Positions 1-45,151 of a stretch of 45,151 nucleotides of DNA are shown here, piece by piece (position 1 is the first letter of the stretch; each line of letters begins with the position of its first letter). Source of the stretch: Deltaproteobacteria bacterium tcs-42 (lineage in GTDB: Bacteria > Desulfobacterota > Desulfuromonadia > Desulfuromonadales > Geopsychrobacteraceae); assembly GCA_002049545.1 (NCBI GenBank), contig LLYT01000010.1, forward strand, positions 1 through 45,151. Direction: 5' to 3'. The notes beneath the pieces are model-generated. The model saw only the letters and a list, made by a program, of their open reading frames with translations, searched no databases and was not told the origin of the DNA. A program made the position numbers and the translations under genes.

Positions 1-119
1 AGGCACCCATTCCAAGGGCCACTTTGCGCCGTCCATGGCCGTTCGACTGTCGCCGTCCGTGGCGACAGACGCCCTTTCCATGAGTACCACAAGCCCCTAT
101 CAGTAGTGGTAGTGAATAG
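1..119 (-). repeat. Copy 1 of a 119-bp inverted repeat
   Basis: Bases 1-119 are the reverse complement of bases 2511-2629 with only three mismatches that I can find by eye: one near base 111 and two adjacent ones near base 83. The repeat ends at base 119, where the two copies diverge. The other end is cut by the window edge, so its full length is unknown. Inside is a perfect 8-bp stem (CTGTCGCC/GGCGACAG, 47-68) with a 6-base loop, and several CCATGG-type motifs. It reads like a dispersed structured repeat (REP/MITE-like) and not like a coding gene. Confidence 0.9.
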
Positions 120-138
120 CTACTAAATTTTTACATCA

Positions 139-213
139 GGGCGGTTAGCTCAGCGGGAGAGCATTCGCCTCACACGCGAAGGGTCACTGGTTCGATCCCA
201 GTACCGCCCACCA
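139..213 (+). tRNA. tRNA-Val (anticodon CAC)
   Basis: The acceptor stem GGGCGGT (139-145) pairs with ACCGCCC (203-209), followed by discriminator A and an encoded CCA (211-213). The anticodon stem TTCGC/GCGAA encloses the loop CTCACAC, whose middle triplet CAC reads the valine codon GUG. The T-loop has the usual GGTTCGATCC form. The gene stands alone between the inverted repeat copy and the aldehyde dehydrogenase gene, and a hairpin with a T-run follows it. Confidence 0.95.
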
Positions 214-221
214 GTTAAATC

Positions 222-253
222 AAGAGGTTAGCCAGCGGTGGTTAGCCTTTTTT
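222..253 (+). terminator. Rho-independent terminator after tRNA-Val
   Basis: GGTTAGCC (226-233) can fold onto a second GGTTAGCC (240-247) with two G-U pairs around the loop AGCGGT. The stem extends through an A-run pairing with a T-run (248-253). This is the standard stem plus U-tract form and would end the tRNA transcript before the aldehyde dehydrogenase gene. Confidence 0.7.
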
Positions 254-296
254 CGTATGATTAAGATTTTTACCATACCCCTGTGGAGGTCAAAAA

Positions 297-1838
297 ATGG
301 TACTGACGGGGCAACACCTTATCGCTGCCAACATTATTGCATCCAGTCATGGGACATTCCGTGCGGTTAATCCGACAACCGGTGAGCCTTTGGAGTGTGA
401 GTTCCACGAAGGAGGGGGTGAAGAGGTTGCCATCGCCGCCGATCTGGCTGAAAGGGATTTTGATACTTTCAGACAATCGAGTGACATAAAGCGGGGTGAG
501 CTGCTGGAGACTATAGCAGCTCAATTAGTCGAGCTGAAGGATCCCATAATTCAAAGAGCCCACCTTGAAACTGGCTTGCCTTTGCCCCGTCTTGAAGGTG
601 AGTTAAACCGTACGGTTAATCAGCTGAAAATGTTTTCACAATTCGTGCAACACGGGCACTATAAATCGACACGGATTGATCCGGCCCTTCCTGACCGAGA
701 GCCCTTGCCCAAACCAGATCTACGTTTGTCTCAAATTCCGCTTGGTCCTGTTGCTGTCTTTGGTGCAAGTAACTTTCCGCTGGCGTTTTCTGTCGCCGGA
801 GGAGATACCGCATCAGCATTAGCTGTTGGTTGCCCGGTTATTGTTAAGGGGCATCCGGCTCATCCGGGAACTTCTGAATTGACAGGGGTGGCGATTCAAA
901 GAGCGGTACAGAAGAGCGGCTTGCCCGGCGGAATTTTCTCTGTCATTCAAGGCAGTGGTCATGAAGTGGGAACGGCTCTGGTGAAGCATCCTCAGATCAA
1001 AGCAGTTGCCTTTACCGGGTCGCAAGCTGGTGGACGCAGTTTGTTCGATTTAGCCGCTGCCCGTCCAGATCCTATTCCTGTTTTTGCTGAGATGGGTAGC
1101 GTTAACCCGATTTTCATATTGCCACAAATCCTTAAAGAAAATTCTCAACTATTAGCTCATAAATATTCTGAATCATTGACTACAGGGGTCGGTCAGTTCT
1201 GTACTAATCCGGGGCTGTTATTTGCGGTCAAGGGGGACGACTTAAGTGCTTTTATCGCGGCTGTCAAAGAATACCTCAGCCAGATGAACCCTCTGCCCAT
1301 GTTGCATGTCGGGATCAAACAGAACTTCAATACAAAATTGGAGCAACTGACAAGTGTCCGGGGGGTCAGTCGACTTGTAGGGAGTGAAACACCCACAACC
1401 CTGGATTGTTATGCTTTGCCCGCTTTATTGTTTCTTACGGCGGACGATTTTCTGCAAGAACCGCGTATTGCTGACGAAGTTTTTGGCCCCTCATCCGTTG
1501 TTGTGCAATGTGAATCAAAGGAGCAGATGTTGGTTCTGGCCGAAAACTTACAGGGGCAATTGTCTGCAACGGTTCATGCGTCCATTGGTGAGGACGATTT
1601 TTGTCGTCAATTATTCGCCATTCTGGAGAAAAAAGCCGGGCGCCTGATTTTAAACGATTTTCCAACCGGGGTTGAAGTTTGTCCTTCAATGCATCACGGT
1701 GGGCCGTACCCGGCAACCACCGATAGTCATTTTTCTTCGGTCGGAACCACGGCAATCCACCGTTTTCTCCGCCCCGTCTGTTATCAAAATTTCAGTAAAG
1801 AATTACTCCCTCGTGAATTGCAGAAGAATCAGGACTAG
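297..1838 (+). CDS. Aldehyde dehydrogenase, NADP-type (2,5-dioxovalerate / ketoglutarate semialdehyde dehydrogenase-like)
   Basis: This 513-residue protein belongs to the aldehyde dehydrogenase superfamily and would oxidise an aldehyde to its acid in the cytoplasm with NAD(P)+. The catalytic cysteine is Cys302 in GVGQFCTNPG and the general base is Glu265 in FAEMGSVNP. A cofactor-binding lysine lies in VIVKGHPAHPG (about 184). The form of these motifs (FCTNPG, FAEMGSVNP) is typical of the alpha-ketoglutaric semialdehyde dehydrogenase group, but the substrate cannot be fixed from sequence alone and no sugar-acid pathway gene is next to it. The start ATG has a good GGAGG seven bases upstream (285-289). 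lipB starts six bases after its stop, so the two are probably cotranscribed. Confidence 0.88.
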   Translation: MVLTGQHLIAANIIASSHGTFRAVNPTTGEPLECEFHEGGGEEVAIAADLAERDFDTFRQSSDIKRGELLETIAAQLVELKDPIIQRAHLETGLPLPRLEGELNRTVNQLKMFSQFVQHGHYKSTRIDPALPDREPLPKPDLRLSQIPLGPVAVFGASNFPLAFSVAGGDTASALAVGCPVIVKGHPAHPGTSELTGVAIQRAVQKSGLPGGIFSVIQGSGHEVGTALVKHPQIKAVAFTGSQAGGRSLFDLAAARPDPIPVFAEMGSVNPIFILPQILKENSQLLAHKYSESLTTGVGQFCTNPGLLFAVKGDDLSAFIAAVKEYLSQMNPLPMLHVGIKQNFNTKLEQLTSVRGVSRLVGSETPTTLDCYALPALLFLTADDFLQEPRIADEVFGPSSVVVQCESKEQMLVLAENLQGQLSATVHASIGEDDFCRQLFAILEKKAGRLILNDFPTGVEVCPSMHHGGPYPATTDSHFSSVGTTAIHRFLRPVCYQNFSKELLPRELQKNQD

Positions 1839-1844
1839 ACACAC

Positions 1845-2510
1845 ATGAGTTTGACCGTTGAAAATACAACCTCTTTAGAGGTTGAAGATTGGGGGCTGGT
1901 CGATTATGGACTTGCCTTTGATCGTCAGGCAGAGTTGGTACAGGCCCGTCTTGATGGGGAAGGGCGAGATACTCTGATTTTTGTGGAGCATCCGACCACG
2001 GTGACTCTAGGTCGCCGTGCGACCCGGACCGATCTCCATTTTCCCGAAGAAGCGTATGCGGCCCATGGAGTAGCCCTGCAAAAAATCAATCGGGGTGGTT
2101 TGGCAACGGCTCATGAACCCGGGCAGCTGGTTGTTTATCCGGTTGTTGAATTAAAGAAAAAGGATTTACGCTGGTTTGCTGATCGATTTCTGCACGTTGT
2201 TGTCTCGTTACTGGCCGATTATGGTGTTGCTGGGTATTTAAAGGATGGAGAGCCCGGTGTCTGGGTTGAGGGGCGGAAGATATGCAGTTTCGGAATTGCA
2301 CTGAAAAAATGGATCTCATCACATGGGATTGCCCTGAATCTGAATAATTCTCTCGAAACTTTTGCTATGATAGTCCCTTGTGGTCGACCCGATGAGATGG
2401 TGACATCCTTGAGTCGAGAGTTACAGCGGCCTGTCAATATTGTTGAAGCAAAATCACACTTTTTGGAACATTTTTGTATTGCGTTCGATTATCATAAAAA
2501 AAATACGTAA
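1845..2510 (+). CDS. lipB: Octanoyl-[acyl-carrier-protein]-protein N-octanoyltransferase
   Basis: LipB moves octanoyl from acyl carrier protein to lipoyl domains of target proteins, the first step of endogenous lipoate synthesis. The 221-residue length fits. EHPTTVTLGRR near residues 48-58, a catalytic-type lysine in EGRKICSFG (Lys145) and a cysteine in IVPCG (Cys179) match the Lys/Cys dyad of the family. The usually strict RGGD-T-HGPGQ box is altered to RGGLATAHEPGQ (83-94), losing the Asp and the first Gly. The ATG is six bases after the aldehyde dehydrogenase stop, with AGGA at 1831-1834 as a modest ribosome-binding site. The inverted repeat copy begins on the very next base after its stop codon. 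No lipA is in the window. Confidence 0.9.
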   Translation: MSLTVENTTSLEVEDWGLVDYGLAFDRQAELVQARLDGEGRDTLIFVEHPTTVTLGRRATRTDLHFPEEAYAAHGVALQKINRGGLATAHEPGQLVVYPVVELKKKDLRWFADRFLHVVVSLLADYGVAGYLKDGEPGVWVEGRKICSFGIALKKWISSHGIALNLNNSLETFAMIVPCGRPDEMVTSLSRELQRPVNIVEAKSHFLEHFCIAFDYHKKNT

Positions 2511-2629
2511 CTATTCACCACCACTACTGATAGGGGCTTGTGGTAACCATGGAAAGGGCGTCTGTCGCCACGGACGGCGACAGTCGAACGGCCATGGACG
2601 GCGCAAAGTGGCCCTTGGAATGGGTGCCT
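2511..2629 (+). repeat. Copy 2 of the 119-bp inverted repeat
   Basis: This is the inverse of bases 1-119 with three mismatches, so the two copies face each other across about 2.4 kb. It starts immediately after the lipB TAA. A perfect 8-bp stem lies at 2562-2569/2576-2583. An ATG inside it (2549) and a GTG (2540) are in frame with the downstream AIM24 gene, which could mislead gene callers. The repeat can be read as transcribed 3' UTR of lipB. Confidence 0.9.
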
Positions 2630-2689
2630 CAAGGCATTGCTGAACAGTTACAAAAATACGTGATAAAAACAGTGTCAATGGAGGTTTCT

Positions 2690-3481
2690 ATGCAATGCCA
2701 CGAAGTTGATTATAAAATTATTGGTGATGATATGCAGATGGTTCAGGTTGAGCTTGATCCGGATGAAACTGTTATCGCTGAAGCTGGTGCCATGACTTAT
2801 ATGGAACAGGGGATCAATTTTGAAGCTCGGATGGGGGATGGTTCTGAACCGGAGCAAGGATTGTTTGGTCAGTTGCTTGGTGCCGGGAAGCGTGTTCTGA
2901 CCGGTGAATCAATTTTTATGACCCATTTCACCAATCGGGGACAGGGTAAACAGCACGTTGCTTTTGCTGCCCCTTATCCAGGTAAAATAATTCCTCTGGA
3001 CCTTGCAACGGTCGCAGGAGGAGAAATCCTCTGTCAGAAAGACTCTTTCCTTTGTGCTGCACATGGAACCCAGATCGGTATCGCTTTCCAGCGGCGTCTT
3101 GGGACCGGTTTTTTTGGCGGTGAAGGTTTTATCCTGCAACGTCTCAACGGTGATGGAATGACTTTCATGCATGCCTGTGGAACCATTATGGAGCGGCGAC
3201 TGCAAGGTGAAACTTTGCGGGTTGATACAGGTTGCCTGGTCGCTTTCGAGCCTGGAGTTGAGTATAATATTGAACGTGCCGGTAATCTGAAGAGTATGTT
3301 TTTTGGCGGTGAAGGGCTGTTCTTAGCCACGTTACGGGGTACGGGGCGCGTCTGGCTACAGAGTTTGCCGTTCAGTCGTCTTGCTGATCGTATTATCGCT
3401 CACGCACCCAAGGCTGGCGGTTCGCAAAAAGGTGAGGGCTCATTGTTGGGTGGAATCGGTCGCATGTTGGACGGTAAATAA
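2690..3481 (+). CDS. AIM24 / TIGR00266-family protein
   Basis: The product is 263 residues long and glycine-rich, with the beta-repeat character of the AIM24 (TIGR00266) family, including [20 protein letters not shown] near the C-terminus. The bacterial family has no firmly established function; yeast AIM24 is mitochondrial. I chose ATG 2690 because GGAGG (2680-2684) sits just upstream and the protein then begins [10 protein letters not shown], as is usual for the family. The same frame stays open upstream into the inverted repeat but has no suitable start signal there. A weak promoter, TTGCTG (2637) and TGATAA (2661) with 18-bp spacing, lies between repeat and gene. The SDR gene follows 11 bases after the stop. 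Confidence 0.85.
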
Positions 3482-3492
3482 AGGGGATTGCT

Positions 3493-4314
3493 GTGGGAAG
3501 TCTGATTGGGAAAACACTGTTTATTACTGGAGCGAGCCGTGGAATTGGATTGGCCGTTGCGTTAAAAGCTGCAGCAGAGGGGGCAAATATTGTTATCGCT
3601 GCCAAGACAGCTCAACCCCATGCAAAACTTCCGGGGACCATCTATACGGCAGCGCAACAGATTGAAGAGGCAGGGGGGAAGGCACTTCCTCTCCAGGTTG
3701 ACATTCGCGAAGAGTCTCAATTGGTCGCTGCAGCTCAACAGGCAGCAGATACCTTTGGTGGGATCGATATATTGATCAATAATGCCAGTGCTATCTTTTT
3801 ATCCGGCACGCTGGAAACACCGATGAAACGCTTTGATTTGATGAATCAGGTCAATGTACGCGGGACATTTCTGGTCAGCCAGATTTGCCTGCCTTATCTG
3901 TTGAAAGCGGAAAATCCCCATATTTTGAATTTTTCACCACCCCTTAATTTAAACCCACGCTGGTTTAAAAATCATACCGCTTATACGATGGCAAAGTATG
4001 CTATGAGCATGACAGTTCTGGGGCTGGCTGCAGAGTTTGCTGACCAGGGGGTTGCGGTCAACGCCCTCTGGCCGAAAACTGTGATTCAAACAGCGGCTTT
4101 GGCGATGCTGGGTGGAATGGTCGATCCCAAAAATTGTCGTACTCCACAAATTATGGCTGATGCCGCTTGTGCCATCCTTTGTCGGAACAGTCGTGAAGCC
4201 ACAGGGAATTTCTATATCGATGAAGAGGTCCTGTGTGAAGAGGGTGTTTCGGATTTTTCCCCCTATGCGGTCACAGCAGGGGAACAACTTTTTCAAGATT
4301 TATTCATCGATTGA
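3493..4314 (+). CDS. Short-chain dehydrogenase/reductase (HSDL2-like)
   Basis: This 273-residue classical SDR has the NAD(P)-binding TGASRGIG near residues 12-19, NNAS at 96-99, a catalytic serine in ILNFSPP (Ser148) and the YTMAK dyad (Tyr164, Lys168). The region after the active site (NPRWFKNHTAYT, WPKTVIQTAA) resembles the hydroxysteroid dehydrogenase-like 2 group, whose substrate is not settled. It begins with GTG, with AAGGGG (3481-3486) overlapping the stop of the AIM24 gene, so the two form an operon. There is no C-terminal SCP2 domain, unlike animal HSDL2. Confidence 0.88.
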   Translation: MGSLIGKTLFITGASRGIGLAVALKAAAEGANIVIAAKTAQPHAKLPGTIYTAAQQIEEAGGKALPLQVDIREESQLVAAAQQAADTFGGIDILINNASAIFLSGTLETPMKRFDLMNQVNVRGTFLVSQICLPYLLKAENPHILNFSPPLNLNPRWFKNHTAYTMAKYAMSMTVLGLAAEFADQGVAVNALWPKTVIQTAALAMLGGMVDPKNCRTPQIMADAACAILCRNSREATGNFYIDEEVLCEEGVSDFSPYAVTAGEQLFQDLFID

Positions 4315-4389
4315 TTTTTTTACATGATTCTTTTATTTAATTTTGTTATGGTCATTTAATTATTTTGATTTAGTGTTAAGGAGAGTTTG

Positions 4390-5250
4390 ATGTCTACAGA
4401 TTTTAAGACGGTTGTCAGCTCAATACGAGATTTGCCACCGATGCCGGTCGTTGCGGTCAAGGTTCTTGAATTACTCAATGATCCCAATGTCAATTATGAA
4501 AAGTTGGGTGCAGTGATTTCCAGCGATGCAGCCGTGTCTGCACGCATGCTCAAAGTTTCTAATTCGGCTTTTTATAGTATGAAGCGCCAGATTAAAACCC
4601 TTGAGCACGCTATTGCCATTGTTGGTGAACGGACTCTGCGCAGCCTGGTGTTAGCCGCCAGTCTCGAGGGGATGAATAAGTCGTATGGGCTGTTGGAAAA
4701 AATGCTCTGGGAAGATTCCATGGGCTGTGCTATCGGTTGCCGAATCCTGGCACGCAGGTTTGCTTCGGCTGATCCGGAGGAGGCTTTTCTGGCGGGGTTA
4801 TTCCGACATCTCGGCAAAATTGTTATGAATTACAGTGATCCTGATGCTTATCGCTCTCTGGTTGAGGCGGCTTATTCTGATGGTGTCAGTACTTCCGAAT
4901 TGGAAGGTCAGTATTTTCCCTATGCTCATGCCATTGTCGGTGCAGCCGTTCTGGATCGATGGAACTTTGCCCGCTCTCTGGTCATGTCGACTATGCATCA
5001 TCAAGACCTGGTTATTTCACTGGATGAGGAAGAAAATGGCGAAGCCTTGATGCGCTTGACCGCGACGGTTAATCTTGCGGGACATATTTGTACAAAGCTG
5101 GGAATCGGCCAGCGTGAGCCGGATGACGATTTGGATTTACTTCAATGCCCCGGTGCTAAAGAACTTGATTTGACTGAAGATGAAGTCCAGGGTGCACTTG
5201 CTGAAGTCGAAGAAGTATTTAAAGAAAACCGCGATTTCTTTGTTGGTTGA
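4390..5250 (+). CDS. HDOD domain signalling protein
   Basis: The 286-residue protein is almost entirely one HDOD domain, a degenerate HD fold used in signal-transduction proteins. LPPMPVVAVKVLELLNDP near the N-terminus, AAVSARMLKVSNSAFY and AGLFRHLGKIVMN (in place of the HD motif of true phosphohydrolases) are typical. No receiver, GGDEF or kinase domain is attached. The start is ATG 4390 with AAGGAG at 4378-4383; a TTG one codon earlier is a less likely alternative. It probably has its own promoter in the AT-rich 75-base gap after the SDR gene. Confidence 0.88.
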   Translation: MSTDFKTVVSSIRDLPPMPVVAVKVLELLNDPNVNYEKLGAVISSDAAVSARMLKVSNSAFYSMKRQIKTLEHAIAIVGERTLRSLVLAASLEGMNKSYGLLEKMLWEDSMGCAIGCRILARRFASADPEEAFLAGLFRHLGKIVMNYSDPDAYRSLVEAAYSDGVSTSELEGQYFPYAHAIVGAAVLDRWNFARSLVMSTMHHQDLVISLDEEENGEALMRLTATVNLAGHICTKLGIGQREPDDDLDLLQCPGAKELDLTEDEVQGALAEVEEVFKENRDFFVG

Positions 5251-5262
5251 TCTGGGGTAGAG

Positions 5263-5303
5263 TGATGAAAGAGAAACACCTTGCAGTGATTTCTCTTTCA
5301 TCA
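5263..5303. terminator. Hairpin between convergent genes
   Basis: A perfect 14-bp inverted repeat (GATGAAAGAGAAA core at 5264-5276, mirrored at 5290-5302) lies between the HDOD gene on the plus strand and the MFS gene on the minus strand, which converge here. There is no long T-run on either side, so it may act as an RNA 3'-end stabiliser or a weak bidirectional terminator. Confidence 0.55.
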
Positions 5304-5332
5304 ACTACTGACAGAAAACTATTTCCGGGCCC

Positions 5333-6622
5333 TCAAAGGTTTTCTGCTGCCAAATCCCGCCCCCGTTTTACCTTGACTTGTAGCAATAAAAGCGCACCAA
5401 CGATAAAGAAAATCCCCAATGCCAGAATTGAATTTCGGGAACTGCCACTGATATCTGCAATCAGGGCAAACAGCAGAGGGCCGAAGATAGCTGCGAATCT
5501 GGAGCTGATGGTAAAAAATCCAAAGAACTCTGCACTTTGTTGTTTTGGAACCATGCTGGCAAATAATGACCGACTCAGTGCTTGACTCCCTCCCAGAATA
5601 ATTGCAATCACTCCCCCCAAAATCCAGAATTCAAAGGCTTCGGTCATTCTGTAGGCAAAGATACAGACCAAAAGAAATATCAACAAGCTGAGAAGAATAG
5701 CCCGTGCTGTCCCGAGTTTTTCTCCCAGTTGAGCAAACAACAGTGCTCCAGGCATTGCCAAGAATTGAATCATCAGAAAACAGCCAATGATGGTGCTTTG
5801 TCCAAGGTGGAGCTGTTCACGGGCATAGATCGCTGAAACACTGATAACGGTCTGGATTCCATCGTTGTAACAGAGGAAAGCCAGCAAGAATACACAAAGA
5901 TCACGATATTTAAGAAGTTGTTTGAACTGGTTGAAATACCCTTTGAGATTGAAACCTGTTTGCGTTGACGGGATTTTTTGGGTTTTGGGCAAGTAGAAAA
6001 ATGTCGGGATGGCAAAAATAAACCACCACAGTGCCGTCATCAAAAAACCGCAACGGGTGGCGGCGCCCCTGTCAATAAAACCGAACGACTCAAAATTGAG
6101 AATTATCAGAAACACCAGAGCAAGTAAAAGCCCACCCCCAAAATATCCATAGGCAAATCCACGCGCTGAAAGCTGATCGGACTGCTCAATCGGAGCGAGA
6201 ATGGGAAGGTAGGCGTTGTAGAAGATATTTGCCCCAGCGAAACCCAGATTGCCAATGATGAAGAATAGTGCTGCCCATAAATATTCTCCGGAAGTTGTCG
6301 TTGCAAGTAAAGCCGTTGCTGCACAGCCAAACAGCCAGAACACTTTCATCAAACCTTTATGCCACCCTTTTCGATCGGCCAGGGCTCCGAGTGCTGGCGC
6401 TGCAACGGCTAGAATCAGCATCGAAACCGAGACGCAGTAACCCCAGAGACTGACCGCAGAAAAGTTGTGATCAGAGAAAAAAGGCAATGTCACACCGGCT
6501 GCAGGAACCAATGAGGCAAAATAGACAGGCAGGACAGCGGCAAGAATAACTGTAGCAAAGGCTGAATTTGCCCAATCGTATAGACACCAGCCGAAGATAG
6601 CTTGGCGCTGTTGTTTGTCCAT
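5333..6622 (-). CDS. MFS transporter, UMF1 / Atg22-like
   Basis: This is a hydrophobic permease of 429 residues with about 12 predicted membrane segments. The N-terminal signature YDWANSAFATVILAAVLPVYF is split here as YDWANSAFATVI and LAAVLPVYF and is characteristic of the UMF1 (unknown major facilitator) / Atg22-like family. LGALADRKG between early helices is the MFS loop motif. The substrate is unknown. I start it at 6622 (MDKQQRQAIFGW) because the family begins close to that motif. A longer frame to 6679 exists but adds 19 atypical residues. The putative Shine-Dalgarno AGAGAT is weak. A terminator separates it from the nrdJ operon, so it is likely transcribed alone. Confidence 0.82.
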   Translation of the reverse strand: MDKQQRQAIFGWCLYDWANSAFATVILAAVLPVYFASLVPAAGVTLPFFSDHNFSAVSLWGYCVSVSMLILAVAAPALGALADRKGWHKGLMKVFWLFGCAATALLATTTSGEYLWAALFFIIGNLGFAGANIFYNAYLPILAPIEQSDQLSARGFAYGYFGGGLLLALVFLIILNFESFGFIDRGAATRCGFLMTALWWFIFAIPTFFYLPKTQKIPSTQTGFNLKGYFNQFKQLLKYRDLCVFLLAFLCYNDGIQTVISVSAIYAREQLHLGQSTIIGCFLMIQFLAMPGALLFAQLGEKLGTARAILLSLLIFLLVCIFAYRMTEAFEFWILGGVIAIILGGSQALSRSLFASMVPKQQSAEFFGFFTISSRFAAIFGPLLFALIADISGSSRNSILALGIFFIVGALLLLQVKVKRGRDLAAENL

Positions 6623-6705
6623 AAATATCTCTTTCTGGAAGGAAACAACACGGTAAATGATTTGGCTCATGGAGGGCAAATGAAATCTGATCGGTGATCA
6701 TTGGA

Positions 6706-6751
6706 CAAAAAAATGCCTCGAACCCTGGAGGGGGGGGTAAGGTTCGAGGCA
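6706..6751 (-). terminator. Terminator of the nrdJ-ykgJ operon, with an unusual C-rich loop
   Basis: TGCCTCGAACC (6714-6724) and GGTTCGAGGCA (6741-6751) form a perfect 11-bp stem. Read on the minus strand it is followed by seven T (6707-6713), the classic intrinsic terminator form, downstream of the ykgJ-like stop. The plus-strand loop contains GGAGGGGGGGG, shared with the hairpin at 38116-38153. Confidence 0.85.
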
Positions 6752-6832
6752 AATAACAAAAAAGGGATGAGTAGACGATGTGGTAAAATTTGTCCAGTGA
6801 AATAATTTAGTTTATGGAATGTGTTGATTTTG

Positions 6833-7093
6833 TTATATATTTTGCTCTGTGTAATTCCGATAAGCACAACTTTCCGGCAACCAAACCAGATCTGAAATCA
6901 GATTTGGAGTCAATTTGATGCAATCTTCCTCGGCCTGCAGGCGATGTGGGTAGATTTGGCAGGATCGGGTATGGATATCGAGAAAGCGACAGGGAATCGC
7001 CGTAGTATGGACAATTCCCTGTTTATCAATCTTTTTCTCAAAACAGCAAGCGCCGCAACGCTTGCAGATCGCCTCCCATTCGTGTTGCGTCAT
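6833..7093 (-). CDS. YkgJ-type cysteine-cluster protein
   Basis: A small cytoplasmic protein of 86 residues with CKRCGACC at positions 10-17 and further cysteines near 35, 45, 58 and 76. This arrangement matches the YkgJ-type putative zinc- or iron-chelating domain. The biochemical role is not established. It starts three bases after the nrdJ stop codon, so it is translated from the nrdJ transcript and should be under NrdR control. A strong terminator follows about 80 bases downstream. Confidence 0.82.
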   Translation of the reverse strand: MTQHEWEAICKRCGACCFEKKIDKQGIVHTTAIPCRFLDIHTRSCQIYPHRLQAEEDCIKLTPNLISDLVWLPESCAYRNYTEQNI

Positions 7094-7096
7094 ATC

Positions 7097-9325
7097 TCAT
7101 GCACACTCAGAAAAGCCACAAGCGCGGCAGACACAGCAACCACCCTCGTGTTCAACCGGACTTCCACAGTCGGGGCAGGCTCCACCGTTATTTATGAAGA
7201 AGGTCGGGCTGCTTTCTTCATTAAACATATGGAGTTCGATCGCTTTAGCGACAGCATCGGCACAGGAAGTTATCCGGTTTTCACCAAATCCAGCCGGTTT
7301 ATGGCAAGTGATACCAATCAGTTGTTTAACTGTTTGTCTGGCCTGTCCACCGCTGCGCCAGGCCAGAGAGACAAGGCGCCCGATCGCTTCACATTGAGAT
7401 GCCGCACAACCTCCCGCTTTGCCCATAGTGGTGAAAAGTTCAAATAGTCCGTTTTCGTCTTGATTGATCGTGATATAGAGGGGCCCGCAGCCAGTTTCCA
7501 TTTGATAGGTTGAGCCGGTCAGTGCGCGTGGCCGTTCCCGTTTGCGGGAAGATTTTTTGCTCTCCATGGGGATGCTCGTATCGGTCTTTCTCTGTTCTTC
7601 CTCTTTTTTAGCGACAGAGAGAACCTGCATCTCGCGCGAGCCATCACGGTAAATAGTCACCCCTTTACACCCCTCTTTATAAGCGAGGCGATAGACGGTT
7701 GATACATCTTCCTTGGTTGCGCCCTGGCAGAAATTGACCGTCTTGGAGACTGCGTTGTCGGTATGTCTCTGGAACGCTGCCTGCATGAGAACGTGATCCC
7801 TGGGGGTGATATCGTGGGAGGTGACAAAGATTTTGCGGATCTCGGCAGGGATCGCATCGATGTCCTGGATGGTCCCTTTTTCAGCGATCTCCTGCATCAA
7901 CGCTTCCGAGTAAAAGCCGCGCTGTCTCGCAATTTTTTCAAATAGTGGATGGACCTCAATCAATTTATTGTTATCAAGCACCTGACGGACATATGAAACT
8001 GCAAACAATGGTTCAACGCCGCTGGAGCAATTAGCAATAATCGAGATTGTGCCGGTCGGGGCAATTGTGGTGCAGGTCGAATTGCGCATTGGACCCGAAC
8101 CCGGTTTGTCAAAGAGGCTCCCGGTGAAATTCGGGAAAGAACCACGTTCAGTCGCCAGACGTCGTGACTCTTCGTGCGATTTTTCGTTGATAAAGCGCAT
8201 GACTTTTTCCCCCAAGTCGATACCTTCCTGACTATTGTAGGGAGTCTCCAGTAAAATCAGCATGTCGGCCCAGCCCATGACACCGAGGCCGATTTTCCGG
8301 TTGGCTCGTGTCATTTCATCAATTTCAGGCAGCGGATATTTATTGGCTTCGATGACATTATCAAGAAAGCGGGTCGCCAGTTTCGTCGTTTTTTCCAGTT
8401 TGTCCCAGTTAATTTCCTTGTCAACGACCATGTTGGCCAGGTTGATAGACCCGAGGTTGCAAGATTCATAGGGGAGCAGTGGTTGTTCACCGCAAGGGTT
8501 GGTACTTTCGTACTCACCAATGTCGGGGGTTGGATTGTCCCGATTGAGACGATCAAGAAAGACAATCCCCGGTTCACCGTTGGACCACGCCATATCGATA
8601 ATCTGGTTAAAAACCTTGCTTGCATTGAGTTGCTTCACGACTTTGCCATCACGTGGGTTGATAATATCGTAATCCTGATTTTTATCGACCGCTTCCATGA
8701 AGGCTTCGGTTATGCCGACAGAAATATTAAAATTGGTTAGAATGCTTAAATCCCGCTTGGCCATGATGAAATCCATGATGTCGGGATGATCAACCCGTAG
8801 AATTCCCATATTGGCACCACGCCGGGTGCCACCCTGCTTGATTGTTTCGGTTGCTGCATCAAAAACCTGCATAAAGGAGATTGGGCCGGAAGAGACACCG
8901 CTGGTCGAACGGACATCGTCATTGGCCGGGCGGATGCGGGAAAAAGAGAATCCGGTTCCGCCACCACTTTTATGGATTAAGGCAGTATTTTTGATCGCCT
9001 CAAAAATACTCTCCATGGAATCATCAACGGGCAGGACAAAGCACGCCGAAAGTTGTCCCAATTCACGTCCGGCATTCATCAGTGTCGGCGAGTTTGGCAG
9101 GAAGTCAAGTTCAGTCATGGCCTGGTAATATTGTTGTTCAAAATGACCTTTTTTCTTGTCAGTATCTGGCTCTGCCGCATTGATCGTCTGGGCAACCCGG
9201 CGGAACATATCTTCTGGTGTCTCGGTCGGAGCTCCGCCCCCCTCGCGTTTCAAGTAGCGTTTAGCGAGAACTGTCAGTGCATTTTTGGAGAGATTGAGCG
9301 TCGCCGCAGTTTTTTTGTCAGACAT
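7097..9325 (-). CDS. nrdJ: Adenosylcobalamin-dependent (class II) ribonucleoside-diphosphate reductase
   Basis: NrdJ makes deoxyribonucleotides using a radical generated from coenzyme B12, so it works with or without oxygen. The 742-residue protein shows the redox cysteine Cys95 in LGQLSACFVLP, the radical-site motif TNPCGEQPLLPYESCN (Asn276, Cys278, Glu280, partner Cys289), and TGTISIIANCSSGVEPLF about two thirds along. The C-terminus carries a metal-site-like cysteine cluster (CPDCGSPVEHEGGCCVCRAC) of the TSCPD type found in this subfamily. ATG 9325 has AAGGA nine bases upstream; a nearer ATG at 9330 is out of frame. Two NrdR boxes overlap its promoter. ykgJ follows in the same operon. Confidence 0.95.
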   Translation of the reverse strand: MSDKKTAATLNLSKNALTVLAKRYLKREGGGAPTETPEDMFRRVAQTINAAEPDTDKKKGHFEQQYYQAMTELDFLPNSPTLMNAGRELGQLSACFVLPVDDSMESIFEAIKNTALIHKSGGGTGFSFSRIRPANDDVRSTSGVSSGPISFMQVFDAATETIKQGGTRRGANMGILRVDHPDIMDFIMAKRDLSILTNFNISVGITEAFMEAVDKNQDYDIINPRDGKVVKQLNASKVFNQIIDMAWSNGEPGIVFLDRLNRDNPTPDIGEYESTNPCGEQPLLPYESCNLGSINLANMVVDKEINWDKLEKTTKLATRFLDNVIEANKYPLPEIDEMTRANRKIGLGVMGWADMLILLETPYNSQEGIDLGEKVMRFINEKSHEESRRLATERGSFPNFTGSLFDKPGSGPMRNSTCTTIAPTGTISIIANCSSGVEPLFAVSYVRQVLDNNKLIEVHPLFEKIARQRGFYSEALMQEIAEKGTIQDIDAIPAEIRKIFVTSHDITPRDHVLMQAAFQRHTDNAVSKTVNFCQGATKEDVSTVYRLAYKEGCKGVTIYRDGSREMQVLSVAKKEEEQRKTDTSIPMESKKSSRKRERPRALTGSTYQMETGCGPLYITINQDENGLFELFTTMGKAGGCAASQCEAIGRLVSLAWRSGGQARQTVKQLIGITCHKPAGFGENRITSCADAVAKAIELHMFNEESSPTFFINNGGACPDCGSPVEHEGGCCVCRACGFSECA

Positions 9326-9419
9326 TCATGGTTCCTTTCTTGTTTTGTTCTGTGTCGTGAATTTGCGAAAGAGGTGCAAAGCCCGTTTATTGATAAGTCG
9401 TCAGGTAATTATTAAATCG

Positions 9420-9472
9420 ACACTATATAGTGGAGTTCGTGAATATAGACTACTATATATGGTGTCTGTCAA
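9420..9472 (-). promoter_or_regulatory. nrdJ promoter with two NrdR boxes
   Basis: Two AT-rich palindromic sites fit the NrdR box consensus ACACWATATATWGTGT: 9420-9435 (ACACTATATAGTGGAG, about 12 of 16) and 9450-9465 (CTACTATATATGGTGT, 13 of 16). Their starts are 30 bp apart, about three helical turns, which is the usual paired arrangement. On the minus strand TTGACA (9472-9467) and TCTATA (9449-9444) are 17 bp apart. One box therefore fills the spacer and the other covers the start of transcription. NrdR is known to repress RNR genes when dATP is high. Confidence 0.85.
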
Positions 9473-9702
9473 GGTGAAAGAAATAATATAATTGATTAAT
9501 CAAAACCCGATAGCTCATCTCATGATGGGTGAGTTGATTGTATTTTCCATTGAATTTGAATAAAACAGGCATGCTTTGCACGACTTTTATGGTTCTGCTT
9601 GTCGTAAAGCTGAATATTGAGTATTCTGCCGCATCTGGCTTCAGGGAGAGGTTATTTTGAGGCACCTGGCACTCTCATGATTTTTTTTCGAATTGATGGG
9701 TA
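9473..9702. other. Intergenic region between nrdJ promoter and desulfurase-like gene
   Basis: These 230 bases lie between two divergent genes. They are AT-rich, contain no ORF with a ribosome-binding site and no strong hairpin, and must hold the promoter of the gene starting at 9703. I cannot pick out convincing -35 and -10 boxes. Confidence 0.4.
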
Positions 9703-10866
9703 ATGAAACCGATATATCTCGATAATGCTGCTACCAGCCACCCAAAACCCGAGTCCGTTTACCTGGCGGTGATGGAAGCTTTACGTACGGGAGGCAGTGC
9801 GGGGCGTGGCAGCCACACCCAGGCTGTTGCGGCAGATCATTTACTTTTTTCCACACGGGAATCTTTGGCAGAATTTTTCAATGTCGAAAGTTCGGACCGT
9901 TTTATTTTTACCCCTAATGCGACCACTGCTATAAATCAAGCTTTGTTTGGCTTGTTACGCCCTGGGGATCGTGTCGTCACAACAACAGTCGAGCATAATG
10001 GTGTTAATCGACCTTTACGGGAGTTACAGCGACGGGGGGTCAATGTTGTCAAAGTCGCTGCCGATGCAGTTACGGGTATTGTCACTGAATCAGATTTACA
10101 GGATGCCTGCCTCGATCAATCGACACGCTTGTTAGTGGTGAACCATTGTTCCAACGTTGTGGGTTCAATTCAGCCCGTCACAAGCCTGGGTCACTGGTGC
10201 AGGGAACATGATATTTTATTTATGCTTGATGGTGCCCAGAGTGCAGGATCGATACCGGTCGATTTTAAAGCACTTAATGTTGATCTTTTTGCTGCCCCCG
10301 GTCATAAAGGGTTGTTGGGTCCTCAGGGAACCGGTTTTCTTTACCTCAGAGAGGGGCTTGAGCTGGCGCCATTAATCTACGGCGGTACAGGAGCTTATTC
10401 CCATTCAGACAAACAGCCGGAGCTTTTACCTGAGCGACTTGAAGCCGGGACTTTCAACCTTCCTGGCCTGACTGGATTACATGCGGCGCTTAAATTCCTG
10501 CAACAGACAGGCATCGAATCGATTCGGGCGCGGGAAACTGAGTTGATCGAAAAAATTCTCAACGGGCTGGGAAATATAGAAAGCGTCAAGCTTTATGGTG
10601 CTGATGATGTTATGCTGAGAACCGGAGCTATTTCATTCAACGTCGAGAACTATGATCCTGCCGAGATTAGCTTTATTCTCGATCAACAGGAGCAAATTTC
10701 GGTGCGGGCCGGTTTGCACTGTGCTCCCGACGCTCACCGGACGATTGGAACTTATCCATCCGGGACGATACGGGTCAGTCCGGGATATTTTACCACCGAG
10801 TCAGAAATTGATCGTTTTCTGCAAGTGATTCAAAGACTCGGTGAGATAAATCGGGATGGTTGCTGA
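9703..10866 (+). CDS. Cysteine desulfurase family protein (class V aminotransferase)
   Basis: This 387-residue PLP enzyme has the class V aminotransferase layout: YLDNAATSHPKP at the N-terminus, the PLP-contacting LDGAQSAGS near 175-183, the Schiff-base lysine Lys202 in APGHKGLLGPQGTGFLY, and a cysteine in RAGLHCAPDAHR (Cys340) where IscS/SufS enzymes carry the persulfide cysteine. It belongs with the stand-alone desulfurase-like group (TIGR01977 type) and not with an isc or suf operon, since no scaffold gene is adjacent. It may supply sulfur or selenium for a dedicated purpose. Its ribosome-binding site is weak. It runs ten bases into a longer reading of the PhoH gene, but the real PhoH start is downstream. 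Confidence 0.85.
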   Translation: MKPIYLDNAATSHPKPESVYLAVMEALRTGGSAGRGSHTQAVAADHLLFSTRESLAEFFNVESSDRFIFTPNATTAINQALFGLLRPGDRVVTTTVEHNGVNRPLRELQRRGVNVVKVAADAVTGIVTESDLQDACLDQSTRLLVVNHCSNVVGSIQPVTSLGHWCREHDILFMLDGAQSAGSIPVDFKALNVDLFAAPGHKGLLGPQGTGFLYLREGLELAPLIYGGTGAYSHSDKQPELLPERLEAGTFNLPGLTGLHAALKFLQQTGIESIRARETELIEKILNGLGNIESVKLYGADDVMLRTGAISFNVENYDPAEISFILDQQEQISVRAGLHCAPDAHRTIGTYPSGTIRVSPGYFTTESEIDRFLQVIQRLGEINRDGC

Positions 10867-10912
10867 ACTGACAGGCTTTAGAGGTGACAATTTCTGGCTG
10901 GAGGTGGATTTG

Positions 10913-12229
10913 ATGAAAAACTACATACTGGATACCAATGTTCTGTTACACGATCCGCAGGCAATCTTCAAGTTTTCGGATAATACGGTGATATTGCCAT
11001 TAACGGTGATTGAGGAGATTGATCGATTCAAGAAGGATCAGAGTGAAACCGGACGCAATGCACGGCAGATCTCACGCATGATTGATGAATTTCGCTTGCA
11101 GGCAAAACTGGTTGATGGTGTTCCACTGGAAAACGGTGGAATACTGAAAGTCGCAATTTATAAGCAGGAATTTCTGCTCAAGTTACCACCGGAGCTACGT
11201 CATGACAGGGGGGATAATCGAATTCTTGCGGTCGCTCAGGATCTGCAGGATATTCTACCTCAAGGGACCGTATTTTTTGTTACAAAAGATATCAATCTGC
11301 GCATCAAGGCCGATACCATTGGGCTTTATGCCGAGGATTATCAGAGTGATAAAGTTCCGATTGAAGATCTCTACACAGGCGCCGGTGAACTGTTTTTGCC
11401 TCAAGGGGAGATAGACCAGTTTTATGAGCAGGGGGTCCTGGAAGTTGAGGGTGATTTTTTCTCGAATCAGGGTTTGACCTTGATTGATGAAACCAACCCA
11501 TCCCATACGGCAATCGGCCGCTATGACCAAAATCGTAAGTCAGTTGTCAGTTTAATCAAGGTTCAGAAAGAGGGGATCTGGGGGATACACCCGCGTAATC
11601 GTGAACAACAATTTGCATTTGATCTTCTGCTGAATGACGATGTTCAACTTGTTTCGCTCGTTGGTAAGGCAGGAACAGGAAAAACATTACTGGCAATAGC
11701 GGCCGGCTTGGTGAAAACTGCCGATGAAAGTGCCTACAATCGGTTACTGGTTTCACGACCGGTTTACCCGATGGGGCGCGATCTGGGGTTTTTACCGGGA
11801 GATATCGAGGATAAATTGGCCCCCTGGATGCAACCCATTTTTGACAATGTTGAGTTGCTGTTGTCCTCATATGACGAAGGGGGGAACCGCAAGCGTGGTT
11901 ATCGTGAACTGATTGATCTGGGTTTGATGGAGATAGAACCTCTGACCTACATTCGTGGACGCTCCATTCCCAGGCAGTACATGATTGTCGACGAAGCACA
12001 AAACCTGACGCCACACGAAATCAAAACAATTATTACCCGGGCTGGAGAGGGGACAAAAATTGTCCTGACCGGCGATCCGTATCAGATTGATAATCCTTAT
12101 GTCGATTCTGCCAGTAACGGTCTGTCGTTTTCTGTTGAACGCTTGAAGGGGCAGGAGATAACCGGCCATACGACCCTGACTAAAGGGGAGCGTTCTTTGC
12201 TAGCAGAACTTGCGGCAAATCTTCTTTGA
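10913..12229 (+). CDS. PIN domain - PhoH family ATPase
   Basis: The 438-residue protein fuses an N-terminal PIN nuclease domain (DTNVLLHDP at residues 7-15, further acidic residues in EEIDRFKK and RGDNRILAVA) to a PhoH-like ATPase with Walker A GKAGTGKT (about 251-258) and Walker B MIVDEAQN. PIN-PhoH fusions act as ATP-dependent RNases or helicases in other bacteria. I chose ATG 10913 because GGAGGTGG (10900-10907) precedes it and the PIN domain begins at once (MKNYILDTNV). The frame is open back to 10856, but that overlaps the previous gene. Confidence 0.9.
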   Translation: MKNYILDTNVLLHDPQAIFKFSDNTVILPLTVIEEIDRFKKDQSETGRNARQISRMIDEFRLQAKLVDGVPLENGGILKVAIYKQEFLLKLPPELRHDRGDNRILAVAQDLQDILPQGTVFFVTKDINLRIKADTIGLYAEDYQSDKVPIEDLYTGAGELFLPQGEIDQFYEQGVLEVEGDFFSNQGLTLIDETNPSHTAIGRYDQNRKSVVSLIKVQKEGIWGIHPRNREQQFAFDLLLNDDVQLVSLVGKAGTGKTLLAIAAGLVKTADESAYNRLLVSRPVYPMGRDLGFLPGDIEDKLAPWMQPIFDNVELLLSSYDEGGNRKRGYRELIDLGLMEIEPLTYIRGRSIPRQYMIVDEAQNLTPHEIKTIITRAGEGTKIVLTGDPYQIDNPYVDSASNGLSFSVERLKGQEITGHTTLTKGERSLLAELAANLL

Positions 12230-12255
12230 TGGCGACGCCATCTCATAATTTTTTG
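12228..12255 (+). terminator. Possible terminator after the PIN-PhoH gene
   Basis: GATGGC (12228-12233) and GCCATC (12237-12242) form a 6-bp stem with a 3-base loop starting on the stop codon, followed after TCATAA by six T (12250-12255). It is short, so termination may be partial. Confidence 0.5.
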
Positions 12256-12311
12256 CGCAAGCGTCTTTTTTGATCGCTTGAACATTTTCTTTAACCGACC
12301 TGATGATTTTT

Positions 12312-13328
12312 ATGTTGTTACTTGCTCTTGAAAGTTCATGTGATGAAACCGCAGCAGCGGTTGTTCGTGATGGTCAACAAGTGTTGTCCAATATCATTGC
12401 CTCTCAGGTTGATCTGCATGCTGTCTACGGTGGTGTCGTGCCGGAATTGGCATCGCGACGCCACCTTGAAGTGATCAATCCCCTGGTCGAAGAAGCTTTA
12501 ACTACTGCGGGGGTTAAGCAGGAAGATCTGGAAGGGGTGGTGGTCACGCGTGGCCCGGGACTGGTTGGTGCTCTGCTGGTCGGCGTGTCGTTTGCCAAAG
12601 CGTATGCCTATGCATTGAAAATCCCGTTGATTGGTGTCCACCATATTGAGGGGCACATCCAGGCAATACAGTTAGAAGAGAGGGTTGAGTATCCCTTTCT
12701 TGCGGTCGCTGTATCGGGAGGTCATACCCATCTGTTCCGGGTCGATGGAATCGGTCGTTATCGCTTGCTTGGCCGGACCGTGGATGACGCTGCTGGAGAA
12801 GCTTTTGATAAAGTTGCGAAAATGATGGGGCTTGGTTATCCCGGTGGACCGATCATCGATAAGCTGGCTGGTGCAAATGATGATGGTGGAATTGTATTTC
12901 CTCGACCGATGGTGAAAAAACATAATTTTGATTTCAGTTTTTCCGGGGTCAAAACAGCGGTTTTAAATTATCTCCATCGTCTTCAAGAACCCCCGGATGA
13001 AACCACTATCAGCCAGATTGCCTGTGCTTTTCAAACGGCGGTTGTTGATGTTATTACACAGAAATCTGTTCGTGCTGCCGAGTCGGAAGGTTTGAACCGC
13101 ATCGTTGTCGCTGGTGGTGTTGCCTGCAACTCTGGGTTGCGGACAAAGTTTGCCGAACTGGCGGTATCTTCAGGCCTTGAGATATTCTTTCCTTCGCCGC
13201 TTCTCTGTGCAGATAATAGTGCTATGTTGGCTGTTGCCGGTGATTATTATTTATCCTCAGGGCTTTTTTCGGGGCTCGATTTGAATGCTGTTTCCAACTG
13301 GCCGTTGGAGCAGGTTCGCTGTGCTTAG
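12312..13328 (+). CDS. tsaD: tRNA N6-adenosine threonylcarbamoyltransferase
   Basis: TsaD transfers threonylcarbamoyl to A37 of ANN-reading tRNAs, together with TsaB and TsaE, which are not in this window. Metal-binding histidines lie in GVHHIEGH (111 and 115 in the shorter form). LLALESSCDETAAAVV at the start, VSGGHTHLF, DDAAGEAFDKVAKMMGLGYPGGP (read as DDAAGEAFDK and MGLGYPGGP) and VVAGGVACN are family motifs. I prefer ATG 12312, giving MLLLALESSCDE, since the family starts right at that strand. ATG 12303 in the same frame would add three residues. Neither has a clear Shine-Dalgarno. Length is 338 residues, normal for the family. Confidence 0.93.
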   Translation: MLLLALESSCDETAAAVVRDGQQVLSNIIASQVDLHAVYGGVVPELASRRHLEVINPLVEEALTTAGVKQEDLEGVVVTRGPGLVGALLVGVSFAKAYAYALKIPLIGVHHIEGHIQAIQLEERVEYPFLAVAVSGGHTHLFRVDGIGRYRLLGRTVDDAAGEAFDKVAKMMGLGYPGGPIIDKLAGANDDGGIVFPRPMVKKHNFDFSFSGVKTAVLNYLHRLQEPPDETTISQIACAFQTAVVDVITQKSVRAAESEGLNRIVVAGGVACNSGLRTKFAELAVSSGLEIFFPSPLLCADNSAMLAVAGDYYLSSGLFSGLDLNAVSNWPLEQVRCA

Positions 13329-13340
13329 AGTAGAGTCGTA

Positions 13341-13835
13341 ATGTGGCGTCGCTGGGGCTTTTTCAGGCAGTTTAAGTTGAATGTCATCCGCTTGGCGCGG
13401 CTTCGGTCGGATCCCGATGCTGTCGGTCGAGGTATGGCGCTCGGTCTGTTTATCGGTTTCTCTCCTACCTTTGGTGCGCAGATTTTTCTGGCGATTTTTT
13501 TTGCATTTTTACTGCGCCAGAACAAAATAGCGACTTTTGTCGGGGTCTGGATCAGTAATCCTTTGACCGCTCCCCTGATCTATGGACTCGAGTATCAAGT
13601 TGGCCGGATGCTGCTGGGTTTCCCGCCTCTCGGTCTGACTCGATTTAAATCTGAATTCAGTTGGGAGATGGGTGCCCAGGTCGTTGCTCCAATGTTACTA
13701 GGTAGCCTGGTTTTGGGAATACCGGTTGCGATTATCGGTTATTCGCTGACGGTTCGCTTTGTCCCCACCATGCGACAATGGAAAATACCACGTTGGCCAC
13801 GCAACATAATTACCCGGAAGAATAATAACCAATGA
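13341..13835 (+). CDS. DUF2062 membrane protein
   Basis: A 164-residue basic protein with about three hydrophobic segments. RSDPDAVGRGMALGLFIGFSPTFGAQ (seen as AVGRGMALGLFIGFSPTFG) and VGVWISNPLTAPLIYGLEY are the conserved core of DUF2062, a family of small inner-membrane proteins of unknown function. It starts 12 bases after tsaD and its stop codon overlaps the rsmA start (ATGA), so the three genes are translationally linked. Confidence 0.85.
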   Translation: MWRRWGFFRQFKLNVIRLARLRSDPDAVGRGMALGLFIGFSPTFGAQIFLAIFFAFLLRQNKIATFVGVWISNPLTAPLIYGLEYQVGRMLLGFPPLGLTRFKSEFSWEMGAQVVAPMLLGSLVLGIPVAIIGYSLTVRFVPTMRQWKIPRWPRNIITRKNNNQ

Positions 13836-14626
13836 ATTATCGGACTAAAAAACGTTTTGGTCAGCACTTTCTTCATGACCGCCTGGTGATTGACAAGATT
13901 ATTTCTGCCGCACAGCTTGATCTGCAAGGGCAGGTGGTCGAGATCGGGCCCGGCCTCGGGGTGTTGACGGATGAATTGTTGCCCCGTTCTGCACACGTTC
14001 ATGTGATGGAGATTGATCGGGATTTAATAGAGCAGTTAGAGGCACGTAACGACTCGCGTCTGACAATTCATTCAGGTGATGTTCTTAAATTGCCCTGGCG
14101 GAATATGTTCACCCAGCCACCTTATAGATTAGTCGCTAATCTCCCCTACAATATTTCCAGCCAAATTGTTTTTCGTCTTATTGAACACCGTGATTTGTTT
14201 CAGCGGATGGTGTTGATGTTTCAGCGTGAAGTTGGGGAGCGTCTGGTTGCCACCCCCGGGGGGAAAGACTATGGAATCCTCTCTGTTTTATGTCAACTCT
14301 GGTACGATATCAAAAAGGTGACACTGGTTAAGCCGGGTGCGTTTACCCCGCCACCGAAGGTTGATTCAATTGTCCTCAATTTCCAACCACTGGCAAATCC
14401 ACGTGTTGATCCGGTTGATGAAGTCTTATTCAGGAAGATCGTTAAGGGAGCCTTCACTCAAAGACGCAAGACCTTGCGCAATAGTCTTATTGCCAGTGGT
14501 TTTTCTGCCGAAATCATCGATTCTTCACTGCAACAGGCTGGCATTTTGCCCGGTTGTCGTGGCGAAACATTATCCCTGCAGAATTTCTCCGACCTCACCA
14601 GATTTTTTGGCCAAAGAATAAATTAA
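13832..14626 (+). CDS. rsmA: 16S rRNA (adenine1518-N6/adenine1519-N6)-dimethyltransferase
   Basis: RsmA (KsgA) dimethylates two adjacent adenines near the 3' end of 16S rRNA late in small-subunit assembly. The 264-residue protein has KRFGQHFLHD at the start, SAM motif I VEIGPGLGVLTDELL (36-50), and the catalytic NLPYNISS (103-110). PPPKVDSIVL and FTQRRKTLRN in the C-terminal part are family hallmarks. The start overlaps the DUF2062 stop by four bases. Confidence 0.95.
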   Translation: MNYRTKKRFGQHFLHDRLVIDKIISAAQLDLQGQVVEIGPGLGVLTDELLPRSAHVHVMEIDRDLIEQLEARNDSRLTIHSGDVLKLPWRNMFTQPPYRLVANLPYNISSQIVFRLIEHRDLFQRMVLMFQREVGERLVATPGGKDYGILSVLCQLWYDIKKVTLVKPGAFTPPPKVDSIVLNFQPLANPRVDPVDEVLFRKIVKGAFTQRRKTLRNSLIASGFSAEIIDSSLQQAGILPGCRGETLSLQNFSDLTRFFGQRIN

Positions 14627-14751
14627 AAATCTATAAATCCACTTGAAAACAGTGAATTCGTGGTTTATCATTTCCGGTGCTGCCACCGATAATTCTGTCT
14701 CTGGTTGAGCATCAAAAAATTACCCTTTTTGGGTGAATTAGGGAGATTGAC

Positions 14752-17700
14752 ATGAAAGTGACTGTGGCCCGTGGTGGTCGAACGTCAGAGGAGCGTGATC
14801 AACTTTTTCAGCGTGAAACGATCGAACAGGAGTTGATCCGTCAGGGTCAGACGGCAGGTCTGTCTGCTAATCTGAATTTGGCAAACATCTTACGCCAGGA
14901 GATTCCGGAGATTTTTTTATCTCAACTATCTTTGTCTGAACTGGTGGCAAATCTGCTTCAGGCAGGTGAATTTCTTTCACAATGCAATGCCGATGAAGTC
15001 AAGGTGAAATTGCAGCCTCAAGCAACACCCGGTCATTACTACCTTTTTACCAACGCACCCGATGCAAATCATATATTTTTCTCACTGCAGGAGTACCTGC
15101 ACCGTCGTTCACTCCATTTTCGGGTGATTTGTCATCCGATACTTTCTGTTTTGCGTGAAAACGGCACACTGAAACAGGTTGAAGAGGGGGACAGTGATCT
15201 GCCTCGGGAATCATTTGTCTGGATGGAGCTGGAACGATTTCCAGCCCGTTTGGTTGAGGGCTTGGAGCAGGCGGTTAAAACAATTATTTCTTCGTCTGTT
15301 GCCATTTATAAAGAGCGGCCACAGATGTTTCAAAAAATCGCCGATCTCGAGAAGATTGATGGTTTAAGTCAATATCGTGATCTGTATGAATGGTTGCAAC
15401 AGGAAAATTTTATCCCGATAGCTGCTCGCAGCTACACCTATAAAAAAGGTGCTGATGCGACCCAATTCTTTGAAGAAACCGATCAGTCTCTGGGGCTCAC
15501 CGAAGTCTATGACCGGGCTTTTTATAAAGACGCACAGCCAATCACCTTGTCTCCCGAAAATATTTTTCCACTGGTGGGGCATGGTAAAAATGTTGATCTG
15601 GAAAAAACCGAATTTCGCTGTCCTCTGCACCGTTTTGAGCGTTTGACTTATCTTGGTTTTCGAGAAGATCTGGCCGATGACCATTATCGGGAGCATTGTT
15701 TTCTCGGGTTTTATACCCAGAAAAGTGTTGATGACAATTCTTTTTCGATCCCGGCACTGAAACAACGCATTGAGCCGGTCCTGCAATACCTGAAAATTCC
15801 TCATCACAGTCATAACTATCGCAAGACAATACAGATTATCAACAGCTTTCCTAAAGTTGAATTGTTTTTGATGGGCGATCTTGAGTTGCGGCGCATGCTT
15901 CGTTATTTTACCCAGATGCACCGCCAGGCCGGAATCAAGGTTGTTGTTGCGCCAAGTGCCTCAGAATCGGCTTTAACCCTGATGTTGATTATGCCGAATG
16001 ATTACTATCTGCCCGAACATATTGAGCGGATGGAGGTCTATCTAAGACGTTATTTCAGGGCCGTTTCTGTTGATTCAAGGTTGATCCATATGGCTTCTGA
16101 TTATCTGAGCTTGCATGTCAATCTCCAACTGGAAGAAAAACAGGTGGAGATTGATCTTGTTCAGTTGGAGCAGGGGTTAACCCGAGTCACGATGCCCTGG
16201 AAATTAAAATTCAGAGCCTTGCTTGAGAAAAAACATTACGAGGACTCTTTTGCGACCTGGGAACGCTATAGCAAGGCTTTTAATAAAGATTATCGGGCCC
16301 GGACTCATCCACGCTTTGCTGTGCGGGACGTATATAATATTGAAAAACTTTTGCGCGACAGAAACGATTCATTTGACCTGTGGGGACCGTTTCACGAAGA
16401 GGATGACTATTATCGACTGCAATATTACAGCTTGAAGCGAAGTTATCTGAACGATCTGATGCCATTTTTGCAGAATCTCGATCTGAGTGTGCTGCACGAG
16501 GTCGATTCAGATCTTGAGGTTGGTTCTGAGCAGGTTTTTATCAAAAGTTTTGCCATTAAGCCCGGCGCCGACAACAGTTTACCGTTTAAACAGATTAAAC
16601 ACCTATTGCTGGATACCCTTCTGGCCTTGCAGAATAAAGAGGTAGAAAATGATTATCTCCATCGTCTGCAACCACTGACTGGTCTTTCCTGGCGTGAAAT
16701 CGATATTTTCCGCGGTTACCGCAGTTATTATTTTCAGCTCGGGAGTCCTTTTACCAAAAAACGTGTTGCTGATGCATTGGTCAATAATGCCAAGGTGACC
16801 CATCTCCTCTATCGTTATTTTGAAGGTCGTTTCAAGCCATCCGATAAATTAACAGATCCAATGACGCGTGAGCTTGAGGTCCTGTCACCGATACGCGAGG
16901 AACTGGTGACGGCTCTTGAAGTTGTCAGTGACACCAATGAAGACAAGATCCTGCGTACTTTGTTCAACCTGATTGACTCGACCATCAGGACCAACTTCTT
17001 TCTCCGTTATCAGCAGGACGATTTTTTCTTCTCGTTTAAAATCAACACCCTCGGCGTTATCGACATGCCATCGCCGCGCCCCCTTTACGAAGTGTATGTC
17101 CATTCGGCAAAGATGGAAGGGCTCCATTTACGAGGTGGCAAGGTGGCCCGTGGAGGTATTCGCTGGTCAGATCGCCCCGATGATTTCAGAACCGAGGTGC
17201 TCGGACTGGTCAAAGCGCAGATGACCAAGAATGCGGTCATTGTCCCTGAGGGTTCCAAGGGGGGCTTTGTTACTAAACAGAGCAGCCCCGATCGGGATGA
17301 AATGGGTGAAATCGTTAAGGAAGCCTATCAGACTCTGATGCGTGGCCTCCTTGATCTGACCGATAATCGGGTGGGTGATGAAATCGTTCAGCCCGAAGGA
17401 GTTATTGCCTACGATGATCTCGATCCCTATCTGGTTGTTGCTGCCGATAAGGGGACCGCTCACTTGCCCGATACTGCCAATGGTGTCAGTGAATCTTACA
17501 ATTTCTGGTTGGGTGATGCCTTTGCCAGTGGGGGTTCACATGGCTACGATCATAAAAAATTGGGGATTACCGCCCGCGGAGCCTGGGAAAGTGTCAAGCG
17601 TTTGTTCCGTGAAATGAATCATGACATCCAAACCGAGGATTTCACTGTGGTGGGTATCGGTGATATGGGGGGGGATGTGTTTGGTAACGGTATGCTGCTG

Positions 17701-19518
17701 TCGCGGAAAATAAAATTATTGGCGGCATTTGATCATCGGCATATTTTCCTCGATCCCAACCCTGATCCTGAAAAATCGTACCTTGAAAGAGAGCGGATGT
17801 TTAATTTGCCGCGTTCCAACTGGGAGGATTATAACAAAGATCTTATCTCTGAAGGGGGTGGGGTGTTCTCACGTCAGTTGAAGGAAATTCCGTTATCGCC
17901 TCAGATTGCCGAGTGGCTCGGGGTACGTCCGGGGACTATTGATGTTCCCGGCCTGATTAAACTTCTCCTGACCTCTCAGGTGGATCTCCTCTGGAATGGT
18001 GGAATTGGTACTTACGTCAAAGCTTCAACACAAAGCAACGATGATGCCGGTGACCGTGCCAACGATGCGGTTCGTATTGATGGAACAGAACTCAAAGCCA
18101 AGGTTGTTGGTGAGGGTGGAAACCTCGGTCTGACACAGCTCGGCAGGATTGAATATGCCCTGCATGGTGGTCTTGTCAATACCGACGCCATTGACAATTC
18201 GGCCGGTGTTGACAGTTCTGACCACGAAGTCAATTTGAAAATTCTGTTACGACTTCTACGTCAGGAGGGACTGGTCAAGAACCTTGAAGAGGGTTATGAA
18301 TTCCTCGAAGAGATGGAAGAGACAGTTTGTCAGGATGTTCTTGCCAATAACTATACCCAGACACTCTCACTCTCTCTGGATGAAATGCGTTGTGATAATG
18401 AAGTCGAGCCCTACCTGGAGTTGATGGAACGGTTAGGCCGTTCTGGTCTCCTCGACCGGCGTGGAGAATTTTTACCCAGCCGTAAAGAGGTCTCTGCGCG
18501 GCATCCACATCGTTTGCTGCGTCCGGAACTTTCGGTTTTACTCGCTTACAGCAAAATGTTCCTGTTCAAAGCGTTGCTTGACTCCGATTTGCCCGACAAT
18601 AAAGTTGTATCGCAATTGTTGTTCGATTATTTCCCACAACAGGCCATTGATCGCTACAGTGATTCTTTGCCGCGTCACCCATTGGCCAAAGAAATTTCTG
18701 CGACCATCATGACTAATCGGGTGATTGATCAGGCAGGTAGTGCTTTTCTCCAGACTGTCAGTCGAATGACCGGTTCTTCTCAGGTTGCTGTTGCGAATGC
18801 CTATCTGATTTTTGATGATTTACTCGATGGAGAAGAACTACGTCAGGCGGTTTTTGCGCTGGATAATAAAATTTCAACCGATCGACAATATAAACTGTTA
18901 CTGAAGCTTGAAGATTTACTCAGTTTCTTCTGTTCTTACGCTTTAAGTAATAATATGGAGATCCCATCTTCGGAACAGGCTCTGGAGAGAATCAACCAAC
19001 AGCTGCAACAATACGCACAGCTGTTGCCGACAATTCTCACTGATGGCGCGTGGCAAGAGAGTCTACAGTTGCAGGCCCAATTAGAGGAAGAAGGTTTAAT
19101 CAAAGAGGTTGCTTACAAGTATGTTGTACTCGATTACCTGACCGATTTCTTGCCATTAATCTGTATGGCCGAATCCTCAGGCCAGAATTTCGAGCAGCTT
19201 GCACAGATCAAGGTTCTGGTCGATGAAAAAATTGACGGAGCAGCTATCTACACAGCACTCGATAAGGTCTCCGTTGTGGATAGCTGGGATCGTAGTGCAC
19301 GCGAATCTCTGATCAGTTCTCTTCATGCGGTTAATATCAGGATTGTTCATCAGGTCGCAACTGAAGCTGTTGATAACCCGCAGCAATTTTTTGCGAAACG
19401 ACGGCAGAAAATGAGGGCATTTGCAGAGTTACGGCAGTCTTTGATCAGTGAAACGCCGCGTAACTTCCATCCATTCACGGTGCTGTTGCGCTCTTTGGAA
19501 GATTTATTGACAGCATAG
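14752..19518 (+). CDS. Large NAD-dependent glutamate dehydrogenase
   Basis: At 1588 residues this is the very large (180-kDa class) NAD-specific glutamate dehydrogenase, which deaminates glutamate to 2-oxoglutarate and ammonia, mainly for amino-acid catabolism. The long N-terminal part carries ACT-like regulatory regions. The catalytic core starts near residue 780 with GGKVARGGIRWSDR, then KNAVIVPEGSKGGFV, GDMGGDVFGNGMLLS and FLDPNPDPEKS. A C-terminal helical region follows. ATG 14752 is preceded by AGGGAG (14740-14745). A small hairpin (AATTACCC/GGGTGAATT, near 14715-14738) sits directly before the ribosome-binding site and could influence translation. A strong terminator follows, so it is a single-gene unit. 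glnB is far away at the right end. Confidence 0.95.
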   Translation: MKVTVARGGRTSEERDQLFQRETIEQELIRQGQTAGLSANLNLANILRQEIPEIFLSQLSLSELVANLLQAGEFLSQCNADEVKVKLQPQATPGHYYLFTNAPDANHIFFSLQEYLHRRSLHFRVICHPILSVLRENGTLKQVEEGDSDLPRESFVWMELERFPARLVEGLEQAVKTIISSSVAIYKERPQMFQKIADLEKIDGLSQYRDLYEWLQQENFIPIAARSYTYKKGADATQFFEETDQSLGLTEVYDRAFYKDAQPITLSPENIFPLVGHGKNVDLEKTEFRCPLHRFERLTYLGFREDLADDHYREHCFLGFYTQKSVDDNSFSIPALKQRIEPVLQYLKIPHHSHNYRKTIQIINSFPKVELFLMGDLELRRMLRYFTQMHRQAGIKVVVAPSASESALTLMLIMPNDYYLPEHIERMEVYLRRYFRAVSVDSRLIHMASDYLSLHVNLQLEEKQVEIDLVQLEQGLTRVTMPWKLKFRALLEKKHYEDSFATWERYSKAFNKDYRARTHPRFAVRDVYNIEKLLRDRNDSFDLWGPFHEEDDYYRLQYYSLKRSYLNDLMPFLQNLDLSVLHEVDSDLEVGSEQVFIKSFAIKPGADNSLPFKQIKHLLLDTLLALQNKEVENDYLHRLQPLTGLSWREIDIFRGYRSYYFQLGSPFTKKRVADALVNNAKVTHLLYRYFEGRFKPSDKLTDPMTRELEVLSPIREELVTALEVVSDTNEDKILRTLFNLIDSTIRTNFFLRYQQDDFFFSFKINTLGVIDMPSPRPLYEVYVHSAKMEGLHLRGGKVARGGIRWSDRPDDFRTEVLGLVKAQMTKNAVIVPEGSKGGFVTKQSSPDRDEMGEIVKEAYQTLMRGLLDLTDNRVGDEIVQPEGVIAYDDLDPYLVVAADKGTAHLPDTANGVSESYNFWLGDAFASGGSHGYDHKKLGITARGAWESVKRLFREMNHDIQTEDFTVVGIGDMGGDVFGNGMLLSRKIKLLAAFDHRHIFLDPNPDPEKSYLERERMFNLPRSNWEDYNKDLISEGGGVFSRQLKEIPLSPQIAEWLGVRPGTIDVPGLIKLLLTSQVDLLWNGGIGTYVKASTQSNDDAGDRANDAVRIDGTELKAKVVGEGGNLGLTQLGRIEYALHGGLVNTDAIDNSAGVDSSDHEVNLKILLRLLRQEGLVKNLEEGYEFLEEMEETVCQDVLANNYTQTLSLSLDEMRCDNEVEPYLELMERLGRSGLLDRRGEFLPSRKEVSARHPHRLLRPELSVLLAYSKMFLFKALLDSDLPDNKVVSQLLFDYFPQQAIDRYSDSLPRHPLAKEISATIMTNRVIDQAGSAFLQTVSRMTGSSQVAVANAYLIFDDLLDGEELRQAVFALDNKISTDRQYKLLLKLEDLLSFFCSYALSNNMEIPSSEQALERINQQLQQYAQLLPTILTDGAWQESLQLQAQLEEEGLIKEVAYKYVVLDYLTDFLPLICMAESSGQNFEQLAQIKVLVDEKIDGAAIYTALDKVSVVDSWDRSARESLISSLHAVNIRIVHQVATEAVDNPQQFFAKRRQKMRAFAELRQSLISETPRNFHPFTVLLRSLEDLLTA

Positions 19519-19550
19519 TTTTGACATTGTTGTGCCGGTGTAATCGATTT

Positions 19551-19577
19551 GGGGCGGATCACTTCCGCCCCATTTTT
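19551..19577 (+). terminator. Rho-independent terminator of the GDH gene
   Basis: GGGGCGGA (19551-19558) and TCCGCCCC (19564-19571) form a perfect 8-bp GC-rich stem with a five-base loop, followed by ATTTTT. Confidence 0.92.
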
Positions 19578-19866
19578 ATTGTCAATGATGAAGGGAAACA
19601 GCACACCAAATTGTGCGACTTTCTCGATAGACATGACATAATAACTGTGTTATATCCAGTGCGATTTCTGAGTATGATAGTTGACCCGGGACAGGTACCG
19701 GAGTTGCATACGCTATCATTACCTGCGAATTAAATACCGCTTGGATCTACGGACCGGGACGGAAGGTGATTTGTTTGACCACAGAATGCTGGTGTCTTAC
19801 ACTAATCCTCTGTCTGTGCCTTTCGTTGAGACGACAGGCATTTTCTGTTTCTACAGGGGAACTACA
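19578..19866 (+). other. Leader and promoter region of the pan operon
   Basis: About 290 bases lie between the GDH terminator and the panB start. The panB frame is open upstream to 19681, but that extension (MTRDRYRSCIRYHY) has no resemblance to PanB and no ribosome-binding site. TTGACC at 19681 may be a -35 element without a clear -10 partner. No convincing riboswitch or hairpin is visible. Confidence 0.4.
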
Positions 19867-20670
19867 GTGAAAAAGCGTAAAACAATACTTGATATCGGTC
19901 TGATGAAAGAACAGCAGGATAAAATTACTGTTTTGACTGCCTACGATTATCCCTTTGCCCAACTCATGGATAGCGTTGGTATCGACATTATTCTGGTTGG
20001 TGATTCGGTGGGTTCAGTATTTTCCGGTTATGACAATACCCTGCCAGTGACTCTGGATGAAATGCTCTACCACACCAGAGCAGTGGTGCGTGGTAGCCAG
20101 CAGGCACTGATTGTCACCGATATGCCATTCATGTCCTATCAGATTGATCATCGGGATGCTCGCCAGAATGCTGGCCGTCTGATAAAAGAGGGTGGTGCCC
20201 AAGCCGTCAAGCTCGAAGGGGGTGAGGCTATGGCCGATACGATTCGAGCCATCGTTGATATTGATATTCCGGTGTTTGGCCACATTGGTTTAACCCCCCA
20301 ATCAATTCATCGCATGGGGGGCTTTCGGGTTCAGGGGCGTGAAGAAGAACAAGCGAGAAGAATCCTTGCAGACGCCAAAGCGGTCGAGCAAGCTGGCGCC
20401 TTTGCTATGGTTCTGGAAGGTATCCCGCGTGATTTGGCGAAAATCGTCACCGAATCTGTCAGTATCCCGACTATCGGTATCGGTGCTGGTGTTCATTGTG
20501 ATGGCCAGGTGCTGGTGATTCATGACATCCTTGGCTTGTGTGATAAGTATTCACCAAAGTTTGTCAAACGCTATGCCGATATATCCTCAACCATATCTGC
20601 GGGGATTGAGCAATACATCAAGGATGTTAAAGGGCGAGACTTTCCGACTTCAGGCCATTCATTCAAGTAG
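19867..20670 (+). CDS. panB: 3-methyl-2-oxobutanoate hydroxymethyltransferase
   Basis: PanB makes ketopantoate from 2-oxoisovalerate and methylene-tetrahydrofolate, the first committed step of pantothenate synthesis. The motifs ITVLTAYDYPFAQ, LVGDSVGSVFSGYDNTLPVT (20 residues) with the metal-binding Asp, VKLEGGE, FGHIGLTPQSIH and IGIGAGVHCDGQVLV are all present. I place the start at GTG 19867 because AGGGGA (19855-19860) is six bases upstream and the protein begins MKKRKTILDI at the usual position, giving 267 residues. panC follows after five bases. Confidence 0.95.
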   Translation: MKKRKTILDIGLMKEQQDKITVLTAYDYPFAQLMDSVGIDIILVGDSVGSVFSGYDNTLPVTLDEMLYHTRAVVRGSQQALIVTDMPFMSYQIDHRDARQNAGRLIKEGGAQAVKLEGGEAMADTIRAIVDIDIPVFGHIGLTPQSIHRMGGFRVQGREEEQARRILADAKAVEQAGAFAMVLEGIPRDLAKIVTESVSIPTIGIGAGVHCDGQVLVIHDILGLCDKYSPKFVKRYADISSTISAGIEQYIKDVKGRDFPTSGHSFK

Positions 20671-20675
20671 ACAAA

Positions 20676-21530
20676 ATGGATATCATCAGATCAATCAGTG
20701 AAATGCAGCAGCGGGTTGTTGCTGCGCGGGCTGCCGGACAAACTATCTCTTTTGTGCCGACCATGGGTTTTCTCCATCAGGGGCACTTGTCTTTGCTCGA
20801 TGAAGGGCGTAAGCGCGGGGACCTGTTGGTTCTCTCTATCTTTGTCAATCCAGCCCAGTTTGGTCAGGGGGAAGATTTTGACGATTATCCCCGTGACTTG
20901 CAGCAAGACAGTCAGATGGCTCAAGACAGGGGCGTTGATATTATTTTCGCTCCCGAGGCTGCACAGATGTACCCAACGGGTTATGCAACCTACGTTGATG
21001 TTGAGGGGATATCTGAAAACCTCTGTGGTACCAGTCGTCCCGGACATTTTCGCGGAGTATGTACGGTTGTCAGCAAACTCTTCAATATCGTTCAACCCCA
21101 TACTGCCATATTCGGGAATAAGGATTTTCAGCAGTTAGCTGTTATTCGACGGATGACACGGGATATGAATATGCCGGTTGAGATTATCGGACTGGCGATT
21201 TTCCGTGAGCCTGATGGTTTGGCGATGAGCTCACGGAACGTTTATCTGACTCCACAGCTGCGTGAGCAGGCCCTGGTTTTGTCACAATCACTGGTAGTGG
21301 CAAGAGAAATGGTCGCCTCCAGTGAAACCGAATCTGCCACTATTATTTCCAGGCTAAGAGAAATGATCAGGCGCCAACCCGATGCGCGTATCGATTATAT
21401 CCAAATCTGCCACCAGTTAACCCTGGAAGATCAAGCACACGTTGATGCCGACTCGGTTCTCCTGCTGGCGGTTTATATCGGCAACACCCGTTTGATCGAT
21501 AACGGCTTTCTGGAGCCGGGCCATGACTGA
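20676..21530 (+). CDS. panC: Pantothenate synthetase
   Basis: PanC joins pantoate and beta-alanine with ATP to give pantothenate. The 284-residue protein has the nucleotidyltransferase HIGH-like motif HQGH (His34, His37) in VPTMGFLHQGHLSLL, FVNPAQFGQGEDFDDYPR, HFRGVCTVVSKLFNIVQP, FGNKDFQQL and the KMSKS-like MSSRNVYL. It starts five bases after panB and its last eight bases overlap panP. Confidence 0.95.
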   Translation: MDIIRSISEMQQRVVAARAAGQTISFVPTMGFLHQGHLSLLDEGRKRGDLLVLSIFVNPAQFGQGEDFDDYPRDLQQDSQMAQDRGVDIIFAPEAAQMYPTGYATYVDVEGISENLCGTSRPGHFRGVCTVVSKLFNIVQPHTAIFGNKDFQQLAVIRRMTRDMNMPVEIIGLAIFREPDGLAMSSRNVYLTPQLREQALVLSQSLVVAREMVASSETESATIISRLREMIRRQPDARIDYIQICHQLTLEDQAHVDADSVLLLAVYIGNTRLIDNGFLEPGHD

Positions 21531-23151
21531 AACAGCACTCGCGAATCTGCAGAATCTGTATCGTATCTTTACCGTTCCTGAATCTCCCGATTCAACCCTG
21601 GGTGCCGTAGATCAGGCCATCAGTGAAAATGTTGCCGATTTTTTACAGAAACATATCGTCGCACTGGAACGCAGCCTGGATGAGATCGAAAAAGATTTTT
21701 CTGCGTCAAAAATTCCTGAAGAGCCATCATTTGTTTCGACTTATACCGAATTCGTCAAACAGAAACTGGTGGCCCAGTCGGTCCATACCGCAGCTCCCGG
21801 TTTTGTCGGTCATATGACCTCGGCTTTGCCCTATTTTATGTTGCCCTTGTCGCGAATCATGACGGCACTGAATCAGAACCTGGTCAAGGTTGAAACGTCC
21901 AAGGCCTTTACCCCCATGGAGCGTCAGGTGCTGGCCATGTTGCACCATCTGATTTACCGCCGGGATGACCATTTTTACAGCCAATGGATTCATGATAGTC
22001 AGCACGCTTTAGGCGCCTTTTGCTCCGGTGGGACCATCGCCAATACAACTGCGCTCTGGGTTGCCAGGAATCGGCTTTGTCGCCCCGAGGGGACATTTGC
22101 CGGAATTGCCAAAGAGGGGCTTTTCAAGGCGCTACAATATCTTGATTGCAATGGTCTCGCAATTCTGGTTTCGCGTCGCGCCCATTATTCGCTGGGTAAA
22201 GCAGTCGATCTCCTTGGTATTGGCAGAGATAATCTGGTTCTGGTTGAGACCGACGATCATAGTCGTATCGATATGGCGTCTCTCAAGGTTGAATATTCCA
22301 GGTTACGTGAGCAAAACATTCGCCCGCTGGCACTAGTCGGAATTGCCGGAACCACGGAAACCGGACACGTCGATCCCCTCGAAGAGATGGCCGATTTTGC
22401 TGCAGAAATCGGTTGCCATTTCCACGTTGATGCTGCCTGGGGTGGGCCGACACTCTTTTCAGAAACCCATCGCCATCTGCTGAAAGGGATAGAAAGGGCC
22501 GATTCGGTCACCATCGATGCCCATAAGCAACTTTATGTGCCGATGGGGGCGGGGATGGTTCTATTTAAGGACTCATACGCCCTCTCCGCAATTGAACACC
22601 ACGCCAATTATATTTTACGCCATGGTTCCAAAGATCTGGGAAGTCATACCCTGGAGGGGTCGCGCCCCGGTAAAGCAATGTTGGTACATGCCGGATTGTC
22701 TATTATTGGACGTAAAGGGTACGAACTGTTGATCGATCTCGGGATTGAAAAAGCACAGCAATTTGCCGACTTGATTAAAGCTCATCCAAATTTTGAATTA
22801 ATAACTGCACCAGAGTTAAATATTCTCACCTATCGTTACAATCCTGCCTGGCTGCAGGAAAAAATGGTGCAAATGGACATGGAGCAGTTGCAGCAGGTCA
22901 ATCCGTTGTTGGATTTGATAACCCGGGAGGTTCAGAAACGACAGCGCGAAGCAGGTAAAACCTTTGTCTCGCGGACCCGGTTGCGTTCAGCTTGCTATCA
23001 TGGTGAGCAGATTTCAGTTTTTAGATCGGTCCTGGCAAATCCGCTGACGACAAAAGAGATTTTAACTGCAGTTCTTGAAGAACAATGTGCTATTGTCAAA
23101 GAAACTGAGGTGCAGAACCTCATCGAAAGATTAAAACAGATGATCGATTGA
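21523..23151 (+). CDS. panP: PLP-dependent aspartate 1-decarboxylase, PanP type
   Basis: This 542-residue group II PLP decarboxylase has CSGGTIANTTALW, HVDAAWGG (Asp303) and the Schiff-base lysine Lys335 in IDAHKQLYVPMGAG. Proteins of this length and form include PanP, which decarboxylates aspartate to beta-alanine and replaces the pyruvoyl enzyme PanD in some bacteria. The eight-base overlap with panC (ATGACTGA) and the absence of a panD-like ORF here support that role. Glutamate decarboxylase-like activity cannot be ruled out from sequence alone. If the assignment is right, the operon supplies both halves of pantothenate. Confidence 0.85.
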   Translation: MTETALANLQNLYRIFTVPESPDSTLGAVDQAISENVADFLQKHIVALERSLDEIEKDFSASKIPEEPSFVSTYTEFVKQKLVAQSVHTAAPGFVGHMTSALPYFMLPLSRIMTALNQNLVKVETSKAFTPMERQVLAMLHHLIYRRDDHFYSQWIHDSQHALGAFCSGGTIANTTALWVARNRLCRPEGTFAGIAKEGLFKALQYLDCNGLAILVSRRAHYSLGKAVDLLGIGRDNLVLVETDDHSRIDMASLKVEYSRLREQNIRPLALVGIAGTTETGHVDPLEEMADFAAEIGCHFHVDAAWGGPTLFSETHRHLLKGIERADSVTIDAHKQLYVPMGAGMVLFKDSYALSAIEHHANYILRHGSKDLGSHTLEGSRPGKAMLVHAGLSIIGRKGYELLIDLGIEKAQQFADLIKAHPNFELITAPELNILTYRYNPAWLQEKMVQMDMEQLQQVNPLLDLITREVQKRQREAGKTFVSRTRLRSACYHGEQISVFRSVLANPLTTKEILTAVLEEQCAIVKETEVQNLIERLKQMID

Positions 23152-23169
23152 CATCAATTTGGTGACGCT

Positions 23170-24429
23170 TTGGATTGTATTTACACGGCAAAACTTCTGG
23201 TTTCAAGTGACGCTCCACCTGTTGAGGGTGGGGCGTTACTGGTTCATGCGGGGCGGATTGCGGCAACCGGAACCTGCCACCAGGTCAGGCGTAATTATCC
23301 GGGAGTTGAGGTTGTTGATTTTGGTGATGCCCTTTTAGTACCACTGTTGATTAATGCCCATACCCATCTAGAACTCACCGACTTTCCACAATGGGCTATC
23401 GATGCGGAAGAGGAGGCTCCACCACGGGATTTTGTTGATTGGATGCTGCGTCTGATCAGGATCAAGAAAAATCTGCAAGAGGACCGGTATCGAATCTCAT
23501 TGCAACACGGTATTGATCAGTCCGTCGCCGCAGGGACTGGTGCTGTTGGTGATATCCTTGCCCATCATGCAGTCCGCAGTCTGTATCAGGATAGTCCGTT
23601 GCTCGGCTCTCTGTTTCTTGAAACTCTGGGTCAGGATCCCGCTGTCATCTGTCGCTTGAATGATCGTCTCTATGAAGCACTGGAAGGGGAAACAGTCGGA
23701 TCGGTGGAATTGGGCATTTCTCCCCATTCACCATATACAATCAGTCAAGATTATTTGCGAAGACTCTACAGCCGGTGTCAGAGCGATAAATTACCCTGCA
23801 CAACCCACCTGGCCGAATCACCTGAGGAGGTTGAATTTGTCGAGCGGAGTCAGGGGGCTTTAGCGAGACGCTTCTATTCGTACATCGGTTGGGAGAATTT
23901 TGTGCCGCAACCTTCTGGCTTGCGTCCAGTAGAGTATCTTCACCAACAGGGGGGCTTGTTCCCGGGAAACCTTCTGGTGCACGGTGTCCATTTAAATGAT
24001 GCAGAAATAGATCTGTTAGCCGAAAAGCAGATGAGGCTGGCTTTGTGTCCGCGATCCAATGCCAGGCTCAATGTTGGCAAGGCTCCGGCTGGTAAACTCC
24101 ATCAAGCTGGGGTGAAACTGACTTTGGGAACTGACAGTCTGGCCAGTTGTGATAGTTTGTCGATCTGGGATGAGATGGCTTTTGCCCACCATTGGTTCGA
24201 CGCTCAACTTGATGCGCCGACTTTATTTCATATGGCAACCCGGGGTGGCGCAGAGTCTTTGGGGATTGCCAAGGATCTCGGTGCGCTGGAGGCGGGCAGG
24301 GCAGCCGGGTTTCAGGTTTTGCGACCCAAAACAACAGTTGCTGTCAGTGAAGTTTTCGATTATCTTGTTACGTCCCACTGCACTGACGATATCGCACAGA
24401 TCTATCATTTTGGCCAGCCGCAGTTGTAA
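23170..24429 (+). CDS. Amidohydrolase (TrzN / aminohydrolase family)
   Basis: The 419-residue metal-dependent hydrolase has the N-terminal NAHTHLELTDFP (His64, His66), THLAESPEEVEF with the next metal ligand, a histidine in LLVHGVHLND, and LGTDSLASCDSLSIWDEM with the metal-binding Asp. This set marks the group that contains S-adenosylhomocysteine/methylthioadenosine deaminases, chlorohydrolases and aminodeoxyfutalosine deaminase. I cannot tell which. The start is TTG 23170 with GGTGA nearby (23161-23165), a weak signal with no better ATG. It sits 18 bases after panP and is probably the last gene of the operon, but a link to pantothenate is not evident. Confidence 0.8.
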   Translation: MDCIYTAKLLVSSDAPPVEGGALLVHAGRIAATGTCHQVRRNYPGVEVVDFGDALLVPLLINAHTHLELTDFPQWAIDAEEEAPPRDFVDWMLRLIRIKKNLQEDRYRISLQHGIDQSVAAGTGAVGDILAHHAVRSLYQDSPLLGSLFLETLGQDPAVICRLNDRLYEALEGETVGSVELGISPHSPYTISQDYLRRLYSRCQSDKLPCTTHLAESPEEVEFVERSQGALARRFYSYIGWENFVPQPSGLRPVEYLHQQGGLFPGNLLVHGVHLNDAEIDLLAEKQMRLALCPRSNARLNVGKAPAGKLHQAGVKLTLGTDSLASCDSLSIWDEMAFAHHWFDAQLDAPTLFHMATRGGAESLGIAKDLGALEAGRAAGFQVLRPKTTVAVSEVFDYLVTSHCTDDIAQIYHFGQPQL

Positions 24430-24446
24430 CCGTCTACATCCCCTGA

Positions 24447-24490
24447 GGGTGAGGGTGAGCACGTCCAGAAAGATCCCTCATCCACCCTTT
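24447..24490 (+). terminator. Possible weak terminator after the amidohydrolase gene
   Basis: GGGTGAGGG (24447-24455) can pair with CCCTCATCCACCC (24475-24487) if four bases bulge out; three T follow. It is imperfect but lies where an end of transcription is expected before smpB. Confidence 0.3.
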
Positions 24491-24597
24491 ATGGGTATCT
24501 GGGTAATACGAGACGCATCTGAACGGCTGGGACGAAAGTTCATAGTTTTCAACTGGCGTACCGAAACAATAAACACAGAATTAGAGATATCGGTATT

Positions 24598-25053
24598 ATG
24601 GGAATAAAAATTGTCGCCACCAATAAAAAGGCCTATCACGATTATTTTATTGATGAGACCTTTGAGGCAGGAATATCCCTGTCCGGAACCGAAGTAAAAT
24701 CGATCCGGGCTGGCAAGGTGAACCTCAAAGAATCGTTCTGTCGGATCAAGGATGGTGAAGTCTTCATCAATAATATGAATATTGCAGCCTACGATTTTGG
24801 TAATCGTGAAAATCACGATCCGACCAGAATGCGCAAGTTACTTCTGCACCATGCCGAAATTGATAAGCTGATCCGCCTGACCGAGCAAAAGGGGTTGGCC
24901 ATGGTGCCAACAAAAATCTATTTCAAGAAAAATTATGTCAAACTTGAAATAGGGGTCGGACGTGGGAAAAAGTTGCACGACAAACGGGAGTCCCTTAAAC
25001 GTAAAGAGGCTGACCGTGAAATGGCCAAAGCGATTAAAAGTGCACTACGGTAG
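24598..25053 (+). CDS. smpB: SsrA-binding protein
   Basis: SmpB binds tmRNA and delivers it to stalled ribosomes. The 151-residue protein has [20 protein letters not shown] (20 residues), [24 protein letters not shown]-type [10 protein letters not shown] and the basic C-terminal tail [16 protein letters not shown] that enters the mRNA path. The ATG has only a poor Shine-Dalgarno. The tmRNA gene is 75 bases downstream, a common pairing. Confidence 0.95.
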
Positions 25054-25128
25054 ATTTTACTGCAGAGATATGAGATAATACATTACAAGTCAGATTTTAA
25101 CTGACTGAAAAACAACAACTTTCAAGAT

Positions 25129-25479
25129 GGGGGTGTCAAGGTTTCGACGGGGGACGGAAACGAAGTGCAGCATGCCGGAGTGGGCTGGCTCCGTAACAAG
25201 CCCAACTTAACTAAACGCAGATACTGACGTTAGTTACGCACTAGCAGCCTAAGGCTGTTACGTCTTGCCAATCATCGCCTGTGTGGCTGGCCGGACGTTA
25301 ATTTAGCAGGCTAGTTTTAGCGAATGTCTGTGGCGCTGAGGCAAAACTTAAGCAGACTCGCCGGGTGGATATCCTGTCTGTGGGAGCTTCAACCTGTTAA
25401 CTTAAAACACAGACTACGCATGTAGAAGCCTTACGTGGAAAGCTTTCGGACGCGGGTTCGATTCCCGCCACCTCCACCA
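25129..25479 (+). ncRNA. ssrA: Transfer-messenger RNA
   Basis: The 5' end GGGGGTG (25129-25135) pairs with CACCTCC (25469-25475), followed by A and an encoded CCA at 25477-25479. The T-arm GGGTTCGATTCCC is present at the 3' end. The tag frame starts at GCA 25217 and reads ADTDVSYALAA, then TAA at 25250-25252, ending in the ALAA degradation signal. The length, 351 bases, is normal for a one-piece tmRNA. smpB is directly upstream. The 3' end of ssrA is a frequent target of integrating elements, and the base composition changes just downstream. Confidence 0.97.
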
Positions 25480-25487
25480 ATTAAAAC

Positions 25488-25515
25488 GGGTCTCCCCAAC
25501 AGGGCGGCCCTTTTT
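25488..25515 (+). terminator. Terminator of ssrA
   Basis: GGGTCTCCC (25488-25496) folds with GGGCGGCCC (25502-25510) with one mismatch and one G-U pair, followed by five T (25511-25515), nine bases after the tmRNA CCA end. Confidence 0.75.
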
Positions 25516-25566
25516 ATTTGGTCGCGTCGTTGTCCCCCATGTCAGGAGGGTTGTCACGCTATCCGG

Positions 25567-25605
25567 TCCATTTTGATGCTTTCGCAAAAAAAGCATCAAA
25601 ATGGA
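25567..25605. repeat. Perfect 16-bp inverted repeat between ssrA and the TRAP genes
   Basis: TCCATTTTGATGCTTT (25567-25582) and its exact complement (25590-25605) flank a seven-base loop CGCAAAA. It lies between two convergent units (ssrA and dctM). It could be a transcript end for the minus-strand TRAP operon or a boundary element of the G+C-rich block. There is no T-run directly after the stem. Confidence 0.7.
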
Positions 25606-25694
25606 TGATTACAAAAAAATACCAAATGCAAGGCGCGTGATTGTCGAGAAATGATGCGTACTTTAGTTGGTGAGTGTTTGCGAAACCATCGAGT

Positions 25695-26996
25695 TTAACC
25701 GCCCATCATGTTAGGCAGGTAGGTCACCAGCGAAGGGAATATCACCACCAGGGCCAGGGCAATCAGCAGCAGCAGGAAGAACGGCAGGGCCGCCACGGCC
25801 ACCCGCAGGATATCCTGGCCGGTCAAGCCCTGAATCACGAAGAGATTGAAACCGACCGGCGGGGTGATCTGCGACATCTCCACGACAATGACGACAAAAA
25901 TACCGAACCAGAAGGGATCTATGCCCGCCTGTTCAACCATCGGCATGATCACCGACGTCGTCAGCACTACCACCGATATCCCGTCCAGAAAACAGCCGAG
26001 GATGATAAAGAAGATGGTCAGGGCCCCGAGCAGCGCGTAGGGGGACAGCTGCATGGCACCGATCCAGGCGGCCAGCATGCGCGGAATCCCGGTGAATCCC
26101 ATGGCCACAGTCAGAAAAGCCGCCCCCGCCAGGATAAAGGCGATCATACACGATGTCTTGGTCGCTCCCAGCAGGCCGGCCAGAAACGTCTCCCGCGACA
26201 GGGTTCCGGTATATTTGGACAGAACCAGTGACAGAGCTACACCTACAGCTGCGGCATCTGTGGGTGAGGCGATCCCCGAATAGATTGAGCCGATAACCCC
26301 GCTTATCAGCAGGAGAACCGGGATCAACCGCCGTGAACGGTTGAACCGCTCAGCCAGTGGCAGGCGGTCATCACCTGCCGGAATCGCGTCCGGATGTAAC
26401 AGCGACCAGATCACTACGTAGCCGATGAACAGGACAACCAGCAACAATCCCGGAATCACGCCACCTATAAACAACCGGGCAATCGACTGCTCCGTTGCCA
26501 CACCATAGACGATCAGGATGATCGACGGAGGGATCAGCAGGCCCAGTGTGGCGGAACCGGCCAGGGTGCCGATGACCATCTTGTCCGGGTAGTTGCGCCG
26601 TTTCAGTTCGGGAATCGACATCTTGCCGATGGTTGCGGCCGTGGCCGCAGATGATCCCGAGACCGCGGCAAAAATCCCGCTGCCCAGAATATTGACATGC
26701 AGGAGCCGCCCCGGCAGGTGGGTCAGCCAGGGGGACAAACCGGAGAACATGTCCTCGGAGAGGCGCGAACGGAACAGAATCTCCCCCATCCAGACGAACA
26801 GAGGCAGAGCAGCCAGCGACCAGGAATTACTGGCTCCCCAGATGGTGGTCGCCATTACCTCACCCAGCGGAGCATTGGTAAACAGTGCCATGCCGATAAC
26901 ACCGACGCCGAGCAGTGAAAAAGCAACCCAGATACCGCTGCCCAGAAAAACGAACAGCATCACGAGCAGAAACAGGGTCATATTGATTTCCGACAT
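25695..26996 (-). CDS. TRAP transporter large permease, DctM type
   Basis: The 433-residue protein is the 12-helix channel subunit of a tripartite ATP-independent periplasmic (TRAP) transporter, which imports organic acids using a sodium or proton gradient. FVFLGSGIWVAFSLLGVGVIG, shown in part as GSGIWVAFSLLGVG, the glycine-rich GSSAATAATIGKMSIPEL and TLGLLIPPSIILIVYG are typical of DctM. It starts at 26996 (MSEINMTLF) with AGGGG just upstream; the frame runs to 27011 but overlaps dctQ. Codon use is G+C-rich compared with the genes left of ssrA. Confidence 0.92.
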   Translation of the reverse strand: MSEINMTLFLLVMLFVFLGSGIWVAFSLLGVGVIGMALFTNAPLGEVMATTIWGASNSWSLAALPLFVWMGEILFRSRLSEDMFSGLSPWLTHLPGRLLHVNILGSGIFAAVSGSSAATAATIGKMSIPELKRRNYPDKMVIGTLAGSATLGLLIPPSIILIVYGVATEQSIARLFIGGVIPGLLLVVLFIGYVVIWSLLHPDAIPAGDDRLPLAERFNRSRRLIPVLLLISGVIGSIYSGIASPTDAAAVGVALSLVLSKYTGTLSRETFLAGLLGATKTSCMIAFILAGAAFLTVAMGFTGIPRMLAAWIGAMQLSPYALLGALTIFFIILGCFLDGISVVVLTTSVIMPMVEQAGIDPFWFGIFVVIVVEMSQITPPVGFNLFVIQGLTGQDILRVAVAALPFFLLLLIALALVVIFPSLVTYLPNMMGG

Positions 26997-27007
26997 AAAG
27001 ACCCCTA

Positions 27008-27568
27008 TCAATTCTCTCGGGAAAGTTGCTGCAGTCCGCTGACCAGAGTCGTGAACAGGCTGTCCAGCAGGGCTATGGAGAGGATCAGCAAACCGAGGAA
27101 CATGGCTGTCTGCGGGATCCAGATCGGCACTGCGATCATGCCTGGAGACAGATCGTGGTAAATATAGGACTCACGGACCAGCAGCAGACTGTACCATGCA
27201 AAATAGAGGGTGACGGCGGATGTCAAGGACAGGCACCAGATTTCAAGCCAGTGACGCACGCGTTCGTTACAGCGCGACAGAAACAGGGTGACGCGGATAT
27301 GCTCCCCCTGGCGCAGGGTGTAGGCCAGCGCCAGAAAAGAGGCCGCGGCGAGGAAAAAGCCGGTAAAATCGGAATAGGAAGGAATGGTCAAACCGATGGC
27401 CGAGCCGACCAGCAGGCCGCTGATGCGATCGATAGCATTGAGACTGACCTGAACCAGCACCAGCAGGCAGATCAAGGCAAGAAAGGTGGCTGCGCACCAG
27501 CCACTGGTCAGGTAGAGACGCTCAAGGCTTTTCCTCAGGCTGCCCGCGTTTTCCATGTCCGGATTCAT
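27008..27568 (-). CDS. TRAP transporter small permease, DctQ type
   Basis: A 186-residue membrane protein with four predicted helices. YSDFTGFFLAAASFLALAYT, followed by RQGEHIRVTLFLSR, is the typical DctQ core, whose role is to anchor the large subunit. It lies between dctP and dctM, 11 bases before dctM, and is part of the same minus-strand operon. Confidence 0.9.
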   Translation of the reverse strand: MNPDMENAGSLRKSLERLYLTSGWCAATFLALICLLVLVQVSLNAIDRISGLLVGSAIGLTIPSYSDFTGFFLAAASFLALAYTLRQGEHIRVTLFLSRCNERVRHWLEIWCLSLTSAVTLYFAWYSLLLVRESYIYHDLSPGMIAVPIWIPQTAMFLGLLILSIALLDSLFTTLVSGLQQLSREN

Positions 27569-27664
27569 GAGTATCCCTTAAACTCTGGACGGCAAGGCGG
27601 GATGCCAGCTCCTATCTCGCCGGCATCCCGCGCAACACTCGTCCTCACAAATTCAGAGGCGTGT

Positions 27665-28645
27665 TTAACGATAGGCCTGCAGTAATTTAGCCCCATCGTT
27701 GCCGGCTGCTTTTTCCCAGTCTTTGAGCATTTCGGCGCCGACCTGTTTGAGACCCTCCATCAGCTCCGCACTCGGCGTCACAATTTTAACACCGTTGTCT
27801 TTGAGAATAGCGGTTTTCGTTGCGGTCTCTTTCTTGCTCATCTCCCAGCCGCGCTGTTCAGCGGTCGCAGCGGCCTCCATTACGGCCTCCTGGGTTTGCT
27901 GATCAAGCTTGCGGAAGGCCCGCTGATTGACGACGACAATGTTCTTGGGCAGCCAAGCCTGGATATCGGTGTACGTCGTGATATAGTCCCAGGCTTTGGA
28001 ATTGGCCCCGGTCGAGGGCGAGGTGATCATCGCTTCGACCCTTCCCGTGGCGAATGCCTGGGGAATATCAGGCACTTCAACCTGGGTCGGGGCGGCGCCG
28101 ACCAGGTTGGCGAACTTTTCCAGGGTGGCGTTGTAGGCCCTGAACTTGATCCCCTTGAGATCATCGACTGTGTTAATCGCTTTCTTGGTATAGAGACCCT
28201 GCGGCGGCCAGGGAACAGAGAACAGCGGAATCAGTCCCTGCTTTTCCAGAAGCCTGGTGATAACCGGCTTCTGAGCGGCCCAGAGTTTTTCTGCATCATC
28301 GTAGTTGGTGGCCAGAAACGGCTGTGAATCAGCCCCGAAGGCGGCATTTTCATTGGAGAGCAGGGACAGGAAGAACTCACCGACAGGAACCTGGCGGCCG
28401 CGCACCGCATTTTTGATTTCCGGATGCTTGAACAACGACCCGGCCGAATGGATTTTGATCTTCAGCTCACCGTTGGTGGCTTCCGCTACATCATCAGCAA
28501 ACTGGCTGATATTCTGGGTATGGAAGGTTTTGTCCGGATAGGGGGTAGGCATGTCCCAGGTGGTTGCCGAAACCGTTGTTGCAAAGCAGAAAACAGCGGC
28601 CACTCCGGCACATGTGACGAGTAACTTAAGGCCCAAATGTCTCAT
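27665..28645 (-). CDS. TRAP transporter solute-binding protein, DctP type
   Basis: The 326-residue periplasmic protein has a signal peptide (basic MRHLGLK, hydrophobic stretch, ATTVSA cleavage region near residue 27). It then has the family features FADDVAEATNGELKIKIHSAG, seen as TNGELKIKIHSAGSLFKHPE, the arginine in LKGIKFRAYN that usually contacts the substrate carboxylate, and GRVEAMITSPST. The ligand is probably an organic carboxylate. The divergent hydantoinase/oxoprolinase suggests a cyclic amide acid. A strong GGAGAGAGAGG lies just before the ATG. Confidence 0.92.
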   Translation of the reverse strand: MRHLGLKLLVTCAGVAAVFCFATTVSATTWDMPTPYPDKTFHTQNISQFADDVAEATNGELKIKIHSAGSLFKHPEIKNAVRGRQVPVGEFFLSLLSNENAAFGADSQPFLATNYDDAEKLWAAQKPVITRLLEKQGLIPLFSVPWPPQGLYTKKAINTVDDLKGIKFRAYNATLEKFANLVGAAPTQVEVPDIPQAFATGRVEAMITSPSTGANSKAWDYITTYTDIQAWLPKNIVVVNQRAFRKLDQQTQEAVMEAAATAEQRGWEMSKKETATKTAILKDNGVKIVTPSAELMEGLKQVGAEMLKDWEKAAGNDGAKLLQAYR

Positions 28646-28669
28646 CCTCTCTCTCCTTTTCTTGGTGAT

Positions 28670-28693
28670 GGTCTGCCGATTCTTCGGCAGACC
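28670..28693 (-). promoter_or_regulatory. Hairpin in the dctP 5' leader
   Basis: GGTCTGCCGA (28670-28679) and TCGGCAGACC (28684-28693) form a perfect 10-bp stem with a four-base loop, 25 bases upstream of the dctP start. A candidate minus-strand promoter, TTGACA at 28740-28735 and TATTGA at 28718-28713, would put it inside the leader RNA. It has no T-run, so it may be an operator or a stabilising hairpin. Confidence 0.5.
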
Positions 28694-28870
28694 TGGAAAA
28701 ACAGCATCAATCTCAATAAAAAAGCAAAGACGCTTGTCAACGGGTGTTCCGCCGCAATCGTCTCGCTTGCGTGATCACCTGTGCAATTAAACTGTACTTT
28801 TTTCAACGAACCACAGGACGATGGCGACCTGTGATCCATTTTCCCCTGAAAGACAGAACAATAGATAGAT

Positions 28871-28927
28871 CAATATAGACAAATCAATATTGACAAGTTG
28901 TCAATAAAGTGTCAACGTTTTTATAAA
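28871..28927 (+). promoter_or_regulatory. Hydantoinase gene promoter with a palindromic operator
   Basis: TATTGACA-AGT-TGTCAATA (28888-28906) is a perfect 8+3+8 palindrome. Just before it, CAATATAGACAA (28871-28882) and CAATATTGACAA (28885-28896) form a direct repeat with one mismatch. A sigma-70 type promoter, TTGTCA (28898-28903) and TATAAA (28922-28927), 18 bp apart, overlaps the palindrome. A bound regulator would therefore block it. The site resembles GntR-family operators, but no regulator gene is in the window. Confidence 0.65.
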
Positions 28928-29002
28928 AGTGTTTTATTCTATATTCGACTTGGCAGAAAACAATGCCGATTTCAACCATCCAGCCTGATGGAGCAAAAAC
29001 TC

Positions 29003-32000
29003 ATGAATCAGCAATGGCAGATCTGGATTGACCGCGGCGGAACCTTTACCGATATTGTTGCTAAACGTCCGGATGGGCAGTTGCTCACCCATAAACTGCT
29101 GTCCGAGAACCCGGAGCAGTATAGCGACGCAGCTGTCCACGGCATTCGCGAACTGCTGGGCCTGAAACGCGACGAACCGATCCCCCCGGGAGAGATTGAC
29201 AAGGTCAAAATGGGAACCACGGTGGCGACCAATGCCTTGCTCGAACGGAAAGGGGATCGTACCCTGCTGGTGACCACCCGGGGCTTTGGTGACGCCCTGC
29301 GGATCGGCTATCAGAATCGTCCCAGGTTGTTCGACCGCCATATCGTGCTGCCGGAGATGCTCTATGAAGAGGTGCTGGAAGTCGATGAACGGCTCGACGC
29401 CCAGGGCACGGTTCTCCAACCCCTCTCTGTCGCGGCTACCCGCGCCGGGCTGATGCAGGCGTATAAGCGTGGCATCCGGGCCGTCGCCATCGCTTTTATT
29501 CATGGATACCGCAATCCGGAGCACGAACACCAGGTCGCCGCACTGGCGGAACAGATCGGCTTCACTCAGATCTCCCTCAGTAGCACAGTCAGCCCCCTGA
29601 TGAAACTGGTCGCCCGCGGTGACACCACCGTTGTCGACGCCTATCTGTCGCCGATTCTGCGGCGCTACGTCAACCAGGTTGCCGGCCAGCTCGGTGACGG
29701 CCCGAGCCTGATGTTCATGCAATCGAACGGCGGCCTCACCGATGCCCGCCTGTTTCAGGGCAAGGATGCAATCCTCTCAGGACCGGCCGGCGGTGTGGTC
29801 GGCATGGTCCGCACCGCGGCCATGGACGGCTATCATAAAATTATCGGTTTTGATATGGGCGGGACCTCGACCGATGTCGCCCATTACGATGGCGAGTTTG
29901 AACGTAGCTTCGATACCGTTGTCGCCGGTGTGCGGATGCAGGCGCCGATGATGAAGATTCATACCGTGGCCGCCGGCGGCGGGTCGATTCTCCACTTTGA
30001 CGGCTCGCGCTTTCGCGTCGGCCCGGATTCCGCCGGGGCCAACCCCGGCCCGGCCTGTTATCTGCGCGGCGGACCGCTGACCGTCACCGATTGCAATGTC
30101 ATGCTGGGCAAGATTCAGCCCCGGCATTTCCCGCGAGTTTTCGGCCCGCATGCAGACCAACCTCTGGATGCTGCGATCGTCCGGCAGAAATTTACCGAAC
30201 TGGCAGAGCAGATTGCCACCGCCACCGGACGCCCGCAACAGAGCCCAGAAGAGGTTGCGGAAGGCTTTTTGCGCATCGCCGTGACCAACATGGCCAACGC
30301 GATCAAGGAGATCTCGGTCCAGCGCGGTTACGATGTCACCGAATATACTCTCAACTGCTTTGGTGGTGCCGGTGGTCAGCACGCCTGCCTGGTCGCCGAT
30401 GCGCTGGGGATGAACCGGGTTTTTCTGCATCCCTTTGCCGGCGTACTGTCCGCCTACGGTATGGGCCTGGCGGAGATCCGCAGCCTGCGCAAAGCACAGG
30501 TGGAAAAGCCCTTTGGCGCAGCTGCCGAAACGATGGTTCGGGAAGCGGCCGCTGCAGTCAGTGAAGCAGTGGGGACAGAGATTATTGCCCAGGGAGTCGC
30601 TGCCGAAAACCTGAAGATCCGGGTCAGGGCTCACCTGCGCTATCAGGGGACCGACACCTCGCTCGAAGTCGACGCGGGTGCGGCGGAGGAGATGCTGCGG
30701 CATTTCGAGACGGCTCACCGGCGCCAGTTCGGTTTTATTGTCCCGGAACGGCAATTGGTCATTGAAGCGGTTTCCGTGGAAGGGATCGGCACAACCGAAA
30801 GTGCAGCGGACGAACAGCTGCCTCTGACCCAGTCCGACCAGCCCCCGGAGCCGGCCGACCGGATCCAACTGTACAGCCTGGGAGACAAGCGGGAGACACC
30901 CCTGTATAAACGGGAGAGCCTGACGCCGGGCCAGCAGATCATGGGCCCGGCAGTCGTCACCGAAGAGATCGGCACCATCGTCATCGAACCGGGCTGGAAA
31001 GCAACCCTCAACCAACGCAATCATCTCATTCTCACCCGACACGAGCCCCGCCCGCACAGTGAAGCGATCGGTACCCGCGTCGATCCGGTGATGCTCGAGG
31101 TGTTCAACAACCTGTTCATGTCGATCGCCGAGCAGATGGGCACCACCCTGGCAAAAACCTCCTATTCGGTCAACATCAAGGAACGTCTCGATTTCTCCTG
31201 CGCGATCTTTGATGCCGAGGGTAAACTGGTAGCCAATGCCCCCCATGTGCCGGTCCACCTGGGCTCCATGGGCGAATCGATCAAAACCGTCATCCGCGAC
31301 AATCAGGGTGCCATGCGGCCGGGCCATGTCTATATGCTCAATGCTCCCTACAACGGCGGCACCCATCTGCCCGATGTCACGGTCATCACACCGGTGTTTG
31401 ATAGCGCGGGTCGGAACGTCCTGTTCTATCTCGGATCCCGCGGCCATCATGCCGATATCGGTGGCCGGACCCCCGGCTCATCCCCTCCGGATTCGACCCA
31501 TATCGATCAGGAAGGGGTGCTGATCGACAACTTCCTGCTTGTTGAGGATGGGGTTTTGCGGGAACGTGAGACCCGTGAATTGCTCGGCTCCGGCCCCTAT
31601 CCATGCCGGAACATCGATCAGAACATGGCGGATCTGGCGGCCCAAATTGCGGCCAATGAGACCGGTCAGCAGGAGCTGCTGAAAATGATCGACCATTTCG
31701 GCCTCGATGTGGTTCAGGCCTATATGGTGCACGTGCAGGACAACGCCGAAGGGTCGGTGCGGCGGGTTATCGACCGGCTGCACGACTGCGACTTCAGCTA
31801 CCCCATGGACGGCGACCGGCACATCCGGGTTCAGATAACCGTGGACCGGCAGAAGCGCGAAGCAAGTCTCGACTTTTCCGGTACTTCGCCCCAGCAGCAG
31901 GGCAACTACAATGCCCCGACTGCAGTCTGTAAAGCCGCGGTTCTCTACGTTTTCCGCACCCTGGTCGGCGATGCGATCCCCCTCAACGACGGCTGTTTCA

Positions 32001-32623
32001 AACCGCTGAAGATCCATATTCCCCGGAAAACCATGCTCAGCCCCGAATATCCCGCCGCGGTGATCTCGGGTAACACCGAAGTTTCCCAGGCGGTCACCGA
32101 CTGCCTGTTCGGCGCACTCGGGGTGCTGGCATCGTCCCAGGGGACCATGAATAATTTCGTTTACGGCAACGAAACCTACCAGAACTACGAAACCATCTGC
32201 GGTGGGACCGGCGCCGGTCCCGACCATACCGGTACCAGTGGCGTGCACTCGCACATGACCAATACCCGCATGACCGACCCCGAAGTGCTCGAATGGCGCT
32301 TTCCCGTGCGTGTCGATTCCTTTGCTCTGAGGTCCGGTTCCGGGGGGGCGGGACGCTATTCCGGGGGGGATGGAGTCGTCCGTCAGTTGCGCTTTCTGGA
32401 ACCGATGACCGCAACCCTGCTGACCAACCATCGCGAGACCGAGCCCTACGGCCTGGCCGGAGGCCTGGCCGGGTTGCGCGGCGAAAACAGTGTCCAGCGG
32501 GCTGATGGCAGCCGCCAGGGGCTGAAAGGTAATGATGAGGTTCAAGTCAACCCGGGGGATGTGGTGGAGATCAAAACTCCGGGCGGAGGCGGGTTCGGTG
32601 CCCCGGAGGTGGGGACGTCATAA
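29003..32623 (+). CDS. Fused hydantoinase A/B (5-oxoprolinase-type) ATPase
   Basis: One protein of 1206 residues carries both halves of the hydantoinase/oxoprolinase family, like full-length 5-oxoprolinase. The HyuA half (about 1-680) has [30 protein letters not shown] and [19 protein letters not shown], part of its ATP-binding actin-like fold. The HyuB half (about 690-1206) has [33 protein letters not shown] and [20 protein letters not shown]. Such enzymes open a cyclic amide (5-oxoproline or a hydantoin) with ATP. I start at ATG 29003 because GGAG (28990-28993) precedes it, the promoter lies at about 28898-28927, and the family begins near DRGGTFTD. It is divergent from the TRAP operon and likewise G+C-rich. 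Confidence 0.9.
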
Positions 32624-32731
32624 TGGTTCTCATCATTCCCCTTTCGCCTCTGTGGGAGGGTTGGGCTAGGGAAGATGGATGTTCTGGAGCTGGCAGAGAG
32701 GCTGATTAGGGATATTGATTGAGGAGGGAGT

Positions 32732-33490
32732 ATGGATGATTTACAAATGCAGCTTTTGATTGATCTGCATAGATCAAACTTCAGACAGGGCCCGGGAGGT
32801 GAATCTGAGACACAACAGGCTTTGATGCTGGCCGGGCTGCTCGATAAATCACCCCCTTTGAAGATTGCGGATATCGGTTGTGGCACCGGCGCTTCAACCA
32901 TCCAGCTTGCCAGGGAACTGGATGCCGAAATTACCGCCGTGGACTTCCTGCCTGAGTTTCTTGAGGAGCTACAGACCAGAGCCAGGGAACACGGTGTGGC
33001 GGACAAAATATCCACCTTGAGATGTTCCATGGATGCGCTGCCCTTTGCCGATGAGGATTTCGATGTTATCTGGTCGGAAGGTGCGATTTATAATATGGGA
33101 TTTGAAGCCGGAGTGTCAGCTTGGAGGCGGTTCCTCAAACCGGGAGGCAAGCTTGTCATTTCGGAAATCACATGGCTGACCTCTGAACGACCGTCGGAGC
33201 TTCAAGCCCACTGGGATGCCGAATATTCCGAAATCGATGTTGCCTCGGCAAAGATCGGAGTCCTTGAACGACATGGTTTCATTCCTGAAGGTTACTTTTA
33301 TCTGCCAACGAGCTGCTGGTTCGAAAATTACTACCGACCCATGCAGAACGGGTTCGATGCCTTCCTCGAACGGAATGGCGGGAGCGATCAGGCAAGGGAA
33401 ATTATCGAATCTGAAAAGGCTGAAATTGCCCTCTATGAAAAGCACCAGAACCACTACAGCTATGGCGTTTATATAGCCAAAAAGATTTGA
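32732..33490 (+). CDS. Class I SAM-dependent methyltransferase
   Basis: The 252-residue protein has SAM motif I ADIGCGTGASTIQLA near residues 45-59, an acidic motif II ITAVDFLPEF, and DALPFADEDFDVIWSEGAIYN (seen as DALPFADEDFDVIWSEGA) as motif III/IV, in the UbiE/methyltransferase-11 style. The substrate is unknown. The TSCWFENYYRPMQNGFDAF region near the C-terminus may define its own subgroup. ATG 32732 has a strong GAGGAGGG upstream. It follows the hydantoinase by about 110 bases on the same strand but uses a less G+C-rich codon set, so it may belong to the host background. Confidence 0.88.
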   Translation: MDDLQMQLLIDLHRSNFRQGPGGESETQQALMLAGLLDKSPPLKIADIGCGTGASTIQLARELDAEITAVDFLPEFLEELQTRAREHGVADKISTLRCSMDALPFADEDFDVIWSEGAIYNMGFEAGVSAWRRFLKPGGKLVISEITWLTSERPSELQAHWDAEYSEIDVASAKIGVLERHGFIPEGYFYLPTSCWFENYYRPMQNGFDAFLERNGGSDQAREIIESEKAEIALYEKHQNHYSYGVYIAKKI

Positions 33491-33504
33491 GAGAATATGC
33501 GGCG

Positions 33505-33642
33505 ATGAAAGGGACGTCGGCAGGGAAATCGCCATGTTTTCCCTGCCGACGCAAACTGAGTCACAAGTGCTTTGCGCAGGCGGTTATTTTCAAGGACGGT
33601 TGCCTGACCTGCTTGAACTGTGCTGACTCTAAATGGGGTTAA
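33505..33642 (+). CDS. Small cysteine-rich ORF, 45 residues
   Basis: This short frame begins 14 bases after the methyltransferase stop. It encodes 45 residues with six cysteines in the pattern C-x2-C-x7-C-x10-C-x2-C-x2-C (SPCFPCRR ... KDGCLTCLNCADSKWG). This pattern would suit a small zinc or Fe-S site, and six cysteines by chance in so short a frame is unlikely. Against it, there is no clear Shine-Dalgarno and a 14-bp perfect inverted repeat (33515-33551) falls in its first third. I do not recognise a family. Confidence 0.45.
   Translation: MKGTSAGKSPCFPCRRKLSHKCFAQAVIFKDGCLTCLNCADSKWG
33515..33551. repeat. Perfect 14-bp inverted repeat
   Basis: CGTCGGCAGGGAAA (33515-33528) and its exact complement (33538-33551) flank a nine-base loop just after the methyltransferase gene. 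It may be that gene's transcript end, though no T-run follows. It overlaps the small Cys-rich ORF. Confidence 0.75.
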
Positions 33643-33691
33643 GGCTGGCTATTGTCGTCCAGTCAGTTTGGCCTGAAAACTGATTTTTCAA

Positions 33692-33763
33692 GACCTGACC
33701 CTTTTGCTTTGTGACCCTTTTGCTTTGTGACCCTTTTGCTTATGCTTTTGCTTATGTCAGGTC
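33692..33763. repeat. 16-bp tandem repeat flanked by short inverted repeats
   Basis: The unit GACCCTTTTGCTTTGT occurs at 33697-33712 and 33713-33728 and partly again at 33729-33741, followed by a degenerate ATGCTTTTGCTT. The array is enclosed by GACCTGAC (33692-33699) and its complement GTCAGGTC (33756-33763). It is non-coding and lies between the small ORF and the 3' end of the ATP-grasp gene. Copy number may vary between strains through slippage. Confidence 0.8.
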
Positions 33764-33819
33764 ATAGAGATTCGGGCATAGTGGGCGAGGCGGCATGCGC
33801 CCCGCCCAAGGGCCTGCTG

Positions 33820-35100
33820 CTATTCGATCACAATATCCAGCATTGCGACAATCTCGTGGTAATTTTTATCCAGTTCCAGCTCATTTTTAGCTCCGACGTA
33901 GATATCGGCGATCTCAAAGCTATATGCATCCTGGAACAGCAACTCGGCTAGATTGTCCCCCTCGGCCACCTGCATTTTTATTTTGGTACCGGGGAACTTC
34001 GCGCAAATCGCTTCAATTTCTGCCTCAGTCGGTATTTTTTTCACGATTCCCGGCTCAAACACCCGGTGCATATACTTGGCCGCAATATTAAACTCCCCTT
34101 CACGTTTCAATGGGCGCGGACGCTCTCCCAGTGAGATTTCCAATAACAACTGGAACTGCGAATGGCCATGCACTTTGGCGAAAAGATCGGAGTGCGATTG
34201 CGATGTGCGCGGGTTGATCTCCAGCAGGTAGATCTGCTCATCGGTCTGATTGTAGAAAAATTCGACGTTGAAACAGCAATCTTTCAGATCGATCTGTTCA
34301 ATCGTTCTGCGTGTGATGTCCATCATGCGATACTGAATCTCGGTCGGCAACATTGACGGATATTGGTAGCGGTTAAAAGAGTTGCTATTCTCCTCGCGGA
34401 TCGAGTCGACAATGCCGTAAGAGATGACCTCATTGTCATAGACATACCCTTCCAGGGTACACATATGACCCGACAATACCGACTCGGCAATGCACGAATC
34501 ATCAGAATTGGAGATAATTCCCGGAATCCGCGATTTGCGCATCAAATTGCAAAATGGCTTGTAGATGCCGTCAACATTCTCTTTCATCTCCAGGCGATAC
34601 TTTTCAAAATCAGCCTGTGAATTGATCCGGAAAGCGAGGTAGGAGCGGAACGATTTGATCGGCTTGATCCAGAACGGCGGTATCAGATTCAAACTGCTGT
34701 AGGCATCTTCATCGTGAGGGCTGAAACCGGTATAGCGGGGAATGTGATTAACAATAACCTTGCGCTGTTCATTACGGCTCCAGATCTTGTTTTCACACTT
34801 GAAAATACTGCGCACAGGAGGGCCATAGAGACCGTAACGGTTGGTCAGAATCGCAGCGATGATGGTTGCCGGAAAATCCCAGAAGGTGATGATTGCATCG
34901 GGTTCGACCTCTGACTCGCGGATAATGGCATCCGCTCGTTCCAATAGTTCGAGAGCGGGAATGTCTTCCGATGCCTTGAGTTCGTCATACGTCAGTGCCG
35001 GTAAAAAATTGATATTTTTACTGATAGGCAGCTCTTGCAATAGCTCGACGTTGAAATTATCGTAACCAACGACAAATACATTCTTCATCTTATTTTTCAT
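33820..35100 (-). CDS. ATP-grasp ligase of unknown substrate
   Basis: The 426-residue protein has a pre-ATP-grasp Rossmann-like N-terminus (NVFVVGYDNFNVELL) and an ATP-grasp fold. Visible landmarks are PPFWIKPIKSFRSY with the ATP-contacting lysine, an acidic CTLEGYVYDNEVISYG strand, and the metal-binding CFNVEFFYNQ and YLLEINPRTSQSHSDLF. The family makes carboxylate-amine or carboxylate-thiol bonds through an acyl-phosphate. The EINPR form resembles carbamoyl-phosphate synthetase and peptide ligases. ATG 35100 has AAGGAGG four bases upstream. It follows the CocE-type hydrolase gene by 32 bases in the same operon, suggesting that one makes and the other breaks an amide or ester. The product is unknown. 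Confidence 0.82.
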   Translation of the reverse strand: MKNKMKNVFVVGYDNFNVELLQELPISKNINFLPALTYDELKASEDIPALELLERADAIIRESEVEPDAIITFWDFPATIIAAILTNRYGLYGPPVRSIFKCENKIWSRNEQRKVIVNHIPRYTGFSPHDEDAYSSLNLIPPFWIKPIKSFRSYLAFRINSQADFEKYRLEMKENVDGIYKPFCNLMRKSRIPGIISNSDDSCIAESVLSGHMCTLEGYVYDNEVISYGIVDSIREENSNSFNRYQYPSMLPTEIQYRMMDITRRTIEQIDLKDCCFNVEFFYNQTDEQIYLLEINPRTSQSHSDLFAKVHGHSQFQLLLEISLGERPRPLKREGEFNIAAKYMHRVFEPGIVKKIPTEAEIEAICAKFPGTKIKMQVAEGDNLAELLFQDAYSFEIADIYVGAKNELELDKNYHEIVAMLDIVIE

Positions 35101-35132
35101 TACGCCTCCTTCTGTAAATGGTGAATCTCTAT

Positions 35133-37151
35133 TTAAACAAGCTGGCGCGGAATCGATTCATCCCACGACTTGCTGAAAACACGGATATCCCCCTCATAGG
35201 CATCGAGCATTGCCCGGATAACAAAGTGGGTGCGCGTCGAGGTCAGGGTGGTTTTGGTTTTGGTATAGATGCTCCAGTCGTTACGTTTAAAGTGGCGCTC
35301 ATGGACAGCTTCTGCACGAACGGTGCCGTAGCGGTCATTGCAGTAGCTGAAGTGCTCACTGACATCCCGACCAATGGTCAGATTGAGATCGTGGAGAAGA
35401 ATGCGCGCATCATTGCTGATGACATTCAGAGCGACATGATTGTTTGCCAGGTTGTGACTCACCGTCCAGTGGCGTTCCGCCGGTTTTAGCAGGGTTGACG
35501 GCGGAGGTGGATCAGCGACGCCGATGCCCAGCTGGCGCAATTGTGTATCTTCGGGCCGGGGTTTCCGCTCTGGCAGAATCAGCTTACAACCCGCAGTATA
35601 GAGGGTTAACCGCGCCGGTTCCGGAGCCGGCCATGCCAGCGGCCAGTAGGAGCTGGAGATCGCCAGGCGGATGCGGTTCCCGGCCGGGAATCGCTGCGCG
35701 ATATCGTTAAGGCGCACTTTGACCCGGTAGCGTTGCCCCGGCACCAACTCTTGGGGTGCATCGTGGCCATCGCGATGGGTCAGGTTCAATACCCCGAAAG
35801 TAACCCGCGTGGCGCGATCATTGGGGGCGATGTCGGTCAGGCGGACCGCCACCATGGCAATCGGCTTGTCGGCGCTGATATCGAGCTCAACCTCGACGCC
35901 ACCCAGAATCTCAATATCCTCTTCCAGTGGTGCGGTATCAAAGACCAGGGCGCCACCATCCTCCTCGCGTTGATCCCAGGGAAGATCGGTTGACTCGGCG
36001 TAGGAGCACCACTTGCCGGCAAACAGACCGACACTTAAGGGGCTTTGAATGGTAAGCTCCGTGGGCATTGCCACGGCCTTGTCAACATCGACCAACATCC
36101 CGGAAGTTAAATCGAATATTCTGTTTTTTATGGTTGCCGCCGGCCAGCAATCTTCACCCACCCAGCGTCCGGGGTGATTGGTTGTCAGTGGATTGGATGA
36201 ATTCTGCATCCAGGCACGTAATTTTGGCTCTTCAGTCACACCGGTATCGATCCCCTTGAGCCACTTATCCAACCAGCGGACACATTCATCCAGAAAATTA
36301 ATTGTCGGCCCGGGGCCCATATGGGGATATTTATGTCCCCAGGGGCCGACCAACCCTTTACAGGGAGCCTGCAGGTTCTCCAGCAGACGGAACACGGTAT
36401 TGGTATAACCATCAGCCCAGCCACTGACTGCCAGCACCGGCACTTTGATAGCGCTGTAATCCTCGCACACCGAACCGTGTTTCCAGAAATCGTCATGATG
36501 CTGATGTTCCAGCCAGTTTTTCAACCAGAGGCCACTTCCCTCCAGCCGCTCGAGCCACATTTCACGCCACTTTTCACCGACAATTTCGGGGTCGGGTGGG
36601 CACGAATTGAAACCGAACATGGTTGATGCCCAGGAGAGGTTGTCGGTCAGCAGGCAGCCCCCCATATAGTGAACATCATCGGTATAGCGGCTGTCAGAAG
36701 AGCAAACCGAGATGACTGCTCCCAGCTCCGGCGGCTGTAGCGCCGCCAACTGCAGACCATTAAATCCGCCCCAGGAGAGACCGAACATTCCCACCTTGCC
36801 GGTGCACCACGGCTGTGCTGCGATCCACCTCAGCACATCAAGGCCGTCATCGAGCTCCTGCTGCAGATATTCATCGCGAAGGATCCCCTCCGAGTCACCG
36901 CTGCCGCGCAGATCGACCCGCACACCAGCGTACCCGTTACGCGCAAAATAGCCGTAATTCTGAGTGTCCCGGCCAAGCTTATGGTCGCGCTGGCGATAAG
37001 GGATATATTCAAGAATCGCCGGCACCGGATTTTGCTCGGCATCTGCTGGCAGCCAAATGCGCGCCGCAAGCCTGGTTCCATCGGCCAACGGGATCCACAC
37101 ATCTTCCAAGACCTCTGGATCCCGATCTATTTGCTTCTGTTGGGTCGACAT
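35133..37151 (-). CDS. CocE/NonD family hydrolase (S15-like)
   Basis: The 672-residue protein matches the X-Pro dipeptidyl-peptidase/cocaine esterase family: an N-terminal alpha/beta-hydrolase domain with YIPYRQRD, RVDLRGSGDSEG, the nucleophile Ser126 in GLSWGGFNG, an Asp in VSGWADGYTNT and a His in GPWGHKYPHMGPG, then a C-terminal jelly-roll domain (from about residue 330). Members cleave esters or amides of acyl groups or prolyl peptides. No signal peptide is seen, so it should act in the cytoplasm. I start at 37151 (MSTQQKQIDR) with GGAGG upstream; the frame continues to 37205 without reason. It is the first gene of a two-gene operon with the ATP-grasp gene. Confidence 0.87.
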   Translation of the reverse strand: MSTQQKQIDRDPEVLEDVWIPLADGTRLAARIWLPADAEQNPVPAILEYIPYRQRDHKLGRDTQNYGYFARNGYAGVRVDLRGSGDSEGILRDEYLQQELDDGLDVLRWIAAQPWCTGKVGMFGLSWGGFNGLQLAALQPPELGAVISVCSSDSRYTDDVHYMGGCLLTDNLSWASTMFGFNSCPPDPEIVGEKWREMWLERLEGSGLWLKNWLEHQHHDDFWKHGSVCEDYSAIKVPVLAVSGWADGYTNTVFRLLENLQAPCKGLVGPWGHKYPHMGPGPTINFLDECVRWLDKWLKGIDTGVTEEPKLRAWMQNSSNPLTTNHPGRWVGEDCWPAATIKNRIFDLTSGMLVDVDKAVAMPTELTIQSPLSVGLFAGKWCSYAESTDLPWDQREEDGGALVFDTAPLEEDIEILGGVEVELDISADKPIAMVAVRLTDIAPNDRATRVTFGVLNLTHRDGHDAPQELVPGQRYRVKVRLNDIAQRFPAGNRIRLAISSSYWPLAWPAPEPARLTLYTAGCKLILPERKPRPEDTQLRQLGIGVADPPPPSTLLKPAERHWTVSHNLANNHVALNVISNDARILLHDLNLTIGRDVSEHFSYCNDRYGTVRAEAVHERHFKRNDWSIYTKTKTTLTSTRTHFVIRAMLDAYEGDIRVFSKSWDESIPRQLV

Positions 37152-37212
37152 AATATGGTACCTCCAAATATTCATTTTACTAACATAAGGCTTAAGGAAC
37201 TTCAATGCGCCT

Positions 37213-37253
37213 TACAGAACCGGATTGTGGATTTTCCACAATCCGGTTCTGTA
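37213..37253. repeat. Perfect 19-bp hairpin upstream of the hydrolase gene
   Basis: Bases 37213-37231 (TACAGAACCGGATTGTGGA) and 37235-37253 are exact complements around a three-base loop TTT. It lies 62 bases upstream of the hydrolase start, without a T-run on either strand. It could be an attenuator-like structure, an operator or a mobile repeat of the REP type. Confidence 0.85.
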
Positions 37254-37603
37254 GACTGACTCACTGCACATGTGACGTGTAAAAACTATTTGCTATCTTC
37301 GCGGATAGTGTTGCAGAATGGATGCATACTTCTCCCAGTTCATCTTCCCCCATCTGACTGCTTAAATTCAACCATTTCCGTACTATTTTGATGACAAACT
37401 GATATTACCGTTTGATACCGTCAAAATTTTCACTTACTGCGCAATTCAGTGACGCTAATTGGAGTCGTAGCTGGTTGTAGTTGAAATTTTTTTGGTTATT
37501 TATCTGGATTATTAGAGAATTTCAGGTTTTTGTCAGATTTCGTGATTAGAATGACAACTGCTTGACTTTATTTTCTATTTTATACCACAGGTAGGGAACT
37601 CTA
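37254..37603. other. Divergent intergenic region
   Basis: These 350 bases separate the minus-strand hydrolase operon from the plus-strand receiver gene. They are AT-rich and contain no plausible ORF or clear hairpin. The receiver promoter may include TTGACT near 37563, but no good -10 partner is seen. Confidence 0.4.
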
Positions 37604-37990
37604 ATGGAAAGAAAAGTACTGGTGATTGATGATGACGTCGGTTGTCTCGATGTTGCGGAAGAATACTTTTTGGATAAGGGCTTCTCTGTGACAGCCTCCC
37701 TCAGTGCCATCTGCCCAATGATAGAGCAGGGGGCAGCGACTTGTCCGCAACGCACTCCCGAATATGACATCATTTTTTCCGATAATAATATGCCTGGAAT
37801 GAGAGGATTGGAACTTTTCGAGTATCAGAGACAGAGAGGATGCAAGCTTCCACCCCATCGCAAAGCTCTGATTTCTGGTGACTTGTCAGGGGATGATCAG
37901 AAGTTAGCAAAGGGGATGGGCTATCAAGTATTTCACAAACCCACTTCGCTTGATTCTATTGACCTCTGGGTTGATGAAGTTATGGACTAG
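37604..37990 (+). CDS. Stand-alone response regulator receiver domain
   Basis: The 128-residue protein is a single receiver domain. It has the acidic pocket Asp9-Asp11 in VLVIDDD, phosphoacceptor Asp60 in DIIFSDNNMPGMRG, switch residue Ser91 in KALISGD and Lys112 in VFHKPTS. No output domain and no neighbouring histidine kinase are present, so it must act by protein contact. A loop between strand 2 and the phosphorylation site (SAICPMIEQGAATCPQRT) is longer than usual and has two cysteines. AGGGAA precedes the ATG. Confidence 0.88.
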   Translation: MERKVLVIDDDVGCLDVAEEYFLDKGFSVTASLSAICPMIEQGAATCPQRTPEYDIIFSDNNMPGMRGLELFEYQRQRGCKLPPHRKALISGDLSGDDQKLAKGMGYQVFHKPTSLDSIDLWVDEVMD

Positions 37991-38061
37991 TGTCGTGTCA
38001 CCCATGAAGTGTCGGTACTTGCTTGATCTTTCTCACGGCAGATTCAAACTACCACCAAACC

Positions 38062-38096
38062 AAAAAGAGCCATTCCAACGAGGGATGGCTCTTTTT
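38062..38096 (+). terminator. Bidirectional-looking terminator after the receiver gene
   Basis: AAAAAGAGCCATTCC (38062-38076) pairs with GGGATGGCTCTTTTT (38082-38096) with one G-U pair and a five-base loop. The stem carries A- and T-runs on both sides, so it could work on either strand. Confidence 0.9.
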
Positions 38097-38100
38097 ACTG

Positions 38101-38153
38101 TAAAAAAATGTAAGCGGCCCCAGAGCAACGGAGGGGGGTGCTGCTCCGGGGCC
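38101..38153 (-). terminator. G-rich-loop hairpin, terminator-like on the minus strand
   Basis: GGCCCCAGAGCA (38116-38127) pairs with TGCTCCGGGGCC (38142-38153) with one mismatch. The plus-strand loop is ACGGAGGGGGGTGC. Read on the minus strand the stem is followed at short distance by seven T (38102-38108). The loop motif GGAGGGGGG is shared with 6706-6751. No minus-strand protein gene ends here, so it may end a small RNA or be an independent element. Confidence 0.55.
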
Positions 38154-38393
38154 TTGAAAAGCCTTTGCAGGCTCCCCATAGTTCAATCATAAAACTCTTA
38201 TGACCGACTGTCAACTGGTGCCGAGAAATAAATTGTCAGCAAAAAAAAGCTGAAAATCATTCTTGAAATGATCGAAATCGTATGTAAAGCTCAACAGGTC
38301 TGAGATATCAGGTTTTTATCTCTGTCTAATCCTCTTTTATCAACCTGTGTATGTCGCGGTTTAACGTTGATATCGGGCAACCTGGAGTTATTG
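38154..38393 (+). other. Intergenic region before the small membrane protein gene
   Basis: About 240 bases with only a short GAGATA/TATCTC hairpin near 38302-38322. A minus-strand frame from 38188 (MIELWGACKGFS...) crosses the G-rich hairpin but has no ribosome-binding site. I see no supported gene. Confidence 0.4.
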
Positions 38394-38594
38394 ATGAGCC
38401 CTGAATACGTTTATACTATTGGTATTGCTGTTGCGGTTGTTTTGGCTCTGCTCTGGTCATTTGTTCTGGATAAACAGAAACCGCCGAGCGTAAAAGAATT
38501 TATCGCTAAATTGATTGCCAGGGCATTATTTTTTATTGCCTTGTTTGCAATTTTCATGGGGTTTCTTTCGCTGGCTTTTGATTTGTTTCGCTGA
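38394..38594 (+). CDS. Small two-helix membrane protein, hypothetical
   Basis: A 66-residue protein with two hydrophobic segments (YTIGIAVAVVLALLWSFVL and ALFFIALFAIFMGFLSLAF) joined by a basic KQKPPSVKEFIAKLIAR stretch. I do not recognise a family. GGAG at 38384-38387 is six bases before ATG 38394; the frame is open to 38367 but with a poorer start. A hairpin follows at 38640-38667. Confidence 0.65.
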   Translation: MSPEYVYTIGIAVAVVLALLWSFVLDKQKPPSVKEFIAKLIARALFFIALFAIFMGFLSLAFDLFR

Positions 38595-38639
38595 TTCTCT
38601 GCACATTGTCGAGAGTTGAGTTGGTGTGAATAACAGTGA

Positions 38640-38667
38640 AAGGCTCGCCAGTTATTGCGCGAGCCTT
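38640..38667. terminator. Hairpin shared by two opposite transcripts
   Basis: AAGGCTCGC (38640-38648) and GCGAGCCTT (38659-38667) form a perfect 9-bp stem with a ten-base loop. It lies after the small membrane protein on the plus strand and at the expected end of the minus-strand small transcript. T-runs are short on both strands. Confidence 0.6.
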
Positions 38668-38788
38668 CTGTCTTGTGTTTGAAACTCCCTGTTCACGGGA
38701 TTATCCGGAACCTTGCAGTGCCGGATTCATGGAAAACCTCCTCAACTGCGCTGTTTCGTCTTCGATAGGCATTCCTCCTTTCCTGCTG
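38640..38788 (-). ncRNA. Candidate small RNA or mini-ORF transcript
   Basis: A good minus-strand promoter, TTGAAT (38822-38817) and TATAAT (38800-38795) with 16-bp spacing, predicts a start near 38788. The roughly 150-base transcript would contain AAAGGAGGA (38780-38773) and GAGGAGG (38743-38737) and end at the hairpin 38640-38667. The second Shine-Dalgarno has ideal spacing to ATG 38730 for a nine-residue peptide (MNPALQGSG, stop at 38701). The first could serve a 23-residue frame in phase (start 38772), though its spacing is too short. It may be a GGA-rich regulatory RNA or a leader-peptide type gene. Confidence 0.4.
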
Positions 38789-38794
38789 AGATTA

Positions 38795-38822
38795 ATTATA
38801 GCGCTGTTTTGAATTTATTCAA
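38795..38822 (-). promoter_or_regulatory. Sigma-70 type promoter on the minus strand
   Basis: TTGAAT (38822-38817) and a consensus TATAAT (38800-38795), 16 bp apart, point leftwards into a region without an annotated protein. The strength of the -10 element makes chance less likely. Confidence 0.5.
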
Positions 38823-38874
38823 CCGGGAGCTCCAACACGGTTATCCCCCAGCGTGAGAATAGATTGGTCCTTAT

Positions 38875-39063
38875 ATGAAAAAGCGTTTTTTAAAGATTGT
38901 GATAACCACTTTGGCTGGTGCTTTGTTGGGTTCATTACTCGGATACCTCGGGCAATGTGCCGGCAGTACCTGAGGTGCAACCTCCAGTCCCTGGTCAGGG
39001 ACACTTTTTGGAATGGTGGTTGGTTTTATTTTAGGGTGTTTGCCTGGAGAAAAAACCAAGTAA
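38875..39063 (+). CDS. Selenocysteine-containing small membrane protein, DUF6132-like
   Basis: The frame starts at ATG 38875 (MKKRFLKIVITTLAGALLGS), has an in-frame TGA at 38971-38973 and continues to TAA at 39061, giving 62 residues with Sec at position 33. The context GQCAGST-U-GATSSPWSG matches, from my knowledge of the family, the GCxxGTCPITSNPWxS core of DUF6132-like proteins, with Sec in place of the second conserved Cys. The spacing C-x4-U equals C-x4-C, and T-S-x-P is kept. Two membrane segments flank the core (VITTLAGALLGSLLGYLG and LFGMVVGFILGCL). A hairpin fitting a bacterial SECIS follows the TGA. The ribosome-binding site is weak. Standard callers would miss or truncate it. The alternative is a nonsense-mutated pseudogene. 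Confidence 0.8.
38971..39002 (+). promoter_or_regulatory. Bacterial SECIS hairpin
   Basis: Nineteen bases after the UGA codon, GTCCCT (38987-38992) and AGGGAC (38997-39002) form a perfect 6-bp stem with the tetraloop GGTC. From memory the E. coli fdhF SECIS has the same GGUC apical loop at nearly the same distance, and its loop G and U contact SelB. A stem placed like this within coding sequence supports Sec insertion. Confidence 0.75.
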
Positions 39064-39170
39064 CGGGTTATTCTTCTACAAACGCCTCGTCATTCGCAGA
39101 AAATCTGGTAATCTTGCAGGTAAGCGATGCATAACACTTTTCTTCTTCCAAAAAGATAAGGAGCGCAGCC

Positions 39171-39671
39171 ATGACAGAGAATAACCAGGACAAAAATCAG
39201 CAGGAAGAGGTCAGCTTGTATGAAAAAATTATTTCACGTACTGAGGAACTGCTCGGAGACCGGCGTAAAAGTCTGGATGAAGCATTAAAACGGGCCGGGG
39301 AAGAATTTACATCTGCTGGCCATTTTACTCGGGAACAGGCTGAAAAGGTTTCATCTTTTATCAAGCGCGATATTCAGCATACTGTCGATAATGCCGAAAA
39401 GGGCAGGGAAACTGTCAAACAGGCGGTTGCCCCTAAAAGGGTTGTTGTTGGTGCCCACAGTTTTTTTTCTAAAATTCTCTCGAATACTGCTGAAACATTA
39501 AGTGGTTGGGCTACTAAAACTGAGCAACATCTTGAGTTTAAAACAGGTGAAGTGACGAGCCCAGGATCCTTGACCTGTAAAAACTGCGGAGAAGTTATCC
39601 ATTTGAAAAGTACTGCGAAGATTCCCCCGTGTCCAAAATGCCATCAATCTGTTTATCGTAAATCTTATTGA
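39171..39671 (+). CDS. Zinc-ribbon protein, YbeL/DUF1451-like
   Basis: The 166-residue protein has a charged helical N-terminal half (about 1-80) and a C-terminal zinc ribbon: TCKNCGE near 134-140 and PPCPKCHQ near 152-159. This architecture, with the GxLxCxxCG entry to the ribbon, resembles E. coli YbeL (DUF1451), whose function is unknown. AAGGAG lies before ATG 39171. Confidence 0.75.
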   Translation: MTENNQDKNQQEEVSLYEKIISRTEELLGDRRKSLDEALKRAGEEFTSAGHFTREQAEKVSSFIKRDIQHTVDNAEKGRETVKQAVAPKRVVVGAHSFFSKILSNTAETLSGWATKTEQHLEFKTGEVTSPGSLTCKNCGEVIHLKSTAKIPPCPKCHQSVYRKSY

Positions 39672-39784
39672 TTCATAGTGGAGCTTCGTTGTAACTTTTC
39701 GCATCAATGCCTCTTGTCTAAAGATGCAGTTTTCTATATATTTCCAGATTCTGCAGCTAAAAAAATTAAATGGGAGTGTTTTGT

Positions 39785-39997
39785 ATGGGGTTTTTGAGTC
39801 GTTTTTTTACGCAAGAAGAAAAAGAAGTTCAGGGTCAAGCTCCACCTGATGTATTGCCGCTGAGGAATGATCTTTGCTGGTGTGATAGTGGTTTGAAATA
39901 TAAGAAGTGTCACCTCGAACAGGATCAGGTTTACCTGAAAAAAAAGCGGCTGAAAGAGTTTGCGGCCAAGAAGGCGTGCAGCCCGGTTTTTGGCTGA
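39785..39997 (+). CDS. SEC-C motif small protein
   Basis: A 70-residue protein with a zinc-binding SEC-C motif, LRNDLCWCDSGLKYKKCHL (C-x-C-x8-C-H), like the SecA C-terminal tail. A basic C-terminal helix KKKRLKEFAAKK follows. Such motifs bind zinc and often SecB or ribosomes, but no partner is implied here. I prefer ATG 39785 (MGFLSRFF) with GGGAG upstream; ATG 39770 is five codons earlier in frame. Confidence 0.75.
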   Translation: MGFLSRFFTQEEKEVQGQAPPDVLPLRNDLCWCDSGLKYKKCHLEQDQVYLKKKRLKEFAAKKACSPVFG

Positions 39998-40010
39998 GCT
40001 CCCAGGCGCT

Positions 40011-40029
40011 GAAACCCGGTTCGGGTTTC
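40011..40029. terminator. Short hairpin after the SEC-C gene
   Basis: GAAACCCG (40011-40018) and CGGGTTTC (40022-40029) form a perfect 8-bp stem with a three-base loop, 14 bases after the stop codon. No T-run follows. Confidence 0.5.
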
Positions 40030-40065
40030 CATATAAATATTCAGTATTTCTAAATTTTTTTACCG

Positions 40066-40099
40066 GGGGCGAATCCGAATTTGCCCCTACACTTTTTTT
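40066..40099 (+). terminator. Rho-independent terminator before the CaCA gene
   Basis: GGGGCGAAT (40066-40074) pairs with ATTTGCCCC (40079-40087) with one G-U pair and a four-base loop, followed by TACAC and seven T (40093-40099). It would end the small-gene transcript, or act as an attenuator just 28 bases before the next start. Confidence 0.8.
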
Positions 40100-40127
40100 A
40101 TCCCCCCAAAATTAATACAGGGTCCCT

Positions 40128-41108
40128 ATGTCAATGATACTACCTGCAGTTGCTCTTATCGGCGGGTTAATTCTGCTGGTCTGGAGTGCAGATCGCTTTG
40201 TTGACGGGGCCGCTGTGACTGCCCGGTATGCCGGAATGCCGCATTTGCTGATTGGGATGGTGGTGATCGGTTTTGGCACATCCGCTCCAGAGATGGTTAT
40301 TTCTGCCATTTCTGCCTTGCAAGGTAATCCTGGTCTGGCTCTTGGGAATGCCTATGGCTCAAATATATCCAACATCGCTCTGATTCTTGGAGTGACTGCA
40401 TTGATCTCCCCTGTAACGCTGAAATCGAGTGTCCTGCGCAGGGAATTACCGGTTTTGCTTGCGGTGACATTTCTCGGAGCCGCTCTTTTGCTTGACCTTC
40501 ATCTCAGCCGAATTGATGCCTGGATCTTACTAAGCGTTTTTTCCATGATTATGGGTTGGTCGATCTGGCTTGCCTTACGGCAACGGCGTGACACCCTGGC
40601 CGTTGATGTCGACGTTATGTTGGAAGAGAATCCAATGTCGTTACAAACTGCTCTTATGTGGCTGTTGGTTGGCATGATTCTGTTGGTTGTCAGCTCGCGG
40701 ATTCTTGTCTGGGGGGCGGTTGAAATTGCCCGGGGGTTTGGTGTCAGTGATCTGATTATCGGTTTAACAGTGGTTGCTATTGGAACCTCTTTACCTGAAT
40801 TAGCTTCTACATTGGCGGCAGTCCGGAAGGGCGAGCATGATTTGGCTATCGGAAACGTTATCGGTTCTAATTTCTTCAATACATTAGCAGTGGTGGGGAT
40901 TGCCGGAGCGATACACCCGCTGGATGTTGGCGCGGAAATTTTGTATCGCGATTGTTTGCTGATGGGGATTTTGACCGTGGCGTTGTTTCTGGTGCGCGTT
41001 GGTGGCAATGGCAAAAAACAAATTTCTCGCGTTGAAGGCCTCCTCTTATTGACTATCTACCTTGGGTATTCTGGCTATCTGATTTTTAAAGTTCTTGGAT
41101 TTGTTTAG
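40128..41108 (+). CDS. CaCA-family sodium/calcium exchanger (YrbG-like)
   Basis: The 326-residue membrane protein has two inverted halves, each with the alpha-repeat of the calcium/cation antiporter superfamily: VIGFGTSAPEMVISAISAL and GNAYGSNISNIALILG in the first, VAIGTSLPELASTLAAV and GNVIGSNFFNTLAVVG in the second. The paired acidic residues in SAPE and SLPE bind the cations. About ten membrane helices are expected, and the length is normal for bacterial YrbG-type exchangers. The start ATG follows AGGG at short distance. Confidence 0.92.
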   Translation: MSMILPAVALIGGLILLVWSADRFVDGAAVTARYAGMPHLLIGMVVIGFGTSAPEMVISAISALQGNPGLALGNAYGSNISNIALILGVTALISPVTLKSSVLRRELPVLLAVTFLGAALLLDLHLSRIDAWILLSVFSMIMGWSIWLALRQRRDTLAVDVDVMLEENPMSLQTALMWLLVGMILLVVSSRILVWGAVEIARGFGVSDLIIGLTVVAIGTSLPELASTLAAVRKGEHDLAIGNVIGSNFFNTLAVVGIAGAIHPLDVGAEILYRDCLLMGILTVALFLVRVGGNGKKQISRVEGLLLLTIYLGYSGYLIFKVLGFV

Positions 41109-41253
41109 TTGTAAAGGAGATTGTGACGTCTCTATTGCTAATGATTTCGTTTGTTCAATCTGTTTTATTACGACCTGTTGACCTCTATCCCCCCATCTGT
41201 CCGTAGTTGTTTTAAATCTATTTAAGTCTTATCAAAAATACTGACGAGCTGGG

Positions 41254-41284
41254 TTGACATTTGGCCTGCGGTGAATGTTATTCT
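41254..41284 (+). promoter_or_regulatory. Promoter of the Lrp/AsnC gene, probably leaderless
   Basis: TTGACA (41254-41259) and TTATTC (41278-41283), or TATTCT one base later, are 18-19 bp apart. The predicted transcription start, six to seven bases downstream, falls at the ATG (41291). No Shine-Dalgarno is visible, which fits a leaderless mRNA. Confidence 0.55.
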
Positions 41285-41290
41285 TTGATC

Positions 41291-41767
41291 ATGGATATTA
41301 AAAGAATAATAGACGATATAGACTATCAGATACTGGACATCCTTCAGGAAAAAGCGCGTATTCCAAATGCTGAAGTTTCCCGGCAGGTTGGGATGGCACC
41401 TTCTGCGGTTTTGGAACGGATTCGTAAGCTTGAGGATCGTGCCATAATAGAAGGCTATGAGGTGCGTTTGAATCCTCAACCTTTCAATCAGGGGTTGATG
41501 GCATTTGTCCAGGTGACAGTCCAATCAACCTGTCATGCTGATCTGGAGACCGCGTTATCAACCGTTACCGGCGTTCAGGATGTCCATCAGGTTGCAGGGA
41601 CAGATGGTTATCTGCTCAAGTTGCGGGTCGCCGATAACGCTGAGCTGGGAAGGGTTCTCGCTGATGAAATCTGTCCTCTCGACGGGGTGCAGCAGACGCA
41701 AACCAGTATCGTTCTGAATACAATCAAAGAGACCAGAAAAATAGATTTAAACCGCTTGTCATCATAA
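41291..41767 (+). CDS. Lrp/AsnC family transcriptional regulator
   Basis: The 158-residue protein has an N-terminal helix-turn-helix (DYQILDILQEKARIPNAEVS, then RQVGMAPSAVLERIRKLE, EGYEVRLN) and a C-terminal RAM effector domain (AFVQVTVQS, VHQVAGTDGYLLKLRV), as in Lrp and AsnC. These regulators sense amino acids as dimers or octamers. lysA starts 16 bases downstream, so control of lysine or diaminopimelate metabolism and autoregulation are likely. ATG 41291 is chosen because upstream TTG 41261 would lie inside the predicted promoter. Confidence 0.9.
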   Translation: MDIKRIIDDIDYQILDILQEKARIPNAEVSRQVGMAPSAVLERIRKLEDRAIIEGYEVRLNPQPFNQGLMAFVQVTVQSTCHADLETALSTVTGVQDVHQVAGTDGYLLKLRVADNAELGRVLADEICPLDGVQQTQTSIVLNTIKETRKIDLNRLSS

Positions 41768-41783
41768 TTCAAGGAGTTAGCTC

Positions 41784-43058
41784 ATGCCCATGTCACAGAG
41801 TTTTAAAGATCGCCTTTTCCCCATCGCAGAACAACTGGTTGAACACTATGGTAGTCCTTTTCATATTTACGATGAGGTTGGTATTCGTGAAACGGGAGAG
41901 AATTTAAAAAAGCTCTTTTCCGGTGTTGAAGGGTTTCGTGAATATTACGCAGTGAAAGCTCTCCCCAATCCTGACATCCTCAAGTTGATGTTGGATATGG
42001 GGTTTGGTTTCGATTGTAGCTCTATCGGAGAGCTTGTATTGAGTCGTCAGGTTGGTGCTCGTGGTGAGGATATTATGTTTACCTCGAACAATACTGATCA
42101 AAATGAGTTCAAAGTTGCGGCAGAGGAGGGCGGTTGTGTCCTTAATCTGGATGATATTTCGTTGATCGAAAAGGTTCCCGATTTTCCTGAATTGATCTGC
42201 TTCCGCTACAATCCGGGACCACGGCGTACCGGGAATGTCATCATCGGTAATCCTGTCGAGGCCAAATATGGCTTGAGTCATGAACAAGTTATTGACGCAT
42301 ATCGTCTGGCCCAACAACGGGGTGCCAAACGGTTTGGTCTGCATACCATGGTGGCTTCGAATGAGCTCGATTACACCTATATGGTCGAAACAGCCAGGAT
42401 GGTGCTGGATATCTCCGAGCTGGTTGAGTCTGAGCTGGGGATAAAGTTTGAGTTCGTCAATATCGGGGGCGGTATCGGTATCCCCTATCATCCAGATCAA
42501 GCACCCCTGGATATCGATTCGATGGCTGCTGAGATAGAAGAATTATTTAACGCATTCCGGGACAAGCATGCTTATGTTCCTCGCATGTATATGGAAAGTG
42601 GCCGTTTTATGACGGGCCCTCACGGATGCCTGGTGACGTCTGCCATCAATCATAAAGATATTTACCGTAACTATATCGGGGTTGATGCCTGTATGTCGGC
42701 ATTGATGCGACCAGCGATGTATGATGCTTATCACCATATCGATGTGGTTGGCAAAGAGGATGTTGTCAGGGATCAGATCTATGATGTCGCCGGGTCGCTT
42801 TGTGAAAATAATGATAAGTTTGCGGTTCAGCGTGAGCTACCTGAAATTGACGGGGGAGATATCCTTGTCATTCACGATACCGGAGCGCATGGACATGCGA
42901 TGGGGTTCCAGTACAATGCCAAATTGCGGACCAAGGAATTGTTGTTACGGGCTGACGGATCGGTGGATCTGATTCGGCGCGAAGAGACGCTCGACGATTA
43001 TTTTGCGACCTTGAACTTTAGCGAAGATCAGTTTCACCCCAACCAGAGCAAGGGGTAA
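41784..43058 (+). CDS. lysA: Diaminopimelate decarboxylase
   Basis: LysA converts meso-diaminopimelate to lysine, the last step of that pathway. The 424-residue fold III PLP enzyme shows the Schiff-base lysine Lys58 in EYYAVKALPNP, FDCSSIGEL, HTMVASNELDY, the phosphate-binding NIGGGIGIPY, ESGRFMTGPHG, and GSLCENNDKFA with the substrate-contacting Cys and Asp. AAGGAG (41770-41775) precedes the ATG. The CENND form and spacing differ a little from common LysA (usually CESGD), so a related fold III decarboxylase such as carboxynorspermidine decarboxylase should be kept in mind. rlmD starts two bases after the stop. Confidence 0.82.
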   Translation: MPMSQSFKDRLFPIAEQLVEHYGSPFHIYDEVGIRETGENLKKLFSGVEGFREYYAVKALPNPDILKLMLDMGFGFDCSSIGELVLSRQVGARGEDIMFTSNNTDQNEFKVAAEEGGCVLNLDDISLIEKVPDFPELICFRYNPGPRRTGNVIIGNPVEAKYGLSHEQVIDAYRLAQQRGAKRFGLHTMVASNELDYTYMVETARMVLDISELVESELGIKFEFVNIGGGIGIPYHPDQAPLDIDSMAAEIEELFNAFRDKHAYVPRMYMESGRFMTGPHGCLVTSAINHKDIYRNYIGVDACMSALMRPAMYDAYHHIDVVGKEDVVRDQIYDVAGSLCENNDKFAVQRELPEIDGGDILVIHDTGAHGHAMGFQYNAKLRTKELLLRADGSVDLIRREETLDDYFATLNFSEDQFHPNQSKG

Positions 43059-43060
43059 AA

Positions 43061-44377
43061 TTGTCTGGCCGAAAGCAGTGCAAGGCAAATACGATTATTT
43101 CACCATTAACGGTTGAAACCATGGTTAATGGTGGTGCTGGTTTGGCACGTCACGAGGGGCGGGTGGTTTTTATCCCCCATTCGGCAGTTGGCGATATCGT
43201 CAGCTGCCGGGTGACGAAAACGAAAAAGAATTTTGTCGAAGCCGAAATCTGTGAATTGTTGCAGCCGTCCCCGCAACGCCAACGAACTGAGTGTCCGGTC
43301 GCAGGGATTTGTGGAGGTTGTCAATGGCAGCACCTTCCCTATTCGGAACAGTTGCGTTGGAAAGAGTCCCTGTTCCGGGAATCACTGCTTCGGCAATGTG
43401 GGGTTGAAGCCGCGAAAATATTACCCATTGTCCCCGCGCCTGATCAGTGGAACTATCGTAGCCGGGTGCAGGTAAAATGTTGCACTACCAAAGCCGGGTT
43501 TGAGACTGGCTTTTATCGACCGAAAAGTCACTCTGTTGTCTCGGTTGGTCAATGTCCTGTCATCGCTGCTGCTTTGAATTTGCTTCTGGCTCAATTGCGC
43601 AATATTATCAATCGCACTATTTATGCCAAGCATATTGCGCAGATCGATCTTGCCGTGGATGACAACGATCGCTGTTCAGCGGTGATTTATTATTCGGGTC
43701 AGAACATTGATACACTCGCTGCTTTGTTACGTGGTGAAAATCTGGCTGCTGATCTTTTCATTCAGACCGGACCCAAAAACCAATTGACAAATATCCAGGG
43801 GGAAGGGGCGCTGCAAATTGCTGTCGACCATCCGCCATTGAAATTAGGTTATGCGGTTGGTGGTTTTGCTCAGATTAACCTGGAACAAAACCGGACTGTG
43901 GTGGAAATGATTTTAAAACTGGCCAATTTGACCGGTCGTGAACAGGTTTTGGATCTATACTGCGGAATGGGGAATTTTTCCCTCCCTGTGGCCAGACGAG
44001 CAGCGCAGGTGGTTGGAATTGAAGAATCGCCTGTTTCTATCTCGATGGCTCGAGAAAATCGATCTCGAAATAAGATCGAAAATGTTGAATTTTATCGTCA
44101 GGCGGCCGAAGGTGCATTGAGTCATTTCTCCCGGCAGACTCGTCTCGATATTCTCCTTCTCGATCCCCCGCGCAGCGGGGCTGTTGGCACGATGAAGGGG
44201 TTGATCAAAACACCTGTCGATCAGGTGATATATGTCTCTTGCGATCCGCAAACTCTGGCCCGTGATTTAAAATTGCTGATCGACGGTGGTTATGAGCTGA
44301 TTTCCAGCCAGCCCATCGATATGTTCCCACAAACACACCATTGTGAAAGTGTCACTTTGCTGCACTATCGACATTGA
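43061..44377 (+). CDS. rlmD: 23S rRNA (uracil-C5)-methyltransferase, RlmD/RumA type
   Basis: The 438-residue enzyme has an N-terminal TRAM RNA-binding domain (TVETMVNGGAGLARHEGRVV, 20 residues), a [4Fe-4S] cluster motif (Cys78, Cys84, Cys87 in TECPVAGICGGCQW, plus a later Cys in GQCPV), SAM motif VLDLYCGMGNFSLPVA, LLDPPRSG and the nucleophilic cysteine in VIYVSCDPQTLARDL. RlmD methylates U1939 of 23S rRNA; RlmC/TrmA-like specificity cannot be excluded. TTG 43061 is used as start, with AGGGG at 43051-43055 in the lysA tail, since the TRAM domain needs these residues. Confidence 0.88.
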   Translation: MSGRKQCKANTIISPLTVETMVNGGAGLARHEGRVVFIPHSAVGDIVSCRVTKTKKNFVEAEICELLQPSPQRQRTECPVAGICGGCQWQHLPYSEQLRWKESLFRESLLRQCGVEAAKILPIVPAPDQWNYRSRVQVKCCTTKAGFETGFYRPKSHSVVSVGQCPVIAAALNLLLAQLRNIINRTIYAKHIAQIDLAVDDNDRCSAVIYYSGQNIDTLAALLRGENLAADLFIQTGPKNQLTNIQGEGALQIAVDHPPLKLGYAVGGFAQINLEQNRTVVEMILKLANLTGREQVLDLYCGMGNFSLPVARRAAQVVGIEESPVSISMARENRSRNKIENVEFYRQAAEGALSHFSRQTRLDILLLDPPRSGAVGTMKGLIKTPVDQVIYVSCDPQTLARDLKLLIDGGYELISSQPIDMFPQTHHCESVTLLHYRH

Positions 44378-44423
44378 CGATTTGCTCTATTTATGTGCAT
44401 CTTATCATTGTGCTGCCTTGTTT

Positions 44424-44530
44424 TTGTGCACAATTCAGTCCTGCACCGGGAGTTAATCCCTAAGCACACGCCTATCCAGTTGAAAATAAAAGATAATTTA
44501 TTTTATTACCATGCTGGCCTGCTCCTTGCT
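44424..44530 (+). promoter_or_regulatory. Sigma-54 promoter of glnB with a possible upstream activator site
   Basis: CTGGCCTGCTCCTTGCT (44514-44530) matches the sigma-54 -24/-12 consensus YTGGCACGNNNNTTGCW at nearly all fixed positions, including GG and GC at the right distance. It predicts transcription near 44541, 42 bases before the start codon. A palindrome TTGTGCACAA (44424-44433) about 90 bases upstream may be an enhancer site for an NtrC-type activator, though it is not a clear match. Confidence 0.82.
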
Positions 44531-44567
44531 ATTATGTCTGGAGTACTTGGATTCTAAAGTTTATTAA

Positions 44568-44921
<354 letters not shown>

Positions 44922-44977
44922 TCTGGATTTCCCGCAGCTTGCTGCGTTAATCACATGCAGGGAGGGCACCGCCTACC

Positions 44978-45029
44978 TGTTGAGTGCCACGACATCGTAG
45001 ACACTTTTTAGTGCCAGGACATCGTGAAC
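44978..45029 (-). repeat. End of an insertion sequence with two direct repeats
   Basis: AGTGCCACGACATCGTAGAC (44983-45002) and AGTGCCAGGACATCGTGAAC (45010-45029) are 20-bp direct repeats with four differences, placed 27 bp apart, just outside the 3' end of a transposase gene. They look like paired transposase-binding sites in an IS end. The element may finish at TGT (44978-44980). The other end is outside the window. Confidence 0.55.
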
Positions 45030-45042
45030 TCAACCGAATATT

Positions 45043-45151
45043 TTAGCGAATTTTGTAATCAAATTCTTCAATCTGAACTTTGTCCAGATAGAGTTTCAAC
45101 CTTTGTTCTTTGACATCGATAGTAGCCACCACGTATTCGAGCTTTGCTTCC
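45043..45151 (-). CDS. Transposase C-terminus (partial)
   Basis: A minus-strand frame is open from the window edge to TAA at 45043-45045 and reads EAKLEYVVATID...KLYLDKVQIEEFDYKIR. This short beta-rich tail resembles the C-terminal domain after the integrase core in IS481/IS3-type transposases, and the direct repeats beyond its stop fit an IS end. Only 35 residues are visible, so the family is uncertain. Confidence 0.5.
   Translation of the reverse strand, partial: EAKLEYVVATIDVKEQRLKLYLDKVQIEEFDYKIR

Follow-up and report, generated by a model that had tools for sequence, protein, structure and literature searches.

In the CcdA and DsbD relays, a pair of membrane thiols is fed by thioredoxin. 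Among selenoproteins, of which a 2026 review counts 119 families or subfamilies, the accessible part of the catalogue includes YeeE/YedE and MerT-like proteins, with which the protein proposed here would share a selenocysteine (Sec) in a membrane protein (PMC13188914). The same part of the review gives the limits of the bacterial SECIS as a loop of 3-9 nt with a G within the first two positions, a stem of 4-16 bp, a distance of 16-37 nt from UGA to loop, and a minimum free energy of at most -7.5 kcal/mol (PMC13188914). In the accessible text of the deep-Sep deep-learning survey, Desulfuromonas soudanensis WTL is listed with 13 known and no new selenoproteins (PMC12013277).

Here we describe a locus in a window of 45,151 nt, the whole stretch analysed from the anaerobe Deltaproteobacteria bacterium tcs-42, in which an in-frame TGA interrupts a gene of the DUF6132 family. 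We consider it very likely that this locus is a DUF6132 selenoprotein gene whose product has, in general terms, a thiol/selenol role in the membrane.

The reading frame across the TGA

The locus comprises the following features, in window coordinates:

38875..39063, plus strand: proposed DUF6132 selenoprotein reading frame, 62 residues with the TGA read through, ending in TAA; Pfam PF19628, E 2.9e-12
38878..38961, plus strand: predicted membrane helix 1, residues 2-29 (AlphaFold2)
38956..38958, plus strand: TGT codon of Cys28, first residue of the C-x4-U pair
38971..38973, plus strand: UGA, proposed codon of selenocysteine 33; all 32 matches in the order have TGA here, and all 21 matches from another phylum have Cys
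38987..39002, plus strand: proposed bacterial SECIS of 6 bp with loop GGTC at 38993-38996; spacing of 19 nt in 40 of 40 loci
38989..39000, plus strand: codons CCC TGG TCA GGG of Pro39-Trp-Ser-Gly42, spelled by the hairpin
38989..39039, plus strand: predicted membrane helix 2, residues 39-55 (AlphaFold2)

Translated from 38875-39063 across its single in-frame TGA, the read-through product is MKKRFLKIVITTLAGALLGSLLGYLGQCAGSTUGATSSPWSGTLFGMVVGFILGCLPGEKTK, followed by the terminal stop TAA at 39061-39063. The frame, the C-x4-U pair formed by Cys28 and residue 33, the T-S-S-P stretch and the TAA end are all present in the sequence as originally predicted. Membership of DUF6132, also part of that prediction, was confirmed by a Pfam score of 46.5 bits against a gathering cut-off of 23.2 for the window protein with Cys put for Sec; among NCBIfam models searched up to E = 1, the sole match was CrcB, at 14.1 bits against a cut-off of 129. 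Because standard gene calling ends the reading frame at the TGA, gene finders miss this 62-residue membrane protein.

From an AlphaFold2 model built with 15 sequences (mean pLDDT 73.2 over the protein and pTM 0.47, the loop being poorly predicted), the product is predicted to be a hairpin of two glycine-rich helices. Summed across 26 TGA proteins, there are 69 K/R and 2 D/E at the N-termini (for several loci a rule was used to place the start codon, and a few of these starts, e.g. that of L018, may be wrong), no charges in the loops, and 35 K/R and 38 D/E at the C-termini. This pattern favours a topology in which the two termini lie inside and the loop with Cys and Sec faces outward. Among 16 Cys proteins that are not fused to another domain, 23 K/R at the N-terminus, 16 in the loop and 19 at the C-terminus leave the topology ambiguous.

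Purifying selection acts on both sides of the TGA: over all pairs of 11 congeneric loci, dN/dS is 0.165 across the 25 codons before it and 0.140 across the 24 codons after it. Three competing reading frames over the locus, one of 93 residues on the plus strand and two on the minus strand, were rejected on the basis of six-frame dN/dS and stop codons in the same 11 loci. The +1 frame has a dN/dS of 0.914; the +2 frame contains stops in 10 of the 11 loci and has a dN/dS of 3.6; and minus frames a and b contain stops in all 11, with values of 1.17 and 6.85. Minus frame c, with stops in 6 of 11 loci, shows a low dN/dS of 0.32, which we take as a mirror of the third positions of the real frame.

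Also identified in the window were a tmRNA gene at 25129-25479, with tag peptide ADTDVSYALAA, and a reading frame of 75 residues without a Pfam match at 38367-38594, upstream of the proposed selenoprotein gene, relatives of which are similarly placed in congeneric loci. The gene neighbours in the window, which include DUF1451, SEC-C and a Na/Ca exchanger, are also found in congeners, but point to no role and have no link to redox chemistry.

Conservation of the TGA and its cysteine counterparts

A DUF6132 search of 60 relatives found 26 matches, distributed over 26 genomes, and every one of them contains a single TGA. Across the order, all 32 matches, in 32 of 136 genomes, likewise contain exactly one TGA; one of these, G926, lies below the family cut-off and was counted for its TGA only, with its residues left out of the reading. 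In a draw of 395 genomes from the phylum, 14 of 14 matches in 12 genomes have one TGA, one match again falling below the cut-off. Ten matches of this draw, all with TGA, are additional to those of the order-wide search, and without double counting the order and the draw together give 42 of 42. The order-wide search found no DUF6132 match in the other 104 of 136 genomes, which indicates that the gene is dispensable. In no full match in relatives did we find a second stop, such as the scattered stops that would have counted against the original prediction. Five stop-free partial matches (L100-L104) from the draw of 400 genomes described below, which cover 25-33 model positions and of which two exceed the cut-off, were excluded as not being full DUF6132, and L001, L059-L070 and L073-L075, which repeat the window or loci counted otherwise, were not recounted.

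The distance from the TGA to the Pro-Trp motif is constant in all 45 rows of the alignment, representing 44 distinct loci since L071 and L106 are the same. Sec is better conserved than the first Cys of the pair, which is placed as C-x4-U in 41 of 45 rows and as C-x5-U in three, and is absent from one. Of the conserved CxxxxC core with Sec in second place that had been proposed, the Sec position stood, while a universal first Cys did not. The row without it (L078, 1501-1650, reading GYYGSTHGGU) comes from a Chloroflexi MAG, in which it is the second DUF6132 copy of the TGA form, and given that its first Cys is missing, the Cys-Sec pair cannot be required everywhere. This Chloroflexi-titled MAG carries two TGA-form copies in all, and a draw of 400 genomes from its phylum added one further TGA form. 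In named records, 16 of 17 loci are TGA forms, 15 of them under titles that are Desulfuromonadales-type or unspecifically deltaproteobacterial and one under the Chloroflexi title; Desulfuromusa MAGs and Pelovirga terrestris are among the titles with a TGA form. Among 27 stretches matching the pattern in viral contigs, there was no relative.

Relatives with Cys in place of Sec, which the original prediction had called for, were found in the phylum of the MAG "bacterium isolate SKW220", where 21 DUF6132 matches in 19 of 44 genomes contain no stop and all 21 place a Cys exactly at the TGA position. A Cys match in the control genome of Bacteroides ihuae was kept outside the residue counts, and plasmids yielded no match for the Cys form of locus L072. 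In a tree of 62 rows and 57 columns, two Sec-Cys changes were counted, compared with a mean of 17.9 in shuffles. Many forks of this tree are unresolved and none of the bootstrap trees of the 62 rows recovers Sec as a single group, so that the Sec form may have arisen once or more than once.

The window's genome also holds the machinery for selenocysteine that the prediction needed. Adjacent selA, selB and selD loci (C66:3550-7861) score 586.4, 356.9 and 361.1 bits, and a tRNA-Sec on C87 scores 71.2 bits, all above their cut-offs. The selD locus contains one in-frame TGA and, judging from this, probably encodes a selenoprotein as well. Further, SelA was matched in 32 of 37 TGA-form genomes versus none of 19 Cys-form genomes, a count that leaves out five genomes added by the order-wide search. 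The TGA-form genomes without a SelA match are G003 and G006, both with a tRNA-Sec above the cut-off, and G010, G011 and G013, which lack one above the cut-off and are 81, 78 and 63% complete, respectively. Given that the tRNA-Sec search responds in 14 of 14 control genomes at E 0.001, only scores above the cut-off were counted, and these occur in 35 of 41 genomes.

A candidate SECIS within the coding sequence

The predicted stem of 6 bp with a GGTC tetraloop, 13 bases after the TGA, was borne out at 38987-39002. Its stem starts 13 nt and its loop 19 nt past the TGA, its free energy is -9.5 kcal/mol, and it falls within all of the bacterial SECIS limits given in the accessible text of the review (PMC13188914). 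Across 40 distinct TGA loci, the spacing between UGA and loop is 19 nt without exception, and counting from the loop outward, standard pairs are formed in 40, 38, 40, 38, 38 and 32 loci. At the same place in the 21 Cys genes, the corresponding counts are 11, 7, 18, 0, 13 and 2, and a hairpin is absent from all 21. The limit of -7.5 kcal/mol is reached by 33 of 41 TGA genes and by none of the 21 Cys genes, the other eight TGA hairpins falling short of it; in L099 the innermost pair is open and the loop larger.

In isolation the hairpin is unremarkable, as the region contains two terminator-like hairpins where 1.1 are expected, and SECIS-like hairpins also accompany four other TGA sites in the window. 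It is conservation, rather than the hairpin alone, that carries the case for a selenoprotein. Together with ACTTTTTGGA, the hairpin does score as terminator-like, as would be the case if the TGA were an ordinary stop and the hairpin a transcription terminator behind a peptide of 32 residues. Against this, amino-acid selection persists past the TGA (dN/dS 0.140), the T-run falls within Leu-Phe codons and is not shared by all relatives, L036 being one that lacks it, and the site is occupied by TGA, or by Cys where SelA was not found. The dN/dS values and the missing T-runs led us to rule this reading out, and we regard it as exceedingly improbable.

The candidate SECIS also appears to leave its mark on the protein. 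Among related, and hence not independent, loci, Ser is encoded by TCA in 34 of 37 and Gly by GGG in 33 of 35, whereas 17 long reading frames of the window used for comparison have TCA for 14% and GGG for 25% of these residues. At the fifth pair, 20 loci have C-G, 10 have T-G, 8 have T-A and 2 have T-T. Three loci with a Gly-to-Trp change (L043, L045 and L046) read CCATGGTCATGG, such that a C-G pair has become A-T through a silent Pro change; in two others (L039 and L041) CCC is kept, leaving a C-T mismatch. Cys relatives vary across Trp-Ser-Gly, and the only one with this stretch, L076, spells it CCATGGAGCGGC and has no hairpin. Together, the codon bias, the compensatory changes and the lack of a hairpin in Cys genes suggest that the RNA signal imposes Pro-Trp-Ser-Gly, i.e. 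that the hairpin appears to be a bacterial SECIS that also encodes these residues. If so, nature would here provide a clear example of a protein sequence that is constrained by a signal in its RNA.

Read-through of the TGA as some other residue, without Sec machinery, would conserve the frame equally well. However, the site aligns with Cys, the hairpin conforms to the SECIS model and the presence of SelA follows that of the TGA form, and we assign this possibility a practically negligible probability. Taken together, the conserved TGA, the Cys relatives, the Sec machinery and the fit to SECIS support the selenoprotein interpretation of the original prediction, which, as a reading of sequence comparisons, we hold to be almost certainly correct.

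The four other TGA sites in the window (31521 on the plus strand; 44207, 9839 and 7092 on the minus strand) are each flanked on either side by open frame and have a hairpin that satisfies a loose SECIS rule; some of them may have arisen by chance.

Proposed role and comparison with known systems

Five of the 21 Cys proteins (L076, which is the L072 protein, L080, L081, L082 and L093) possess a C-terminal thioredoxin domain (PF00085), suggesting that the likely role is that of a membrane thiol/selenol partner of thioredoxin. Thioredoxin-related genes also adjoin several Cys relatives: a thioredoxin gene lies directly upstream of L081 and of L093; L079 precedes a small gene, thioredoxin-like by eye and without a Pfam match, beyond which lies a pyridine-nucleotide disulfide oxidoreductase; and L083 adjoins a pyridine-nucleotide disulfide oxidoreductase with a rhodanese domain. 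Among the TGA-form proteins, none was seen to be fused to thioredoxin. A one-sequence AlphaFold model of the L072 fusion was poor (pLDDT 65.3) and was discarded. Separately, a CGGC-domain gene (PF08821) lies approximately 100-550 bases upstream of the TGA in the TGA-form locus L046, and a similar gene, by a likeness noted without a Pfam scan, lies upstream in L045.

In the mechanism we propose, the hairpin, whose loop starts 19 nt beyond the UGA at 38971, would direct SelB and Sec-tRNA to insert selenocysteine there, and the ribosome would, as the comparative evidence suggests, carry on to the TAA at 39061-39063. Cys28 would then sit at the end of helix 1 and Sec33 in a short loop which, going by the charges, would face outward provided that the two ends lie inside. 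The two residues could form and break a selenenylsulfide and, as the fusions and neighbour genes of the Cys relatives suggest, may exchange electrons with a thioredoxin-type partner. The thiol-selenol redox role at the membrane that was originally predicted gains weight from the thioredoxin fusions of the Cys relatives, and we consider a thioredoxin-linked form of this role, drawn from sequence relationships, somewhat more probable than its alternatives taken as a whole.

More specifically, oligomers of these glycine-rich helices might relay reducing equivalents from cytoplasmic thioredoxin to outer thiols, as a minimal CcdA/DsbD-like system. The charges of the TGA proteins, which favour an outside loop, agree with such a relay, as does the thioredoxin domain of Cys relatives, which follows helix 2 and would then be inside; L079 moreover adjoins a gene resembling thioredoxin reductase. 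Conversely, the 16 Cys proteins without a fusion leave the topology ambiguous, two helices and one pair could hardly serve both faces alone, and neither Pfam nor the PDB gives a match to relays of the CcdA/DsbD type: none of CcdA/DsbD, MerT/MerF and YeeE is among the eight Pfam matches up to E = 1, the best of three matches in a PDB sequence search has E 0.14, and none of 17 matches in a PDB fold comparison reaches E 0.001 or better. We therefore offer the relay as a tentative idea only. Equally speculative is a fuller version, in which DUF6132 would be a minimal two-helix unit whose Cys-Sec pair links thioredoxin with the opposite side of the membrane by handing on reducing equivalents, whose SECIS dictates part of helix 2, and in which the Gly-to-Trp change is paired with a silent Pro change that keeps the stem.

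Alternatively, the Cys/Sec pair might bind a soft ligand, such as a sulfur species, selenium or a metal, e.g. mercury, and handle it or move it across the membrane in the manner of MerT/MerF or YeeE. A small membrane protein carrying a thiol/selenol pair would suit this function, MerT-like and YeeE-like selenoproteins occur in the accessible part of the 2026 catalogue (PMC13188914), and the Cys relative L083 lies beside the oxidoreductase with a rhodanese domain. Nevertheless, similarity to MerT/MerF or YeeE did not emerge from Pfam up to E = 1, genes for these proteins were not found among the Pfam-scanned neighbours, which are part of all neighbours, and the thioredoxin fusions indicate electron exchange, such that we judge ligand binding to be unlikely. 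Thiol/selenol exchange at the membrane is the role that we consider most likely.

The prediction that the selenoprotein is unreported is supported by the 2026 catalogue, in the accessible part of which DUF6132, PF19628 and CxxxxU were not found (PMC13188914). The accessible parts of six further sources (PMC9312934, PMC12013277, PMC2398784, PMC1914089, PMC1242214 and PMC1794560) contain nothing that could be matched, hypothetical families given only in figures, e.g. GOS_A, lying outside this comparison; our comparison with known selenoprotein families covers those with a library model, which GOS_A, for example, lacks. In a search of full-text literature, with supplements, preprints, most subscription papers and GenBank annotation outside its scope, DUF6132 appears only in a paper that is, by its title, about plant nucleotide sugar transporters, and PF19628 appears nowhere; among the other papers listed, no title points to this family. 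That the family is unreported is accordingly our working conclusion. If correct, the known selenoproteins would be extended by a family that is apparently uncatalogued and occurs in Thermodesulfobacteriota and in Chloroflexi MAGs.

With the bacterial selenoproteins catalogued in the accessible part of the review, the locus shares a UGA followed by a SECIS hairpin within the published limits, Cys relatives, and Sec machinery, and it differs in that no row of Table 1 in this part corresponds to DUF6132/PF19628 or to a CxxxxU motif (PMC13188914). From the YeeE/YedE and MerT-like selenoproteins it is set apart by a lack of Pfam similarity up to E = 1. Its closest counterpart, the Cys form of DUF6132 (PF19628), has in common with it the family as assigned by Pfam score, the C-x4-C/U core, the helix hairpin and the T/S-x-P region, whereas the TGA form has Sec for the second Cys, the proposed SECIS, a Pro-Trp-Ser-Gly that the hairpin nearly fixes and no thioredoxin fusion seen. 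The natural fusions of the Cys form to thioredoxin provide a direct lead to the partner, and the window protein, being tiny, lends itself well to modelling how a selenol reacts within a membrane. With CcdA/DsbD, the window protein possibly shares a mode of working, and differs from them in consisting of two helices only.
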